From assembly GCF_007671685.1 (NCBI RefSeq), contig NZ_VCNL01000003.1, positions 346,131 to 410,130 on the forward strand: 64,000 nucleotides of DNA. The letters are read 5' to 3'. Numbering within the stretch: position 1 is the first letter of the stretch; the number at the start of each line of letters is the position of its first letter. The translations under genes and the position numbers were made by a program. The notes beneath the pieces were generated by a model, which did not search any database, was not told the DNA's origin, and saw nothing but the letters and a program-made list of their open reading frames with translations. Of the stretch, positions 1 through 64,000 are shown in pieces. The stretch is from Halorubrum salsamenti (lineage in GTDB: Archaea; Halobacteriota; Halobacteria; Halobacteriales; Haloferacaceae).

Positions 1-58
1 CGAGCGCGACCGTGTCGCCGAACCGTTTCGTGAGGCCGTCTACTTCGATGTAAGTCAT
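1..58 (-). CDS. ABC transporter ATP-binding protein, PhnC-like (5' end only)
   Basis: Only the first 19 codons lie in the window; the gene runs off the left edge. The N-terminus reads MTYIEVDGLTKRFGDTVAL, the usual opening of an ABC ATPase before its A-loop. It starts 29 bp after the stop of the PhnD-like gene on the same strand, so it is the second gene of that operon. By family and context it should power uptake of phosphate, phosphite or phosphonate. The Walker motifs are outside the window, so the assignment rests on the N-terminus and the neighbour. Confidence 0.75.
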   Translation of the reverse strand, partial: MTYIEVDGLTKRFGDTVAL

Positions 59-87
59 AGAGAAAGCGTTGTAAGTAGCCGCTCAGC

Positions 88-1248
88 CTACAGCGTGCTC
101 CACTCCAAGCCGAGCTCCTGACCGAGCTCCGCGACGGGGTCGTAGTCCTCGACGCTCGCGTCGACGACGCCGCTGAACCAGAGCGAGTGGGCCTCGACGA
201 GCTCCAAGTCGTCCCGCTGTTCCTCGCTGAGCTCGGACTCGTTCATCTCGAGGATCTCCGGGTCGATGCTGAGCGCCTCGGCGATGTCCGCCTGCGACTC
301 GTGTTCGAACGCCTCCTGCGGCGCGTCGATCATCAGCTGGCGGAGGTCGTCTTTGAGCGACTCCTCCCACGCGGCGTTGCTCACGATCGGCGCGCGCGGG
401 ATCGGGTCGGAGACCGCGAGGAGCTGCAGCTCGGGGTCGCTTTCGCCGGCGCCCTCGTACTCCGCCGAGATGTCGACGAAGTCCTGCGACATCTCGTCGA
501 ACTGCTCCTGCGGCACGTGCGCGGCGGTGGAGAACGCGCCGGTCCCGGCGGCCGCGATCCGGTCGTCCTGAATGAGCTGTTCGCGGGCCGTCGTGTGGTC
601 AGAGGTCCGGAGCTCGAAGTCCTCGGGCGAGCCGGAGGGAGCGCTCCCGATGTCGAGCCCGGCGTTACTGAGCATGTACAGGGGGAACAGCGTCCCGGAG
701 ACCGACGTGGGCGCGGCCGACGCGACGACCTCGCCCTCCAGGTCCGAGAGCGACTCGATGCCGCTGTCGGGCGTCGTCGTGATGAGCGAGAAGTACTGCT
801 CCGCGCCGTACGCCACCCGCATCCCCGTTACGTCGAGCTCGCTGGGGATCTGCGCGACCGCGCCCGGCGACACGTCAGCGAAGAGCCGGTCGCCCTCCGC
901 GGCGCGCCGGAGCTCCTGTGCGGTGCCGGAGTAGCTCGCGGTCGGCTGTTCGACGATCTCCACCTCGGCCTCGGACTCCAGGTACTCGAACAGCGGCTGG
1001 TACTGCACCTGAATGTCGATCTCCTCTTCCGCGGGGTTCAGCACCCACGTGACCTCCGTCACGGAGTTCTCGGAGTCGCCCGCCGTGCCGCCGTCCGAAC
1101 CGTCGCTTCCGTCACCCGATCCGCCGTCGCTGCCGTCGCCACCGTCCCCGCCACCGCTGTCGGAACAGCCGGCGAGCCCGACTACCCCGGCCGCACCGGC
1201 CGTCTTGACAAATGTTCGCCGATCCGCCGACCACCTGTTGTCGGACAT
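88..1248 (-). CDS. Phosphate/phosphite/phosphonate ABC transporter substrate-binding lipoprotein (PhnD-like)
   Basis: 386 aa. The N-terminus has a twin-arginine signal (DRRTFVKTAG) and a lipobox ending GLAGC, so the protein is predicted to be Tat-exported and lipid-anchored outside the cell. A Gly/Ser/Asp-rich linker follows, typical of haloarchaeal binding proteins. The rest (from about residue 65) matches the PhnD/periplasmic-binding fold: an early FEYLESE stretch, ADVSPG around residue 125, and LSDLEGEVVASAAPTSVSGT, which resembles the PhnD ligand loop. It is the first gene of an operon with the PhnC-like ATPase. The actual ligand (phosphonate, phosphite or phosphate) cannot be told from sequence. 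Confidence 0.85.
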   Translation of the reverse strand: MSDNRWSADRRTFVKTAGAAGVVGLAGCSDSGGGDGGDGSDGGSGDGSDGSDGGTAGDSENSVTEVTWVLNPAEEEIDIQVQYQPLFEYLESEAEVEIVEQPTASYSGTAQELRRAAEGDRLFADVSPGAVAQIPSELDVTGMRVAYGAEQYFSLITTTPDSGIESLSDLEGEVVASAAPTSVSGTLFPLYMLSNAGLDIGSAPSGSPEDFELRTSDHTTAREQLIQDDRIAAAGTGAFSTAAHVPQEQFDEMSQDFVDISAEYEGAGESDPELQLLAVSDPIPRAPIVSNAAWEESLKDDLRQLMIDAPQEAFEHESQADIAEALSIDPEILEMNESELSEEQRDDLELVEAHSLWFSGVVDASVEDYDPVAELGQELGLEWSTL

Positions 1249-1270
1249 ACGGTTGTGGGTTCGACTCGCA

Positions 1271-1280
1271 TGGTATATTA
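1271..1280 (-). promoter_or_regulatory. TATA box of the PhnD-like gene
   Basis: TAATATACCA on the minus strand lies 23-32 bp before the ATG, in an otherwise GC-rich gap. This spacing predicts a leaderless or nearly leaderless transcript. Confidence 0.6.
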
Positions 1281-1350
1281 TTTTCTATGTTTCGTATGCA
1301 GAGCTACTGTTACGGACGTTCGCACGGCTTTTCCCGCCGATCCGTTCGTT

Positions 1351-2004
1351 TCAGAACTCCCCGAGCCGCGACTGACCGCCCGACTCGCCGCCGGCGGCCC
1401 CGCTCAGTTCGCCGGCCCGCGCGATGGTCTCGAAGAACCCGTCGCGCTGGCTCCGGTCGTACAGCGTCGCCGCCGGGTGGACGGAGAGCAGCACGCGCCG
1501 GGACGCCCCCGCGATCCGCGCGTCGACGACCTCGCCCGACTCCGAGGTGATCGCCACCGACCGGTCGAGGAGATGCTCGCTCGGCACCTTCCCGAGCGTG
1601 ACGATCAGGTCGGGAGCGAGCCGGTCGATCTCGGCGTCGAGGTGGCCGCGGCAGTTCGCCAGCTCCTCGGTCGTCGGGTCCCGGTTGTCCGGCGGGCGGC
1701 ACCGCACGCAGTTCGTGATTCGCACGTCCGCCCGCGCGAGGCCGGCGTCGCGGAGCGCCTCGTCGAGCACGTCGCCCGAGCGCCCCACGAAGGGCTCGCC
1801 CTCCTCGTCCTCCCGTGCGCCCGGTCCCTCGCCGACGAACAGCAGGTCCGCGTCCGTCGGGCCGACGCCGTCGACGATCCGGCTCCGTGACTCGACGAGC
1901 GCCGGACAGCGCTCGCAGGACGGCACTCGGAGCTTCTCGTCGAGCGCGCTCTCGTTGGGGGCCTCGTCAGATCCTCCATCGATCGCGTCCCCGTTCTCGG
2001 TCAT
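1351..2004 (-). CDS. Type-4 uracil-DNA glycosylase (Fe-S)
   Basis: 217 aa from the chosen start. It removes uracil from DNA to start base-excision repair. The family's iron-sulfur ligands are visible: C30 and C33 (CERC), then C102 and C118, with the 16-residue spacing typical of type-4 enzymes. Active-site motifs are GEGPGAREDEEGEPFVG (about 58-74) and LSVHPAA near the C-terminus. A start 27 bp upstream (2031, MSTPVAP...) is possible. A TATA-like ACTTATGTC sits about 27 bp before 2004 and overlaps the 2031 ATG, so a leaderless start at 2004 fits better. The gene is alone on its strand, with repeat element A upstream. Confidence 0.9.
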   Translation of the reverse strand: MTENGDAIDGGSDEAPNESALDEKLRVPSCERCPALVESRSRIVDGVGPTDADLLFVGEGPGAREDEEGEPFVGRSGDVLDEALRDAGLARADVRITNCVRCRPPDNRDPTTEELANCRGHLDAEIDRLAPDLIVTLGKVPSEHLLDRSVAITSESGEVVDARIAGASRRVLLSVHPAATLYDRSQRDGFFETIARAGELSGAAGGESGGQSRLGEF

Positions 2005-2026
2005 GGATCGAGGTGCGACCGGGGTC

Positions 2027-2035
2027 GACATAAGT
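2027..2035 (-). promoter_or_regulatory. TATA-like box that decides the uracil-DNA glycosylase start
   Basis: ACTTATGTC (minus strand) is centred about 27 bp upstream of the ATG at 2004. It favours that codon over the upstream in-frame ATG at 2031. Confidence 0.45.
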
Positions 2036-2098
2036 CCGTCCGCCTTCCGACGACGACGTTTTGATGAGGTGCGTCTCGGCTGGGTGGCCGGCGTCGGC

Positions 2099-2222
2099 TA
2101 TTTATAAAAGGTGGTAGCGATCCGGCAGTGAATACTTCCAAAGCCCCAGCCTCGCGCGACGCTCCTCGCACCCGGTGGGCGCTCGGAGGCGCGCGCCACC
2201 GCAGTTTCTTTATAAGTGATCG
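2099..2222 (+). repeat. Dispersed intergenic repeat element, copy A (short form)
   Basis: This copy fills the gap between the uracil-DNA glycosylase and glycerate kinase genes. In order it has a TTTATAA box (2101-2107), the core CCAAAGCCCCAGCC (2138-2151), a GC-rich stretch ending GGCGCGCGCCACCGCA, and a second TTTATAA in the same direction (2209-2215) followed by GTGATCG. The same parts in the same order occur in copies C, E and F. The hairpin-rich middle found in those copies is largely missing here. No terminal inverted repeat is recognisable. No protein-coding role is apparent. Confidence 0.75.
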
Positions 2223-2237
2223 GTGTGTTCCCGACCC

Positions 2238-3713
2238 TCAGTCCCGCTTCTCCACCACGATCGCTCGCAGGTCGTTGACGTTCGTCCCGGTCGGACCGGT
2301 GCGCAGGAGCGCGCCGGCGTCGTCGAGCAGGGGGTACGCGTCGTGCCGGTCGAGGGCGTCGCGGGCGGCGTCGGGGTCGAGCGTCGTCGCGTCCGCGATG
2401 GCTCCGGCGGCGTCTGTCGGCCCGTCGAGCCCGTCCGTGTCGACGCTCGCGACGACCACTCGGGGGCCGTCGCCGTGCTCGGTCCGTGCTCCGTCCCCCA
2501 CCGGCCCCTCCGCGAGCGCCAGTCCCGCGCTCGCGACGAACTCCGCGTTCGGGCCGCCCGTCCCCGGATCCGCGGCGTCTCCGACCGTCACGGTCGTCTC
2601 GCCGCCCGAGAGCAACACCGCCGGCGGCTCGATCGGCGACCCGCGGGCGGCGCACTCCTCGGCGATCGCGGCGTGGGTCGTCCCGGCCTCGCGCGCCTCG
2701 CCGCGGACGCTCGCGGAGAGCACCAGCGGCTCGTACCCCCTGTCCGCCGCGGCGGTCGCGGCCGCGTCCAGCGCGGTCCGCCCGTTCCCGACGACGAACG
2801 CCGCGCTCCGGTCGAACGCCGGGTCGCCCGCGGTCGGGGTCTCCGGCAGGTCGCCGTCGGCGCCCGACGAGAGGCGCTCGCGCACCGCGGCGGGAACGTC
2901 GAGGTCGTACCGGTCGAGGACCGCCAGCGCGTCCGCGTACGTCGAGGGGTCGGGGACGGTCGGCCCGCTCGCGATCACGTCGAGCGGGTCGCCGATCACG
3001 TCGCTGACCGCGAGCGTGACGGTCGTCGTCGGGGCTGTTGCGCGCGCCAACTCCCCGCCCTTCACCGCCGAGCAGTGCTTCCGGACCGCGTTGATCTCGT
3101 CGATCGACGCGCCCGACGCGAGCAGTTCCGACGTGAGCACGCGGAGGTCGCCGACCGAGAGGGGATCCGCGGGCGCGGCCAGCAGCGCGCTTCCACCGCC
3201 GGTGATGACCGCGAGAACGAGGTCGTCGGGGCCGGCGCGCTCGGCCGCGTCGAGGACTCGTCGGGCGCTCTCGGCCCCCCGATCGCTCGGTAGCGGGTGG
3301 TCGCCCGGGAGCACGTCGAACGCGGCGGACGATGGCGGGTCGACCGAGTCGAACGAGTCAGCCGGCTCGCCTTCCGGTCCGTCCGGAGGGTCGTCGGTGA
3401 CGACGAGCCCCTCGTCGATCTCGCGGTCGCTCTCGCCGAGCACGCCCGCAACCCCCTTCGCCGCGCCCGCGGTCGCCTTCCCCGCGCCGAGGAGAATCAC
3501 TCGGTCGTACGCGTCGAGGTCGTACTCGCCGACCGCGCCGTCGGCGCCCGCGACCCGGAGGGTCCCGTCTCGAACCGAGACGACGTCGCGGATCAGCCGC
3601 TCCGGGAGCGCGGCCTCGATCCCGGCCGCGAGGCAGTCGAGGGCCGTCTCGTGCGCCTGCGTCCGATCGAGTCGCTCGCGGTCGCGGAACGTCACGCCGG
3701 GGTCGTCGGTCAT
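2238..3713 (-). CDS. Glycerate 2-kinase (MOFRL family)
   Basis: 491 aa. Family enzymes phosphorylate D-glycerate to 2-phosphoglycerate with ATP, feeding lower glycolysis. The N-terminal half has the nucleotide-binding-like VILLGAGKATAGAAKGVAG and a GDHPLPSDRG motif. A VITGGGSALLAAP loop sits mid-protein, and the C-terminal MOFRL part has LLSGGETTVTV and GPNAEFV motifs. Length fits the archaeal class II glycerate kinases. A TATA-like box lies about 27 bp before the ATG, so the gene is probably transcribed alone and leaderless. Repeat element A follows its 3' end. Confidence 0.87.
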   Translation of the reverse strand: MTDDPGVTFRDRERLDRTQAHETALDCLAAGIEAALPERLIRDVVSVRDGTLRVAGADGAVGEYDLDAYDRVILLGAGKATAGAAKGVAGVLGESDREIDEGLVVTDDPPDGPEGEPADSFDSVDPPSSAAFDVLPGDHPLPSDRGAESARRVLDAAERAGPDDLVLAVITGGGSALLAAPADPLSVGDLRVLTSELLASGASIDEINAVRKHCSAVKGGELARATAPTTTVTLAVSDVIGDPLDVIASGPTVPDPSTYADALAVLDRYDLDVPAAVRERLSSGADGDLPETPTAGDPAFDRSAAFVVGNGRTALDAAATAAADRGYEPLVLSASVRGEAREAGTTHAAIAEECAARGSPIEPPAVLLSGGETTVTVGDAADPGTGGPNAEFVASAGLALAEGPVGDGARTEHGDGPRVVVASVDTDGLDGPTDAAGAIADATTLDPDAARDALDRHDAYPLLDDAGALLRTGPTGTNVNDLRAIVVEKRD

Positions 3714-3736
3714 AGCGGTTGCTCTCGGCGGAGCGA

Positions 3737-3744
3737 CATATATC
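3737..3744 (-). promoter_or_regulatory. TATA box of glycerate 2-kinase
   Basis: GATATATG on the minus strand is centred about 27 bp before the ATG at 3713, which suggests a leaderless mRNA. Confidence 0.55.
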
Positions 3745-3807
3745 CGACGCGGGTGAGCCGATCTGGATGCGCCGACGCGTCGGCTCGACGCGCCGGGCGG
3801 AGTGGGG

Positions 3808-4395
3808 CTACTCCTCGGCCGTCGCCTCTCGGTGAGCGCTCGCCGCGATCGCGCCGATCCGGAGCGGCTCCGGGCGTCGGAACCCCTCGCGGACCAGTCC
3901 GCGGACCGCGGCGGCGGCCTCGTCGGGGTCGATCCCGACCGCGCGGACGAACAGCGGTTCGGGGGGAGCGCTCACGGCCGAATCGGACTCGTCGCGTTCC
4001 ACCCGAACTCGGGGTGGAAGGGACTGGTAGGTGTCGAGCCGCCGCGCGAGCGCTTCGCCGTCGAACGCCTCGCGGAGCGCCGGTTCGAGCCCGGGGCTCT
4101 CCTCGTAGCTCACGGCGTACACCGGTCGGTCGAGAGAACCGCGGAGCCGCGGCAGGTCGAGGATGTTGAACCACGCCGGTGCGACCCCCGCGACGGCGAC
4201 GTGGCGCACGTCCTCGCGGCCGAGCCGGTCGAAGAGCGCGACCGCGGCGTCGGTCGCGTCGGTCCCGCCGACGGTGCAGGCCCCGAACCCGAGCCCGTCG
4301 AGAGTGCCGTCGTCCCTGACGATAGCCCCCGCTAGGCGACTGGTTCGGTCGCCGTCTGAGAACGCGATACCGAGCGTCCGGCTCGGTGGCGTCAC
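3808..4395 (-). CDS. DUF99 family protein (endonuclease V-like fold)
   Basis: 195 aa from a GTG start. It resembles the archaeal DUF99 family, which is related in fold to endonuclease V; no activity is established. Motifs include LGIAFSDGD at the N-terminus and VAVAGVAPAWFNILDL in the middle. The frame stays open upstream into the DUF5786 gene, but that part translates to low-complexity Ser/Thr/Arg sequence. The GTG at 4395 begins the conserved region, lies 4 bp after the DUF5786 stop, and has a GGAG ribosome-binding site about 12 nt upstream. The two genes are therefore probably translated from one mRNA. Confidence 0.75.
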   Translation of the reverse strand: MTPPSRTLGIAFSDGDRTSRLAGAIVRDDGTLDGLGFGACTVGGTDATDAAVALFDRLGREDVRHVAVAGVAPAWFNILDLPRLRGSLDRPVYAVSYEESPGLEPALREAFDGEALARRLDTYQSLPPRVRVERDESDSAVSAPPEPLFVRAVGIDPDEAAAAVRGLVREGFRRPEPLRIGAIAASAHREATAEE

Positions 4396-4399
4396 CCGA

Positions 4400-4582
4400 T
4401 CAGGTCTCCTCGGACTTGATCTCCTGGAGCCGGTCGAGCAGCTCGTCGTTCGACGCGCCGGGCTCGTAGTCGACGGACCCCTCGTGTACCTCTTCCGCGG
4501 CTCGGACTCCGTCGTCGTCGTCGAAATCCGCATCCAGGTCTTGATTCTCCTGTTCGGATTCGTCGTAGCTTCCGAAGCCCAT
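4400..4582 (-). CDS. Small acidic haloarchaeal protein, DUF5786 family
   Basis: 60 aa, rich in Asp/Glu, starting MGFGSYDESEQENQ. This opening is characteristic of a conserved small haloarchaeal family of unknown function (DUF5786). It has no membrane segment and no metal-binding cysteines. A TATA-like box lies about 30 bp upstream. It is followed after 4 bp by the DUF99 gene, so the pair forms a two-gene unit. The Asp-rich middle (DADFDDDDG) is probably disordered. Confidence 0.8.
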   Translation of the reverse strand: MGFGSYDESEQENQDLDADFDDDDGVRAAEEVHEGSVDYEPGASNDELLDRLQEIKSEET

Positions 4583-4609
4583 ATGTGAGTGGAATTAACA
4601 CGCCGCGAC

Positions 4610-4619
4610 GGATAAATCC
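4610..4619 (-). promoter_or_regulatory. TATA box of the DUF5786-DUF99 unit
   Basis: GGATTTATC on the minus strand lies about 28-37 bp before the DUF5786 ATG. Confidence 0.5.
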
Positions 4620-4680
4620 CCGGGCGAATCGGGGAGACGGAGGGAGGCCCCGCGGGTCCGTTTCCGGACGGGACTGCACG

Positions 4681-4690
4681 CTTTTACCCA
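4681..4690 (+). promoter_or_regulatory. TATA-like box of the metallo-hydrolase gene
   Basis: CTTTTACCCA is centred about 27 bp upstream of the ATG at 4712. It is a weak match to the archaeal consensus but at the spacing seen for other leaderless genes here. Confidence 0.4.
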
Positions 4691-4711
4691 TTCGGCGCCC
4701 TTCGTGCGCGT

Positions 4712-5353
4712 ATGGAGCCGATCACCGTCACCGCGGACGCGGAGGAGTTCACCTGCAACGCGTACCTCGTGCCCGGCGAGGCGCCGACCCTCGTGGACGC
4801 CGGCACGATGCCGGGCGTCGACGACGTGATCGCCGACGCGCTCGACGAGGCGGGCGTCGACGGGCTCGACCGGATCGTGTTGACCCACCAGCACCACGAC
4901 CACGTCGGCGAGCTCGACGCGGTGCTCGACCGGTTCGACGCGACGCTGTACGCCAACGCCACCCACCCGCGACGCGACGTGGGGATCGTCGACGGCGACG
5001 AGATTCTCGTCGGCGACGAGCCCTGCGAGGTCGTCGAGACGCCCGGTCACGCCGACGACCACGTCGCCTTGGTGGGCGAAGAGCGGCTCTACTCGGGCGA
5101 CGTGGTCGTCTACAACGACGGCGCGTTCGACGACGGCTCGTTCGGCCGCACCGACATGGCGGGCCAGTCGCGCGAGGAGTTGATCGAGAGCCTCCACACC
5201 GTCCTCAACGTGCTCCCGGACACCGTGGAGGCGATGTATCCCGGCCACGGCGACGTCTACCGCGCGAGCGACGGCCCCGACACGGTCCGCGAAGTCATCG
5301 AGCGCGCCACCGGGCGCGCGGAGCGCCGCGAGCCGAAGTACCCCGACGAGTAG
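4712..5353 (+). CDS. MBL-fold metallo-hydrolase
   Basis: 213 aa. It carries the metallo-beta-lactamase zinc motif H59-x-H61-x-D63-H64 (THQHHDH), then GHADDH (third metal site) and MYPGHGD near residue 175. Family members hydrolyse thioesters, lactones, phosphodiesters or similar bonds; glyoxalase II is one relative. No signal peptide or membrane segment is seen, so it is cytoplasmic. It stands alone on its strand with a weak TATA-like box, and its 3' end faces repeat copy B and the ribosomal L40e gene. The substrate is unknown. Confidence 0.85.
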   Translation: MEPITVTADAEEFTCNAYLVPGEAPTLVDAGTMPGVDDVIADALDEAGVDGLDRIVLTHQHHDHVGELDAVLDRFDATLYANATHPRRDVGIVDGDEILVGDEPCEVVETPGHADDHVALVGEERLYSGDVVVYNDGAFDDGSFGRTDMAGQSREELIESLHTVLNVLPDTVEAMYPGHGDVYRASDGPDTVREVIERATGRAERREPKYPDE

Positions 5354-5384
5354 CGGGGGAACCGCGCGGGCGACGACGGCGACG

Positions 5385-5550
5385 ACTTATAAATAGACGC
5401 GCGGCTGGGGCCTTGGCGGTGCCCGTCGCCGATCCGAGCGAGGTCACTCGTAAGCGAGCCGCTGAGACCTCGACGGCGTTCACCGCGCCGCCGCCAGCAA
5501 CGGCAGATAGATAGCCGCCAGCAACGGCAGATAGATAGCCGCCAGCAACG
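5385..5550 (-). repeat. Degenerate copy B of the dispersed element
   Basis: Read on the minus strand, this gap contains CCAAGGCCCCAGCC (5403-5416), a one-base variant of the core motif, closely followed by TTTATAAG (minus strand of 5387-5393). A GGTGAA lies upstream at the place where the other copies have it. The hairpin modules are not preserved, and a 24 bp tandem repeat occupies its far end. It sits between two convergent genes, like copies C and F. Confidence 0.5.
5491..5550. repeat. 24 bp tandem repeat, 2.5 copies
   Basis: Two identical 24 bp units (5491-5514 and 5515-5538), each starting CCGCCAGCAACGG and ending AGATAGATAG, are followed by a 12 bp partial unit. It lies inside the degenerate element B. 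There are no spacers, so it is not a CRISPR. Confidence 0.9.
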
Positions 5551-5642
5551 CGCCAGTCGCACTCGGGCACGCCTACCGTCGGATACCGATCGCTCCGCAA
5601 GCGCGATCTGCAGGAGAAACGAGGGGCCGGTCGGCGACCGGT

Positions 5643-5792
5643 CTACGCCGCGCGGCGTTCCTTCGCCTTCGGGCGGAGGTTCGTGTAGCCGCACTTGCGG
5701 CAGCGGTTCGCATCGGGGGAGTTGCGGGCGTTACAGCGCATGCAGATGTGTCGGTCGAGGTTGCGGCGTTCCGCGGCGTCGAAACTGGCCAT
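5643..5792 (-). CDS. rpl40e: 50S ribosomal protein L40e
   Basis: 49 aa ([17 protein letters not shown]...). It is a zinc-ribbon ribosomal protein with C17-x2-C20 and C31-x2-C34 and a basic tail ([10 protein letters not shown]), matching archaeal L40e in length and motif. It is part of the large ribosomal subunit. A TATA-like TTTTACAG about 25 bp upstream of the ATG indicates a leaderless mRNA. The gene converges with the metallo-hydrolase gene and lies about 95 bp downstream of a thioredoxin gene on the same strand. Confidence 0.93.
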
Positions 5793-5813
5793 ACCGGTAC
5801 TGTCGGGCCGACG

Positions 5814-5823
5814 CTGTAAAAGG
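5814..5823 (-). promoter_or_regulatory. TATA box of rpl40e
   Basis: CCTTTTACAG on the minus strand is centred about 27 bp before the L40e ATG. Confidence 0.55.
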
Positions 5824-5887
5824 TTGCGAGACGCGGCGGGTCGGGTCGGTCGCCTCCGAGCGGCCCGAGCGCGCGTGATATACCCCG

Positions 5888-6157
5888 TTACGCGCCCGCT
5901 TCGGAGAGCGCGGACTCGATGTCCTCGCGCTGGGTGACGCCGACGAACCGGTCGACGACGCCGTCGTCGTTCTCGACGATGAGGGTCGGTAGCGAGCGAA
6001 CCTGATACTGGTTGGCGACGTCCTGCTCCTCGTCGACGTTCACCTTCTGCAGCTCGAAGGCATCGCCGAGGTCCTCCTGGATCTCCTCCAGAATCGGGTC
6101 CTGCGTCTTACACGGGCCGCACCAGTCAGCGTGAAAATCCAGCAGTCGAACAGTCAT
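5888..6157 (-). CDS. Thioredoxin-family protein (short)
   Basis: 89 aa. It has the redox-active WCGPC motif (C13, C16), the cis-Pro region RSLPTLIV, and a final helix. It is a minimal thioredoxin or glutaredoxin-like protein that would reduce disulfides in the cytoplasm. The frame is open 45 bp further upstream (start 6202), but [16 protein letters not shown] is the normal thioredoxin beginning, so 6157 was chosen. It is divergent from the Sec61-beta gene. Confidence 0.9.
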
Positions 6158-6280
6158 TATCCGGCGCAACCTACCGCCGGGCGGCGCATAAGGGTTTCCC
6201 ACTCGTGCACGCTCCGGCTCGAACCGCGGCCGTCGCTCTCGGATCCGACGCGTCGAGGCGGCTCCCCCGCTGAACGGCGA

Positions 6281-6296
6281 ACGAAACGTTTAGAAC
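6281..6296 (+). promoter_or_regulatory. BRE/TATA element of the Sec61-beta gene
   Basis: ACGAAACGTTTAGAAC contains an archaeal purine-rich BRE (CGAAAC) directly before a TATA-like GTTTAGAA, with the ATG about 28 bp downstream. Confidence 0.65.
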
Positions 6297-6318
6297 GCCG
6301 CGAGACGCACGGCCAGCC

Positions 6319-6483
6319 ATGAGCAGTGGTTCAAACTCCGGCGGGCTGATGTCCAGCGCGGGACTCGTCCGCTACTTCGACAACCAAGGCCGGGACGCGA
6401 TCTCGATCGACCCGAAGACCGTTCTCGCGTTCTGCGTCCTCTTCGGCGTATTCGTACAGATCCTCTCGCTGACCGTCGCGTAG
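6319..6483 (+). CDS. Preprotein translocase subunit Sec61-beta (SecG-like)
   Basis: 54 aa, starting MSSGSNSGGLMSSAGLVRYF. The small Ser/Gly-rich N-terminus, the AGLVRYFD signature, and a single C-terminal membrane helix (VLAFCVLFGVFVQILSLTV) identify the archaeal beta subunit of the SecYE-beta translocon in the cytoplasmic membrane. It has a good BRE/TATA pair for a leaderless start. Two identical T-rich boxes follow the stop and may terminate it. Confidence 0.93.
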   Translation: MSSGSNSGGLMSSAGLVRYFDNQGRDAISIDPKTVLAFCVLFGVFVQILSLTVA

Positions 6484-6529
6484 GTCGGCCAGTCTGACCT
6501 ACCCGTCGCCGCACCTTCCGCCTTCGTCA

Positions 6530-6570
6530 GCGCCCTTTTTGCCCGCTTCCTAGCGCGCCCTTTTTGCCCG
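6530..6570 (+). terminator. Two T-rich boxes after Sec61-beta
   Basis: The 16 bp sequence GCGCCCTTTTTGCCCG occurs twice (6530-6545 and 6555-6570) in the gap between Sec61-beta and pdxT. T5 runs after a GC-rich segment are typical of archaeal intrinsic termination, and the tandem copy suggests duplication. The second box could also act as a poor TATA-like element for pdxT. Confidence 0.4.
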
Positions 6571-6590
6571 TCCCCCACCGACCGGTTCCC

Positions 6591-7184
6591 ATGCAAGCAG
6601 GCGTCATCGCCGTCCAGGGAGACGTGGCCGAACACGCCGCCGCCGTCGAGAACGCCGCGGCCGCCCACGGCGAGCCCGCGGAGGTGGTCGAGGTCCGGGA
6701 CGCGGGGGTCGTCCCCGACTGCGACGCGCTCCTCGTTCCCGGCGGGGAGTCGACGACCATCTCGCGGCTGATCCGCCGGGAGGGGATCGACGAGGAGATC
6801 CGAGACCACGTCGCGAGCGGGAAGCCCGTGCTGGCCACCTGCGCGGGCCTCATCGTCTGCTCGCGAGACGCGAAGGACGACCGCGTCGACGCGCTCGGGC
6901 TCGTCGACGTCTCCGTCGACCGCAACGCGTTCGGCAGACAGAAGGACTCCTTCGAGGCGAAGGTGCCGGTGAGCGGGCTCGACGGCCCGTTCCACGCCGT
7001 GTTCATCCGTGCGCCGCTCATCGACGAGGTGGGCGCGGGCGTCGAGACGCTCGCGACCGTCGACGGTCGCCCGGTCGCGGTCCGTGACGGCCCAGTGGTC
7101 GCCACCGCGTTCCACCCGGAGCTCACCGACGACTCGCGGATCCACGACCTCGCCTTTTACCCCGAGAAGGAGGTGGTCGCGTGA
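6591..7184 (+). CDS. pdxT: Pyridoxal 5'-phosphate synthase glutaminase subunit
   Basis: 197 aa. It hydrolyses glutamine and passes ammonia to PdxS for vitamin B6 (PLP) synthesis. It shows the class I glutaminase motifs: PGGEST near residue 51, nucleophile C84 in TCAGLIV, and the His/Glu pair in AFHPELTDD near the C-terminus. The ATG at 6591 gives the usual MQAGVIAVQGDVAEH start; an in-frame start 27 bp upstream is unlikely. Its stop overlaps the hisE GTG start by 4 bp. No pdxS is present in this window. Confidence 0.93.
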   Translation: MQAGVIAVQGDVAEHAAAVENAAAAHGEPAEVVEVRDAGVVPDCDALLVPGGESTTISRLIRREGIDEEIRDHVASGKPVLATCAGLIVCSRDAKDDRVDALGLVDVSVDRNAFGRQKDSFEAKVPVSGLDGPFHAVFIRAPLIDEVGAGVETLATVDGRPVAVRDGPVVATAFHPELTDDSRIHDLAFYPEKEVVA

Positions 7185-7519
7185 GCGACCCGGATCCCGA
7201 AACCGCCGGGGAGACCGAGAGCCCGGATGTCCCCCCCGAGGCCGTCCTCGACGAGCTGTTCGCCACCATCGAGTCGCGGAAGGCGGAGCTGCCCGAAGGG
7301 TCGTACACCGCCTCGCTTTTCACCCACGAAAAGGGCGAAAACGCCGTCTTAGAGAAGATCGGCGAGGAGTCCACGGAGGCGATCCTCGCGGCGAAGGACG
7401 ACGACCTCGACGAGCTCACCTACGAGAGCGCCGATCTCGTCTACCACCTGCTGGTGCTGTTCGCGATGAAGGACCTCGACCTCGACGACCTGCGGGAGGA
7501 GCTTCGGGACCGTTTTTAA
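7181..7519 (+). CDS. hisE: Phosphoribosyl-ATP diphosphatase
   Basis: 112 aa. It converts phosphoribosyl-ATP to phosphoribosyl-AMP, the second step of histidine synthesis. The central motif EKIGEESTEAILAAKD followed by ESADLVYHLLVLFA is the all-alpha NTP-pyrophosphatase (MazG-like) core with its Glu/Asp metal ligands. It starts with GTG overlapping the pdxT stop (GTGA), so it is translationally coupled to pdxT although the pathways differ. A T5 run at its very end (CGTTTTTAAA) may terminate the operon. Confidence 0.92.
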   Translation: MSDPDPETAGETESPDVPPEAVLDELFATIESRKAELPEGSYTASLFTHEKGENAVLEKIGEESTEAILAAKDDDLDELTYESADLVYHLLVLFAMKDLDLDDLREELRDRF

Positions 7520-7522
7520 ACC

Positions 7523-7951
7523 CTATCTCTCCCGTTCGATATCCCGGTCGATACTGTCGAGCTCCCGATCGATGTCGTCGCGCTCATCGGTCTCCAGCTC
7601 GCTCGCGATCCGGCGCTCGAACTCCGCCTCGCCGATCTGTCCCTCGACGTACTGCCGGCGGAGTCGGTCTTGCCGGCTCTCGGTAGCGGTATCGGCCGAC
7701 GACGCCGAAGACGACCGCGACCTCCCGAGCGAGTCGCCCGCCGAGCGGCTCGCGTCGTCGCCGCCGAACAGCCACGTTCCGGCCTTATAAAGGACGTAGA
7801 CGACGCCGACGAACACCGCGAGCGAGACGATGCCGGAGACGATCGCCCACGCGAGACTCAGGATCGCCGAGACCACGGAGACGACGACGCTGACGGCGAG
7901 CAGGACCGCGAGCGCGATCGCGCCGTAGTAGAGGGCCTTCTTGAGAGCCAT
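7523..7951 (-). CDS. Membrane protein with C-terminal SHOCT-like motif
   Basis: 142 aa. Two hydrophobic segments at about residues 8-33 and 36-62 form a membrane hairpin. After a Ser/Arg-rich linker comes a charged helix pair, LRRQYVEGQIGEAEFERRI, which matches the short C-terminal SHOCT-type oligomerisation motif. The tail is very acidic and helical. The function is unknown; SHOCT domains usually promote assembly of membrane proteins. It converges with hisE (3 bp apart) and has a TATA-like box about 28 bp before the ATG. Confidence 0.7.
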   Translation of the reverse strand: MALKKALYYGAIALAVLLAVSVVVSVVSAILSLAWAIVSGIVSLAVFVGVVYVLYKAGTWLFGGDDASRSAGDSLGRSRSSSASSADTATESRQDRLRRQYVEGQIGEAEFERRIASELETDERDDIDRELDSIDRDIERER

Positions 7952-7974
7952 CGGGGGATATGGCGCGTCCGGCC

Positions 7975-7983
7975 GCAAATACC
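7975..7983 (-). promoter_or_regulatory. TATA-like box of the SHOCT-like gene
   Basis: GGTATTTGC on the minus strand is centred about 28 bp upstream of the ATG at 7951. Confidence 0.45.
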
Positions 7984-8056
7984 TTCTCCCGGTGGGCCGC
8001 TCCGCCCGTCTGTCCGTCAGAAGACTTATTCGGCGCTGCGGTCGTGACCTAGTGAA

Positions 8057-8122
8057 ATGCATCCGGAGCCGCGGTCTTCGACGGACGCCCCACCCACGGA
8101 CGGCTCGGAGGTCCGCCCGTGA
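8057..8122 (+). CDS. Possible 21-codon leader ORF before the large lipoprotein
   Basis: This short ATG ORF (MHPEPRSSTDAPPTDGSEVRP) ends in a TGA that overlaps the GTG start of the lipoprotein gene (GTGA). A TATA-like ACTTATTCG lies about 30 bp before its ATG, so a leaderless mRNA would begin at this ORF and the lipoprotein would be translated by coupling. The peptide itself resembles nothing known. Alternatively it is simply 5' untranslated sequence. Confidence 0.3.
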   Translation: MHPEPRSSTDAPPTDGSEVRP

Positions 8123-10395
8123 CCGATCGTGCCGCCTCCGGCGCCGGTCGGCCCGAATCCGGCGGTGATCGGTCTGAGTCCGGCGGTGATCGGCCCGCAT
8201 CCGGCGTCGACCGTCGAACCGTCCTCGGCGCGCTCGCGGGGGCCGGGAGCGCCGCGGTCGCGGGCTGTTCCGGCTCCGGCTCCGATTCGATGCCGAGCGA
8301 CGCCGAAACGGGCGGCCTCAACCCGGACACCCTCGACGAACTCGCGTCCCGGTTCGCGCCGACGCTGTACTTCGATTCCGCCGAGCCGTGGTTCCCGACG
8401 GACCCGCGGCCGTACGCGGTCGAGGAGGACGGCGAGACGGTCGTCGACGGGTTCGCGGCGTTCGACGGCTACCACGAGCGGTACGACGAGGCGGGCGAGC
8501 CGCCGAACCCGACCGTCTTCTACAACGGGGTCCGGTACGAGGACTCCCCGCTCGCGGTCGTCCAGTTCTGGATGTACTCCGCGTTCGACCAGTTCACCGC
8601 CAACTTCCACTGGCACGACTGGGAGGTGCTCCACGTCTTCGTCGACCTCGACACCGGCGACCCGCAGCTGTTCGTCGCCAGCTCCCACTCCCGGAGCGTG
8701 CCGAACAACGAGTTCCTCGATCCGAACCCAGACGCCGTCCCGCGGATCCTCTCCGAGCTCGGCTCGCACTCCAGCACGCTCTCGGTCAACGAGATCCCCG
8801 ACCGGTTCCAGCGCGTCGGCGAGGAGGGACTGCTCGCGGACATCACGAACACGACGATCGACACCGTCGAGGACCTCCTCGGGATCCCCATCGCGTACGG
8901 CCTCCCCCGCGACGAGGGAGCCCGACTCCCGTTCGTCGTCCCCGAGTTCGAGGGCGCGCCGATCTACGAGCACCCCGACCTCCCCTCGGTCACCGCCGAG
9001 TCGCTGGTCGACGGCGCGCTCACGATCCGGTCGCTCGACGCGCTGCGCTCTCCGCCGACCGACCTCCCGCTCCGGGAGACGGGGATCGCCTTCCGACACG
9101 CCGACCGCGAGGACGCGGCCGCGGACGAGACCGCCGAGGAGGTGGTCGGGTACGAGCTCGTCGAGACCGCCGAGCTGGAGGAGATATCGTCGTTCACCGG
9201 CCCGCAGCTGAGCTTCGAGTTCGCGGTCCCGGAGGCGGTCGAGGACGCCGTCGCCGGCCACATCACGACCACGGGCGTCCCGTGGGACCAGCCGCGCTAC
9301 GAGAACCCCGCGCTCGACGTGACCGCCGGCAACCACCGGTCGGAGCTCGCCGACCGGTACGAGGCCATCGCCGCCGACGAGTCGTTCGGAGCCGAGGCGG
9401 CCGCGGGGCTCGACGCGGTCGTCGCCCGCGTCACCCGAGCGACCGAGACCGACGAGGCCCCGGACGGCGAGGGGCTGACGACGACCGACGCGGTCACCGA
9501 GTCGTTCGTGCTGATCGAGAGCGACCCGGAAGCGGTCCCCACGTTCGCCGGCGGGGTCGCGGTCGCCAACGGAGTTCCGGAGGGCGACCACCGCTTGACC
9601 GTCAACGGTGCCGGGCAGGCCCCCCACAGCGAGGAGCTGACGGTCGCCGCGGACGAGCCCGTGACGACCGCGGGCGTCGACGGCGAGATCCCGCTCGTCG
9701 CCCGCGAGAACGCGACGAAGGTGGAGCTGTCGGACGCCGAGAGCGACGTCGACGTGACCCGAAACGCGATCGAGGACGACTTCGCCGGCCGGATCTACGA
9801 CTCGGCGGTCGACGGGAGCGACGCCGTGTACGTCCACGCGGGCGGCGCGTACACGACCGAGGTGCGCGACGCCGACGACGAGGTCGGCGCGTATCGGGTC
9901 AATCCGGACCCGCCGGGATCGAACGGCGGGGACGACGGCGGGAACGGCCCGATTCGGATCGACCGGCCCGAGACCGGCGCGGCGTCGCTCGCCGGTTACG
10001 TCGCCGACGTGGCCGAGGAGACGCGGGCGGAGGTGGCGGCGGCCGCGGCCGAGAGCGGTGACGGCGACGGCGATGACGGCGATAGCGACGACGATGGCGA
10101 CGGAAGTCCCGGCGGCGGAGCGGGAGGCGGCCCCTCGAACGCGGTGAACGGGCTCGAGCGCGCCCTCGCCGCCGCGGTCGACCAAGCGGAGCGGGCCGAG
10201 GAGCGCGCCCGCGAGGGCGACGGTGAGGGGACGAACCGCCAGTTAGAGAACGTGCTCGACCGGATCGCGCGGATCGAAGAGCGGCTCGCGGCGGCGCGAG
10301 ACGGACTCCCGCCGGGGCTCGCGAACGCGACCGGGAAGCGAGTCGAGCAGGCGACGCGCCGCGTCGAGCAGGCGCGGAACGCCGAGAAGCTGTAG
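8119..10395 (+). CDS. Large Tat lipoprotein with a Vps62/NPP1-like HWHDWE motif
   Basis: 758 aa from GTG. It begins with two near-perfect six-residue repeats (ESGGDR, SESGGDR) and a twin-arginine motif (DRRTVLGALAG), with a lipobox ending AVAGC, so it should be lipid-anchored outside the cell. Residues about 75-200 (FAPTLYFDSAEPWFPTDPRP ... FHWHDWEVLHVFVD) recall the GDHEGDWE / GHRHDWE motif of Vps62- and NPP1-type proteins; this link is by motif only. The middle resembles no family I recognise. The C-terminus has an Asp/Gly-rich linker (about 645-670) and a charged coiled coil. Function is unknown; a cell-surface role is likely. Confidence 0.7.
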   Translation: MTDRAASGAGRPESGGDRSESGGDRPASGVDRRTVLGALAGAGSAAVAGCSGSGSDSMPSDAETGGLNPDTLDELASRFAPTLYFDSAEPWFPTDPRPYAVEEDGETVVDGFAAFDGYHERYDEAGEPPNPTVFYNGVRYEDSPLAVVQFWMYSAFDQFTANFHWHDWEVLHVFVDLDTGDPQLFVASSHSRSVPNNEFLDPNPDAVPRILSELGSHSSTLSVNEIPDRFQRVGEEGLLADITNTTIDTVEDLLGIPIAYGLPRDEGARLPFVVPEFEGAPIYEHPDLPSVTAESLVDGALTIRSLDALRSPPTDLPLRETGIAFRHADREDAAADETAEEVVGYELVETAELEEISSFTGPQLSFEFAVPEAVEDAVAGHITTTGVPWDQPRYENPALDVTAGNHRSELADRYEAIAADESFGAEAAAGLDAVVARVTRATETDEAPDGEGLTTTDAVTESFVLIESDPEAVPTFAGGVAVANGVPEGDHRLTVNGAGQAPHSEELTVAADEPVTTAGVDGEIPLVARENATKVELSDAESDVDVTRNAIEDDFAGRIYDSAVDGSDAVYVHAGGAYTTEVRDADDEVGAYRVNPDPPGSNGGDDGGNGPIRIDRPETGAASLAGYVADVAEETRAEVAAAAAESGDGDGDDGDSDDDGDGSPGGGAGGGPSNAVNGLERALAAAVDQAERAEERAREGDGEGTNRQLENVLDRIARIEERLAAARDGLPPGLANATGKRVEQATRRVEQARNAEKL

Positions 10396-10504
10396 GCGGC
10401 GATCTCCGTTTGCCGGTCGATCACCGCCCACGAGGTGGTGTGCCACGCCGCACCACCGGATGGAAAGCTATACGACGCCGACCCCTCCACGAGTATATAA
10501 GCAG

Positions 10505-13177
10505 ATGTCTCAGGAGGGTTACGACCACACCGCGGTCGAGAAACGGTGGCAGGAGGCGTGGGACGACGCCTCCGTGTATCGCACGCCGGACGAGGTGGAC
10601 GACCCCACCTACGTGCTGGGGATGTACCCGTACCCGTCCGGGAAGCTCCACATGGGCCACGTCCGAAACTACACGATCACGGACGCGTACGCCCGGTACC
10701 GCCGGATGCGCGGCGACGACGTGCTTCATCCGATGGGGTGGGACGCGTTCGGGCTCCCGGCCGAGAACGCCGCCAAGGAGCGCGACACGAACCCCCGCGA
10801 CTGGACGTTCGACTGCATCGACACGATGCGAGGCCAGATGCGGTCGATGGGGTTCGGCTACGACTGGGACCGCGAGGTCACCACCTGCACCCCCGAGTAC
10901 TACCAGTGGAACCAGTGGCTCTTCCGCCGGTTCCACGAGGCGGGGCTCGTCGAGCGCCGCGACGCCGAGGTGAACTGGTGTCCCTCCTGCGAGACCGTCC
11001 TCGCCGACGAGCAGGTGGAGGGCGACGACGAGCTGTGCTGGCGCTGTGACACCCCCGTCGAGACCCGCGACTTGGACCAGTGGTTCCTGGAGATCACGGA
11101 GTACGCCGACGAGCTGATCGACGCGATCGACGAGCTGGAGGGGTGGCCCGACTCGGTGCGTCAGATGCAGCGCAACTGGATCGGCCGCCAGCACGGGACG
11201 ACCTTGGACTTCCATATCGAAGGCCACGGCCCCGTCGAGGCGTTCACCACACGCGTCGACACGATCCACGGTGCGACGTTCTTCGCGCTCGCGCCCGACC
11301 ACCCGATCAGCGAGGCGCTGGCCGACTCGGACGAGGACGTGCGGCGCTTCGTCGAGGAGGAGGCCGACCCCGAGGGCGACGAGCCCAACGGCGTCGCGAC
11401 CGACCTCACCGCGACCAACCCGGCCACGGGAGAGGAGATCCCCGTCTTCGTCGCCGACTTCGTCCTCTCGGACGTGGGGACGGGCGCGCTGATGGCCGTC
11501 CCCGGCCACGACGACCGCGACCACGCGTTCGCCGAGAAGATGGGCGTCGACATCGAGCCGGTGGTCGCCCCGGAGCCCGACGACTGGGACGGCGAGACGG
11601 TTCCGGACGCCCCCGACGTGAGCGAGGCGGCGTTCACCGACGACGGCGTCGTGATCAACTCCGGCGAGTACAGCGGGCTCGACAGCGAGACCGCCCGCGA
11701 GCGACTGACCGAGGACATCGAGAGCGCCGAGGCGACCACCCAGTACCGCCTGCGCGACTGGGGGATCTCCCGACAGCGCTACTGGGGGACCCCGATCCCG
11801 GTCGTCCACTGCGACGACTGCGGCTCGGTGCTGGTGCCCGAGGCGGACCTGCCGGTCGAGCTGCCGGAGTTCATCAACACGACCGGGAACCCGCTCGACG
11901 CCGCCGAGGAGTGGAAGCAGACGACCTGTCCGGAGTGCGGCGGGCCCGCGACCCGCGAGACGGACACGATGGACACGTTCGTCGACTCCTCGTGGTACTT
12001 CCTGCGGTACGTCTCGCCCGGCGACGAGGCGGTCCCCTTCGACCTGGACCGCGCGAACGACTGGATGCCGGTCGACCAGTACGTCGGCGGCATCGAACAC
12101 GCCGTGATGCACCTGCTGTACTCGCGGTTCGTCACCAAGGTGCTGGCCGACGAGGAGGGGTTACAGCACCGCGAGCCGTTCACGAACCTGCTGGCCCAGG
12201 GGATGGTCCAGCTGGAGGGCGAGAAGATGTCCAAGTCGAAGGGGAACACGGTCTCCCCGCAGCGCATCGTCGAGGAGTACGGCGCCGACACGGCCCGGCT
12301 GTTCATGATGCAGGCGGCCCAGCCCGAGCGCGACTTCGACTGGTCCGAGGAGGGGGTCAAGTCGACGCACCGGTTCCTGGCGCGGCTGACTGACCTGGTC
12401 GAGGCGTACGCCGCGAGCGACGCGGCGACCGCGGACGCGGACGCCGACCGCGATGAAATCGACGACTACGTCGCCGACGAGATCGACGCCGCCGTCGCCA
12501 TCGCGGGCGGTGAGTACGACGACCTCACGTTCAACGTCGCGCTGCGCGAGGCGCAGGACCTCGTGGGGACGCTCCGGAGCTACCGGGACCACGCCGAGCC
12601 GCACCCGGAGACGTACGAGCGCGGGCTGGACGTCGCCGTCCGCCTGCTCGCCCCGGTCGTCCCGCATCTCGCAGAGGAGCTGTGGGCGACGCTGGACCGC
12701 GACGGGTTCGTCGTCGAGGCCGACTGGCCGACCGCGACGGTCGACCGCGAGACGGTCGAGCGCCGCCGCCGACTGGTCGCGAACACCCGCGAGGACGTGC
12801 GCGACATCGTCGAGGTCGCCGGTATCGAGGACCCCGAGCGCATCGACGTGGTCGTCGCGCCCGACTGGAAGTACGACGCGCTGGACATCGCGATCGACAG
12901 CGACGCCGACAACCTCATCTCGGAGCTGATGGGGGAGAGCCACATCCGGGAGCAGGGCGACGACGCCGCCTCGTACGGGCAGGACCTGCAGGCGAACCGC
13001 GAGGCGCTACAGGAGACCCTGTCGGGCGACGAGGAGTACGACGCGCTGCGCGCGGCCTCGTGGCTGATCGAGCGCGAATTCGACGCCCCGGTCCGCGTCG
13101 AGCGCGCCGCGGACGCCGACGAGAGCGTGGTCCGGAAGGCCGAGCCGGGGCGCCCGGCGATCGACATCGTGGAGTAG
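10505..13177 (+). CDS. leuS: Leucyl-tRNA synthetase
   Basis: 890 aa class I synthetase that charges tRNA-Leu. It shows HMGH at residues 49-52, a zinc-binding region (WCPSCETVLADEQ ... CWRCDTP), the editing-domain region DLTATNPATGEEIPVFVADFV, and the KMSKSKGN loop near residue 575, followed by the anticodon-binding domain. It is of the bacterial-length type common in haloarchaea. ATG 10505 (MSQEGYDH) fits family N-termini; an in-frame start at 10460 would add MESYTTPTPPRVYKQ. A TATATAA lies only about 12 bp before 10505, which does not fit a leaderless start there. Confidence 0.95.
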   Translation: MSQEGYDHTAVEKRWQEAWDDASVYRTPDEVDDPTYVLGMYPYPSGKLHMGHVRNYTITDAYARYRRMRGDDVLHPMGWDAFGLPAENAAKERDTNPRDWTFDCIDTMRGQMRSMGFGYDWDREVTTCTPEYYQWNQWLFRRFHEAGLVERRDAEVNWCPSCETVLADEQVEGDDELCWRCDTPVETRDLDQWFLEITEYADELIDAIDELEGWPDSVRQMQRNWIGRQHGTTLDFHIEGHGPVEAFTTRVDTIHGATFFALAPDHPISEALADSDEDVRRFVEEEADPEGDEPNGVATDLTATNPATGEEIPVFVADFVLSDVGTGALMAVPGHDDRDHAFAEKMGVDIEPVVAPEPDDWDGETVPDAPDVSEAAFTDDGVVINSGEYSGLDSETARERLTEDIESAEATTQYRLRDWGISRQRYWGTPIPVVHCDDCGSVLVPEADLPVELPEFINTTGNPLDAAEEWKQTTCPECGGPATRETDTMDTFVDSSWYFLRYVSPGDEAVPFDLDRANDWMPVDQYVGGIEHAVMHLLYSRFVTKVLADEEGLQHREPFTNLLAQGMVQLEGEKMSKSKGNTVSPQRIVEEYGADTARLFMMQAAQPERDFDWSEEGVKSTHRFLARLTDLVEAYAASDAATADADADRDEIDDYVADEIDAAVAIAGGEYDDLTFNVALREAQDLVGTLRSYRDHAEPHPETYERGLDVAVRLLAPVVPHLAEELWATLDRDGFVVEADWPTATVDRETVERRRRLVANTREDVRDIVEVAGIEDPERIDVVVAPDWKYDALDIAIDSDADNLISELMGESHIREQGDDAASYGQDLQANREALQETLSGDEEYDALRAASWLIEREFDAPVRVERAADADESVVRKAEPGRPAIDIVE

Positions 13178-13399
13178 CGGCCCGCGGTCCTTTTCAATCG
13201 AAACCGGCGGCCCGAAAGGGCTCAGTCGCCGGCGGCGCCTCCTCGCACGTGGACGAAAACGACGGGACGAGCGGCGAGGCGGACGACCCGTACGCCCCGA
13301 CCCGCGAGTAACGCGCGCGAGGTCGATTAGATAAACAGAGAGCCCGGATTTCGAAGACCGACCGGTCCAGCCGACTACTATTCTCGGAGTTATTGTCCT

Positions 13400-13834
13400 A
13401 TGAGTCATTATTCTATAGAAGACATTATCAAGGAGAATTATGTTGTCGCAGGTATGGGAAATGGTTCCAAAACGGGGCTGCAACGGGACATCCTCCTCAC
13501 GTGGTGGGAAAATCCGAATGCAACAAATCAGGAGATCGCGGACGCGTGTGACTGTTCAGCATCGTACGTCAGCCAGATCAAGAATCGGTTCGACGATTAC
13601 AACGAGCTTGACGCGATGATGGATAGGCAGGATTCCGAGTTAGAGCGGATGTTCGGAGAGGGTATATTCGGAAACAACGGGACGACACCGGCAGCAGTAG
13701 AGACGGAAGGACCGGGGATCGCGGAGCAGTGGAACGAGATCCCGAACAACATCCCGGGGCTGTTGATCAAGCTCATAGTCGTGATGGTACTCGGATACGC
13801 AGCGATCCAAGTCGGGATGACGCTCTTTCTCTGA
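13400..13834 (+). CDS. Membrane-anchored HTH protein of unknown role
   Basis: 144 aa (or 127 aa from the ATG at 13454). Residues about 45-70 (NQEIADACDCSASYVSQIKN) form a clear helix-turn-helix of the winged-helix/MarR-like type. A linker rich in Gly, Thr and Pro leads to one C-terminal membrane helix (IPGLLIKLIVVMVLGYAAIQ). The gene is visibly richer in A+T and uses codons such as ATA, TTA and AAT that are rare in its neighbours, so it looks acquired from elsewhere, possibly a virus or plasmid. It sits alone between leuS and cysS. Its target genes are unknown. Confidence 0.7.
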   Translation: MSHYSIEDIIKENYVVAGMGNGSKTGLQRDILLTWWENPNATNQEIADACDCSASYVSQIKNRFDDYNELDAMMDRQDSELERMFGEGIFGNNGTTPAAVETEGPGIAEQWNEIPNNIPGLLIKLIVVMVLGYAAIQVGMTLFL

Positions 13835-13890
13835 CTCTTAAAAGTACAAACACGGGATAACGAACAGATTCAACCTGCTCGATCCGACGG

Positions 13891-13899
13891 TTTAAAAGG
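13891..13899 (+). promoter_or_regulatory. TATA box of cysS
   Basis: TTTAAAAGG lies 24-32 bp before the ATG at 13923 and predicts a leaderless mRNA. Confidence 0.6.
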
Positions 13900-13922
13900 C
13901 TCTCCGGAGGTACGAGCCGGTA

Positions 13923-15413
<1,491 letters not shown>

Positions 15414-15479
15414 GGCGCGGATTCGCGTTTCAAAGTGGTCGTTGCCGTCGTGGTGACGACCATCGAACTCTCTCGATCG

Positions 15480-15700
15480 TTTATAAATGGTTGACAGCAG
15501 ATCGGCGGAGAACTCTTCCAAATCCCCAGCCTCGTCGGTCGCCCGTCGCTTCGCTCCGGGGCAGCCGGCGGCGAAGCCGCCGGCGACCTCGCACGCGCTC
15601 CTCGTGGCCGCCGGTGGCGGCCACTCGGTGGCGCGCGCCACCGCACCGCCGCGTTCAGTTATAAACAGCCGTCTCCGTTCTGGGTTTAAATATTGCATCG
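15480..15700 (+). repeat. Dispersed intergenic repeat element, copy C
   Basis: This copy fills the gap between convergent cysS and pheA. In order: TTTATAA (15480-15486), core variant CCAAATCCCCAGCC (15518-15531), a perfect 9 bp hairpin GCCGGCGGC/GCCGCCGGC with a GAA loop, the phrase CTCGCACGCGCTCCTC, a second 9 bp hairpin GTGGCCGCC/GGCGGCCAC with a GGT loop, the phrase GGCGCGCGCCACCGCACCGC, then TTATAA (15659-15664) and GTTTAAATA (15684-15692). The same phrases are in copy E in the same order. Terminal inverted repeats are not recognisable here. Confidence 0.8.
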
Positions 15701-15719
15701 CCGACGGCTCGATGAGTCC

Positions 15720-16526
15720 TTACTCCAACACGTGCTCCGTGTCGTACGACCCGAGCACTTTGACCCACCCGTTGTCGGCGATCGCTTCCACGTCCTCGAC
15801 GGCGGCCGCCATGTGGTCCTCGTAGAGGCCGGCGTCGACGTCGAAGTGGAACAGGTAGTCGCCGAGGCGCTCGCCGCTCGGACGCGACTCGATCCGCGAG
15901 AGGTTGAGGTTGCGGTCTGCGAACGCCTCCAGGAGTTCCAGCAGAAGCCCGGGGTAGTTCGCGTTCGGGTAGACGATCAGGGTCGTCTTCCCACCGGCGT
16001 CCGACCGCGCGGACTCGGGCGCGACGACGAGGAATCGAGTCGCGTTGGAGGTGCGGTCCTGGATGTCCTCGGCGAGGATAGTGAGGTCGTCGCCGGCGTT
16101 GTCCGGGTGCCCGATCCCGGCGACGCGGGCGTCCTCGCGGGCGCGCTCGACACCGCGGGCGGTGGAGGCGACCGCTTCGAGTCCCGCGTCCGGGTGGTTG
16201 GCCTCCAGCCAGTTGCGACACTGCGCAAGCGCCTGCGAGTGGCTGGCGACGACGTCGAACTCCGACCCCTGCGCGAGGAGGGCGTGGCGGATCGGGGTGA
16301 CGACCTCGCGGGTGACCGCGACATCGTGGTCGGCCAAGGCGTCGAGGCTCTCCGAGACGGAGCCCTCGATGCTGTTCTCGATGGGGACGACTCCGCGCTC
16401 GAACTCGCCGGCCGCGACGGCGTCGACGATGGCGGTGACCGATTCGCGGAACGACACCTCGGCGGCGACGGCCCGCGCCGCACGGTGCGAGTACGTGCCG
16501 GCGGGGCCGAGCGTGACGGCGTTCAT
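15720..16526 (-). CDS. pheA: Prephenate dehydratase
   Basis: 268 aa. It converts prephenate to phenylpyruvate for phenylalanine synthesis. The N-terminal dehydratase domain has GPAGTYSHRAA, VPIENSIEGSV and the catalytic TRF motif (NATRFLVV). The C-terminal ACT domain has the ESRPSGERLGDYLFHFD motif that binds phenylalanine for feedback control. It is monofunctional, with no chorismate mutase domain. A TATA-like box precedes the ATG by about 27 bp. The uncharacterised gene at 16569 lies just upstream on the same strand. Confidence 0.95.
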   Translation of the reverse strand: MNAVTLGPAGTYSHRAARAVAAEVSFRESVTAIVDAVAAGEFERGVVPIENSIEGSVSESLDALADHDVAVTREVVTPIRHALLAQGSEFDVVASHSQALAQCRNWLEANHPDAGLEAVASTARGVERAREDARVAGIGHPDNAGDDLTILAEDIQDRTSNATRFLVVAPESARSDAGGKTTLIVYPNANYPGLLLELLEAFADRNLNLSRIESRPSGERLGDYLFHFDVDAGLYEDHMAAAVEDVEAIADNGWVKVLGSYDTEHVLE

Positions 16527-16548
16527 CGCCCCTACCTATCAGACCGCG

Positions 16549-16558
16549 TTAGAAAAGC
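16549..16558 (-). promoter_or_regulatory. TATA-like box of pheA
   Basis: GCTTTTCTAA on the minus strand lies 23-32 bp before the pheA ATG. It overlaps the region just before the stop of the upstream gene, so pheA may have its own promoter. Confidence 0.45.
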
Positions 16559-16568
16559 GTGCGGGGTC

Positions 16569-17111
16569 TCATCCGCCCGCGTCGACGGCTCCGTCGCTCG
16601 GCACCGCCGCCAGCGCGTCCTCGACGACCCGGACCGCGGTCGCGCCGTCGCGCCGCCCCACGACGACGACGAGCGCCTCCCCGGCGACGCCGGCGGCCTC
16701 GACCGCCACCTCGGCGGCCGCGAGCCGGCGGAGGACCGACGCGAGCGCCGCGGCGTCGACCGCGCCGGTCGCGAGGATGGCCGTCTCGCGCCCCTCGGGG
16801 ACGACCGCCGCACCGCCGGCGCGGAGGAGGGGGTCGGCGGCGGAACCGTCGACATCGCCACCGTCGCCGTCGACGACTCCCACCCCGCTCCGCATCGACA
16901 CGCTGGCCGCGCGGTCGACGGTCGCGTAGTCGGGCAGTTCCTCGCGGAACCGTCGGAGCGCGGTCGCGATCGCGTCGGGGTCGCCGTCGAGGCCGGCCTC
17001 GTCGGCCAGCCACGCGGCGGCGGCGCTGTGGTTGAGGACGCCGGCGCGGAGCGCGTCGAGGACGAAGGGGCGCTCCCGGGCGGCCTCGCGGGTCTCGGCT
17101 GCGAGCGACAT
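16569..17111 (-). CDS. Conserved haloarchaeal protein of unknown function
   Basis: 180 aa from the ATG at 17111; the frame is open to 17189, but that extension looks non-coding. The N-terminal part (MSLAAETREAARERPFVLDALRAG...) suggests a small helical module (ALRAGVLNHSAAAAWLADEA), and a beta-rich Ala/Val part with an ACT-like pattern follows (AAAEVAVEAAGVAGEALVVVV). There are no cysteines or membrane helices. It lies about 40 bp upstream of pheA on the same strand and is divergent from cbiX. An amino-acid-sensing role would be speculation. Confidence 0.6.
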   Translation of the reverse strand: MSLAAETREAARERPFVLDALRAGVLNHSAAAAWLADEAGLDGDPDAIATALRRFREELPDYATVDRAASVSMRSGVGVVDGDGGDVDGSAADPLLRAGGAAVVPEGRETAILATGAVDAAALASVLRRLAAAEVAVEAAGVAGEALVVVVGRRDGATAVRVVEDALAAVPSDGAVDAGG

Positions 17112-17239
17112 GGGCGGACCTGCGACGCGCGGCGGCATGGCGGTTTCGGTCGTCGCCTCGGGAGCGAGGGACGGGCGTCGGTTTCCCACGGCCTCGCACG
17201 TGCCGAAGTCCCTAAGAGCGGCGCGCCCCCAGCGTGCGT

Positions 17240-18109
17240 ATGCAGTCGCTCGTCATCGTCGCACACGGCTCACACCTCAATCCGGGGTCGAGCGCGCCGA
17301 CGTACGACCACGCGGACACCGTCCGCGCGACCGGCGCCTTCGACGAGGTGCGCACCGGCTTCTGGAAGGAGGAGCCGCACTTCCGCGAGGTGCTTCGCAC
17401 CGTCGAGGGCGACGAGATATACGTCGTCCCGCTGTTCGTCTCCGAGGGCTACTTCACCGAACAGGTGATCCCCCGCGAGCTCCGGCTCGACGGCTGGGAC
17501 GTCTCCGAGTGGGACTCCGAGGGCCTCTCGGCCGATCAGGCCACCCTCGTCGCCGAGGACATCGACCGCGAGGTCCACTACTGCGGCCCGGTGGGGACCC
17601 ACCGCGCGATGTCCGACGTGATCGTCCGGCGCGCGGAGTCGGTCACCGGCGACCCCGACGTGGGCGAGGGGTTCGGCCTCGCCGTCGTCGGCCACGGCAC
17701 CGAGCGCAACGAGAACAGCGCGAAGGCGATCGAGTACCACGCCGACCGGATCGCCGAGCGCGACCGCTTCGACGAGGTGCGGGCGCTCTACATGGACGAA
17801 GAGCCCGAAGTCGACGACCTCCCCGAGTTCTTCGAGAGCGACGACGTCGTCCTCGTCCCGCTGTTCATCGCCGACGGCTACCACACCCAGGAGGACATCC
17901 CGGAGGACGTCGGGCTCTGCGAGGACCACACGGAGGGGTACGACGTGCCCGAAACGGTCGACGGCACCCGGATCTGGTACGCGGGCGCGGTCGGCACCGA
18001 ACCCCTGATGGCCGACGTGATATTGGAGCGCGCGGCCGACGCCGGCGCCGACCTCGGGACAGCGCTCGACGACGTGCGCGAGACGACCCGCGTCGCCACG
18101 GGGGACTGA
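17240..18109 (+). CDS. cbiX: Sirohydrochlorin cobaltochelatase, two-domain CbiX
   Basis: 289 aa. It inserts cobalt into sirohydrochlorin early in the anaerobic cobalamin pathway. Two CbiX/SirB-type repeats are present, each with its histidine motif: VAHGSHLNPGS at the N-terminus (H9) and VVGHGTERNENS near residue 153. Each repeat has a PLF(V/I)(S/A)(E/D)GY motif. This long form contrasts with the short archaeal CbiX-S. The GTG two codons upstream was not used. A gene for a DR2241-type protein follows after 2 bp, a pairing typical of halophile cobalamin loci. Confidence 0.9.
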   Translation: MQSLVIVAHGSHLNPGSSAPTYDHADTVRATGAFDEVRTGFWKEEPHFREVLRTVEGDEIYVVPLFVSEGYFTEQVIPRELRLDGWDVSEWDSEGLSADQATLVAEDIDREVHYCGPVGTHRAMSDVIVRRAESVTGDPDVGEGFGLAVVGHGTERNENSAKAIEYHADRIAERDRFDEVRALYMDEEPEVDDLPEFFESDDVVLVPLFIADGYHTQEDIPEDVGLCEDHTEGYDVPETVDGTRIWYAGAVGTEPLMADVILERAADAGADLGTALDDVRETTRVATGD

Positions 18110-18111
18110 CC

Positions 18112-19347
18112 GTGCCGGAACCCACTTCCGACGCGACGACGGGCGAGGGCGCCGCGGCCGGCGGCGACCCCGAGGCCGGTCCGGAGGTCCCCGACATCGA
18201 CCTGCCGAGCGACGCCTTCGACGCGGTGCTCGACGCGCTCGCCGACCGCGACGCCGGCGATCCCCTCCGGTTCGAGGGGTTCGGCGTCGCGCGGGACGAC
18301 GACGCGACGGGCGAGTACCGCCTCGACCCCGCCGACGGCGACCGCCGGACCGGGCTGTCGGAGCGCGAACTCCACGAGGCGCTGTCAGAGCGCGCCGCGG
18401 AGGTGACGGACTGGTACGCCTTCGAACGCGTCGTCGGCGAGTTCGGCCCGCGCCGCGCGTTCCTGCGCTGGCTGGAGGACGCCGACGGCGCGACGGTGGC
18501 GACTCGGTACGCCGCGCTCGCGGAGGGAATCGAGCGCGCGTGGGGCGAGCTGAAGATAACGGCCACGGTCACCGACCGCGGCGAGCGCCGGTACGACGTG
18601 CGCCACGCCGACGACGCCGGCGTCCCGGCCGACGAACTCGACCGCTACGACGACCCCCTCGACGCCCGCGAACTCGTCAAGCTCGACGAGAAGGGACGGT
18701 ACCGGCCCCTCAAGACCGCGCCGACGCTCGCGGGCGGCTGGGTCTTCCCCGACCTCGGTCCGCGGGACGCCTACGAGGCGGTCGAGACGGTCTACCCCGC
18801 GACGGTCGCCAACTGGCACCGCGAGCGCGAGGGCGAGCTCGACGTGACCCACTGGCGCGAGACGATGGAGCGGCAGTCCGGCATCTACGGCGTCGTGAAG
18901 ACGTGGGACCGGGGCGAGGGCCACGAGCACGTCGACTGGGTGGCGGAGGCGTGCTGCGACGACTCGCAGTGTCTGAAGCGCCGCGAGTGGGGGTACGACG
19001 ACGAGACCGACCTCGACGTCGACGGCGGCGACGGCGCCTTCCCCTGCCGCGAGCCCTGCTCGGTCGTCGTGAGCGCCGCGCGCAAGTGGACCCGACTGGA
19101 GAGCGAGCAGCCCCGGACCTACGAGTTCGAGCTGACGCCGAGCGAGAAAGAGCAGGTCGAAGAGATCATCGACGCGGTCGCCGACGGCCGGATCGACGAG
19201 ATCCGCGAGGCCGACACGAAGGAGGGCGCGAACCGGTACCGAACCCGCTTTTTGCGCGCCAAGCTGTTCGACGACGAGGGGAACCTCGGGGGCGTGCCGA
19301 CCGAGCCGGACGAAGCGGACGAAGCGGACGAAGCAGACGAGGAGTAG
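18112..19347 (+). CDS. DR2241 family protein (putative 4Fe-4S, cobalamin-associated)
   Basis: 411 aa from GTG, 2 bp after cbiX. The family is defined by a C-terminal 'DR2241 stabilising' 4Fe-4S domain often found beside or fused to CbiX. Here cysteines cluster as EACCDDSQCLKR and FPCREPCSVVVSAARKW near residues 280-325. The N-terminal third is acidic with DALADRDAGDPLRF and helical parts. The C-terminus ends in short EAD repeats coded by a 9 bp tandem DNA repeat. The function is unproven; a redox or chelation helper step in corrin ring synthesis is inferred from context. Confidence 0.8.
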   Translation: MPEPTSDATTGEGAAAGGDPEAGPEVPDIDLPSDAFDAVLDALADRDAGDPLRFEGFGVARDDDATGEYRLDPADGDRRTGLSERELHEALSERAAEVTDWYAFERVVGEFGPRRAFLRWLEDADGATVATRYAALAEGIERAWGELKITATVTDRGERRYDVRHADDAGVPADELDRYDDPLDARELVKLDEKGRYRPLKTAPTLAGGWVFPDLGPRDAYEAVETVYPATVANWHREREGELDVTHWRETMERQSGIYGVVKTWDRGEGHEHVDWVAEACCDDSQCLKRREWGYDDETDLDVDGGDGAFPCREPCSVVVSAARKWTRLESEQPRTYEFELTPSEKEQVEEIIDAVADGRIDEIREADTKEGANRYRTRFLRAKLFDDEGNLGGVPTEPDEADEADEADEE

Positions 19348-19372
19348 CGGAGGGAGCCGCTTCGAACGGCCC

Positions 19373-20863
19373 TCAGATCGGGTACTCGCGCGGATCGTGC
19401 TGGACGGAGATCCACTTCGTCTCCGTGATCTCCCGCAGGAACGCGTCGCTGTTGTACTCGCCCACGCCCGAGGCGCCGACCCCGCTGAACGGGACGTGCG
19501 CCTCGTCGTTGATCGGCTGGTCGTTGATGTGGACGTTCCCGGTCTCCATGCGGCCGGCGATCTCCTTCGCGACCGCGAGGTCGCCGGCGTGGACGGCGCC
19601 GGAGAGCCCGTACTCGGTGTCGTTGGCGATCGCGACCGCCTCGTCGACGTCCGAGAAGGGGATCACGGGCGCGATGGGGCCGAAGTGCTCGTTACACGCC
19701 GCGGCCATGTCGTTCGTGACGCCCGAGAGGACGGTGGGCCGCACGACGAGCGAGTCGTCGACGCCGTCGAGGTCGGCGGTCTCCCCGCCGGTTTCGAGGG
19801 TCGCGCCGGCGTCGACGGTCCGCTCGACGTACTCCAGCATCTCGTCGCGCTGGGACTCGTCGATGATGGGCCCGACGACCGTGTCGGGCTCGTGGGCGCT
19901 GCCGACCGCGAGCGCCTCGGCGCGCTCGGTGAGCTTCTCGACGTACTCGTCGTACACGTCCTCGTGGACGACGTGGCGGTTGACGGAGATACACACCTGC
20001 CCCTGGTGGACGAAGGAGCCGAACGTCGCCGCGTCGACGGCGCGGTCGAGGTCGGCGTCGTCCGTGACGACGAACGCGTTGTTGCCGCCGAGCTCCATCG
20101 CGGGCACCGCGAGGTTCTCGCCCGCGAGCCCCGCGACGTGCTTGCCGACCGACGTGGAGCCGGTGAAGGAGACCACGTCGCTCTCGGGGTGGCCGGCGAC
20201 GCGGTCGCCGATCTCGGAGCCGCGACCGGTGACGACGTTGAGCACGCCCTCGGGGAGGTCGGTCTCCTCGAAGAGCTTCGCGAACAGCAGCCCGCCCGTG
20301 ATCGGCGAGTTCGTCGACGGCTTGAGGACGACGCCGTTCCCGGCGGCGATGGCCGGCAGGACGGCTCGCGCGCTCAGGTTCAGGGGGAAGTTCCACGGCG
20401 AGATCACCGTCACCACGCCCTTCGGCCCGCGCTCGACGACGTTCTCCTTGCCGGGGATGTTCGATTCGGCGTGCTCGCCCTTCATCCGGCGGGGCAGCGT
20501 CGCGGCCTCGCCGGCGTGGTCGGACGCGATCTGGATCGAGGTCTCGCCCATGATCGCCGAGCCGCCGGCCTCGTGGGCCAGCAGGTCGACCACGTCCTCG
20601 TCGTGCTCCCGTAAGGCCTGCAGGAACTGCTGAACGACCGCCGAGCGCTGCGCCGGCGGGGTCTCGGCCCACTCCTCCTGTGCGGCGGCCGCGGCCTCGT
20701 AGGCGTCGTCGACGTCGCCCTCGGTCGCGCTCGGCACCTCGGCGACGGCCTCGCGCGTCGAGGGGTCCTCGACGGCGATGGTCTCGTCGTCGCCGGCGGC
20801 GACCCACTCGCCGTCGATGTACTGCGCGCTCCAGTCGGCGTCGATGGACAGGTCGGTTGACAT
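19373..20863 (-). CDS. NAD(P)-dependent aldehyde dehydrogenase
   Basis: 496 aa. It oxidises an aldehyde to its acid. Motifs in order: the SPWNFPLNL NAD-binding region, FTGSTSVGKHVAG, the catalytic base in MELGGNNAFVV, and the nucleophile in HQGQVCISVNR, then EHFGPIAPVIPF. The frame is open upstream to 21043, but only MSTDLSIDADWSAQYIDGEW begins like the family. The gene converges with the DR2241 gene and is divergent from topA. The substrate cannot be deduced; candidates include salicylaldehyde-, vanillin- or succinate-semialdehyde-type compounds. Confidence 0.9.
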   Translation of the reverse strand: MSTDLSIDADWSAQYIDGEWVAAGDDETIAVEDPSTREAVAEVPSATEGDVDDAYEAAAAAQEEWAETPPAQRSAVVQQFLQALREHDEDVVDLLAHEAGGSAIMGETSIQIASDHAGEAATLPRRMKGEHAESNIPGKENVVERGPKGVVTVISPWNFPLNLSARAVLPAIAAGNGVVLKPSTNSPITGGLLFAKLFEETDLPEGVLNVVTGRGSEIGDRVAGHPESDVVSFTGSTSVGKHVAGLAGENLAVPAMELGGNNAFVVTDDADLDRAVDAATFGSFVHQGQVCISVNRHVVHEDVYDEYVEKLTERAEALAVGSAHEPDTVVGPIIDESQRDEMLEYVERTVDAGATLETGGETADLDGVDDSLVVRPTVLSGVTNDMAAACNEHFGPIAPVIPFSDVDEAVAIANDTEYGLSGAVHAGDLAVAKEIAGRMETGNVHINDQPINDEAHVPFSGVGASGVGEYNSDAFLREITETKWISVQHDPREYPI

Positions 20864-21003
20864 CTGTGTTTTACCAAACGGTAGAAACAGGGATAAGGCG
20901 GCCGATAGGAGTGACATCGCCCGGATCACAGATCGGAGACAGGTCCTCGAAAGCGGATGTCGCTCCCGGCAGTTTCGCGCGCTCGCGCGTGCGATCAGGC
21001 GTC

Positions 21004-21017
21004 GCGAAAGCTTTAGA
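21004..21017 (+). promoter_or_regulatory. BRE/TATA element of topA
   Basis: CGAAAGCTTTAGAC combines a BRE-like CGAAAG and a TATA-like CTTTAGAC, 26-39 bp before the ATG at 21043. Confidence 0.6.
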
Positions 21018-21042
21018 CGGGGGAGCGGCCTACCTCGGGGCA

Positions 21043-23637
21043 ATGAGTCGGGGTCCCGAGCTGATCATCACGGAGAAGGACAACGCGGCGCGTCGCATCG
21101 CCGACATTCTGAGCGGCGAGTCCGCGACGGCGGAGCGGCAGAACGACGTGAACGTGTACAAGTGGGGCGGCAAGCGCTGTATCGGCCTCTCGGGCCACGT
21201 CGTCGGCGTCGACTTCCCCGCCGAGTACAACGACTGGCGCGACGTGGAGCCCGTCGAACTGATCGACGCGCCGGTCACCAAAGAGCCCACGCAGGAGGGG
21301 ATCGTCGCCGCGCTCCGCAACCTCGCGCGCAACGCCTCCCGGGTCGTCATCGCGACCGACTACGACCGCGAGGGCGAGCTGATCGGGAAGGAGGCGTACG
21401 AGCTGGTGCGCGAGGTGAACGAGGACGCCCCCATCGACCGGGTCCGCTTCTCCTCGATCACCGACAACGAGGTCAACGAGGCGTTCGCGAACCCCGACGA
21501 GCTCGACTTCGACCTGGCCGCCGCCGGGGAGGCCCGACAGGTGATCGACCTGACGTGGGGCGCGGCGCTCACCAGGTTCCTCTCCTTATCGGCCCGCCAG
21601 CTCGGCGACGACTTCATCTCGGTGGGTCGGGTGCAGGGGCCGACGCTCAAGCTGATCGTCGACCGCGAGCGCGAGATCCAGGCGTTCGACCCGGAGGCCT
21701 ACTGGGAGCTGTACGGGAACCTGACCAAGTCCGGCGGCGACCCCTTCGAGGCGCGCTACTTCTACTTAAACGACGAGGGCAACGAGGCCGAGCGCGTCTG
21801 GAACGGCGACGTCGCCGAAGTGCTCACGGAGGCGCTCGACGCGGCCGACGACGCGGTCGTCGACGACGTGCGCCGCCGCACCCGCACCGACGACCCGCCG
21901 ACCCCTTTTAACACCACGGCGTTCATCCGCGCCGCGGGCTCGCTCGGCTACTCCGCGCAGCGCGCGATGTCGCTCGCGGAGGACCTGTACACCGCCGGCT
22001 ACGTCACGTATCCCCGGACTGACAACACGGTGTACCCCGAGGATCTCGACCCCCGCGAGCTGATCGAGGAGCTCTCGGCCGCCTCGACGTTCGGGACAGA
22101 CGCGAAGGGCCTCCTCGATCAGGAGGAGATCGAACCGACAGAGGGCGACGAGGAGACGACCGACCACCCGCCGATCCACCCGACCGGCGAACTCCCCGCC
22201 GCCTCCGACCTCTCCGAGGACGAGTGGGAGGTGTACGAGCTGATCGTCCGGCGCTTCCTCGCGACCTGCGCCGAGCCCGCGACGTGGGAGCGGCTCCGCG
22301 TCGTCGCGCTCGCGAACGGCGAAGCGACCGGAATCGCCGAGGGGGCGGACGGGCTGGCAGCCCTCCGGAACCCCGAGGAGGCGGCCGGCCCCGGCGACCT
22401 CGTCGCCGATGGCGGGCTCCGGCTGAAGGCGAACGGGAAGCGCCTGCTGGAGGCCGGCTACCACGACGTGTACCCGTACCGCTCCAGCGACGAGCGGATC
22501 GTCCCCGACGTCGAGGTCGGCGAGACGCTCGCGCTCACCGACCGGCGGACGGACGCGAAGGAGACCCAGCCGCCCCGCCGGTACGGCCAGTCCCGGCTCA
22601 TCGAGGAGATGGAGAAGCGCGGCGTCGGCACGAAGGCGACCCGCCACCGGACCTTAGAGAAGCTGTACGACCGCAACTACATCGAGAGCGACCCGCCGCG
22701 GCCGACCCGGCTCGCGGAGGCGGTCGTCGAGGCGGCCGAGGAGTTCGCCGAACACATCGTCAGCGAGGAGATGACCGCCCAGCTCGAGCGCGACATGCAG
22801 GCGATCGCGGCCGGCGAGAAGGGGTACGACGAGGTGACCGAGGAGTCCCGCGAGCTGCTCGACCGCGTGTTCGACGACCTCACCGAGTCGCGCGAGGCGG
22901 TCGGCGACCACCTCCAGAAGTCGCTGAAGGCGGACAAGACGCTCGGCCCCTGTCCCGAGTGCGGCGAGGACCTCCTCGTCCGGAAGTCCCGACAGGGGTC
23001 GTACTTCGTCGGCTGCGACGGTTACCCCGACTGCGAGTACACCCTGCCGCTCCCCTCCACGGGGAAGCCGCTCATCCTCGACGAGACCTGCGAGGACCAC
23101 GACCTCCGGCACGTGAAGATGCTCGCGGGCCGGAAGACGTTCGTCCACGGCTGCCCGCAGTGCAAGGCCGACGCGGCCGACGAGCAGGAGGACGAGGTGA
23201 TCGGTGTCTGTCCGGACTGCGGCGACGAACACGGCGGAGAGCTGGCCATCAAGCGGCTCCGCTCCGGCTCCCGGCTCGTCGGCTGCACGCGCTACCCCGA
23301 CTGCGACTACTCGCTCCCGCTCCCCCGCCGCGGCGAGATCGAGGTCACCGACGAGACCTGCGAGGAGCACGACCTCCCGCACCTCCGGGTCCACTCCGGC
23401 GACGAGCCGTGGGAGCTCGGCTGCCCCATCTGCAACTACCGGGAGTTCACCGCTCGGCAGGAGGGGTCCGAGCTCCAGACCGTCGAGGGGATCGGCGAGA
23501 AGACCGCCGAGAAGCTGAAGGACGCCGGCGTCGACGGCGTCGACGACCTCAAGTCGATCGATCCGGACGACCTGGCGGCCGACGTGGACGGCGTGGGCGC
23601 GGACACGGTCCGCGACTGGCAGGCGAAGGCGGACTGA
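21043..23637 (+). CDS. topA: DNA topoisomerase I (type IA)
   Basis: 864 aa. It relaxes negative supercoils. The N-terminal Toprim domain has ITEKDNAARRIA and the acidic ATDYDREGELIG (about 105-115). The active-site tyrosine lies in TAGYVTYPRTDNT near residue 323, and RYGQSRLIEEMEKRGVGTKATR is also conserved. The C-terminal third carries at least two four-cysteine zinc ribbons (PCPECGEDLL ... GYPDCEYTLPLP and VCPDCGDEHGG ... RYPDCDYSLPLP) with further CPQC and CPIC pairs. It ends in a helix-hairpin-helix module (VEGIGEKTAEKLKDAGV). It is preceded by a BRE/TATA element. Confidence 0.95.
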   Translation: MSRGPELIITEKDNAARRIADILSGESATAERQNDVNVYKWGGKRCIGLSGHVVGVDFPAEYNDWRDVEPVELIDAPVTKEPTQEGIVAALRNLARNASRVVIATDYDREGELIGKEAYELVREVNEDAPIDRVRFSSITDNEVNEAFANPDELDFDLAAAGEARQVIDLTWGAALTRFLSLSARQLGDDFISVGRVQGPTLKLIVDREREIQAFDPEAYWELYGNLTKSGGDPFEARYFYLNDEGNEAERVWNGDVAEVLTEALDAADDAVVDDVRRRTRTDDPPTPFNTTAFIRAAGSLGYSAQRAMSLAEDLYTAGYVTYPRTDNTVYPEDLDPRELIEELSAASTFGTDAKGLLDQEEIEPTEGDEETTDHPPIHPTGELPAASDLSEDEWEVYELIVRRFLATCAEPATWERLRVVALANGEATGIAEGADGLAALRNPEEAAGPGDLVADGGLRLKANGKRLLEAGYHDVYPYRSSDERIVPDVEVGETLALTDRRTDAKETQPPRRYGQSRLIEEMEKRGVGTKATRHRTLEKLYDRNYIESDPPRPTRLAEAVVEAAEEFAEHIVSEEMTAQLERDMQAIAAGEKGYDEVTEESRELLDRVFDDLTESREAVGDHLQKSLKADKTLGPCPECGEDLLVRKSRQGSYFVGCDGYPDCEYTLPLPSTGKPLILDETCEDHDLRHVKMLAGRKTFVHGCPQCKADAADEQEDEVIGVCPDCGDEHGGELAIKRLRSGSRLVGCTRYPDCDYSLPLPRRGEIEVTDETCEEHDLPHLRVHSGDEPWELGCPICNYREFTARQEGSELQTVEGIGEKTAEKLKDAGVDGVDDLKSIDPDDLAADVDGVGADTVRDWQAKAD

Positions 23638-23686
23638 GCCGCTAGCCGTCCGGAAGCCCCCCTGCCGTCGGGGATCTCCCTCGCTG

Positions 23687-23694
23687 TTTATAAG
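23687..23694 (+). promoter_or_regulatory. TATA box of the PAS histidine kinase
   Basis: TTTATAAG is centred about 31 bp before the ATG at 23721. No other part of the dispersed repeat family is present here, so this is treated as a normal promoter. Confidence 0.55.
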
Positions 23695-23720
23695 TTCCGA
23701 GCCCATCAAGCGGGGTATTG

Positions 23721-25139
23721 ATGGATCGTGACGGCGAGTCGACACCCCGCGTCGTGCGGTCGTTCGTCGAGGCGGTTCCGACGCCCGCGTTGGCCTGCGA
23801 TCCCGAGACGCACGCGATCCGGGCGGCGAACGCGCCGGCGACCGAACTGCTCGGGCAGGACCGCGGGACCCTGACGCTGATGGGGCTCGCAGACCTCGGC
23901 GAGACCGACGAGACGGTCGACGGCGAGTCGGTGGCCGCAGTCGTCGACGACGCGATCGAGCGAGGGGGAGTCACCGAGTTCGAGTGGGAGATCGGCGGGG
24001 CGCGGGGGCGTCGCCGCCTCGCGGTGTCGCTCCACGCGACGACGATCGCCGACGAGCGGTGGCTCATCGTCGGACTGACCGACGTGACCGACCGCGTCGC
24101 CGCCGAGGAGGAGCTCCGGTCGCAGCTGCGCGTCGTCGACGCCGTCGCCTCGACGGTGCCGACCGCGCTGTTCCAGTGTTCCGCGGACGGGACGCTCGCG
24201 CGCTGGAACGACCGGCTCGCCGCCGCCGTCGAGCGCGACGGCGAGGCGCTGTCGGGGACCGACCTGACGGCGCTGTTCGACCGTGACACCCGCGGTGCCG
24301 TCGCCGAGGCGCTCCGGCGCGTGTACCGCGAGCGCGAGCCGGCCGACTGCGAGGCGACGCTGCTGACCCGGTCCGGCGAGCGCGTCCCCTACCGCCTCGC
24401 GCTGGGACCGGTCGTCGACGGCGACGAGGTCGTCGGCGCGATCGGCGTCGCCGAGGACCGCACGGAGGCGTCGATCCGCGAGGAGCGGCTCGCCGTTCTG
24501 ACGCGGGTGCTCCGGCACAACTTCCGGAACGACCTCAACGTGGTGACCGGGTTCACGGAGCGGGCCATCGAGGCCGTCGACGACCCGGAGCTGACGGCGG
24601 AGCTCGAACGCGTCGTCGACACCGCCGAGCGCCTGCTCCGCGTCGGCGAGACCTCTCGGCGCGTCGAGCGGCTGCTCTCCGACCGACCCGCGCCCACCCG
24701 GCTCGACCTCGCCGACGCGGTCGAGGAGGCGCTCGCCTCGCTCCCCCCGGAGCTCCGCGAGGCCGCCGACATCGAGGTCGACGTACCGGCGGGGATCACG
24801 GTGTCGGCGATCGGCTACCTCGCCGAGGCGATCGCGGAGCTCGTCGACAACGCGATCCGCCACAGCGACGCCGAGCGCCCGCGCGTCGATATCACGGCCG
24901 CCGAGCTCCCGAGCGAGTCGTGGGCGTCGCTCGTCGTCGCCGACGACGGGCCGGGGATCCCGCCCGCCGAACGCGCGGTGCTCACCGGCGAGGAGACGCC
25001 GCTGGAGCACGCCAGCGGGCTCGGGCTCTGGTACGTCAACTGGATCGTCGGCGCCGGCGGCGGCGGCTTCGACATCAGCTCCGCGTCGGCCGGCGGGACG
25101 CGGGTCGAGATCGAGCTTCGGACCCCGAACGGCGGGTGA
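23721..25139 (+). CDS. PAS-domain sensor histidine kinase
   Basis: 472 aa, soluble. Two PAS-like regions occur at about 10-115 and 135-255. They are followed by an H-box of the haloarchaeal type, RVLRHNFRNDLNVVTGF (phospho-acceptor His near residue 266). The ATPase domain has ELVDNAIRHSD (N box), VADDGPGIP (G1) and HASGLGLWYVNWIV (G2). There is no membrane helix, so it probably senses an internal redox or metabolic signal through PAS. No response regulator is adjacent. It has its own TATA box. Confidence 0.88.
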   Translation: MDRDGESTPRVVRSFVEAVPTPALACDPETHAIRAANAPATELLGQDRGTLTLMGLADLGETDETVDGESVAAVVDDAIERGGVTEFEWEIGGARGRRRLAVSLHATTIADERWLIVGLTDVTDRVAAEEELRSQLRVVDAVASTVPTALFQCSADGTLARWNDRLAAAVERDGEALSGTDLTALFDRDTRGAVAEALRRVYREREPADCEATLLTRSGERVPYRLALGPVVDGDEVVGAIGVAEDRTEASIREERLAVLTRVLRHNFRNDLNVVTGFTERAIEAVDDPELTAELERVVDTAERLLRVGETSRRVERLLSDRPAPTRLDLADAVEEALASLPPELREAADIEVDVPAGITVSAIGYLAEAIAELVDNAIRHSDAERPRVDITAAELPSESWASLVVADDGPGIPPAERAVLTGEETPLEHASGLGLWYVNWIVGAGGGGFDISSASAGGTRVEIELRTPNGG

Positions 25140-25159
25140 GTCGCGGCGTCGAAACCGAA

Positions 25160-25531
25160 TCACTCGACGAGGCGGACCTCGTCGCCGACGGCGACCTCGT
25201 CGGCCGCGCCGGCCGGGAGCTCGACCACCGTGTCCGCGCGGCCGCGGCCCAGCCCGACGAACGGGGCGAGCCGCTCCGCTTTCCGGACCTCGCCGTCGAC
25301 GAGCCATAGCGCGTCGATCGCGAAGGGGACGAACAGCATGTGGAGCCACTGCGTGTCCGGGCCGTCGAAGGGAAACACGAGCGCGTAGTCGTCGGGGATC
25401 GACCGCCGGAACATCAGCCCGCGGCCCTGTTCGAGCGTCGAGCGCGCCACGTCGACGTCGCTCGCGAGGAGCGTCGACGGTGTGTCGCCGTCGGACGACG
25501 CGCTTCGGTGGACGAGTCGCACGCTGGGCAC
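25160..25531 (-). CDS. DUF192 family protein
   Basis: 123 aa. It matches the DUF192 family: LEQGRGLMFRRSIPDDYALVF, then the MLFVPFAIDALWLVDG motif and a final VELPAGAADE...GD segment. Structures of the family show a small beta fold of unknown function. This protein lacks an export signal, although many bacterial members have one. It converges with the histidine kinase and lies 52 bp upstream of glutaredoxin in a mixed-strand region. Confidence 0.85.
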   Translation of the reverse strand: MPSVRLVHRSASSDGDTPSTLLASDVDVARSTLEQGRGLMFRRSIPDDYALVFPFDGPDTQWLHMLFVPFAIDALWLVDGEVRKAERLAPFVGLGRGRADTVVELPAGAADEVAVGDEVRLVE

Positions 25532-25583
25532 GTGGCGAGCGCCGGATAAATAGCCTCGCGATCGGTCGGGGGCAGCCGTGGAG

Positions 25584-25838
25584 TTAGCTCGCGCCGCCGT
25601 ACGTCTCCTCGAGGTACTCGACGATGTCGTCGCTTTCGGGCATCGCGTCGATTCCGTGTTCCTCGTCGACGAGGACCGGCACGCCGGTCTGTCCGGAGAT
25701 CTCCTCCACTTCGGTGCGCTCGTCGTGCGAGCGCGGCACCATCACCGACTCGTACTCCAGATCGAGGTCGGCGAGCTTGGTCTTCACTTTCGCGCAGTAG
25801 GGGCACCCTTCCAGTTCGTAGAGCGTCAGGTCCGTCAT
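25584..25838 (-). CDS. Glutaredoxin-like protein
   Basis: 84 aa with the redox motif C12-P-Y-C15 near the N-terminus, the cis-Pro segment GVPVLVDEEHG, and the C-terminal SDDIVEYLEETYG typical of the glutaredoxin/GST-N fold. Such proteins reduce disulfides, in haloarchaea probably with gamma-glutamylcysteine. The frame continues upstream to 25934 but without family features, and a TATA-like box lies about 28 bp before the 25838 ATG. Confidence 0.9.
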   Translation of the reverse strand: MTDLTLYELEGCPYCAKVKTKLADLDLEYESVMVPRSHDERTEVEEISGQTGVPVLVDEEHGIDAMPESDDIVEYLEETYGGAS

Positions 25839-25860
25839 CGTCTCCGCATAAGGCGTAGAC

Positions 25861-25870
25861 GCGTAAAGAA
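25861..25870 (-). promoter_or_regulatory. TATA-like box of the glutaredoxin gene
   Basis: TTCTTTACGC on the minus strand lies 23-32 bp before the ATG. Confidence 0.5.
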
Positions 25871-25944
25871 GTACGGTGGACGGTGCGTGCGACGCGCACG
25901 GGCGACAGGCGCGAGACCGAAAGACCGCTTTCACCCTCTGGAAA

Positions 25945-25954
25945 GCATATATCG
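25945..25954 (+). promoter_or_regulatory. TATA box of the small lipoprotein gene
   Basis: GCATATATCG is centred about 27 bp before the ATG at 25976. Confidence 0.6.
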
Positions 25955-25975
25955 GTCCCGGACGGACGTGGAGGT

Positions 25976-26467
25976 ATGAACCGCCGCGCGCTGCTCGCGG
26001 GCGCCGGAATCGCCTGCGCGTCGCTGGGAGGGTGTCTCGACAGGTCGCCGAGTGGCGGTGACGACACCGGTAACGGTGGTGACTCCGGCTCCGGCGGTTC
26101 CGACCGCCCCACCGAACTCCGCGACGCGACGATCACGCTCGGAATCGACGACGCGCCCGCGGCCGACGAGCCGCCCCGGATCGCGTTCGACGAGGCGGCG
26201 TCGACGGTGACGGTGGAGGGAACGATCAGCTACTCGTCGAGCTCGTGCGGCGAGGTCGCGCTCGACCGCGCGACGTACGACGCCGCGGAAGGCGCGGCCG
26301 CCGTCAGAGTGATCAGCCGGCGCGACCCCGAGGCGGGCGAGGAGTGCACGGACGACATCGCGGCCGACTCCTACCGAGTCGGTCTGACGTTCGACACCGG
26401 CGTCCCCGACACCGTCGAGGCGGTTGAAGACGGGGAGTTCGACGAGTTCGCCGTGACCGCGCCGTAG
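25976..26467 (+). CDS. Small secreted lipoprotein of unknown function
   Basis: 163 aa. MNRRALLAGAGIACASLGGC is a short Tat-type signal with a lipobox cysteine at residue 20. A Gly/Ser/Asp linker follows, then a compact domain of about 115 residues with only two further cysteines (SSSSCGEV and GEECTDD), likely forming a disulfide. The predicted content is beta-rich (VTVEGTISY ... YRVGLTFD). No family is recognised. It is likely anchored on the outer face of the membrane. It has its own TATA box and faces the permease gene. Confidence 0.8.
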   Translation: MNRRALLAGAGIACASLGGCLDRSPSGGDDTGNGGDSGSGGSDRPTELRDATITLGIDDAPAADEPPRIAFDEAASTVTVEGTISYSSSSCGEVALDRATYDAAEGAAAVRVISRRDPEAGEECTDDIAADSYRVGLTFDTGVPDTVEAVEDGEFDEFAVTAP

Positions 26468-26536
26468 CTGGGGATCGCGGACGGCGGCGAGAGAGAAAGC
26501 GACCGCGTCGACGCGTGGAGACCGACGCTGCGTGTC

Positions 26537-27916
26537 TCAGAGGATGACGTCGCGCGTCTGCAACACGTAGTAGGCGACCAGCAGCGCCGCGAGCGCGTAC
26601 TGGCCGAGCGCGACGTCGTCGTACTCGCCGACCGCGACCTTGATCAGCGGGTAGGCGATGATACCGGCGGCGAGCCCGTCGGCGATCGAGTAGGCGAACG
26701 GCATCACGGTGACGGTGAGGCCGGCGGAGACGGCCCACGCGGGGTCGTCCCAGTCGACCTCGACGAGTCCCTGCAGCATCATCACGCCGACGACGATCAG
26801 CGCGATGAAGGAGGCGTACTCCGGGATGGCGGCGACGACGGGGATCACCGCGAGCGACGCGAGGAAGAGGCCGGCGACGACCAGCGCCGTCAGACCGGTG
26901 CGGCCGCCCTCCTCGACGCCGGCCGACGACTCGATGAACGTCGTCACGGTGGAGGTGCCGAGCATCGCGCCCGCGGTCGTCCCGACCGCGTCGGCCATCA
27001 GCGGCTTGTCCATGTCGGGGAGGTCGCCGTCCTCGTCGAGGAAGTCGCCGAACTGCGAGACGCCGATGAGCGTCCCCGCGGTGTCGAAGAAGTCGACGAA
27101 GAAGAACGTGAACACGACCAAGACGAACGTGAGGGGGTCGATCTGCGCCAGTCCCTCGACGAACGCCCCCGCGAGCGGCGTGATGTCGTACTGGGCGCTC
27201 GGGAGCGTCTCCGGCGTGATCGCGCCGCGCTCGAAGACGCCGGCGAGGGTGAGCCCCCAGCCGGCGACGGCGGTCGTCAGGATGCCGATCACGATCGAGC
27301 CCGTGATTCCGCGCGCCCAGAGACCGAAGGTGAACGCGAGCCCGAGCAGCCCTAAGATCGCCCACGGGTTCCCGAAGATCCCGCCGAGCGTGACCAGCGT
27401 CGCGTCGTCGGGAACGACGATCTGGAGCTCCTGAAAGCCGATGAAAAGCAGGAAGAGACCGATACCGGCGCCGACCGACCGCTTCACCGGCTCGGGGAAC
27501 AGCCGGATGACGTACTCTCGTGCCCCGACCGCGGTGAGCAGCATGAACAGGACTCCCTCGACGAACACCGCCGCGAGCGCCGTCTCCCACGGGATCCCGA
27601 GCCCCAACACGACCGTGTACGCGAAGAACGCGTTGAGCCCGAGACCGGGCGCCAGCCCGAACGGCCGGTTCGCGTACAGCGCCATCACGGCCGTCCCGAT
27701 AGCCGCCGAGATGACCGTCGCGATGGCGATCATCTGGACGACCTCGAAGAACTCGTACCCGGGCAGCTGGATCGCCTCGGCCAGAATGAACGGGTTCACC
27801 ACGATGATGTACGACATCGCGAGGAACGTCGTGAGCCCGGCGACCAGCTCCGTACGGACGTCGGAGCCGTGCTCCTCTACGTCGAACCGCGCGGCGAGCG
27901 TGTCTGTAAGCCCCAT
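26537..27916 (-). CDS. NCS2-family nucleobase permease (AzgA-like)
   Basis: 459 aa with about 12-14 membrane segments. The N-terminus (DVRTELVAGLTTFLAMSYIIVVNP) and the motifs NAFFAYTVVLGLGIPWETALAAVF and GTSTVTTFIESSAGVEEGGRTGL are hallmarks of the AzgA/PbuG branch, which imports adenine, guanine or hypoxanthine with protons. It lies 147 bp downstream of gfcR on the same strand. A TATA-like GGCTTATCATT lies about 28-38 bp before its ATG, so it can be transcribed separately. Confidence 0.9.
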   Translation of the reverse strand: MGLTDTLAARFDVEEHGSDVRTELVAGLTTFLAMSYIIVVNPFILAEAIQLPGYEFFEVVQMIAIATVISAAIGTAVMALYANRPFGLAPGLGLNAFFAYTVVLGLGIPWETALAAVFVEGVLFMLLTAVGAREYVIRLFPEPVKRSVGAGIGLFLLFIGFQELQIVVPDDATLVTLGGIFGNPWAILGLLGLAFTFGLWARGITGSIVIGILTTAVAGWGLTLAGVFERGAITPETLPSAQYDITPLAGAFVEGLAQIDPLTFVLVVFTFFFVDFFDTAGTLIGVSQFGDFLDEDGDLPDMDKPLMADAVGTTAGAMLGTSTVTTFIESSAGVEEGGRTGLTALVVAGLFLASLAVIPVVAAIPEYASFIALIVVGVMMLQGLVEVDWDDPAWAVSAGLTVTVMPFAYSIADGLAAGIIAYPLIKVAVGEYDDVALGQYALAALLVAYYVLQTRDVIL

Positions 27917-27943
27917 TGAACGGGTGAGTGTTCCCCGGGATCG

Positions 27944-27954
27944 AATGATAAGCC
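27944..27954 (-). promoter_or_regulatory. TATA-like box of the purine permease
   Basis: GGCTTATCATT on the minus strand lies about 28-38 bp before the ATG at 27916. A second AT-rich element (TTTATAT, 27991-27997 region) lies about 78 bp upstream and could be an alternative promoter with a longer leader. Confidence 0.4.
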
Positions 27955-28063
27955 TTGCTGAACGCTAGCGATCGGTATGCAAGTGTGCGTATATAAATCC
28001 GGTTTAAAACGTTAGAGAGCCGAGAGAAATACGTGAACGTGCCTACACACCGCGCGGTCCCGC

Positions 28064-28777
28064 CTACTCGAACGTCGTCAGCGCGCCCACGGGGGCGTCG
28101 GTGATCTCTCGCGCGCGTTCCATCCCCTCGTCGCCGACGGCGATGAGGGTGAACACGCCGGTGACGTCGGCGTCGGCCTGCAGAGCGATGTCCAAGAGGA
28201 GCTCCTGCGTCTCGCCCGACCGGATCAGGTCGTCGACGACGAGGACCGTGTCGCCGGCGTCGATCGCGCTCGCGGGGAGGTAGTAGGTGAGCTCGATCCC
28301 CGAGGCGAGGCGCTGGCGCGACTCGATGAACTCCTCGACGGCGGTCTCCTTCGACTTCTTGGCGTACGCGAGCCGCGCGTCGAAGAAGGAGGCCATCGCC
28401 GCGCCGAGGGTGATCCCGTCGGTGGCCGCGGTGAGCACCACGTCCGGCGACTCGAACTCGAACGTCTCCGCGGCGACGGGCGCGACCAGATCGAGGAACG
28501 ACTGGTCGAAGACGACCCCGGAGTTGTCGACGTACCCCCCGTCGTCGAACTCGACGCGGGCGAGCAGCTCGTCCGCGAGCGCCTCGCGGCCGACCTCCTC
28601 GACGACCTCGCTCGCGCGGTCGGTGCCGGGGAGCACGTGGCCGTTGACGTACCGGTTCAGGTCGCCCGCGGGCAGCCCCGTCACCTCGGACAGCTCCTCG
28701 TAGGTTCGCGTCTCCTTTAGCATCCGCAACACGGCGACCGCCTGCAGCTGGAGGGCCGCCTTCTCTGCTCGGTTCAT
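28064..28777 (-). CDS. gfcR: GfcR-type transcriptional regulator with phosphoribosyltransferase domain
   Basis: 237 aa. The N-terminus (about 8-60) is an HTH (LQAVAVLRMLKETRTYEELS ... VNGHVLPGTDRASEV). The rest is a type I PRTase fold with the PRPP loop TVLVVDDLIRSGET near residue 180. Haloarchaeal proteins of this make-up, once annotated PyrE-like, include GfcR of Haloferax, a regulator of sugar catabolism genes; the PRTase part is thought to sense metabolites. The permease next to it suggests that purine-related control is also possible. The name rests on architecture. Confidence 0.8.
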   Translation of the reverse strand: MNRAEKAALQLQAVAVLRMLKETRTYEELSEVTGLPAGDLNRYVNGHVLPGTDRASEVVEEVGREALADELLARVEFDDGGYVDNSGVVFDQSFLDLVAPVAAETFEFESPDVVLTAATDGITLGAAMASFFDARLAYAKKSKETAVEEFIESRQRLASGIELTYYLPASAIDAGDTVLVVDDLIRSGETQELLLDIALQADADVTGVFTLIAVGDEGMERAREITDAPVGALTTFE

Positions 28778-28879
28778 GACGATGATCGTGATCGCACAAG
28801 TATGAATACGTCGAAGTCCTCGGACGGAGCGATCGCCACGAACGTGGCACCCGGAGGGGAGCGAGCGGCGCGATCGCGG

Positions 28880-29335
28880 TTACTCGGCCGGATCTCGGAA
28901 GAATAGCTCCGGGTCGTCGACGGCGAACTCCACGCTGTCGCGGTCGTCGAGCGGGCGGAGCCGGATCCCCAGCTCGCCGGCCTCGGTCGCGGCCGCTTCG
29001 AGCGCCTCCGCGTCCGAGTCGAGGACGAACGTCGGGACGCAGACGGCTCTCTCCTCCGTCGCGTTCTCCGCAACCACCAGCCGATAGCTGGCCGTTTCGC
29101 CCGCCGCCGCGTACACCCGAACCGATTCGACCGCGACCCCGGAGAGCAGTTCGTTGGTTTCGTCGAACTCCGAACCGGGTAACAAGACGTGGAGCCGCGC
29201 CTCGTCGGCGATCGGATTCACGTCGCCGGGGTGGAGCGCGATCGCCTCCCACCCGCGGTCGCGGTACTCCGCCGCGGTCGCCTCGGTGTCGTCGAACACG
29301 CGCTGCCACCGCTCGCCGAGATCGGCTCTGCTCAT
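28880..29335 (-). CDS. Conserved haloarchaeal protein of unknown function
   Basis: 151 aa, acidic, no membrane helix. It begins MSRADLGERWQRVFDDTEAT and contains YRDRGWEAIALHPGDVNPI and a mid-section YRLVVAENATEERAVCVPTF. The pattern is alpha/beta with one cysteine. I do not recognise a characterised family; similar proteins appear to be restricted to haloarchaea. It stands alone about 100 bp upstream of gfcR on the same strand, so co-transcription is possible. Confidence 0.65.
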   Translation of the reverse strand: MSRADLGERWQRVFDDTEATAAEYRDRGWEAIALHPGDVNPIADEARLHVLLPGSEFDETNELLSGVAVESVRVYAAAGETASYRLVVAENATEERAVCVPTFVLDSDAEALEAAATEAGELGIRLRPLDDRDSVEFAVDDPELFFRDPAE

Positions 29336-29458
29336 AGGGAGGGAGCGACCCGCGGGGAATTAAACCTTCTCGCCTCGTAGCCGCGGGTCGCGAGACCGGT
29401 AAATCAGCCGAATGCGGGGGCCTGAGGCCGTTGATAACCGTGGTACGTGACCACAGAT

Positions 29459-29467
29459 CTTATATCC
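29459..29467 (+). promoter_or_regulatory. TATA box of the dpp operon
   Basis: CTTATATCC lies 22-30 bp before the ATG at 29489, which suggests a leaderless operon transcript. Confidence 0.6.
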
Positions 29468-29488
29468 CCCGATAGTATTGAACCGCCT

Positions 29489-31138
29489 ATGTCACGCGAT
29501 GACTCGGACGTGAACCGCCGGACGTACCTCAAGTACGTCGGAGGCACTGCGGCCACCGTCGGACTCGCCGGCTGTTCGGACGACGGCGGCGACGGGAGTG
29601 ACGGAAGCGACGGAAGCGACGTAAATGACGGCAGCGACGGCGAGGACGGCTCCGACGGAGAGGACGAAGAGGAGCTCCCGGAGCCGGAGACCCGCGAGGA
29701 GCACCTCCGGCGCGCGAACCTCCGGCTCAACGAGCGCGCCCCGTGGATCTACCTCAACCGCCAGTACAGCGTGTACGGCATCGCGAGCCGACTCGACTGG
29801 ACCGCCCGCCGCGACGAGCGGATCGAGGCGCAGGCCATATCGGTGACAGAGGGCGAGCCGTCGGTCACGATCACCCAGTCGTCGATGGACTCGGGGCTCG
29901 ACCCCCACGACCACCGCGAGACGCCGACCGACAACATCGTCGTGCAGGCCCACGACGGCGTGCTCGGCCGCAACGCCGACGGCGACATCATCGACGCGCT
30001 CGCGACCGACTACGAGCGGCTCGAAGAGGGGCGCGTCCGGTTCGAGATCCGCGACGGGGTCACCTTCCACAACGGCGACGAGCTCCAGCCGTCGGACATC
30101 GCCTACAGCGTCAACCGGGTCGTCGACGGCGAGGTCGGGATCGAGAGCCCGCAGAGGGACCAGCTCGCCGGCGTCACGGGCGCCGAGGTCGTCGACGGCG
30201 GGGTCGAGGTGACCTCCGACGGGATCAACCCGATCGTGTTCTCGCTTTTCGCCTCGTACTGTAAGGTCGTCCAGCAGGACTGGATCGAGTCGCGCGAGTC
30301 CTCGGAGATCAACTCCGACATGAACGGGACCGGCCCGTTCCAAGTCGTCGAATACGAACAGGACGTACAGATCGTCTACGAGTCCTACGAGGACTACTGG
30401 GGCGACGCGCCGGAGATCGACGAGCTGACGATCCGCGCGGCCAGCGAGTCGAGCACCCGCGTCTCGCAACTGCTCGCCGGCGAGACGGACCTCATCGTCA
30501 ACGTGCCGCCGCAGGAAGTGAGCCGCGTCCGCGACGAGGACACCACGGAGGTCGCGGCGGTACCGAGCACCCGCGTCGTGTTCAACGCCATGCGGTACGA
30601 CGTGGAGCCGTTCTCCAGCGTGGAGTTCCGGCAGGCGCTGAACTACGCCATCGACTTGGACAGCATCATCGAGAACATCCTGCAGGGGTTCGCCGACCCG
30701 ACCGGCCAGCCCACCCTCGAGGGATTCGTCGGCTACAACGAGGAGGTCGATCCGTACCCGCAAGACGTCGAACAGGCCGAACAGCTCGTCGAGGACTCCG
30801 GCCACGCCGGCGCCGAGATCACCCTCGAAACGCCCGTGGGGCGGTACCTCCGCGACGTGGAGATCGCGCAGGCGGTCGCCAACCAGATCGACGAGCTCTC
30901 CAACGTCTCCTGTGAGGTCGAGCAGCGCGACTTCGCCTCGCTCGCGGGCGAGGTGACGAGCGGCGAACTCGAGAACATGCCGCACTTCTACCTGCTCGGC
31001 TGGGGGAACACCACGTTCGACGCCAGCCAGACGATCATCCCGCTTCTCACCTCCGACGGGGCGCTCTCCAGCTACCGGGAAGACGAGGAAGTCGACGAGC
31101 TCATGTCCGAGTCTCAGAACCTGCCGGGCGAAAACTAA
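29489..31138 (+). CDS. Peptide-type ABC transporter substrate-binding lipoprotein, apparently circularly permuted
   Basis: 549 aa. The N-terminus has a Tat signal (NRRTYLKYVGGT), lipobox GLAGC (C29) and a long Asp/Gly/Ser linker. Residues about 123-545 are a family 5 binding protein (SBP_bac_5): MDSGLDPHDH, VRFEIRDGVTFHNGDELQPS, NYAIDLDSIIENIL. The protein stops right after DELMSESQNLPGEN, before the last helix and strand usual for the family. A segment with exactly that character (ETREEHLRRANLRLNERAPW, then IYLNRQYSVYG) sits at residues 67-97, after the linker. The order therefore looks permuted. It is the first gene of an ABC import operon; the ligand is not known. Confidence 0.85.
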   Translation: MSRDDSDVNRRTYLKYVGGTAATVGLAGCSDDGGDGSDGSDGSDVNDGSDGEDGSDGEDEEELPEPETREEHLRRANLRLNERAPWIYLNRQYSVYGIASRLDWTARRDERIEAQAISVTEGEPSVTITQSSMDSGLDPHDHRETPTDNIVVQAHDGVLGRNADGDIIDALATDYERLEEGRVRFEIRDGVTFHNGDELQPSDIAYSVNRVVDGEVGIESPQRDQLAGVTGAEVVDGGVEVTSDGINPIVFSLFASYCKVVQQDWIESRESSEINSDMNGTGPFQVVEYEQDVQIVYESYEDYWGDAPEIDELTIRAASESSTRVSQLLAGETDLIVNVPPQEVSRVRDEDTTEVAAVPSTRVVFNAMRYDVEPFSSVEFRQALNYAIDLDSIIENILQGFADPTGQPTLEGFVGYNEEVDPYPQDVEQAEQLVEDSGHAGAEITLETPVGRYLRDVEIAQAVANQIDELSNVSCEVEQRDFASLAGEVTSGELENMPHFYLLGWGNTTFDASQTIIPLLTSDGALSSYREDEEVDELMSESQNLPGEN

Positions 31139-31144
31139 GGTCCG

Positions 31145-32164
31145 ATGGCGCTGGGACGGTTCCTCCTGAAACGCGGGATCCAAGGCGTGCTGGTCGTGTG
31201 GGGGGTCGTGACCGCGGTGTTCCTGCTGCGGTTCATCACTCCGGGCGACCCGGTGACGTTCGTCGCGCCGCTTGACGCGAGCGCGGAGCTTCGCGCGCAG
31301 ATAGCCGCGGAGCTGGGACTCGATCAGCCGCTGTACGTCCAGTACGCCGACTACATCGTCGGACTCTTACAGGGGGACATGGGGTACTCGTACCTCCGCG
31401 GGACGGAGGCGAGCACCATCGTGCTCGCCCGGGTGCCGGCCACCGTCGAGCTGGCGGTCGCGGCGACCGTCGTCGCGGTCGTCATCGCGATCCCGCTCGG
31501 CGTCATCAGCGCGACGCGCCGGCGCGACCCCGCCGACTACGGGGCGACCCTGTTCTCGCTGGTCGGCATCTCGACCCCGAACTTCTGGCTCGGGATCATG
31601 CTCATCCTGGTGTTGTCGGTACAGCTCGATATATTCCCGACGAGCCGGCGGCCGATCGGCTTCTTCGAGACGTTCGCGTTCCTCGTCACGGTCGAGAACG
31701 GGTTCGCGGCCCCGATGAACGTCGGCGCCTTCCTCGACGGGCTTCGGACGTGGCTGTGGCACATCGCGCTGCCGGCGGTGACGCTCGGCACGTACTTCAC
31801 CGCGCTCGTCACCCGACTGACCCGCAGCGGGATGATCGAGGAGCTCGGACAGCCGTACGTTCGCGCGGCACGGGCGAAGGGGCTCCCGGAGTCGCTGATC
31901 CAGTACAAACACGCGCTCCAGAACACCCTCATCCCGATCGTCACCGTGTTGGGGCTCCAGCTGGGGACCCTGATCGGCGGCGCGGTGATCACCGAGGCCG
32001 TGTTCGCGTGGCCCGGGCTCGGCACGCTGGTCATCGACTCGATCAACGTCCGCGACTGGCCGCTGATCCAGGGGTCGCTTATCGTGATCGGGACCGGGTT
32101 CGTGCTGATCAACATCTTCGTCGACGCGCTGTACGCGTACCTCAATCCGCGGGTGGTCCACTGA
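31145..32164 (+). CDS. ABC transporter permease, DppB type
   Basis: 339 aa with about six membrane helices. The N-terminal FLLRFITPGDPV and the EAA loop near the C-terminus (RAARAKGLPESLIQYKHALQNT) are typical of DppB/OppB permeases and mark the contact with the ATPase. It is 6 bp after the binding-protein gene. Its TGA overlaps the ATG of a 40-codon ORF (TGATG). Confidence 0.93.
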   Translation: MALGRFLLKRGIQGVLVVWGVVTAVFLLRFITPGDPVTFVAPLDASAELRAQIAAELGLDQPLYVQYADYIVGLLQGDMGYSYLRGTEASTIVLARVPATVELAVAATVVAVVIAIPLGVISATRRRDPADYGATLFSLVGISTPNFWLGIMLILVLSVQLDIFPTSRRPIGFFETFAFLVTVENGFAAPMNVGAFLDGLRTWLWHIALPAVTLGTYFTALVTRLTRSGMIEELGQPYVRAARAKGLPESLIQYKHALQNTLIPIVTVLGLQLGTLIGGAVITEAVFAWPGLGTLVIDSINVRDWPLIQGSLIVIGTGFVLINIFVDALYAYLNPRVVH

Positions 32165-32286
32165 TGACGAACCGATATCTCCCCCTTCTCTCGGGCGGTG
32201 TGGCGTGTCGCACGGGCGAACTGCGAACGACCGAGGCGGCGCGCGGGGCGTCGCCCGAGACGGATCCGGAGGTGAGCCGCCGGTGA
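32164..32286 (+). CDS. Possible 40-codon ORF between dppB- and dppC-like genes
   Basis: It starts at the ATG overlapping the dppB stop (TGATG) and ends in a TGA overlapping the GTG of dppC (GTGA). The peptide (MTNRYLPLLSGGVACRTGEL...) has no recognisable features. It may only keep ribosomes moving between two permease genes, or it may be an eroded N-terminal extension of the next gene. Its coding status is uncertain. Confidence 0.35.
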   Translation: MTNRYLPLLSGGVACRTGELRTTEAARGASPETDPEVSRR

Positions 32287-33298
32287 TCTCCCCGCGGACC
32301 CTTCGAAACCTCCGAAGCGAGCTCTCGCGGAGCCTCCTCGCGAAGCTGGGGATCGCGATCCTCGCGGTCATCCTCTTCACGGCGGTCTTCGCCCCGCTCT
32401 TGGCGCCGCACGATCCGACGGAGCAGGACCTCGACAACGCGAACGTCCCGCCGCTGGGGTTCACGGCGACGGAGAACCAGACGAGCTCGCAGATGGTCGA
32501 CGGAGAGGTGCAGATCGTCGAGGAGGAGGTCGTCGTCAACACCACGACCGCGCATCCGCTCGGCACCGACTCGCTCGGCCGCGACGTGCTCTCGCGGACG
32601 ATGTTCGGCGCGCGCACGTCGCTTCTGGTCGGTCTGTTCGGCACATCCATCGCCGTCGTGCTCGGCGTCACCGTCGGGATCACGGCCGGCTACTACGGCG
32701 GCCGGATCGACGACGCGCTGATGCGGTTCGCCGACGTCATGTTGGCGTTCCCGTCGCTCGTGCTCGCGATCGCGCTCATCGGGCTGTGGGGACAGGCGTC
32801 GCTGCGCATCCCCGACCCGCTGGTCGCGTTCGGGATCGCGTCCGCGGAGATGCCCGAGAACATCGTGCTGCCGGGGACCGTGATCGCTGTCGTCGCGCTC
32901 GTGAACTGGGTGTGGTTCGCGCGCGTCGCGCGCGGGGAGGCGCTCTCCGTCCGCGATCAGGAGTACGTGAAGGCGGCGCGGTCGATGGGCGGAAGCGACC
33001 TCCACGTGATCCTCAGACACGTGCTCCCGAACAGCCTGACGCCGATCTTGGTGCTCGCGACGATCCAGATCGCCGCGATCATCCTGCTGGAGTCCTCGCT
33101 GTCGTTCCTCGGCTTCTCGGGGGCGCAGCTCTCGTGGGGCTTCGACATCGCGCAGGGGCGCCAGTACCTCTCGTCGTCGTGGTGGATCGCGACCGTTCCC
33201 GGCCTCGCCATCGTCGGCGCCGTCGTCGGGATCAACCTGATCGGCGACTGGCTGCGCGACGCCCTCGATCCGGACATCGAGGGACAGGGAGGTGCGCC

Positions 33299-33302
<4 letters not shown>
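32283..33302 (+). CDS. ABC transporter permease, DppC type
   Basis: 339 aa from GTG 32283. MISPRTLRNLRSELSRSLLA followed by helix 1 and FAPLLAPHDPTEQD is the usual DppC start. HPLGTDSLGRDVLSR is the family signature, and the EAA loop is KAARSMGGSDLHVILRHVLPNS. Six membrane helices are expected. A start at 32205 (GTG) would add a hydrophilic Arg/Gly stretch unlike relatives. Its stop overlaps the next GTG (GTGA). Confidence 0.9.
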
Positions 33303-34535
<1,233 letters not shown>

Positions 34536-34543
<8 letters not shown>

Positions 34544-35867
34544 CCCCCTCGTCACCGTCGACGGCCTCGAGAAGTACTACTACGAGAACGACACGCTGCT
34601 CGACCGGTTGACCGGCGCGGAGCCGGAGGCGGTTCGGGCGGTCGACGGCGTCTCCTTCGAGGTCCGCGAGGGCGAGACGCTCGGCGTCGTCGGCGAGTCC
34701 GGGTGCGGGAAGTCGACGCTCGCGGAGACGCTGATGCGCCTCCGCGATCCCACCGGCGGCTCCGTGACGTTCGACGGCGAGCCCGTCTTCGAGCTCTCCG
34801 GCGACGGACTGAACGCGTTCAGACGGCGGGCGCAGGTGATGTTCCAGGACCCGTTCTCCAGCCTGGACCCGCGGATGACCGCCGGGGAGATCATCACGGA
34901 GCCGCTCGCGATCCACGGCGTGGGGACCAGTGCCGAGCGGCGCGAGCGCGCCGAGACCCTCTTAGAGGAGGTGGGGCTCTCGGCCGACCAGATCGACCGG
35001 TATCCCCACGAGTTCTCCGGCGGGCAGCGCCAGCGCATCGGATTCGCCCGCGCGCTGGCCATCGATCCGGAGTTCATCGTCCTCGACGAACCGGTCTCCG
35101 CGCTCGACGTGAGCGTGCAGGCGCAGGTGTTGAACCTGCTCGCCGACATGCAGGCCGAGCGCGACCTGACGTACCTGTTCATCGCACACGACCTCTCGGT
35201 AGTGCGACACATCTCCGACCGGGTCGCCGTGATGTACCTCGGGAAGGTCGTGGAGATCGGCCCCACCGAGGAGATCTTCGAGAATCCGCAACACCCGTAC
35301 ACGAAGGCGCTGTTGGAGTCCGTCCCGCGGGCGGACACCGACGAGCGGAGCCGCACCGTCGAGACGATCCGCGGCGACGTGCCCTCGCCGCGGAACCCGC
35401 CCTCGGGCTGTTCGTTCCGGACGCGGTGTCCGGAGCTGATCCAGCCGCCGTGGCTGGACGTGCCGCAGGCGACGTTCCACGAGATCGGCGAGTTTAGGAC
35501 CCGGATCGAGAACGGCGACATCGACGTGGACCTGCGGTGGGAGCAGGTCGGCGACCCCGATCGGGAGGACCGGGCGGCGTTCGTCGACTCGCTCCGCGAG
35601 GAGGCGTTCGACACGGAGCTCCCGGCCGACGACGAGAAGACGGTCCGCGAGGCGATCCGCGCGCTCGCCGACGGCGACCGCGAGACCGCCGCGGCGACGC
35701 TGCGGGAGCGCTACCGGTCGCCCTGCGAGGCGATCGAACCCGCGTTGCCGGCGGGGGAGCACCCCTCCGCGTGCCTGCTGAACGAACAGCCGGAGGACGT
35801 GGAGACGGCCCGCGAGGAGTGGGAAGCGGACCACGACGCTCCGGAGGCCGGGGCGTCGTCGCGGTAG
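34536..35867 (+). CDS. ABC transporter ATP-binding protein, DppF type
   Basis: 443 aa, overlapping the previous ATPase gene by 8 bp. Walker A is GESGCGKS, the signature is SGGQRQRIGFARALA, and Walker B is FIVLDEPVSALD. The C-terminal motif HPYTKALLESVPRAD is followed by the FRTRCPELIQPP cysteine region. It extends about 100 residues beyond usual DppF, with a further cysteine pair (YRSPCEAIEP, PSACLLNEQ). Together with DppD it would form the heterodimeric motor of the importer. It is the last gene of the operon, and a T5 run follows the stop. Confidence 0.93.
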
Positions 35868-35873
35868 CTCCGC

Positions 35874-35886
35874 GCGCATTTTTGGC
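35874..35886 (+). terminator. T-run after the dpp operon
   Basis: A T5 run (GCATTTTTGGCG context) lies about 10-18 bp after the dppF-like stop and could end the operon transcript. No hairpin is seen, as is usual for archaeal terminators. Confidence 0.35.
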
Positions 35887-35938
35887 GATTGGTCGAGAAA
35901 CAGATCGGCGCGGGTCGTTCTCCGCTCTTCTCTTCCCC

Positions 35939-36781
35939 CTACCGCTCCCGCACGACGACGAACTCCGCGAGATCGCGGAGGTACTCGATCGCCTCCGTCT
36001 CCGGCGGGTCGGCGTCGTCGAGCGCGGCTAAGGCGAGTTCGGACTGCTCGCGGGCGCGCTCGTCGATCTCCGCGGGCGACAGCGACGTGACCTGCAGGAC
36101 CGAGGGCCGATCCATCTCCGCGTCCTGCCCGGTCGGCTTGCCGAGGTCGTCCGCGTCCGCGGTCGCGTCGAGCACGTCGTCGCGCATCTGGAAGGCGACG
36201 CCGACGCGCTCGGCGTACTCGCCGAACGAGTCGACCGCGTCGGGGTCGGCGCCGCCGGCGATCGCGCCCAGCTCGGCGGCCGCCCGGAACAGCGCGCCGG
36301 TCTTCCGGCGGGCGAGCTCCATGTACTCGTCCTCGGTGGTGGGGCGGGCGGCCAGCTCGGTGGCCTCCCCCTCGCCGAGTTCGACGAGCGCCTCGGCGAC
36401 GGTCCGCATCGCGCGGGGCTCGGCGGAGAAGAGCGCGAACGCCTCGCCGAGGAGCCCGTCGCTGGCGATGATCGCCGGGCCGTAGCCGTACTCGGCCCAC
36501 GCCGACGGCGTCCCGCGGCGCACCTCGGAGCGGTCGATGATGTCGTCGATCACGAGCGACGCGTTGTGGACGAACTCGATCCCGGCCGCGAAGTCGACGG
36601 CCGCGTCGGGATCGCCGTCGAACGCCTCGCAGGCGAGGATCGTCACGGCGGGGCGGACCCGCTTGCCGCCGGCGAGGACGACGTGGCCGACCTCCTCGGA
36701 CAGCTCGTCGGGCTCGACCTCGTCGATGACGGCCTCCAGCCGCTCCTCGACCAGCGCGACCCGGCGCTCCAGGTACTCCAT
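35939..36781 (-). CDS. idsA: Polyprenyl (geranylgeranyl/farnesyl) diphosphate synthase
   Basis: 280 aa. It makes the C15/C20 prenyl diphosphates used for archaeal lipids. The first Asp-rich motif is SLVIDDIID (D79, D80, D83) followed by RSEVRRGTPS; the second is MRDDVLD near residue 180. GGKRVRP at 38-44 binds diphosphate. The protein is shorter than the common 340-360 aa, and the second motif (MRDDVLD for DDxxD) is slightly unusual, so product length is uncertain. npdG lies upstream on the same strand. Confidence 0.88.
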   Translation of the reverse strand: MEYLERRVALVEERLEAVIDEVEPDELSEEVGHVVLAGGKRVRPAVTILACEAFDGDPDAAVDFAAGIEFVHNASLVIDDIIDRSEVRRGTPSAWAEYGYGPAIIASDGLLGEAFALFSAEPRAMRTVAEALVELGEGEATELAARPTTEDEYMELARRKTGALFRAAAELGAIAGGADPDAVDSFGEYAERVGVAFQMRDDVLDATADADDLGKPTGQDAEMDRPSVLQVTSLSPAEIDERAREQSELALAALDDADPPETEAIEYLRDLAEFVVVRER

Positions 36782-36839
36782 CTATCGCCCGGAGGGACCG
36801 GTCGCGCAAAGGCCTAACGGAACGGTCGCCGGCCTCGGA

Positions 36840-37508
36840 TTACTTAAACTCGATCCCGAGGTCGTTGAGCCCGTCGTTGTTCTCCGTGACGTTGATCAGA
36901 AGCGGCGTGAGCGCCTCGATCTCCGGGGCGTTGGCGATGCCGCCGGCGTCGAGCGCGCGCAGCCCCTCGATCCCCTCGGCGAGGTCAGTCACGGTCGCCT
37001 TCGCGTCCTCGTCGTCGCCGATCACGAGCGTGTCGATCCCGAGGTCGGCGTCGAGGTTCGCGAGGCGGGCGGCCGCGAGGTTGTGGAACGCGCCCACGAC
37101 GTCGACCCCGTCGGGCGCGGCGTCCGCGGCGATCCGCGTCACCGAGCCGGCGCCGGGCCGGTGGTAGTGAAAGCCCTCGTCGTCGCGTTTCATCCCGGTC
37201 GCCGGCGAGACGAGCACGTCGCCGGGAGCGAGCGCGTCGGCGATCGCCTCGACGGTGTCGCCGACGTGGTACGGCGGGACCGCGAGCACGACGACCTTGG
37301 CCCCGGCGGCGGCCGCCTCGTTCTCGGCGCCCGCTACCGCGGCGTCGAGGCCGCGGCTGTCGAGCTCGGTCGTGTACTCCTCGGCCTTGGTCTCCGCCCG
37401 CTCCGCGTCGCGCGAGCCGATGGTGACCTCGTGGGGGGTGTCGGCCGCGAGCCGGAGCGCGAGCCCCTGTCCGATGTCGCCCGTACCGCCGAGTATCGCG
37501 ATATTCAT
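36840..37508 (-). CDS. npdG: F420H2:NADP+ oxidoreductase
   Basis: 222 aa. It passes hydride between coenzyme F420 and NADP. The N-terminal Rossmann motif ILGGTGDIGQGLALRLA, the SRDAERAETKAEEY strand-helix (2'-phosphate of NADP), and VLAVPPYHVGDTVEAI match the NPDR/Fno family; length also fits. It is followed on the same strand by idsA after 58 bp and preceded by the thioredoxin gene, all in one direction, so they may share a transcript. Confidence 0.9.
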   Translation of the reverse strand: MNIAILGGTGDIGQGLALRLAADTPHEVTIGSRDAERAETKAEEYTTELDSRGLDAAVAGAENEAAAAGAKVVVLAVPPYHVGDTVEAIADALAPGDVLVSPATGMKRDDEGFHYHRPGAGSVTRIAADAAPDGVDVVGAFHNLAAARLANLDADLGIDTLVIGDDEDAKATVTDLAEGIEGLRALDAGGIANAPEIEALTPLLINVTENNDGLNDLGIEFK

Positions 37509-37586
37509 ACGATCAGTCGCGTCGCTCGCGTCTTAGGGGTTGCGCGACCGGCCGTCCTCGCCGCGGTCGCGGGGCGGTCCCGTCGG

Positions 37587-38069
37587 TCAGGCGGCGCGTT
37601 CGATCGCCGACTCCAGCGTCGCGCGGTCCTGCGCGCCCGTGAACCGGTCGACCGCCTCGCCGCCGGCGTACACGAGGAGGGTGGGGATGCTCCGAGCGCC
37701 GAGCTGCTGGGCGATTTCGGGGTTGGCGTCGACGTCGACCTTCGCCACGGCGGCGTCGGCGTCGCTCGCGAGCGCCTCGATCGTCGGTTCCATCATCTGA
37801 CAGGGGCCGCACCAGTCGGCGTAGCAGTCGACCAACACCACGTCGTGCTCGTCGACGACGCGCCGGAACTCCTCGGGCCCCCCGACCTCGATCGGTTCGG
37901 CCGGAGTCGTCGACGCCCGGTCGTCGTCCGCCGTCTCGGCCGGCCCGCCGCCGATCTCGCCCTCGCGTTCCAGTTCGTCCCGTAGCTCCCGCAGCTTGCG
38001 CTCGCGGATGCGTTCGCGCTCGCTCTTCGCCGAATCGGTCCCGTCGGTCGCGTCCGCGGTGTCGCTCAT
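37587..38069 (-). CDS. Thioredoxin with N-terminal coiled extension
   Basis: 160 aa. The C-terminal 100 residues are a normal thioredoxin: VLVDCYADWCGPCQMM (active cysteines 87 and 90) and ARSIPTLLVYAGGE with the cis-Pro. The first 60 residues are highly charged (KSERERIRERKLRELRDELE) and form a likely coiled coil plus disordered linker, which may mediate dimerisation or partner binding. It has its own TATA box. It is the second thioredoxin in the window and clearly different from the 89-aa one at 5888. Confidence 0.92.
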   Translation of the reverse strand: MSDTADATDGTDSAKSERERIRERKLRELRDELEREGEIGGGPAETADDDRASTTPAEPIEVGGPEEFRRVVDEHDVVLVDCYADWCGPCQMMEPTIEALASDADAAVAKVDVDANPEIAQQLGARSIPTLLVYAGGEAVDRFTGAQDRATLESAIERAA

Positions 38070-38091
38070 ACACCAGTATTGGGTACTCAAA

Positions 38092-38103
38092 ACAATATAC
38101 CTT
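38092..38103 (-). promoter_or_regulatory. TATA box of the thioredoxin gene at 37587
   Basis: AAGGTATATTGT on the minus strand is centred about 28 bp before the ATG at 38069. Confidence 0.6.
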
Positions 38104-38152
38104 CCGGCGGCGGTGTCGGGAGCCCGCCCGAGCCGAGTCGTCGCGAGCGGGG

Positions 38153-39736
38153 TCAGCACGCGTCGCCGAGCCCCGCGGCCGCGAGGTCGACGTGGTCGGC
38201 GACGAGGTCGGCGGCGCGGTCGTAGGGCGACCGGTCGGCGTCGTCCGCGCTCCCGGCCGACGCCGACCCTCCCGCGGGCCTCGGTGTGCCCGCCGCCTCG
38301 AAGACGGCCGCCACGAAGGCGTCGCGAACCGCCTCGTTCTCGAAGAGGCCGTGGAGGTAGGTCCCCAGCGCCCGGTCGGTCGCCGCGCTCTCCGGCCCCA
38401 GCGGCCGGGCTGTCTCCGCGGTCGGCGACGACCGACCCATGCGGATCTCGTAGCCCGTGGCGGTCCCGGTCGCCCCCGCCAGCGGGCCGACGCCGTCGAC
38501 GGACCGGGTCACGTGCTCGACGCGCTTCTCGGGCGAGAAGTCGGTCTCGACCGGGAGCACGCCGATGCCGGTGACCGTCGACCGCGAGCCGGTGCCCTCG
38601 ATCTCGGCGCCCGTGATCCGCTCGCCGAGGATCTGGTAGCCGCCGCAGATCCCGACGATCGGCCCCTCGAAGCGTCGGAGCGCCTCGTCGAGTCCCGCCT
38701 CGCGCAGCGCGAGCAGGTCGTCGACCGTGTTCTTCGAGCCGGGGAGCACGACCGCGTCGGCGCCGACGAGGGGGGAATCGGTCTCACCGTTGGACGCGTC
38801 GAGCGGGACGTAGACGACCCGAACGCCCGGTTCGCGCGAGAGGGGAGCCAGATCGGTGAAGTTCGAGATTCGGGGGAGCCGGGGGACCGCGATCCGGACG
38901 GTCTCCTCGTCGGAGGCGCCGCCGTCGGCGCCGAGGGCGGCTCCGGTGCCCCCGTCGCCGGTTTCTCCCGCGTCCGGTAACGAGAGGCTGTCCTCCGCCG
39001 GGAGCCCGGGGTCGTCGTAGGGGACGACGCCGACGATCGGAACCCCGGTCCGCTCCTCGATCTCCGCGATGCCGGGCTCTAAGAGTGCGGGATCGCCGCG
39101 GAACTTCGTGATGACCGCGCCGGCGACGCGTTCGCGGACGTCGTCCGGGAGGAGTTCGAGGGTCCCGTAGAGGCTCGCGAAGGCGCCGCCGCGCTCGATG
39201 TCGACCGCGATCAGGATGTCGGCGTCGGCGAACCGGGCGCACTCGACGTTCGCGAGGTCGCGGTCGTGGAGGTTGATCTCGGCGATACTACCCGCCCCCT
39301 CCGCGACGATCACGTCGCGGTCGGCGGCCAGTCGGCGGTGGGCCGCGACCGCCGCCTCCCGCGCGCGCTCCCAGTGCGACTCGTAGTACTCGCCGGCCGC
39401 GAAGTGGCCGACGGCCTCGCCGTCGATCACCAGTTGGCTCTCGCCGTCCCCGCGCGGCTTGAGCAGGACGGGGTTCATGTCGGTCGTCGCCGGGACGCGG
39501 GCGGCCCGCGCCTGCACGTGCTGCGAGACGCCGATCTCGCCCCACTCGCCGTCCGGCGCGAGCGCGACCCGGGCGTTGTTGCTCATGTTCTGAGCCTTAT
39601 AAGGCGCGACCGAGACGCCCCGGCGCGAGAGGAGCCGACAGAGCCCGGCCGCGAGCGTGCTCTTGCCGGCGTGGCTCGCGGTGCCAGCGATCAGCACGGT
39701 GTCCGCCGTCTCGCCGGTGTCTCCCGTCTCGCTCAC
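38153..39736 (-). CDS. cbiP: Cobyric acid synthase
   Basis: 527 aa. It amidates four side chains of the corrin ring using glutamine and ATP. The N-terminal synthetase part has [15 protein letters not shown] (P-loop-like) and [14 protein letters not shown]; the C-terminal glutaminase part has the nucleophile in [11 protein letters not shown] and the His in [15 protein letters not shown]. It starts with GTG 4 bp after the cobA stop and is the last gene of the nine-gene cobalamin operon. Confidence 0.95.
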
Positions 39737-39740
39737 GGCC

Positions 39741-40484
39741 TCAGTACTCCGTCCCCCGCCGGGCGCGGTGGCCCGCGTCGAACGGGTGGGTCTCCTTCCG
39801 GACGTTCGTGATCAGGTCGGCCACGCCGTCGAGGTACGCGGGTTCGTCGTGGCTCCCGGTGAGGACGAGTTCGAGGGCCTCGGGTTTCGACTCCGCGAGC
39901 GCGACCACATCGTCGGGATCGACGAGCCCGCGGTCGGCGGCGTACAGCACCTCGTCGAGTATCAGCATGTGGACGCCCTCGTCGGAGTCGCCGTCGAGCG
40001 GGAGCGGTTCGGTCAGGTCCGCGTCGGCGGCGCCCGCGACGAGCGCCTCCGCGCGCTCGAACGCCGCGCTCGCCTTCGCCTCGTGTTCGTCGTCAGCGGA
40101 GCCGTCGAGGAGCCCGTGCCAGCCGTAGTGTCCGGCGTTCTCGTAGGAGAAGCCGGGCATGGCGGCGACCGCGTTGTACTCCCCCCTGACGCCTTCGACG
40201 CTGTCGGCGCCGCCCTTCATGAACTGGAGCATGTGGACGCGGTAGCCGTGGCCCGCGGCCCGGAACCCCATCCCCATCGCCGCCGTGGTCTTCCCCTTGC
40301 CGTCGCCCCACCACGCCTGCACGAGCCCGAACTCCTCGGGCGCGGCCGGCTCGATCGGCGCCGGTTCGGGGGCCGCGCCGCCGCCGGGAGTTCGGGCGGC
40401 CGGGTTCTCGTCCCTCTCGGCCGATTCTTCGTCTGTCGATGCGTCTGCGTCGCCGTCGTCGCCGTCTGTGTGGTTTGTTGTCAT
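39741..40484 (-). CDS. cobA: Corrinoid adenosyltransferase (CobA/BtuR type)
   Basis: 247 aa. It attaches the 5'-deoxyadenosyl group to cob(I)alamin or its precursors. An Asp/Glu/Pro-rich N-terminal extension (about 70 residues) precedes the P-loop [21 protein letters not shown], then HMLQFMKG and [10 protein letters not shown] (Walker B). The extension is longer than in bacterial CobA and is probably disordered. Its ATG overlaps the cbiZ stop (ATGA). It lies between the salvage enzyme cbiZ and cbiP. Confidence 0.93.
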
Positions 40485-41236
40485 AGATCGAAGACCTCCG
40501 CCCGGTCGTCGGCGACGACGCCGTGCTCGGCGTCGGCCGTCGGGCCGGGGTACTCGCCGTCCGGGTACCGAGACCGCAGGCTCGCGCGGACCGCGTCCCG
40601 GACGCAGACGCGGGCCGCCGCGCCGACCGGGGTAGCGCTGCCCGAGAACGCCGCCGGCTCCCCGGTCGGGTCGTCGCCGACGACCACCGCGTCGCTCGTC
40701 GTCCCCGGCACGCCCGCCGTCGCCAGCAGCGTCGCCGCCTTCGCCTCGGCCGCGACCGCGACGAGGTTCGCCGCCGCGCCGTCCGCGAGCCGGCGGGTCG
40801 TCCCGACGATCAGATTGACCGTGCCGGGTCGCCGGGGCGGCTCCTCGGTCGGCGCCTCGGCCGGCGCGTCGGCGGCACGCTCGGAGTCGCTAGCGCCGTC
40901 GTCGTTCGCCGCTCCCGCCGGCTCCATCGGCAGCATCGCCGGGTTCGACAGGCCGACGGTCGCGTACGCGACGACCGAGCCGAAGCGCGCACCGCGGGCG
41001 TGGGTCATCGAGACGCCGGTGAAGAGGGTCGGCGGGCCTCGTTCACTTTTAAACCCCACCCGCGCCAGCCGCTCGTCGCGGTACGCGCCGAGGTCCGTCC
41101 GGTCGAACCCCTCCGGCACCGAGACGTTGTAGGCGGCGTTCGCCCGCGATCGCCCCCCGTTCCAGCCGGTGGAGAGCCAGCGCGTCTCTGGTCGGCACAG
41201 TCGGAGCACGCCCTCGCGCACGGTCGCGTCAAACAT
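40481..41236 (-). CDS. cbiZ: Adenosylcobinamide amidohydrolase
   Basis: 251 aa. CbiZ cleaves the aminopropanol arm of adenosylcobinamide to give adenosylcobyric acid, so that scavenged corrinoids can re-enter the pathway. The motifs STGWNGGRSRANAAYNVSVP, TGVSMTHARG and LIVGTTRRLADGAAANLVAVAAEAKAATLL are those of the archaeal family. An acidic Pro/Glu-rich insert of about 35 residues sits mid-protein. It overlaps cobD by 8 bp and cobA by 4 bp. Confidence 0.93.
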   Translation of the reverse strand: MFDATVREGVLRLCRPETRWLSTGWNGGRSRANAAYNVSVPEGFDRTDLGAYRDERLARVGFKSERGPPTLFTGVSMTHARGARFGSVVAYATVGLSNPAMLPMEPAGAANDDGASDSERAADAPAEAPTEEPPRRPGTVNLIVGTTRRLADGAAANLVAVAAEAKAATLLATAGVPGTTSDAVVVGDDPTGEPAAFSGSATPVGAAARVCVRDAVRASLRSRYPDGEYPGPTADAEHGVVADDRAEVFDL

Positions 41237-42293
41237 CGTCGTCCCCCGTCTCCCCGTCGTCCGTCGGTCCGTCGCCGACCCCCAGCGCCGCGAGCAGGCG
41301 GTCGTTCTCGGCGGGTCGACGCACCGCGACCCGGACGTGCGAGTCGAGTCCGCGGAAGGTGGTCGCGTCCCGGACCGCGACGCCGCGGTCGCGGGCGTCC
41401 GCGACGACCCGGTCGACCGAGCGCCCCCTCTCCACCTCGCCCACGTCGAGCAGCAGGAACGGCGCCTCGGAGGGGGTTACGCCGTACCGCTCCGCGAGCG
41501 CCGCGGCCATCCGCGATCGCTCCGAGCGGACGCGCTCGCGGGTCTCCCGTATAAACCCCTCCTGCCGCATGCAGTGCGCGCCGGTCGAAAGCGCCGGGAC
41601 GCTCACGTTCCACGGGCGCCGGGCGCGCTCCAGCGCCGCGCCGAGGTCCCCCGTCGCGACCGCGAACCCCGTCCGGATCCCGGGGAGCCCGAACAGCTTC
41701 GTCAGCGACCGGGCGACGACGACGCCCTCGGCTCCCGCGAGCGAGGGGCGGTCGGTGAACCCGCGGAACGCCTCGTCGACGAGCAGGGGCGTGTCGGCCG
41801 CGCGGCACCGCGCCGCGAACCGCTCCAGCTCCCTCCGGCCGTAGTCGGTCCCCGTCGGGTTGTTCGGGGCGCAGACGACCGCGAGCGCGTGGTCCGTCGG
41901 GTCGGCGTCGAGGACCGCATCGGCCGCGACGAAGGCGGGGTCGCCGCCCTGCAGTCGCACCTCGCGGGCGTACTCCGCGAAGCTCGGCGCCGGGAGCAGG
42001 GCGGTGTCGCCCGGGTCGACCGCGAGCGCGACCGCGGCCCTGATGGCTGCGAGCCCCCCCGGCGTCGGCACGACCGCGTCCGGGTCGCAGTCGACGTACT
42101 CGGCGGCGGCCTCGCGGAACGCCGCGGGGGGTTCCGCCGGGTACGACCGGGCGGCCTCGAAGGCGTCTCGGTACGCCTCCGCGACGCCCGGCGGGACCTC
42201 GGGGTTCGTGTTCGCCGAGAAGTCCAGCAGGTCGGGGTCGTCGCTGCTCCCGTGCGGTTCGCGGTCGAGTCCGAGCGCGCTGTCGAGGTTCAT
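41229..42293 (-). CDS. cobD: L-threonine-O-3-phosphate decarboxylase (CobD type)
   Basis: 354 aa PLP enzyme that produces (R)-1-amino-2-propanol phosphate, the linker of the nucleotide loop. Fold type I aminotransferase motifs: LLDFSANTNPEVPPG, CAPNNPTGTDYGR, LLVDEAFRGF, and the PLP lysine in VVARSLTKLFGLPGIRTGF. The ATG at 42293 overlaps the cobY stop by 4 bp. Histidinol-phosphate aminotransferase is a homologue, but the operon context settles the role. Confidence 0.92.
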   Translation of the reverse strand: MNLDSALGLDREPHGSSDDPDLLDFSANTNPEVPPGVAEAYRDAFEAARSYPAEPPAAFREAAAEYVDCDPDAVVPTPGGLAAIRAAVALAVDPGDTALLPAPSFAEYAREVRLQGGDPAFVAADAVLDADPTDHALAVVCAPNNPTGTDYGRRELERFAARCRAADTPLLVDEAFRGFTDRPSLAGAEGVVVARSLTKLFGLPGIRTGFAVATGDLGAALERARRPWNVSVPALSTGAHCMRQEGFIRETRERVRSERSRMAAALAERYGVTPSEAPFLLLDVGEVERGRSVDRVVADARDRGVAVRDATTFRGLDSHVRVAVRRPAENDRLLAALGVGDGPTDDGETGDDDV

Positions 42294-42988
42294 GAGTCGG
42301 TGGGGTGTCGTCCGGAGCCGTCGGTCGGTGGTCTCTCCGAGTCGCGCTTCAGCAGTCGTTCCGCGGTCCGCACGTCCGACGGGTAGTTGACGTTGACGGC
42401 GAACCGGGCGTCGTCGGTGAGGTGGACGGCGCCGGCGTCGCCGTCGGCGGCGTCGCCGTCCTCCGTGTCGTTCTCGGAGCCGTCCCCAGACCCACCGACG
42501 ACGTTGATCCCGGCCGGAACGACCTCGCGGCCGGCGATCTCGGTCGTCGCGTCCGCGCTGACGCCCAGTTCGCGCTTGCGGACCGCCGGCACGCAGACGG
42601 TGAGCGAGTCGCCCTCGGCGGCGCGAGCCGCGTCGAGAACCGCGTTCACCGCCGCGCCGTCGAGCAGCGGGAGGTCGGCGGCGACGGTCAGGAGGGGGCC
42701 TCCGCCCGCGCCGACCGCGTCCATCGCGTACTGCAGGTCGGCGACGTAGCCGTTCCCGGGCGCCTCGACGACCGACAGCGACGGGGACTCGCTCGCCCGG
42801 CCAGCGAGGTGTGTTCGCGTCCGCGTCGAGTGCGGAGAGACGACCGCGTGGGTCGCCTCGATCCGGCTCTCGGCGAGCGCGTCGAGTACGCGATCGACCA
42901 TCGGCCGTCCCGCGATCTCCCGGAGCGGCTTCTCCGTCTCGCCGCCGAGGCGGGTGCCGCGGCCGCCGCACATCAGAAGCGCGTCCAC
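42290..42988 (-). CDS. cobY: Adenosylcobinamide-phosphate guanylyltransferase (archaeal CobY)
   Basis: 232 aa. CobY replaces bacterial CobU in archaea and transfers GMP to adenosylcobinamide phosphate. The nucleotidyltransferase signature MCGGRGTRLGGETEKPL is near the N-terminus, with TVAADLPLLDG as the metal/nucleotide site. An acidic insert (SGDGSENDTEDGDAADGD) is a halophilic addition. The GTG start (VDALLMCGGRGTRL) overlaps the end of cobS by 16 bp. Confidence 0.92.
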   Translation of the reverse strand: MDALLMCGGRGTRLGGETEKPLREIAGRPMVDRVLDALAESRIEATHAVVSPHSTRTRTHLAGRASESPSLSVVEAPGNGYVADLQYAMDAVGAGGGPLLTVAADLPLLDGAAVNAVLDAARAAEGDSLTVCVPAVRKRELGVSADATTEIAGREVVPAGINVVGGSGDGSENDTEDGDAADGDAGAVHLTDDARFAVNVNYPSDVRTAERLLKRDSERPPTDGSGRHPTDS

Positions 42989-43761
42989 GCGATCACCCCC
43001 GCGTGCAGCGCGGCGACCCGCGCGATCTCCGTCGTCGCGCCGAGCACGTCGCCGGAGACGCCGCCGAGCCGGCGGCGGGACCAGCGCGCGACGAGCGCGG
43101 CCGTCGCCAGCGCGGCGACGAGGGTCGAGAGGCCCGGCAGGACTCGCGGCCACGCGAGCAGCGCGGCGGGCGCCGCCAGCGCGATGACGGGGAGCGCCGA
43201 TCCGGGAGCTGACTCGTCGGTCAGCGCGGAGCCGAGCCCCTCGTGAGGCGCGTCGCCGACGCAGACGAGCGCCGCGGTCGCGGCCTTCGCGCCGACCTCC
43301 GCGGCGACGACGATCCCGAGCGCGGCGAGGGAGACGCCGCCGCTCCCCGCGGTCGCTCCGACCTCGATCAGCGCGAGCGCCGCGGTCGCCAGCCCGAGCA
43401 CGACCAATGCGAGCGCGACGGTCCCGCCGACGCCGATCTCGGAGTCCTTCAGCACGCGGCGGCGCTCCTCGCGGTCGCCGTGGACGACCGCGGCGTCGCC
43501 GAGGTCGGCCACGCCGTCGAGGTGGCCGATCCCCGTGACGGCGTAGACGGCGAGGACGAACGCGAGCGCGACCGTGGGTGCGGGGACCGACGCCGGGGGC
43601 GCGGCGAGCAGCAGCGGGGCCGCGACGAGCCCGCCGACGAGGTATCCGACGACCGGGAACGTCCACGGCGAGCGCGCGAACGCCCCCCACGCCGCCTCGT
43701 CGCGGCCGACCGGGACCCGAGTGAGGAAGCCGAGGGCGCCCCGGAGCGCGGTCAGGACCAC
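42973..43761 (-). CDS. cobS: Adenosylcobinamide-GDP ribazoletransferase
   Basis: 262 aa integral membrane protein with about six to eight helices. It joins the lower-ligand riboside to adenosylcobinamide-GDP. Family motifs are ALGFLTRVPVG at the N-terminus, the acidic GIGHLDGVADLGDA, and HGDREERRRVLKDSEIGVGG. The GTG start at 43761 overlaps the cbiB stop by 10 bp; the upstream continuation of the frame lies inside cbiB and is not used. Confidence 0.93.
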   Translation of the reverse strand: MVLTALRGALGFLTRVPVGRDEAAWGAFARSPWTFPVVGYLVGGLVAAPLLLAAPPASVPAPTVALAFVLAVYAVTGIGHLDGVADLGDAAVVHGDREERRRVLKDSEIGVGGTVALALVVLGLATAALALIEVGATAGSGGVSLAALGIVVAAEVGAKAATAALVCVGDAPHEGLGSALTDESAPGSALPVIALAAPAALLAWPRVLPGLSTLVAALATAALVARWSRRRLGGVSGDVLGATTEIARVAALHAGVIAWTRF

Positions 43762-44813
43762 CCGACCACCCCCGCGGAGGTCGGGAGCCACCCCGCCGCG
43801 ACCGACCAACCGACCGCCGCCAGCCACCCCGCCGCGAGGGCGACCGCGATTCCGCCGGCGACGCCGACGAGCCGGACCGCCCGCTCCGCGTCGGCGACGC
43901 TCGGCGGGGTCGCGTCCGGGTTGAGGACGTAGTGGCCGGGCTTCTCCAGTCGGGCGTCGAGCGCGGCCGCGGCGGTCGCCATCGGCCACCCGGAGTTCGG
44001 CGACCCCGGCTCGTCGGCCCACGCGGCGGCCCGGCGGAGGACATCGATCGCTCCGGTCGCGACCGCCAGACAGCCCGCGGTCGCGCGGGCCGGGAGGAAC
44101 ATCACGGCGTCGTCGAGGCGCGCGCTCGCCCAGCCGACCGGCTTCGAGCGGTAGCCGAGCATCGAGTCGAGCGTGTTGACGGCCTTGACCCAGACCGCGC
44201 CGACGACTCCCGCGACGAGCGGGAGGGTGGCCCCCGATCCGACGACCGCGGTCCCGGCCGTCGGGCCGACCGCGAGCCCGACCGCCGCCCCGAGCGCGAA
44301 TCCGCAGAGGGGGGCGACGAACCCGTCAGCGAGGTTCTCGGCCGCGCTCTCGACGGCCGCGCTCCGGAGGTCGGCCGGAGTGAGGTCGGTCGCGTCCCGG
44401 CCCGCGAGCGCCCGGACCGACTCGCGGGCGGCGTCCGGGTCGGTCTCGGTCAGCGAGACGACCTCCGCGGTCGTCGCCAGCAGCATCCGGAGGCTGACGG
44501 TCGAAAAGAGGATCGCGCCGGCGACGAGAACGGGGTGAGCGAGAGAGGCGCGCGAGCTCGGCGCGGCCGCGACCACGACTGCGACGATTCCCCCCGCGAC
44601 CGCCGCGGCGACGATCGGAAGTCCGACCGCGACCGCGACGCCGACGAGACGGGGGCGCGACCACGATCGGTCGAACCGCCCCGCGACCGACCCGAACAGC
44701 GCGACGGGGTGGACCCGGGCCGGCGGCTCCGCGATCGCGAGATCGAGCGCGACCGCGATCGCCAGCGCGGCGAGGGGGGCGATCGCGGCGGCGGGAGCTG
44801 AAACGATCGCCAT
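43752..44813 (-). CDS. cbiB: Adenosylcobinamide-phosphate synthase (CbiB)
   Basis: 353 aa membrane protein with several long hydrophobic helices. It attaches aminopropanol (phosphate) to adenosylcobyric acid. Typical motifs: EPPARVHPVALFG, SAAVESAAENLADGFVAPL, KAVNTLDSMLGYR and PNSGWPMATAAAALDARLEKPGHYVLN. The ATG at 44813 lies 5 bp after the cbiA stop. Because CobD gives the phosphorylated linker, the product is probably adenosylcobinamide phosphate. Confidence 0.94.
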   Translation of the reverse strand: MAIVSAPAAAIAPLAALAIAVALDLAIAEPPARVHPVALFGSVAGRFDRSWSRPRLVGVAVAVGLPIVAAAVAGGIVAVVVAAAPSSRASLAHPVLVAGAILFSTVSLRMLLATTAEVVSLTETDPDAARESVRALAGRDATDLTPADLRSAAVESAAENLADGFVAPLCGFALGAAVGLAVGPTAGTAVVGSGATLPLVAGVVGAVWVKAVNTLDSMLGYRSKPVGWASARLDDAVMFLPARATAGCLAVATGAIDVLRRAAAWADEPGSPNSGWPMATAAAALDARLEKPGHYVLNPDATPPSVADAERAVRLVGVAGGIAVALAAGWLAAVGWSVAAGWLPTSAGVVGWS

Positions 44814-44818
44814 CGCGG

Positions 44819-46144
44819 TCACAGCCCGTCGAGGAACGCGTCGAACGCCCCGCTTGCCGGGTGGACGTGACAGTACGTTCCGAGCGTTCGGTGTTCGATC
44901 AGGCCGTCGCGGTCGCCGTCGATCCCGGTCCCGCGCTCCACGTCGAAGGCGAACTGGGCGTCGCTCGCGGCGTCGGCCTCCGAGTAGTGGAACTCGTGGC
45001 CGCGTAGGGTCGAGCCCGCGGAGGCCGTCGGCGCGTCTCGCGTCGCCCGCAACTCGACGTGATCGAGCGCCTGATACCGGTCGCGCATGCGCACGTCGGC
45101 CGGGAGGACGCCCGCCATCGCGTGCGTCTCGCCCTCGACGGTCGTCAGCGACTCGGCGAGCGCCATCAGCCCGCCGCACTCGCCGAGCACGGGAGTCCCC
45201 TCGGCGGCCGCGCTCGCGACCTCGTCGAGCGCCGGGCTCGCCGCCAGTTCCGCGGCGTGAAGCTCCGGGTAGCCGCCGGGGAGGTAGACGCCGTCACAGG
45301 GCGGGAGGGGGTCGCCCGCGACCGGAGAGAACGCCTCGACCGTCGCCCGCTCGCGCAGGCGCTCGATCGTCGCCGGGTACGCGAACCGGAAGGCGTCGTC
45401 GCGGGCGACGGCGACGCGGGGGCGGTCGTCGTCCGCGTCGGTCGACGCCCGCGCCTCGACCGCTTCCGCCGGCTCCGCCGCGCCCGCCGGCTCGCGCGCG
45501 ACGTCCATCAGTCGGTCGAGCCTGAGCCCCTCCGCCGCCGCGTCGAGCGCGTCGTCGGGCACGGGCGACTCGTCGCCCATGTGGAGGCCGAGGTGGCGGT
45601 CGGGAACCTCTAGGTCGTCGTTCGGCGGAATCCGGCCGAGGTACGCGAGGCCGTCCGAGAGCGCCTCGCGGATCCCGTCGGCGTGGCGCCCGCCGTGCGC
45701 GCGCTGGGCGATCACGCCGGCAACGTCGACGTCGCGGCCGATCCGGTCGGCGTACGCCCGAAAGCCGAGCGCGGTCGCCGCGACGCTCTCCATGCCGGCG
45801 CTCGCGTCGACGGCGAGCACGACCGGGAGGTCGAGCGCCTCGGCGACCGCGGCGGTACTCGACTTATCCCCGTCGTACAGCCCCATCACGCCCTCGACGA
45901 CGCAGACGTCGCCCTCGCCGCGGGCGTAGTTCCGGCGGAGGCCGTCCTCGCCCTGGAGCCACAGGTCGAGCGTGCGCGAGGGGCGCCCCGCGACGCGCTC
46001 GTGGTGGCTCGGGTCGATGAAGTCGGGGCCGGCCTTCGCCGGCTGGACGGCGTGTCCCGCATTTTCTAGCGCCCGGATCGCCGCGAGCGTCGCGACCGTC
46101 TTGCCGACGCCGGAGGCGGTGCCGCCGAGGACGAACCCCCTCAT
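44819..46144 (-). CDS. cbiA: Cobyrinate a,c-diamide synthase
   Basis: 441 aa. It amidates the a and c side chains of cobyrinate. The N-terminal P-loop-like GGTASGVGKTVATLAAI and VVEGVMGLYDGDKSST are synthetase motifs. The C-terminal glutaminase has the nucleophile in PVLGECGGLMALAES and the histidines in LRGHEFHYSEAD. An Ala/Glu-rich insert joins the domains. The ATG overlaps the cobT stop (ATGA), so it is the second gene of the operon. Confidence 0.95.
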   Translation of the reverse strand: MRGFVLGGTASGVGKTVATLAAIRALENAGHAVQPAKAGPDFIDPSHHERVAGRPSRTLDLWLQGEDGLRRNYARGEGDVCVVEGVMGLYDGDKSSTAAVAEALDLPVVLAVDASAGMESVAATALGFRAYADRIGRDVDVAGVIAQRAHGGRHADGIREALSDGLAYLGRIPPNDDLEVPDRHLGLHMGDESPVPDDALDAAAEGLRLDRLMDVAREPAGAAEPAEAVEARASTDADDDRPRVAVARDDAFRFAYPATIERLRERATVEAFSPVAGDPLPPCDGVYLPGGYPELHAAELAASPALDEVASAAAEGTPVLGECGGLMALAESLTTVEGETHAMAGVLPADVRMRDRYQALDHVELRATRDAPTASAGSTLRGHEFHYSEADAASDAQFAFDVERGTGIDGDRDGLIEHRTLGTYCHVHPASGAFDAFLDGL

Positions 46145-47220
46145 CGGGAGCCGCCCCCCGTCGGGCCTCCCACTTCCCGCTCGGCCAGCAGGCGGTCGGT
46201 GATCGACGCCACGCGGTCGCGCACGTCGCCCGCGGGGACGCCGGCGCGTTCGGAGAGGGCCAGTGCCCCGCCCATCCCGACGCCCTCCTTCGCCTCCCCG
46301 CGGGCGTACGCCGTCATCGCCGGGTGGTCGCTCTCGCCGAACGCCGGGTCGGTCGCGGCGAGCGTCAGGCCGAGGTCGTCCGCGAGCGCGCCCACGTCTG
46401 CTGAGGGGTCGTCGGCGACGAACGAGGTCGTCGCGAGCGGGAGTCGGCGCTCGACGCCCGCGTGCCGAGCGAGCGCGGCGACCGCCGCGAGCTGGGTCCC
46501 GCCCGCGAGCGTGACCGGCACGCCGCGCTCGACCGCGCCGACGACCAGCCCCGTGGCCGCGGCGAGCACGGGGTCGCCCATCAGACGGAGCGCGTCGAGC
46601 GGGTCGCCGGCCGCGTCGCCGGCGGCGATCCCGCTGGCGGCCAGCCCCTCGTCGACGACCGCTCGCTTCGTTCCGAGGGGGTTCGCCGGCAGCGACGAGG
46701 AGACCGCCGGGCGCTCGCCGAGCGCGGTGAGGGCGCCGAGCGCGGTCGTCGTGCCGCCGGGGATCGTCTCGGCGACGAGGAGTTCGCGGTCGGCGTCGCC
46801 GCCGTCGGACGCGTTCGCTCCCCCGCCCACCGCCTCCGGCACCAGTCCGCGCGCCCGCTCGAAGACGGCTGCAGCGTCCGGGACGGGCTCCGAGTCGCGC
46901 ACGTCGCCGCCGGGCGCGGCGTCCGCGTCGAGGACCGGCGCCCCCGTCGGTGCCGTCGGGACCGCGAGCCCGGCGTCGACCCCGACGAACTCGAAGCCGA
47001 CGAGCTCGCGCACGGCGCGGGTGACGACCGCGGGGGTCGGACAGCCGGAGGGGCTGACGGGGACGGCCGAGTCGGGGGCCGGCCGCCCGTCGGCGACGAT
47101 CTCGAGGTCGGCGCTGGGGGTGTGTCTCCGCAGCTCCGGGTCCGCGCCCGCGGCGCTGATCCCGTCGATCGCGGCGGTCGCGGTCGTTCCCGCGACGACC
47201 GCGAGAGTCACGTCGCTCAC
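46141..47220 (-). CDS. cobT: CobT-family nicotinate-nucleotide phosphoribosyltransferase (archaeal type)
   Basis: 359 aa from GTG. It belongs to the archaeal branch of the CobT family (nicotinate mononucleotide-dependent PRTase), which activates the lower-ligand base. It shows VSPSGCPTPAVVTRA, ETIPGGTTTALGAL and TLAGGTQLAAVAALARHAG, with GEAKEGVGMGGALALSE at the C-terminus. The actual base used is unknown. It is the first gene of the cobalamin operon; a palindrome and AT-rich box lie upstream and repeat copy E further upstream. Confidence 0.88.
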   Translation of the reverse strand: MSDVTLAVVAGTTATAAIDGISAAGADPELRRHTPSADLEIVADGRPAPDSAVPVSPSGCPTPAVVTRAVRELVGFEFVGVDAGLAVPTAPTGAPVLDADAAPGGDVRDSEPVPDAAAVFERARGLVPEAVGGGANASDGGDADRELLVAETIPGGTTTALGALTALGERPAVSSSLPANPLGTKRAVVDEGLAASGIAAGDAAGDPLDALRLMGDPVLAAATGLVVGAVERGVPVTLAGGTQLAAVAALARHAGVERRLPLATTSFVADDPSADVGALADDLGLTLAATDPAFGESDHPAMTAYARGEAKEGVGMGGALALSERAGVPAGDVRDRVASITDRLLAEREVGGPTGGGSR

Positions 47221-47300
47221 GCCGACCCCCCGGCTCGCAGCCCCGATCGGTCGGGTCTCTGGGCCGGTCGATCGCGTCCGTCGCCGCCCCGGTCGATGAT

Positions 47301-47337
47301 AACCACTAGCGGTTGATTAGCACAAGCGGACTTTAAT
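47301..47337 (-). promoter_or_regulatory. Candidate promoter and operator of the cobalamin operon
   Basis: Reading toward cobT, a TATA-like GATTAAAG (minus strand of about 47330-47337) is followed after about 20 bp by the imperfect palindrome AACCGCTAGTGGTT (47301-47314). Transcription would start within the palindrome and leave a leader of about 85 nt before the cobT GTG. A repressor site at the start point is possible. No cobalamin riboswitch features were seen. Confidence 0.35.
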
Positions 47338-47489
47338 CGATCGGGACTGGAGGTCGGAGTGAGTGCCGGTCGGCCGGTAGTGAGTCGATTCGCGACCGGC
47401 TCAGAGCGAGAGATGATTTTCGAGATCTGTTGGAACCTTACTTCAGATGTGATGTGTCTGAACCAGACACGCGCGGGAGACCGCTTCTC

Positions 47490-47936
47490 GATCGATAGCG
47501 GGAGTGGGTGTTTCAGAATCATGACAACGATCCAGTATTTAAACTATCGTGAGCGCCAGCAGCATCTACTTATAAACGCGGTGCGGTGGCGCGCGCCTCC
47601 GAGTGGCCGCCGAGGGCGGCCACGAGGAGCGCGTGCGAGGGAGCCCGCGGCCGCCTCTGGCGGCCGCGGCGAGGCTGGGGAGGTGTGAGGCTGTGCGATT
47701 GGGTGGGGCTCAAAGGGGCAGCCGTGAGGCGGGCGCAGGAGACGTAAGCACCGCAACGAAGGAGCGATAGCGACTGAGCGAGGAGCGCAGCGAGCGTGCG
47801 CCCGCCTCACGGCTGGGGCTTTGGAGAGCATCACCGCAGAGCCGTCGATCACTTATAAACCACCAACAGCAACACCCCGATCCGACTTATAAATGACCAC
47901 ACCACCACACTGAGAGACGTACTCCCGCTATCGATC
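47490..47936 (-). repeat. Dispersed intergenic repeat element, copy E (complete, with perfect terminal inverted repeats)
   Basis: 447 bp. It is bounded by GATCGATAGCGGGAGT at 47490-47505 and its exact reverse complement at 47921-47936. Read on the minus strand: TTTATAA (47887-47893 and 47853-47859), core CCAAAGCCCCAGCC (47811-47824), a 19 bp perfect inverted repeat (47797-47815 with 47719-47737), hairpin CCGCGGCCGCC/GGCGGCCGCGG, the phrase CTCGCACGCGCTCCTC, hairpin GTGGCCGCC/GGCGGCCAC, GGCGCGCGCCACCGCACCGC, and TTTATAA (47570-47576) before GTTTAAATA. No open frame resembles a transposase, so it looks like a non-autonomous element. Confidence 0.85.
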
Positions 47937-48060
47937 ACCGTTCTGTGTGTATTGATCGCAGTCGGATCGGGACATATCGGCTGTGGAGGGGTTCAACAGC
48001 ACCGGTTTGTGAGGAAGATCGGACGGAGCGGGCGATCAGATAAATCCGGTTCGGCCCACG

Positions 48061-48291
48061 CTACTCGGTGAGCGGGAGGAAGATCCCGAAGACGAACGGG
48101 GTGACGAGCGCGATCGCGGTTCCGAGGAACTCCAGATCGAGGAGGAGCTGCTCCTCCCAACCCGGCACCTGCGCGCCCGTCAGGTGGATGTACGCCTCAC
48201 CGACGGCGCCGATCAGAAACAGCCCGATCCCGAGCAGGACACCGCGTTTAGTGATCGTGGGGTAGTCTATGTTGCCGTAACGGCCAGCCAT
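48061..48291 (-). CDS. Small membrane protein of unknown function
   Basis: 76 aa starting MAGRYGNIDYPTITKRGVLL. Two hydrophobic helices (about 17-35 and 50-72) flank an acidic loop (VPGWEEQLLLD), so it should be a membrane hairpin. It is a conserved type in haloarchaea with no known role. A TATA-like box lies about 27 bp upstream. It is on the same strand as the downstream-facing element E and the pil-like genes, but it has its own promoter. Confidence 0.75.
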   Translation of the reverse strand: MAGRYGNIDYPTITKRGVLLGIGLFLIGAVGEAYIHLTGAQVPGWEEQLLLDLEFLGTAIALVTPFVFGIFLPLTE

Positions 48292-48310
48292 AGGCAACGG
48301 TTTTTCCGAG

Positions 48311-48322
48311 AATCTGATAAGG
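48311..48322 (-). promoter_or_regulatory. TATA-like box of the 76-aa membrane protein gene
   Basis: CCTTATCAGATT on the minus strand lies 20-31 bp before the ATG at 48291. Confidence 0.5.
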
Positions 48323-48376
48323 ATTGCTGTTCGATAAGTCTCGCATCAGCGTCGAAACGGCTGCGGGGCCCGCCGC

Positions 48377-50371
48377 CTACGCCAACCCGCCCGCGGTGAA
48401 CACCGCGTAGCAGATCGCCACGAGCAGCCCGGAGTGGAACAGCGCCGCGTAGCGCCCGCGGGAGGCGGTCCCGGCGAACCAGCCCGACGCGAGCATCGTC
48501 GCCTGCGTGACGACGTACAGCCGGAAGCGTTCGAGGTCGGGGAGGACCGTCTCCGGTTCGGTCACGAGGTCGGTGGCGCCGGCGAGGTCGGCGAGCCGCG
48601 TAGCGTCGATCACCTGCGTGTTGACGACGGTGACGACCGCCGCGACCAGCGCGGCCGCCGCCCAGCCGACCGCGACGTACGGGTGCATCGAGGAGCGCAG
48701 CGCCCGCTGCTCGCTGTAGAGCCGCCCCACCTCGATCCGGAGCGTCTCGAAGACGGCGTCGGCGTCGCTCCCGGCGTTCATGGCGTCGGTAACGACCCCG
48801 AGCGTCCCCTCGGCCAGCGGGGTCCCGACTCGCTCGACGAACCGGTCGATCGCGGCCGCGCGGACGTCGGTCGAGGGCGCCGACTCTCCCGTGCTTCCCG
48901 TTCCCTCCGTGCTTCCCGTTCCCTCCGCGCCTCCCGTCGCGGTCGTCGACCGGAGCGCGAACGCGAGGTCGGCCACGTCGTCGTCGAGCACGCCGAGGTC
49001 CGCGTCGCGCGCGACCGCCTCGACCGCCGCGGGGAAGGGTCGCCCCTGCGCGACGTGGCCCGAGACGGCGTGGACGAAGTCCGCCAGCTCGCGGTCCTTC
49101 GCGTCGTCGATCCGGGTGCGTCTGCCCGCGACGGCGCCGACGGGCAGCGCGAACGCCGCGTACGAGAGCAGTCCCACGTTGACGAGCGTGTACCCCGCGA
49201 ACGCGAGCGCGAGCGCGAGCAGGGCCGCGGGCGGCGCACAGACGACCGCGGCGCTCGCCGGGTTGCGTCCGGCGGAGACGACGATCCCACGGGGCGTCGC
49301 CGGCAGGTCGTATCTCGCGCGCTGGTTCGGCGGGCGGAGCGTGCCGACCGCGACCGCCCCGGTAAGTCCGATAGCGACGAGGAAGGCGACGGCGCCGTAG
49401 AGGACGACCGCTCGCGTCGGTACCACGCCGACCGGGGTGTCGACCGGCGGGAGGAGCTCCGGAACGACGACCGTGAGCGCGGTCGCCGCGATGACGAGCA
49501 GCGCCGGCAACACCAACACGACGACGAACAGCTCCGTGAGCAGCTCCAAGAACCGGCGGGCGCGCTTCCGGGCCCGGTCCTGCCGGTGTGCGAGCATCCG
49601 GCGCTCCGTCCGCAGGTACTCCGCGAGCGCCGCGTCGCCGGTCGCCGCGTGCTTGCGGAACTTGAGGAGGAACGGCGCGAGCAGCTCCCGCGAGGGGGTG
49701 TCGCGGGCGACCCGACGCAGTCCCTCGTCGAGGCTCCCGGCGAGCCGCGCGGCGTTGAGCGCCTTCCGCAGCGAGGCCGCGGTCCCGCCGTACGCGCCGT
49801 TCGAAGCGACCTTCTCGACCATCTCTCGGGGACCGTCGCTCCCGGCGGCGAGCAGTTCGAGGTACCGGACCGCGGGCGGGAGCGTCCGCTCGATGTCGGT
49901 CCGGCGGGTCGCCGTGAGCCACCGGAGGTGAAGCCCGCCGAGTCGCACCGTCGCGCGCTTCGCGAGGAACCCGGTGAGCCCGGCGACGACGACGGCGGCG
50001 CGATCCGCCGACAGCGACGCGATCGGGACCGGCGAGCGCGCGCCGATCCGGGCGTCTGCCGCCGCGAGCAGGCCCGGCGCCGTCGACGCGGCGACGAGCA
50101 GCGCCGGGACGATGACGGCGGCGCAGACGACCCACGAGAGCCCGTACACCCGCGACAGGTACGTCTCGAACCCCGTGTCGAGCGCGGTCCCGCGGTAGCG
50201 CTTCCGGTCGGCGTCGTGCCGGCGGTCGCCCGCGTGGCGCGCGAACAGGGCGTACAGCACGCGGTCGACCACCGAGTAGCCGCCGGCCCGCGTGAAGCCG
50301 TCGGTCTCGGCCGCGTCGAGCGCGCGACGGCCTCCCGACGCGTCGGTTCCCGTCCGGGGGTCCCCGCTCAC
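48377..50371 (-). CDS. Type II/IV secretion or pilus assembly membrane protein (PilC/TadC-like)
   Basis: 664 aa. It has the two-part F-domain layout of archaeal pilus platform proteins: two cytoplasmic helical regions (LEYLELLAAGSDGPREMVEK near 185; DFVHAVSGHVAQGRPFPAAV near 440), each followed by membrane helices, with about seven to nine helices in total. An N-terminal soluble region of about 80 residues precedes the first helix. The GTG start overlaps the stop of the ATPase gene by 4 bp, so the two are made together. No prepilin was seen within the window. Confidence 0.85.
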   Translation of the reverse strand: MSGDPRTGTDASGGRRALDAAETDGFTRAGGYSVVDRVLYALFARHAGDRRHDADRKRYRGTALDTGFETYLSRVYGLSWVVCAAVIVPALLVAASTAPGLLAAADARIGARSPVPIASLSADRAAVVVAGLTGFLAKRATVRLGGLHLRWLTATRRTDIERTLPPAVRYLELLAAGSDGPREMVEKVASNGAYGGTAASLRKALNAARLAGSLDEGLRRVARDTPSRELLAPFLLKFRKHAATGDAALAEYLRTERRMLAHRQDRARKRARRFLELLTELFVVVLVLPALLVIAATALTVVVPELLPPVDTPVGVVPTRAVVLYGAVAFLVAIGLTGAVAVGTLRPPNQRARYDLPATPRGIVVSAGRNPASAAVVCAPPAALLALALAFAGYTLVNVGLLSYAAFALPVGAVAGRRTRIDDAKDRELADFVHAVSGHVAQGRPFPAAVEAVARDADLGVLDDDVADLAFALRSTTATGGAEGTGSTEGTGSTGESAPSTDVRAAAIDRFVERVGTPLAEGTLGVVTDAMNAGSDADAVFETLRIEVGRLYSEQRALRSSMHPYVAVGWAAAALVAAVVTVVNTQVIDATRLADLAGATDLVTEPETVLPDLERFRLYVVTQATMLASGWFAGTASRGRYAALFHSGLLVAICYAVFTAGGLA

Positions 50372-52674
50372 GGCCGCCCCTCCCCGTCCGCCGTGCGGGC
50401 GGCGCGCTCGACGGTCGCCGCCTCGTCGGTCCGGAGGTCCGCGAGGAACTCGAATAACGCGTCGAAGTCGTCGACTCCGTCACGGACGAGGTACTCGACG
50501 TACCGGCGCTTGGACGCGAACTCGGACTCGACGGCGTCGACGTCGCGGTCGGTGTGGTCGGCGACGCGAGCGAGCGCGTGGAGGCGGCGCCCGTCGCCGG
50601 GGGCGGCCGGCGCGTCGCTCTCGGGAGCGCCCGGGAACCGGAACTCGCCGTCGGCGTCGCGCCACGCGACCGTGTTGTAGTACACCGCTTCGGTCCCCTT
50701 ATCGACGACGCCGGCGCCGCCGTGTTTGGGGTTCCCGGTCGGGCTGCGCGTCGCCTCCGGGTCGAGCGCCTCGTACTCCGCCTCGGAGAGGAGCTCGACC
50801 GCCCGCGAGACGTAGCGCTCGCCGTCGACCTGCCGCGGGAAGACGACGAGGTCGACCTCGCGGAGGAGGTACGCCGGGAGCCCGCGCTCGATCACGCGGT
50901 TGACGAGCGCCTCCACGTCCTCGGCGTGAGTGGTCCCGATCACGCCGTGTCCCGTGTTCAGGGTCTCCGCGAACGTCTCGAAGCTCGCGGGGGTGTTGAT
51001 CTCGGCGATGACCTCCACGTCGGGGTTCAGGTAGTTCGCTTCCGCCATCAGCTCCGACATGCTCACGGCCTTATACGCGTCCTCGTGGTCGCGCGTCGTG
51101 AGCGACACCCCGGTCTCGTGCGGAAGTCGGACCTCGCGGGACCCCTCGTCGATCGACACCGGGCGGTCGTCGAACGGGATGAAGGGCGTGTGGGCGTTGA
51201 GCAGGGTCGTCTTCCCCACGCCGGTCGGTCCGGCGAAGAGGACGACCCCGCGGTGCTCGTACAGCAGCCACAGCAGGGTGACCAGATCGGGCGAGAGCGT
51301 CCCCCGATCGACCAGATCGACGGGCGTCAGGGCGTCCGCGCTCTGTTTGCGGATCGAGACGTGCGGCCCGCCCTCCGAGATGACGGGGAGCGCCACGGCA
51401 CACCGGACCGTCTCGTCGACCCCGTCGACGTCGAGGTTCACCTTCGCCGACGGCGTCGACGCGTTGAGCTCGGTGCCGTCGCGGGCCGCCAGCCCGGTGA
51501 CGACGTTGACGAACGCGGTCTCGTCGTCGAACGCGAGGTTGGTCGGGACGCGTCGCCCGGCCTCCCGGGCACCACCGACCCCACCCTCCTCGGTCCCCTC
51601 CAAGACCGAGGTCCGGGGAACCACCTTCACGCGCTCGCCGACGCGGTTCGCCTCCACGTCCTCTAAGTTCGGGTCGCGGATCGGTATCGTGAGTATCCCC
51701 TCGCCGACGAAGTCGCGGAGCACGTAGTACGCCAGGTCGTCGAGCCGGTCGTGGGCGTACCGCGAGTCGACCGGCGGGACCGCGAGCCCCCGGTCGGCCA
51801 GCGCGGAGCGGGCGCGGTGGGCCGCCGCGCCGAGCCACGCGCGGGTGTTGCGCGCGGTGAGCCGCCGGGAGAGGAACCGGCGGGCGTGCTCGGCGACGAA
51901 CGCCTCGCGGTCGTCGACGACGCCGTTGACGGTCGTCTCCCAGATGCGCTGTTTGCACTCCTCGATCAGCGCCTCGTCGCCGGGGAGGAGGTCCGGCTCG
52001 CGGACGGCGTACTTCGTCTCGAACGCGTCGGAGCCGAGCAGTCGCTCGCGTGAGACGACCACCTCGACGGAGAGCCCGGCGAACCCGACCGCGTACCGGG
52101 CGAGCCGCTCGGCGGCGACGCGCTCGACGTACTCGGCGTCGGCGTCGAGACCGGTCTCCAAGGGCGCGAACGTCTCGGTGTGGACGACCAGCTCGCGCTC
52201 GTCGCCCACGTCCGCCACCTCGATCCGGTCGTCCAAGGCGAGCGGCGTCACGTCGCCGAGGAGACGGAGGTCTCGCAAGGCGTGGTAGTCGATCCGGCGG
52301 CGCGCCGCGGCGCTCGCGTCGAGCAGTCGGTCGAGCGCGCGCTCGTACTTCGGCTCGAACCCCGCCTCGGCGCGCTCGTAAACGCCGACCCGCGTGAGCG
52401 GGCGGCGGTGGCGCACCCCGGAGAAGTGGTCGCGGACGCGGTCGAGCGCGCGCTCGTCGGCCGACGACAGCGGCGGCTCGCGCACGTCGTACCCGAACCG
52501 GCCGCCGTCGCGCTCGCGGACGGTCGCCACGACCCCCGGCTCCGATTCGTACTGCGCGCGAACTGCAGGCGCGTACCACGCCTCGGGGTCGTCCGGCGGC
52601 ACCGGCGCGGGCACCGCGCCGCCCGGGTCGTCGTCCGCGTCGTCGACGATCCGGAGGGTCGGCCCGTCGCTCAC
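50368..52674 (-). CDS. Type II/IV secretion system ATPase (PilB/TadA-like)
   Basis: 768 aa from GTG. It is the motor for archaeal type IV pilus assembly. The C-terminal half holds Walker A (FAGPTGVGKTTLLNA, near residue 480), the Asp box VSIDEGSREVRLPHE, Walker B (PDVEVIAEINTPASF) and the His box TGHGVIGTTHAEDVEAL. The N-terminal 350 residues, rich in Arg and Asp, are the extended N-domain typical of haloarchaeal members. It is followed by the PilC-like gene. Without adjacent pilin genes its pilus type cannot be named. Confidence 0.88.
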   Translation of the reverse strand: MSDGPTLRIVDDADDDPGGAVPAPVPPDDPEAWYAPAVRAQYESEPGVVATVRERDGGRFGYDVREPPLSSADERALDRVRDHFSGVRHRRPLTRVGVYERAEAGFEPKYERALDRLLDASAAARRRIDYHALRDLRLLGDVTPLALDDRIEVADVGDERELVVHTETFAPLETGLDADAEYVERVAAERLARYAVGFAGLSVEVVVSRERLLGSDAFETKYAVREPDLLPGDEALIEECKQRIWETTVNGVVDDREAFVAEHARRFLSRRLTARNTRAWLGAAAHRARSALADRGLAVPPVDSRYAHDRLDDLAYYVLRDFVGEGILTIPIRDPNLEDVEANRVGERVKVVPRTSVLEGTEEGGVGGAREAGRRVPTNLAFDDETAFVNVVTGLAARDGTELNASTPSAKVNLDVDGVDETVRCAVALPVISEGGPHVSIRKQSADALTPVDLVDRGTLSPDLVTLLWLLYEHRGVVLFAGPTGVGKTTLLNAHTPFIPFDDRPVSIDEGSREVRLPHETGVSLTTRDHEDAYKAVSMSELMAEANYLNPDVEVIAEINTPASFETFAETLNTGHGVIGTTHAEDVEALVNRVIERGLPAYLLREVDLVVFPRQVDGERYVSRAVELLSEAEYEALDPEATRSPTGNPKHGGAGVVDKGTEAVYYNTVAWRDADGEFRFPGAPESDAPAAPGDGRRLHALARVADHTDRDVDAVESEFASKRRYVEYLVRDGVDDFDALFEFLADLRTDEAATVERAARTADGEGRP

Positions 52675-52968
52675 GGATAGGCTCCCCGCGTCGCTCGGTT
52701 CGTCGCGGCGTCGTCGTCACGTCTCCGCGGCATCGTTCGATCCGCGGGTGGCCGACGGGCGGTTTAAGAGTTATTTTCTGTCAGTGGTAGATAATTTCAG
52801 TGTTCGAAAATATTCGTGCAAACGATCGAATTCGTCGTCGAACCGATCGGGCTCGGCATCGCCGACTCGGTCGGAAGCGTGCCCGTGAACGTGGATGATA
52901 GTTCGTTCAAATTCTCACAAATAAAAACCCATTTATAACGCTCTCCGTAATTCGCGTTCCACGCCTCA
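52675..52968. other. AT-richer divergent promoter region between the pilus ATPase and TauE genes
   Basis: About 290 bp with no convincing gene. It holds an AT-rich stretch (52768-52960). On the minus strand CTCTTAAACC near 52762-52772 is a possible TATA box for the ATPase gene with a leader of about 65 nt. On the plus strand TTTATAA at 52932-52938 serves the TauE gene. Confidence 0.5.
52932..52938 (+). promoter_or_regulatory. TATA box of the TauE-family gene
   Basis: TTTATAA lies 31-37 bp before the ATG at 52969, giving a predicted leader of only a few nucleotides. Confidence 0.55.
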
Positions 52969-54054
52969 ATGAGCGCTTCACTGTCGGGTGGCGTGCAGCG
53001 TACCATTCTCCGGTATCAGCACGTCCTCGTGTTCCTCGCCCCCCTCCTGTTCGTCGCGGGGGTGTACGGCTTCGCGCCGACGCCGGCCGACGCCGGCGTC
53101 GGCTACTGGACCGAGTACTGGTGGCTGTTCGTCGCGTTCCTCGTCGGCGCGACCATCGTCAACACCGTCGGAATCAGCGGGTCGGCGCTGTTCGTCCCGT
53201 TTCTCATCTTCGTCTTCCCGCTCGTCGCGTACCCGCTAGAGCCGACGACGCTGGTGAAGATCGGGCTCATCAGCGAGTCGTTCGGGCTGTCGAGCTCGTC
53301 GCTCGCGTTCATCCAGTACGGGCTCGTCGACCGACGGCTCTCGCTGTCGCTCGTGCTGGGCGGCGTCCCCTTCGTCGTCGGCGGGGCGCTCCTCTCCTTC
53401 GTCATCCCCGAGCCGCTGTTCCACGCGCTGTTGGGTATCGCCCTGATCGCGGCCTCCTACCTGCTCTTCCGAGCCGATCTGGGACACGGGGAACCGACGG
53501 GGAGCGGGGACGGTGAGGAAGTCGCCGCGGACGGCGGGTCGCCCCGAGACCTCCCGGACGACGCGAACAAGCTCGGGCCCGCGGGCGTCGACACCGACGA
53601 GTCCGGCACGGTCACCCGGGTCGACCGCGACGGCGACGACTACGTCTACTCGCGCGGCGGCTACCTCGAACGGTTCGCCAACTACAGCGTCGGCGGCGTG
53701 TTCCAGGGGCTCGCCGGCTTCGGGATCGGCGAACTCGGGATCATCTCGATGCTCCGGACCGAGGTCCCGGTCCGCGTGGCGATCGGTACGAACCACATCG
53801 TCGTCGCGACGACCGCCGTGCTGGCGTCGGTGGTGCACGTGTTCGGCGGCGGGCTGGTCGGCGGCCACGCGATGGACCTGGCGACGACGCCGTGGAACAT
53901 GGTCGTCTGGACCGTTCCGGCGACCACGCTCGGCGGCCAGATCGCGCCGTACGTCTCGACGGCGCTGAACACCGAGACGATCAAGCTGGGCGTGGGCGGG
54001 CTGTTCGCGGTCATCGCCGTCGCGCTGTTCGCGATGGCCGGCGGCGGGATCTGA
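52969..54054 (+). CDS. TauE/SafE family sulfite or organic anion exporter
   Basis: 361 aa membrane protein with about eight or nine helices. It shows the internal repeat typical of TauE/SafE: an N-terminal FLVGATIVNTVGISGSALFVP and a C-terminal GVFQGLAGFGIGELGIISM. The halves are joined by a long acidic cytoplasmic loop (residues about 172-235) with Asp/Gly-rich sequence. Family members export sulfite, sulfoacetate or similar anions. The substrate is not visible from context, as neighbours are unrelated transporters. Confidence 0.87.
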   Translation: MSASLSGGVQRTILRYQHVLVFLAPLLFVAGVYGFAPTPADAGVGYWTEYWWLFVAFLVGATIVNTVGISGSALFVPFLIFVFPLVAYPLEPTTLVKIGLISESFGLSSSSLAFIQYGLVDRRLSLSLVLGGVPFVVGGALLSFVIPEPLFHALLGIALIAASYLLFRADLGHGEPTGSGDGEEVAADGGSPRDLPDDANKLGPAGVDTDESGTVTRVDRDGDDYVYSRGGYLERFANYSVGGVFQGLAGFGIGELGIISMLRTEVPVRVAIGTNHIVVATTAVLASVVHVFGGGLVGGHAMDLATTPWNMVVWTVPATTLGGQIAPYVSTALNTETIKLGVGGLFAVIAVALFAMAGGGI

Positions 54055-54078
54055 CGGCGGCGCCCGGCGCCGATCCCC

Positions 54079-55344
54079 CTACTCGCCCCACACGCCGTCG
54101 GTGAGGTCGACGGCGTCGTTCCACTTGCCGACCACGGTCGCGACCGCCAGGTCGCCGGTGACGTTGTTCATCGTCGCGATGCGGCCTAAGATCGGGTCGA
54201 CGCCGGCGACGAAGCCGACGACCGCGAGCGGGAGCCCCACCTGACTCAACACGACGGTCAGCATGACGAGCCCGGCGCCGGGGACGCCCGCGGTCCCGAT
54301 GCTGATCAGCACGGCGACGACCAACACGAGGAGCTGCTCGGTGAGCGCGAGCGGCTGTCCCACGGCGTTGGCCGCGAACATCACGGTGATCGCCTGTCGG
54401 ATCGCGGCGCCGTCCATGTTGGCGGTGGCGCCGACGGGGAGCGCGAACGAGTACACCCGCTCTTCGATCCGGAGGTCCTCCTCGGCGTTCGTCATCGTCA
54501 CCGGGAGCGTCCCGCTGGACGAGCGCGTCGCGAAGGCGGTGAGCATCGCGTCCTTCGCGCCCCTGAGGAACGCGACGGGGGAGACGCCGGCGACCACGCG
54601 CATGAGCACGAACAGGTAGGTGAACGAGATGTGGACGACGACCGCGACGCCGACCGCCAGCACGAGCGCGCCGAGCGAGGAGAACACGCCGACCCCCTCC
54701 GTGCCGATACCGACCGCCATGAGGGCGAACACGCCGATAACGCCGTACTCCAACACGCCGCGGACGACCACGAACATCGCCTCGGCACCGATCTCGAACG
54801 CCTCGAACACGCCGTCGACCCGGTCTCCGAGCTCCGGCTTCTGCGCCCGGACGTAGGTGAGCGCGATGCCGAACACGATCACGAAGAAGACCGTCGCGAG
54901 CAGGTTCCCGTCGGCCATCGCGGCCACCGGGTTGTTCGGGACGATGCCGAGGACGACCTCGGTCAGCGACGGCGGCGCCTGCGACTGCGCCTCGCCGCCC
55001 GTGAACTCCACGCCGCGACCCGGTTGCAGCAGGTTCGCGACCGTGAGCCCGATCAGCCCGGCGAGCGTCGTCGTCGCGGCGTAGAGCCCGACCGTCGCGC
55101 CGCCGATCCGCCCGAGCTTCGCCGGCGAGAGCTGTCTGATCCCGGTGAGCAGCGTGAAGACGATGATCGGGACGACGAGCATGTTGAGCAGGCGCAAGAA
55201 GAGGTCGCCGAACGGTTCGACGACGGTCATCCGCTCGCCGAAGACCGCGCCGGCGAGCGATCCGAGGAGGAACGCGACCGCGATGCGGTAGATGAGCGGT
55301 ACCGATCGGTACCGACGCCACAGCGATCCGATGAGACTGGCCAT
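54079..55344 (-). CDS. Dicarboxylate/amino acid:cation symporter (DAACS family)
   Basis: 421 aa with about eight membrane helices and two re-entrant loops. The motifs LRLLNMLVVPIIVFTLLTGI, ATRSSSGTLPVTMTNAEED (the serine-rich loop HP1), NMDGAAIRQAITVMFAAN (the NMDGT-like sodium/substrate site) and PGAGLVMLTVVLSQVG are those of the GltPh/DctA family. It would take up glutamate, aspartate or C4-dicarboxylates with Na+ or H+. NMDGA replaces the common NMDGT. It converges with the TauE gene. Confidence 0.92.
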   Translation of the reverse strand: MASLIGSLWRRYRSVPLIYRIAVAFLLGSLAGAVFGERMTVVEPFGDLFLRLLNMLVVPIIVFTLLTGIRQLSPAKLGRIGGATVGLYAATTTLAGLIGLTVANLLQPGRGVEFTGGEAQSQAPPSLTEVVLGIVPNNPVAAMADGNLLATVFFVIVFGIALTYVRAQKPELGDRVDGVFEAFEIGAEAMFVVVRGVLEYGVIGVFALMAVGIGTEGVGVFSSLGALVLAVGVAVVVHISFTYLFVLMRVVAGVSPVAFLRGAKDAMLTAFATRSSSGTLPVTMTNAEEDLRIEERVYSFALPVGATANMDGAAIRQAITVMFAANAVGQPLALTEQLLVLVVAVLISIGTAGVPGAGLVMLTVVLSQVGLPLAVVGFVAGVDPILGRIATMNNVTGDLAVATVVGKWNDAVDLTDGVWGE

Positions 55345-55720
55345 GTCGACGGGTGGCGATCCGCGGGGGAAATCCCTGCGTTACGGACCGGGCTTGAAGC
55401 GATCTGTGACGCCGTGTTCGGGATGTCTCACCGTCCGCCTGTCGCGAGGAATCGGCTACCGGACGGCGGAAGTTCGGCAGACGCGCGAGCGGCTGCGGCG
55501 GCGGAGACCGAGCGATCCGTTCGTCCCGCGTCGAGGGCGGGTCGACCGTGAGACGGTCCGTCACCGATACCGGCAAGCGAACGCCGGTTCCCCGGCTTCG
55601 GCGAGACGCAATCGCGACGGACCGCGTTCACCGACTCCCGGCGTCAGATTTCGGTCCCCGATTTTTCGAGCTGATACCGAACCGGGAACCGTTAAATCCC
55701 GTGACGACGAGTCGACACTA
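55345..55720. other. Intergenic region without a recognisable gene
   Basis: About 375 bp between divergent genes. Both strands have open stretches, but they read as Arg/Ser-rich non-coding sequence. No repeat copy or palindrome was seen. Only the promoter of the following histidine kinase gene is recognisable, at the right end. Confidence 0.5.
55691..55699 (+). promoter_or_regulatory. TATA box of the membrane histidine kinase
   Basis: GTTAAATCC, preceded by a BRE-like CGGGAACC, is centred about 26 bp before the ATG at 55721. Confidence 0.6.
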
Positions 55721-56872
55721 ATGCGGACGACACGGCTCCGGAACGCCGGGGAGCTGGGGCTGCTCGCGGCCGTCGGCCTCGTCCCCCTCGGATACCACCT
55801 GACCTCGCTGTCGGCGATGAGCGACCCGACCGCGATCGTGACCGGCGCGCTGGTCCCGATCGCGTGTAGCGCGCTCGTCGTCGCCGCGACGGTCCCGGTC
55901 GCTCGGTCGCCGCTCTCCCCGACGTACACCCTCCGGGTCACCGGCTGGAGCGCGCTGGGGGCGCTGACGCTCGGGGCGGTCGCGCTGCTTTTCGTCACCT
56001 ACGAGCTGAGCCAGGGCCCGCCGCCGGAGGGGCCGTCCGTCGTCATCGTCGGCGCGGCGTCGGTCGGGTCGGTGTTCGGGCTCGCGTTCGGGCTGACCGA
56101 CGCGCGACAGCAGCGCGCGCAAGACCAGATCGAACGGGCGAACGACCAGCTCACGGTGTTGAACCGGGTGCTCCGCCACAACATCCGGAACGCGATGACG
56201 GTCGTCCGCGGACGGGTCGAACTCCTCGGCGAGCGCGCCGACGGCGGCGAGGAGAGCGTCGCCGTCGTCGCGGAGAACGTCGATCGACTGCTGACCGTCA
56301 GCGAGCACGCCCGCCACATCGGCGAAGTGATCGGTCCCGACGGCGCCGACGAGGACGTGGAGGCGAGCGTGGACCTCGTCGATGTCGTCGACGGCGTGAT
56401 CGAGCGGCTCCGGGCCGAACACCCGGACGTCGAGTTCGACGCCCCCGTCGCGGCGGCGTGTCGGGTGCGGGCGCACCCGCTCGCCGAGGTCCTCGTGTCG
56501 GAGGTGATCGAGAACGCGGTGGTACACAACGAGGGCGACGCGCGACGGGTCGACGTCTCGGTCCGGCGGGTCGGCGACGACGCCGCGCTCCGGGTCGCGG
56601 ACGACGGCCCGGGGATCCCCGAGGAGACCGTCGAGACCCTCCGGCGCGGCTACGAGACCTCGATGCGCCACACCGACGGCCTCGGGCTGTGGCTCGCGCA
56701 GTGGGTCGCCGACCGGTCCGACGCCGACCTCGCGTTCGCGTCGACCGCGGAGGGGCAGGTCGTCGCGGTCCGGTTCGAGCGCGTCGAGGAGACGGAGGGG
56801 GTGCCCGCGAGCGACGAACTCCTCGGGGCGGCGACGGCGACAGCGACGACTGAAGGCGACAGCGACGACTGA
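55721..56872 (+). CDS. Membrane sensor histidine kinase
   Basis: 383 aa. Four hydrophobic helices fill residues about 10-125. A linker helix and the H-box VLNRVLRHNIRNAMTVVRGR follow (His near 153). The ATPase domain has VIENAVVHNEGDARR (N box), VADDGPGIPEET and HTDGLGLWLAQWV. The start at 55721 begins MRTTRLRNAGELGLLAAV; the frame is open upstream but without homology. The last codons come from a 19 bp tandem duplication. There is no response regulator nearby. Confidence 0.85.
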   Translation: MRTTRLRNAGELGLLAAVGLVPLGYHLTSLSAMSDPTAIVTGALVPIACSALVVAATVPVARSPLSPTYTLRVTGWSALGALTLGAVALLFVTYELSQGPPPEGPSVVIVGAASVGSVFGLAFGLTDARQQRAQDQIERANDQLTVLNRVLRHNIRNAMTVVRGRVELLGERADGGEESVAVVAENVDRLLTVSEHARHIGEVIGPDGADEDVEASVDLVDVVDGVIERLRAEHPDVEFDAPVAAACRVRAHPLAEVLVSEVIENAVVHNEGDARRVDVSVRRVGDDAALRVADDGPGIPEETVETLRRGYETSMRHTDGLGLWLAQWVADRSDADLAFASTAEGQVVAVRFERVEETEGVPASDELLGAATATATTEGDSDD

Positions 56873-56882
56873 AGGCGACAGC
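56838..56882. repeat. 19 bp tandem duplication across the end of the histidine kinase gene
   Basis: CGACAGCGACGACTGAAGG occurs at 56838-56856 and 56857-56875, followed by a partial third copy. Because 19 is not a multiple of three, the stop used (56870-56872) falls in the second unit; a single unit would read on past it. Confidence 0.9.
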
Positions 56883-56957
56883 GGCGCCTCGCGGGACAGA
56901 CGGAGAACCTTGCCCGAACTGTAGGCCCTTTCAGTCGGTCGGGCAAACGCCGACGAG

Positions 56958-57944
56958 ATGACCGCACTGGACCGACTCGAACGGGTTGGTGAGTTCACGA
57001 GCAAGTACTTCGTTCTCTGGGTTCTCGTCGCCTCCGGGGCCGCGCTGTACGCGCCGTCGGCGTTCACGCCGATCGCCGACTACATCACCCCGCTGCTGGG
57101 GGTGATCATGCTCGGGATGGGGCTGACGCTCACGCCGGACGACTTCAAACGCATCGTGGAGCGCCCGCGCGACGTGCTGATCGGCGCGGCGGCGCAGTGG
57201 CTCGTGATGCCGACGCTCGCGTACGCGCTCGTCGTCGTCCTCGGGCTCCCGTGGGAGGTCGGCATCGGGCTGGTCCTCGTCGGCGCGGCGCCGGGCGGGA
57301 CCGCCTCGAACGTGATGACCTACCTCGGCCGCGGCGACGTGGCGCTGTCGGTGACGATCACGACGGTGACGACGATCGCCGCCCCGCTCGTGATGCCGGC
57401 GTGGATCGTCGCGCTCGCCGGCGAGCAGATCTCGGTCACCTTCGCGCAGCTCTCCGAGACCATCATCTGGGTCGTGCTCGTCCCGGTCGTGGCGGGGCTC
57501 GTTCTGCGACTGCTGCTCGACCGCTACGCGCCGACCGCGGCGAAGGTCGGGCTCTCGGTGTTCCCCGCGATCAGCGTCGTCGCTATCGTGGCCATCGTGG
57601 CCGCCGTCGTCGGCCTCAACGTCGAGAACATCCTCACCGCGGGCGCGCTGGTCGCCGTCGCCGTCGTCCTCCACAACGGACTCGGTCTCGGCGCCGGCTA
57701 CGGAGTCGGGAAGCTGACCGGGATGGCCGAGGACCGGGCCCGAGCGTGCGCGTTCGAGGTCGGCCTCCAGAACAGCGGGCTGGCCGTCGCGCTCGCGACC
57801 GCCTTCTTCGATCCCATCGCGGCGCTGATCCCGGCGCTGTTCAGCGTCTGGCACAACGTGAGCGGCCCGGCGCTGGCGACGCTGTTCACCCGGATCGACG
57901 GCGAACCGATCTCCGAGTACGAGCCGTCGGTCGGCGCCGACTGA
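56958..57944 (+). CDS. Bile acid:sodium symporter family transporter (BASS)
   Basis: 328 aa with about nine or ten membrane helices. LLGVIMLGMGLTLTPDDFKRI, VGAAPGGTASNVMTYLGRGD and AFEVGLQNSGLAVALATAFF are the conserved motifs of the BASS/YocS group, including the crossover regions that bind sodium. Members take up bile acids, pantoate, pyruvate or other organic anions with Na+; the archaeal substrate is unknown. The gene stands 85 bp after the histidine kinase on the same strand. Confidence 0.9.
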   Translation: MTALDRLERVGEFTSKYFVLWVLVASGAALYAPSAFTPIADYITPLLGVIMLGMGLTLTPDDFKRIVERPRDVLIGAAAQWLVMPTLAYALVVVLGLPWEVGIGLVLVGAAPGGTASNVMTYLGRGDVALSVTITTVTTIAAPLVMPAWIVALAGEQISVTFAQLSETIIWVVLVPVVAGLVLRLLLDRYAPTAAKVGLSVFPAISVVAIVAIVAAVVGLNVENILTAGALVAVAVVLHNGLGLGAGYGVGKLTGMAEDRARACAFEVGLQNSGLAVALATAFFDPIAALIPALFSVWHNVSGPALATLFTRIDGEPISEYEPSVGAD

Positions 57945-57995
57945 GTTCTCGGAACCGACCACGCCCTTTTGTGACGCGCGCCGGTAGCAGGTTCC

Positions 57996-58271
57996 ATGCG
58001 CGCCGCCATTTGCAACGGTCCCGGCGACATCGGCGTCGAGGAGCGACCGCGCCCCGAGATCGAGGCCCCGACCGACGCTATCGGCCGGGTGACTCACACG
58101 GCGGTCTGCGGCTCCGACCTGTGGTTCTACCGCGGCGACAGCGACCGCGACGAGGGCTCCCCGGTCGGTCGCGAGCCGATGGGGATCGTCGAGGCGGTCG
58201 GCGACGAGGTCGACGAGGGGTACCGCATGATGGACGAGCGCGAGGCGGTCAAGGTGCTCGTGAAGCCCTAG
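57996..58271 (+). pseudogene. Zinc-type alcohol dehydrogenase remnant with large internal deletion
   Basis: 91 aa in frame. Residues 1-72 (MRAAICNGPGDIGVEERPRP ... VCGSDLWFYRGD ... GREPMGIVEAVGDEV) are the N-terminus of a zinc-dependent alcohol dehydrogenase with its first zinc cysteine (CGSD). Residues 73-91 (DEGYRMMDEREAVKVLVKP) match its last helix and C-terminus. About 240 residues, including the Rossmann NAD(P) domain, are missing. Such a protein could not be active, so it is treated as a decayed gene that kept its frame. Confidence 0.75.
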
Positions 58272-58310
58272 GATACCAGTTGTAGTCGTTTTCGCCCCGG
58301 TCTCGGCGTA

Positions 58311-58320
58311 ATCCTTATCA
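58311..58320 (+). promoter_or_regulatory. TATA-like box of the small MCHH protein gene
   Basis: ATCCTTATCA is centred about 31 bp before the ATG at 58347. Confidence 0.45.
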
Positions 58321-58346
58321 GCGGACAATTCGTGTTGATAGTTGTC

Positions 58347-58523
58347 ATGTGTCACCACAACTCCGAGGCGCGCTCGGTCGAGGGGATCCGGGAGCGCCAC
58401 CGGTCCGAGGAGGCGGACGCGCGTCTCGACGAGCCCTCCGACGCCGAGGCCGTCGACGACCCGGCGGACGGGCGCGAGGAGCGCGACCCCCCGACGGAAC
58501 CGCGCGCCCCGGCCGACGACTGA
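58347..58523 (+). CDS. Small acidic haloarchaeal protein with an N-terminal CHH motif
   Basis: 58 aa starting MCHHNSEARSVEGIRERHRS. The N-terminal Cys-His-His cluster could bind a metal; the remainder is Asp/Glu/Arg-rich and probably disordered. I do not know the function; short proteins with this opening seem to be common in haloarchaea. The frame is open five codons upstream, but a TATA-like box fits the ATG chosen. It stands alone between the alcohol dehydrogenase remnant and the lyase gene. Confidence 0.55.
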   Translation: MCHHNSEARSVEGIRERHRSEEADARLDEPSDAEAVDDPADGREERDPPTEPRAPADD

Positions 58524-58670
58524 ACGACCGGGGCCGGCTCCGCCCGAGCTCCGACGGGTTTTCGCGGTCGACGGCTCGGTGAGTGACTTCGATCGGGAGG
58601 GCGGTCTCGGAGGACGGCCTCACGCGAGGTTCACTCGGTCCTGACTCAGAGAAAATACCCCCGCGTAAGG

Positions 58671-58682
58671 TATCTTTATTTT
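58671..58682 (+). promoter_or_regulatory. TATA box of the malyl-CoA-lyase-type gene
   Basis: The AT-rich TATCTTTATTTT is 28-39 bp before the ATG at 58710. Confidence 0.6.
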
Positions 58683-58709
58683 CATGGATAAGCATGATAG
58701 ACTCGCTAT

Positions 58710-59621
58710 ATGACGGACGTTACCCTTCGCCGGACGCAGCTTGCAACGCCTGCGAGCGACGAGAAAATGATGCACTCGGCGGCCGACAGCGACGCCGACG
58801 AGGTGTTCCTCGATCTGGAGGACTCCGTGGCGCCGAACGCCAAGCCGGACGCTCGCGAACCCCTCATCGAGGCCGCCCGCGAGGAGGACTGGAGCGACAA
58901 GGTCCTCAGCTTCCGGATGAACGGCATCGACACCAAGTGGTGGTACGACGACCTGATCACCGTCGTCGGCGAGGCCGGCGAGTTCATCGACGACATCATC
59001 GTTCCGAAAGTGAAGTCCGCCAGCGACGTCCACACCGTCGAGAACCTGCTCGCACAGGTCGAGGAGAACAACGGGCTGGAGGTCGGCGGGATCGGGCTCG
59101 AACCCCAGATCGAGGACGGCGAGGGGATCCACAACGTCCACGACATCGCTCACGCCTCCGACCGGCTCTCGTCGATCATCTTCGGCCCGGGCGACTACTC
59201 CGCGGCGATGGGGACGCCCGGACTCGACATCGGCCAGTTCCCGGAGTACCCCGGCCACTACTGGCACCACGCCCTCTCCGAGTGTAACTCCGCGGCGAAG
59301 TCGGCCGGTCTGCCGTGTCTCGACGGCCCGTACGCCGACATCGAGGACGCCGACGGCTTCCGCGAGTCCGCCGAGAACGCCAACATGATCGGCTGTGACG
59401 GCAAGTGGGCGATCCACCCGTCGCAGATCGAGATCGGTAACGAAGTGTTCGCGCCGGACCAGGAGACCGCCGAGCGCGCCAAGCGCATCGTCGACGCCTA
59501 CGCCGAGGCGATGGAGGAGGGCAAAGGCGCCGTGAGCGTCGACGGCCAGATGGTCGACGAGGCGACCAACAAGATGGCCCAGGACATCGTCGAGACCGCC
59601 GAGGCCGCCGGGATCCTCTAA
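58710..59621 (+). CDS. L-malyl-CoA/beta-methylmalyl-CoA lyase type enzyme (HpcH/CitE family)
   Basis: 303 aa. Relatives in haloarchaea cleave beta-methylmalyl-CoA to propionyl-CoA and glyoxylate, or malyl-CoA, in the methylaspartate cycle and related acetate assimilation. The TIM-barrel motifs are FLDLEDSVAPNAKPDAR (Mg-binding Glu/Asp), IIVPKVKSASDVHTVE, LEPQIEDGEGI and IIFGPGDYSAAMG, and a C-terminal WAIHPSQIEIGNEVF. Length fits. It has a strong promoter and no other pathway gene beside it, so the exact substrate is inferred from the family. Confidence 0.88.
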   Translation: MTDVTLRRTQLATPASDEKMMHSAADSDADEVFLDLEDSVAPNAKPDAREPLIEAAREEDWSDKVLSFRMNGIDTKWWYDDLITVVGEAGEFIDDIIVPKVKSASDVHTVENLLAQVEENNGLEVGGIGLEPQIEDGEGIHNVHDIAHASDRLSSIIFGPGDYSAAMGTPGLDIGQFPEYPGHYWHHALSECNSAAKSAGLPCLDGPYADIEDADGFRESAENANMIGCDGKWAIHPSQIEIGNEVFAPDQETAERAKRIVDAYAEAMEEGKGAVSVDGQMVDEATNKMAQDIVETAEAAGIL

Positions 59622-59654
59622 GGCCGCGCCCGACTTCGACTCGGGCGCTTCCGA

Positions 59655-59672
59655 CACACCGACTTTTTCGCG
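59655..59672 (+). terminator. T-run after the lyase gene
   Basis: A T5 run (CGACTTTTTCGCG) lies about 40 bp after the stop and before repeat copy F. It is a plausible archaeal terminator without a hairpin. Confidence 0.35.
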
Positions 59673-59697
59673 TCGAGCGCGTTCCGGAGCGGCAGTA

Positions 59698-60030
59698 GTC
59701 GATCACGGGAGTGAGTGTATCAGGCTGGGTGAGTGGTTGTTTATAAGTAGTCGAGCGGTGCCGCTGGCGGGTATTTATAAGCGATCGACTGGTCTGCGGT
59801 GAAGGCCTCCAAAGCCCCAGCCTCGTCGGTCGCCCTCCGCGTTGCTTCGGGCGACCGACTCCAGCGAGGGACCGAAGGTCCCTCTGGCAGCCGGCGCGCA
59901 GCGCCGGCGACCTCGTGCGGGCTGCGCACGCCCCCGCGTCGTTCTTTATAAGTGATCGTCGCAGCCGCTCACTCTCCTTTTAAACACCGTCTCGTCACCG
60001 CGATCTGTAACACCCGCTCTCGCTATCGAG
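59698..60030 (+). repeat. Dispersed intergenic repeat element, copy F (complete)
   Basis: 333 bp between convergent genes. The ends are imperfect inverted repeats: GTCGATCACGGGAGTGAGTG on the left and, as reverse complement on the right, CTCGATAGCGAGAGCGGGTG. In order: TTTATAA (59740 and 59774), GGTGAA, core CCAAAGCCCCAGCC (59809-59822), stem GGTCGCCC/GGGCGACC, hairpin GAGGGACC/GGTCCCTC with GAA loop, hairpin GCCGGCGC/GCGCCGGC, small hairpin GTGCG/CGCAC, TTTATAA (59945) with GTGATCG, CGCTCACTC and TTTTAAACACCGT. Confidence 0.82.
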
Positions 60031-60131
60031 CGCCGCTATGTCCGTACTGACCGAGAGATAGCTCTCACCGGGGCGTGAACCGTTCTGCGCCAGCAGCCCG
60101 GATAAATCCCGCCCCCGCTTCCCGGCGCCGC

Positions 60132-60500
60132 TTATAACGGCTCGATCAGCTCGACCGCGTGCCCGTCGGGGTCCTTCACGAAGGCGGTGCGCGCGCCGGC
60201 CTCCGGCTGGTCGCCGGGCTCCTTCACGACGCCGTGGTGGTCGATCGCCTCGAACGTCGCGTCGACGTCGTCGACGCCGATAGCGACGTGGTCGTAGCGG
60301 TCGCCGTCGTCGCCCGGTTCCTCGCCGTCGGTGTCGGACAGCTGGAACTCGACGCCGGCGTCGTCGGCGACGTACACGTTGCGCGTGTCGCCGTCGGCGG
60401 TCGTGAACTCCCAGGAGCGCTCGAACCCGAGCTGCTCGACGTACCAGTCGGCGGTGCGGTCGGCGTCGGCCACGTTGAGGCACGTGTGGAGTATCTCCAT
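60132..60500 (-). CDS. Glyoxalase/VOC-superfamily protein (lactoylglutathione-lyase-like)
   Basis: 122 aa, two beta-alpha-beta-beta-beta units. The likely metal ligands are all in place: H5 (MEILHTCLNV), E near 50 (GVEFQLSDT), H near 73 (YDHVAIGVDD) and E near 119 (HAVELIEPL). This is the glyoxalase I pattern. Family members isomerise the thiol adduct of methylglyoxal, though other VOC activities are possible. It is divergent from the large 2-hydroxyacid dehydrogenase gene, a possible functional link through lactate. Confidence 0.85.
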   Translation of the reverse strand: MEILHTCLNVADADRTADWYVEQLGFERSWEFTTADGDTRNVYVADDAGVEFQLSDTDGEEPGDDGDRYDHVAIGVDDVDATFEAIDHHGVVKEPGDQPEAGARTAFVKDPDGHAVELIEPL

Positions 60501-60521
60501 GGGCCTCGGTATCGCGGCGAC

Positions 60522-60531
60522 ACAATAAATC
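60522..60531 (-). promoter_or_regulatory. TATA box of the VOC gene
   Basis: GATTTATTGT on the minus strand lies 22-31 bp before the ATG at 60500. It lies in a 105 bp divergent promoter region. Confidence 0.55.
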
Positions 60532-60571
60532 CCGGCGAGGTCGCGCGCTCCCGCAAAAGTATCATTAACAA

Positions 60572-60582
60572 AGGTTTTATTC
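60572..60582 (+). promoter_or_regulatory. TATA box of the FAD/Fe-S dehydrogenase gene
   Basis: AGGTTTTATTC lies 24-34 bp before the ATG at 60606. Confidence 0.55.
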
Positions 60583-60605
60583 ACGTCTCGTCCCCCGGTT
60601 ATCGT

Positions 60606-63600
60606 ATGGCAACTGAGCCCACGCGGGGAAGTGGCACTCCCGACCTGGACACGTCGGCGGCCGCGCTCGGTCACGATCGACCGGACGTGCCCGCCTACCG
60701 GGCGCTCGCGGAGGACCTCCGCGAGCGCGTCGCCGGCGACGTCCAGTTCGACGAGTACGCGCAGGTGCTGTACGCGACCGACGGGAGCATCTATCAGGCG
60801 CGCCCCGCCGGCGTCGTGATCCCGCGCTCGGTCGAGGACGTGCAGGCGACGATGGAGGTCGCGGCCGACCACGAAGTCCCCGTCATCCCGCGAGGAACCG
60901 GGTCCTCGCTGGCCGGGCAGAGCGTCGGCCCGGGCTGTGTCGTGCTCGACTTCTCGACGTACATGGACGAGATCGTCGAGGTCCGCCCCGACGAGCGCCG
61001 GGCGGTGGTCCAGCCCGGGGTCGTTCAGGACCACCTCGACGACCGGCTCGCCGAAGACGGACTCAAGTTCGCTCCCGACCCGGCCTCCTCCGCGCGGGCG
61101 ACCGTCGTCGGCGGCATCGGCAACAACTCCACGGGCGCCCACTCGGTGCGATACGGGATCACCGACGCGTACACGGAGGAGCTGAGAGTCGTGCTCGCGG
61201 ACGGCTCGCTGATCCACACCCGCGAGGTCGTCCTGGACTCGCCGGAGTACGAGGAGATCGTCGGAAAAGGCGATCAGGAGGCCGCGCTGTACGAGACCAC
61301 CCGACGGCTCGTCGAGGAGAACGAGGCCGAGATCGACGAGAAGTACCCGAACCTCAAGCGCTCGGTGTCCGGGTACAACCTCCACAAGGCAATCTACGAG
61401 AACGACGAGGGCGAGGAGGTGATCAACCTCTCGAAGCTGTTCGTCGGCGCCGAGGGGACGCTCGGCACGATCGTCGAGGCCGAGGTGTCGCTCGTCACGC
61501 GCCCCGAGGAGACGGCGCTCGCGCTGTACACCTTCGACTCGCTGGTCGACGCGATGAAGGCGGTCCCCGAGGCGCTGGAGTTCCCCGTGAGCGCGGTCGA
61601 GCTGATGGACGACGAGGTGTTCTCGCTCGCCGCGGACTCGCAGGAGTTCGCGCAGTACGCCGAGCCGATCCCGGACCGCGCCACGGCGGCGCTCATGCTG
61701 GAGTGGGACTCCGAACTCGTCGACGACTTCGAGGAGGCCATCGCCGACACGAACGCGCACTTCGTCGAGGAGGGCGACGCGTTCGACGTGCTGGAGGCGT
61801 ACACCGACGAGGCCCAAGCCGACCTCTGGAACCTCCGGAAGGCGGCCATTCCCCTCTTGATGAGCATGCAGGGCGACCCGAAGCCGTACCCGTTCATCGA
61901 GGACGCGACGGTGCCGCCCGAGGAGCTCGCGGAGTACGTCGGGCAGTTCGAGGAGGTCCTCACCGACCATGACACGTCGGCGGCGTACTTCGCGCACGCC
62001 GGGTCCGGAACCCTCCACATCCGGCCCATCCTCTCGCTGAAGGAGGAGGAGGGCGTCGAGAAGATGCACTCCATCGCCGACGACGTCACCGACCTCGTCA
62101 TAGAGCACCACGGCGCCTTCTCGGGCGAGCACGGCGACGGCCTCGCGCGCACCGAGTTCAACCCGAAGATGTACGGCGAGGCGCTCTGGAGCGCGTTCCA
62201 AGAGCTCAAGTCGACGTTCGATCCCGAGTGGCGGATGAACCCCGGGAAGGTCGTCTACGTCGACGGCGACACCGCCGCCGAGCGGGGCTACCCCGACACC
62301 GCCGCCGACACCGACATGCGCGAGAACCTCCGGTACGGACCGGAGTACCAGTCGATCGAGCCGCAGACCGAGCTGGACTTCTCCGACGAGGGCGGCTTCT
62401 CGCACCTCGTCGAGCTGTGTAACGGCTGCGGCACCTGCCGGGAGGTCGACTCCGGCGTGATGTGTCCGACCTACCGCGCCTCCGAGGAGGAGGTCCAAGC
62501 GACCCGCGGTCGGGCGAACATGCTCCGAGCCGCGATCAGCGGCGAGCTCGACGACGACGAGATCCACTCCGACCGGTTCCAGGAGGAGGTGCTCGGGCTC
62601 TGCGTCGGCTGTAAGGGGTGTCAGAGCGACTGTCCGACCGGCGTCGACCTCGCGAAGCTCAAGGCCGAGGTGAAACACGAGCACCACGAGGAGGAGGGCT
62701 CCGGGCTCCGCGAGCGGATCTTCCGGGACATCGACCGCTTCTCGGCGCTCGGGAGCGCGCTCGCGCCGGTGTCGAACGCGGCGACGAAGATCCCCGGCGC
62801 CCGGAGGGTAATGGACGCGGTCGCGGGGATCGCCCCGGACCGCAAGCTGCCGACGTTCCGCTCCGAGAGCTTCGAGGAGTGGTTCGAGGCGCGCGGCGGG
62901 TCGACGGTCGACCCCGCGGAGGCGGTCGACACGGTCGCGCTGTTCCCCGACACGTACACCAACTACAGCTACCCGGCGGCGGGGAAGGCCGCCGTCGAGG
63001 TGCTGGAGGCGGCCGGCGTTCGGGTGGAGGTGCCGGGCGATCTGGCGCCTTCGGGCCGCGCGGCGTTCTCGACGGGCTTCCTCGACGACGCCCGCGAGCG
63101 CGCCGAGACGAACGTCGCGGCGCTCGCGCCGCGCGTCCGCGAGGGGCAGTCCGTCGTCTTCGTCGAGCCCTCGGACGCGGTGATGTTCCAGGACGAGTAC
63201 CTCGACCTCCTCGACGGCGACGATGTCGAGACGGTGTCGGCCGCCGCGTACGGGGTCTTGGAGTACCTCGACGCCGGTCGGGTCGACGAGCGGCTGGCGT
63301 TCGACGCGCCCGCGGAGTCCCTCACGTACCACGGCCACTGCAACCAGAAGGCGACGAACAAGGACCACCACGCGGTCGGCGTGCTCCGTCGGGCCGGCTA
63401 CGACGTGGACCCGCTCGACTCCTCCTGTTGCGGGATGGCCGGCTCGTTCGGCTACGAGTCGGAGCACTACGACATCTCGAAGGCGATCGGCCGGATCCTC
63501 TTCGATCAGGTCGACGAGAGCGACGGCGAGACGGTGACCGCGCCGGGCGCCTCCTGTCGGTCGCAGCTCGGCGACCGCGACGCCGACGCCGAGAACCCGC

Positions 63601-63707
63601 CGCATCCGATCGAGAAGGTCGCCGAGGCGGTGACCGGCCCCGCGCCCGACGCCGTCGCCGACGCGACCGACTCCGGCGCGGCTAGTGCGTCGCCCGCGGA
63701 CGACTGA
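60606..63707 (+). CDS. FAD- and 4Fe-4S-containing D-2-hydroxyacid (D-lactate-type) dehydrogenase
   Basis: 1033 aa, the layout of E. coli YdiJ and of fused GlcD-GlpC type enzymes. An N-terminal FAD-binding PCMH domain has IPRGTGSSLAGQSVGPG and GGIGNNSTGAHSVRYG. An FAD-oxidase C-terminal domain follows to about residue 560 (GAFSGEHGDGLARTEF). Two 4Fe-4S motifs come next (CNGCGTCREVDSGVMCPTYR; CVGCKGCQSDCPTG, about 606-680). A CCG-type domain near 900-950 contains HGHCNQKATN and DSSCCGMAGSFGY. It oxidises a D-2-hydroxyacid such as D-lactate and passes electrons to the membrane chain. The natural substrate is inferred. Confidence 0.9.
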   Translation: MATEPTRGSGTPDLDTSAAALGHDRPDVPAYRALAEDLRERVAGDVQFDEYAQVLYATDGSIYQARPAGVVIPRSVEDVQATMEVAADHEVPVIPRGTGSSLAGQSVGPGCVVLDFSTYMDEIVEVRPDERRAVVQPGVVQDHLDDRLAEDGLKFAPDPASSARATVVGGIGNNSTGAHSVRYGITDAYTEELRVVLADGSLIHTREVVLDSPEYEEIVGKGDQEAALYETTRRLVEENEAEIDEKYPNLKRSVSGYNLHKAIYENDEGEEVINLSKLFVGAEGTLGTIVEAEVSLVTRPEETALALYTFDSLVDAMKAVPEALEFPVSAVELMDDEVFSLAADSQEFAQYAEPIPDRATAALMLEWDSELVDDFEEAIADTNAHFVEEGDAFDVLEAYTDEAQADLWNLRKAAIPLLMSMQGDPKPYPFIEDATVPPEELAEYVGQFEEVLTDHDTSAAYFAHAGSGTLHIRPILSLKEEEGVEKMHSIADDVTDLVIEHHGAFSGEHGDGLARTEFNPKMYGEALWSAFQELKSTFDPEWRMNPGKVVYVDGDTAAERGYPDTAADTDMRENLRYGPEYQSIEPQTELDFSDEGGFSHLVELCNGCGTCREVDSGVMCPTYRASEEEVQATRGRANMLRAAISGELDDDEIHSDRFQEEVLGLCVGCKGCQSDCPTGVDLAKLKAEVKHEHHEEEGSGLRERIFRDIDRFSALGSALAPVSNAATKIPGARRVMDAVAGIAPDRKLPTFRSESFEEWFEARGGSTVDPAEAVDTVALFPDTYTNYSYPAAGKAAVEVLEAAGVRVEVPGDLAPSGRAAFSTGFLDDARERAETNVAALAPRVREGQSVVFVEPSDAVMFQDEYLDLLDGDDVETVSAAAYGVLEYLDAGRVDERLAFDAPAESLTYHGHCNQKATNKDHHAVGVLRRAGYDVDPLDSSCCGMAGSFGYESEHYDISKAIGRILFDQVDESDGETVTAPGASCRSQLGDRDADAENPPHPIEKVAEAVTGPAPDAVADATDSGAASASPADD

Positions 63708-63842
63708 GTCACCGTCGCGGGCGACGGGCCCCGCGACGCTTCCCTCGGGTGCAGATTTTCGCCGCCGCCCCGCGCGAAGACGAGCAGCGAACGATATCTA
63801 CCCGTATTACACATCTCGAGCATCCCCAGTACGGGGCGGGTG

Positions 63843-64000
63843 ACGAGCGACACCGGAAGTGGGTGAATCAGATCGACATCGACCATACGGTGTTTAAAAA
63901 GAGTGAGCGACTGCGACGGTCACGTATACGGAACGACGTGGTCGGCGCGCGCCGCCGAGCGCTCGCAGGGTGCGAGTAGTGAGGGACTAGAGGTCCCTCT
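63843..64000 (-). repeat. Dispersed intergenic repeat element, copy G (cut by the window end)
   Basis: Read on the minus strand from the window end inward: hairpin GAGGGAC/GTCCCTC, the phrase CTCGCACCCTGCGAGCGCTC, GGCGCGCGCCGACC, then GACCGTCGCAGTCGCTCACTC and TTTTTAAACACCGT, which closely match the right side of copy F. The outer end GTGGGTG...ATCAGATC with ACCGGAAGT resembles the terminal repeat of copy E. It lies downstream of the dehydrogenase gene. The left half of the element is outside the window. Confidence 0.6.

Follow-up and report, generated by a model that had tools for sequence, protein, structure and literature searches.

The PATEs (palindrome-associated transposable elements) of Haloquadratum walsbyi do not code for protein, vary in sequence, and have near-terminal palindromes resembling the ones found in IS605 transposons; they are attacked by SMR-A repeats (PMC3119063). 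The omegaRNAs of haloarchaeal IS605 elements are known to be expressed (PMC12558985). Considered here are the hairpins in a 64-kb window, that is, the whole stretch of DNA analyzed, from a Halorubrum genome of 3.67 Mb. On balance, we favor the view that these hairpins belong to a palindromic mobile repeat of Halorubrum, non-autonomous and present in high copy, that is related to IS200/IS605 and whose G-rich strand is read by shape. A literature search revealed no earlier description of this Halorubrum repeat family.

The copy that drew attention is flanked by a citE-like gene and a gene of the VOC family, with these names assigned by reading the translations, and is one member of a dispersed intergenic repeat. 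On its + strand, hereafter the annotated strand, a full copy begins with GCGGTGAACACC and the core, followed by a long hairpin that is not always present; the arms of this hairpin are AGCCGCGAGG.../...CCTCGCGGCT, its base pairs CAAAG with CTTTG, and it contains an internal CCC/CCC loop. There follow a CA-rich stretch, CCTCCCCAGCCTCG, a hairpin designated S1, CTCCCTCGC, a hairpin designated S2, and finally GCGCGCCACCGC. Units of 51, 54 or 57 bp ending in the core are often found in tandem upstream. Arrays of this promoter-like unit were observed at L064, L138, L141, L174 and L300, and their spacing is almost always one of these three multiples of 3. A coding function suggested by such spacing was rejected: two frames on the G-rich strand are open to a similar extent (64 and 61 of 79), and variation is not greater at third codon positions than at the first two.

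The copy in question is housed within an outer, MITE-like repeat with terminal inverted repeats, CGGGAGTGAGTGTATCAG ... CTGTAACACCCGCTCTCGCTATCG, which extends from 59706 to 60028 on the + strand and was delineated from the sequence, a genome search with the terminal pattern, and an empty copy designated L277. The left copy of a flanking duplication, TTTATAAGCGATCG, occupies 59774 to 59787 and the right copy, TTTATAAGTGATCG, 59945 to 59958 (both +), the latter assigned from the sequence and by comparison with L277. The conserved end and core, GCGGTGAAGGCCTCCAAAGCCCCAGCC, at 59796 to 59822 (+), is defined by the exact 15-mers described below and a profile of 304 units; read on the G-rich strand, it forms the 3' end GGCTGGGGCTTTGG..TTCACCGC. 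The variable hairpin S1, GTCGGTCGCCC...GGGCGACCGAC, lies at 59825 to 59859 on the - strand and belongs to a set of 56 distinct simple S1 hairpins whose stems covary across copies. It is followed at 59866 to 59908 by a nested double-hairpin module, to which no strand is assigned, built from GAGGGACC-GAA-GGTCCCTC, a TGGCA spacer, and GCCGGCGC-GCA-GCGCCGGC. The long hairpin is absent, and at the usual place of S2 there is only a degenerate remnant, GTGCG-GGCTG-CGCAC (59915 to 59929, likewise without strand), which gave no match with model R1. The copy folds beyond its shuffles on both strands (z of -3.0 and -3.4).

The window contains further copies, which were scored with model R1. A short copy at 2101 to 2215 (+) carries S2 at 2157-2197 on the G-rich (-) strand (E 2.2e-8), and a copy at 15480 to 15665 (+) contains S1, a double-hairpin part, and S2 at 15593-15639 (-; E 4.5e-5). 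The full copy at 47494 to 47945 (-; E 8.8e-7) displays terminal inverted repeats GATCGATAGCGGGAGT/ACTCCCGCTATCGATC, the long hairpin, S1, and S2 at 47588-47634, where the G-rich strand is the + strand. Its segment 47577-47840 has a z of about -6.3 on both strands versus shuffles. At the edge of the window lies the S2 hairpin of another copy (63944 to 63984, +; E 1e-4).

The 15-base core, TCCAAAGCCCCAGCC, occurs in 48 exact copies in the source genome, whereas the reversed control gave 0. All 30 of the Halorubrum genomes in the sample contain it, in 1 to 122 copies each, and none of 118 genomes from 27 other genera of the same family does. An S2 covariance model, with 55 candidates scored per genome such that the counts are lower bounds, identified at least 10 to 55 copies per genome in 12 Halorubrum genomes; elsewhere in the family, 107 genomes gave no copy. 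The observation is confirmed, and the repeat extends well beyond the 64-kb window. Among 103 copies for which both flanking genes were predicted by simple ORF-based gene calls, the neighbors are convergent in 46, co-directional in 44, and divergent, the rarest setting, in 13. The co-directional cases divide by repeat strand into 24 and 20, and thus there is no strand preference relative to the neighboring genes. This setting fits a repeat tolerated at the 3' ends of genes better than it fits a promoter element.

The outer repeat is 128 bp in length, is bounded by terminal inverted repeats, CGGGAGTG/CACTCCCG, as in a MITE, and exists without the inner element as L277. Its terminal pattern has 24 matches in the genome and 0 in the reversed control. 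As can be seen by comparison, TTTATAAGCGATCG is present once in the empty L277 and on both sides of the inner element in filled copies. The putative short ends of the inner element, GCGGTG/CACCGC, pair in the fold. At the citE-VOC locus, about ten other species carry the element, in most cases reversed between ends that are alike (L288-L303), and genome G100 lacks it, the gap there being 105 bp; the difference in orientation suggests inversion or repeated insertion. In two Halorubrum species (L324-L343, L363-L373) the flank is TATA-free, GATCGTTGCTGGCGC / GCGATCGCTCGTTGCTTCGGCTGTACTGACC, as if another outer repeat served as host. The double-hairpin module also occurs without the core, in intergenic positions, in other halobacterial genera, and was the sole match in a plasmid BLAST search with the whole copy. 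The arrangement of stem-loop, 5-nt spacer, and stem-loop, with stems that vary, was observed on plasmids as well (L317-L323, L384-L390, L406-L409). To judge by these sequences, it appears to be an independent mobile hairpin module. The copies are nested, mobile-element-like repeats and not a single gene family.

All of the stems quoted in the initial annotation are present, those of the copy in question being GTCGGTCGCCC/GGGCGACCGAC (59825-59859), GAGGGACC/GGTCCCTC (59866-59884) and GCCGGCGC/GCGCCGGC (59890-59908). The hairpins compared there are not homologous, however: GCCGGCGGC in copy C and GCCGGCGC in copy F represent one hairpin of the double-hairpin module, the second hairpin of which is GAGGGACC, and CCGCGGCCGCC in copy E is a different stem. 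The proposal that pairing is kept despite changed sequence was nonetheless borne out with homologous stems, approximately 50 copies of each, which covary strongly, and the covariation check over copies that had been called for gave scores far above the shuffled and slid controls in two homologous helices. For the S2 helix (52 sequences in a gap-free homologous alignment) the covariation is 0.410, as compared to 0.127±0.011 for shuffled and at most 0.104 for slid partners; for the 18-bp arms of the long hairpin (54 sequences) it is 0.432, as compared to 0.127±0.009 and at most 0.066. The covariation expected of a structured RNA is thus significant in both S2 and the arms. Some positions employ all four Watson-Crick pairs, as at arm column 11/30 (CG 22, AU 16, GC 12, UA 3). 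Note that the sequences in both alignments were chosen for pairing in that register, which biases the percentage paired upward; the informative quantities are the number of pair types and the double changes. A search of Rfam gave no matches to the window at gathering scores, and in the loci tested no match to the element at E<=1.

Given that a mismatch read as G·T on one strand is read as A·C on its complement, the two provide a simple sequence test for the strand that is selected to fold in palindromic repeats. On the annotated strand, S2 contains 28 A·C versus 4 G·T mismatches (p=2e-5, from strict-anchor parsing). The arms contain 59 versus 11, with 33 of the 59 A·C mismatches at a single position; beyond the fourth position the numbers are 20 and 11 (p=0.15). 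The S1 stems, with 618 Watson-Crick pairs, 5 A·C and 4 G·T, show no asymmetry. Since the copies share ancestry, the p-values overstate independence. In the unpaired core, C>T changes (2.3% per site) exceed G>A changes (0.7%), and mutation bias does not explain the A·C excess because it would enrich G·T instead. The A·C excess on the annotated strand therefore corresponds to G·U wobbles on the opposite strand. S2 has a sole 2x2 internal loop, and when it was sought without fixing its letters, 79 of the 80 distinct hairpins had TC/TC there. On the G-rich strand this loop is GA/GA, and in 77 of 80 the closing base on the 5' side is a pyrimidine. Tandem GA preceded by a 5' pyrimidine forms sheared pairs that are stable in RNA and DNA alike. 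From the wobble asymmetry and the GA/GA loop, the folded strand is therefore the G-rich one, opposite to that originally proposed, and both RNA and single-stranded DNA fit. Against this assignment stand the single position that supplies much of the arm excess, the shared ancestry, and the symmetry of S1.

The source genome contains 17 tnpB loci and one IS200-type tnpA. The encoded TnpA is intact (134.9 bits, cut-off 55) and is accompanied by tnpB and both end hairpins. This complete IS605, at C17:259693-261332 (L490/L448) with tnpA at 259693-260055, is a candidate supplier of transposase in trans. Adjoining its left end is a double hairpin similar to that at 59866 to 59908. Many tnpB 3' ends have the form CCCCACCCTCAAGGAGC-GA-ACGGC-GTCA-GCCGT-GA-GCGAGTAGGGTGGGGTAGTTCAC, with examples such as GC-GA-ACGGC..GCCGT-GA-GC and CC-GA-GGCGC..GCGCC-GA-GG, and similar ones. 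The inner stems vary among copies (ACGGC, ACCGC, GGCGC, GGCC, GGGC), the GA/GA is constant, and a similar hairpin is held by the 5' ends. The 3' pattern is present in 19 of 29 Halorubrum genomes. Within the same genome, the motif AAGGAGCGA is common to the repeat and to the IS200/IS605 (tnpA/tnpB) ends. Of 172 long-hairpin loops, 99 carry GGAGCGA on the G-rich strand, as compared to 13 in shuffles, and 84 carry GGAGCGA-N(2-9)-GCGA, as compared to 2. When GA/GA hairpins were sought within these loops under strict stem lengths, 8 were obtained, no better than shuffles (6-12), and the claim for the long-hairpin loop is for that reason limited to the sequence motif. The 3' end of the repeat, GGCTGGGG...GTTCAC, may resemble the IS605 end GGGTGGGGTAGTTCAC, although the resemblance is suggestive only. 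The repeat has no tnpA or tnpB of its own, in that TnpA/TnpB similarity near cores was seen in only 6 of several hundred loci searched. An autonomous version with tnpB attached was sought among these loci and none was found. The likeness to IS605 ends lies at the level of motifs only, and this, like the failure to find a copy that carries a transposase, counts against the favored view. A weak match to Rfam HgcC (E 0.66, below threshold) was observed at L264:1122-1215, an IS605-type end finishing in GGAGGATGTCAA.

It is very improbable that each element gives rise, as initially proposed, to a small structured RNA from the + strand, starting near GTGAA about 25 bp past a TTTATAA box. The spacing itself is correct: 25 bp separate the TTTATAA at 59774 from the GTGA, and units that have a TATA-like box mostly place it 27 bp from GGTG. 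The + strand of the copy also folds better than its shuffles. TTTATAA is found at 59740, 59774 and 59945 in this copy, and 16 times in the window versus 0.05 expected. A TATA-like box, however, is present in 182 of 340 distinct core units and missing from the remaining 158, as it is from 33 of 33 units sampled from two species. Where present, TTTATAA is part of the flank and occurs in duplicate on either side of the insert; these boxes are thus, at least partly, duplicated target. Divergent gene pairs, moreover, are the rarest setting. The 87 A·C versus 15 G·T mismatches on the + strand are the opposite of what an RNA from that strand predicts, and its invariant loop is TC/TC rather than GA/GA. 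What endures from the earlier interpretation is a shape kept while sequence changes; its strand, promoter, and nature do not. A non-coding RNA from the G-rich strand, spread as a mobile element with copies acting in trans as omegaRNA-like guides or as stabilizers of mRNA 3' ends, is unlikely. It would accommodate the strand-specific wobble, the GA/GA loop, the strong covariation, and the preference for convergent gene ends, but the co-directional neighbors show no strand preference, no Rfam family was matched, and hairpins in single-stranded DNA would leave the same traces. It is also unlikely that tens to more than a hundred loci produce, from the G-rich strand, a Halorubrum-specific family of omegaRNA-like structured RNAs, used by TnpB in trans with the flank as guide; were this so, a transposase-less repeat would be kept by RNA-guided nucleases.

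Distinctly unlikely is the upkeep of perfect DNA palindromes without selection on a folded strand, by gene conversion, arm inversion, or template switching that swaps whole stems. The almost purely Watson-Crick S1 stems, the recurrence of identical stems at unrelated loci, and the common C-G/G-C swaps are in keeping with such processes, as are the loop-inverted copies L044, L161 and L187. These processes are strand-symmetric, however, and account neither for the predominance of A·C mismatches in S2 and the arms nor for the conservation of TC/TC in an internal loop that is not palindromic. Inversion of the long-hairpin loop between its arms was also observed in L130.

For the favored IS605-related mobile repeat, the evidence on the G-rich strand consists of the covarying helices, the invariant GA/GA loop, and the AAGGAGCGA motif of IS605 ends. 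The G-rich strand corresponds to the tnpB-sense strand of IS605 and, if read by shape, would have to fold as a single strand. The reader could be the HUH transposase TnpA, acting in trans on hairpins in single-stranded DNA; alternatively or in addition, the shape may serve as an omegaRNA-like scaffold. With shape being read, helices could change freely as long as the shape stays. Copies sit at the TTTATAAGCGATCG site of the second, terminal-inverted-repeat element and receive the small double-hairpin inserts. The doubling of TTTATAAGCGATCG at the flanks counts against a relationship to IS605-type elements, which are not known to produce a target duplication.

Among known systems, REPINs/RAYT likewise have paired, high-copy hairpins at the 3' ends of genes and are associated with a Y1 transposase, but the Halorubrum stems are not sequence-conserved, and the sole Y1 protein of the source genome is IS200-type, scoring 24.8 with the RAYT model (cut-off 80). 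The double-hairpin module is reminiscent of mitochondrial double-hairpin elements, which also have varied stems, and of the Haloquadratum SMR-A (PMC3119063), in that small hairpin-forming modules are inserted inside palindromes of other elements. Unlike SMR-A, it measures about 45-55 bp rather than about 110 bp, and no terminal inverted repeats are apparent in it. The subterminal hairpins with a GA/GA loop and variable inner stem, together with AAGGAGCGA, are shared with the IS200/IS605 elements of the same genome, which encode TnpA (Y1 HUH) and/or TnpB; the repeat encodes neither and has an additional long hairpin, S1, and a CA-rich segment.

There is a close likeness to the PATEs. Like them (PMC3119063), the Halorubrum repeat is high-copy, non-coding, and heterogeneous in sequence, lacks a transposase, has IS605-like near-terminal palindromes (here the GA/GA hairpins and AAGGAGCGA), and harbors small inserted repeats. 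It differs from the PATEs, which are without target duplication, in being nested in an element with terminal inverted repeats and in having TTTATAAGCGATCG twice in filled copies, and strict PATE membership is not claimed because of this duplication. The definition of PATEs also excludes terminal inverted repeats; in the Halorubrum repeat, the putative short ends GCGGTG/CACCGC pair with each other. The strand-specific covariation and GA/GA loop of the Halorubrum repeat are not described for PATEs in the sections of PMC3119063 consulted. A genus-wide haloarchaeal repeat is thereby tied to IS605 end hairpins by a fixed GA/GA loop in otherwise free helices, a link that points to the reading of shape in archaea, whether by HUH transposases or by TnpB RNAs. 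How PATE-like repeats persist becomes a directly testable question. On the basis of these comparisons, the most probable identity of the Halorubrum repeat is that of a palindromic element related to IS605, with the Haloquadratum PATEs as near counterparts.
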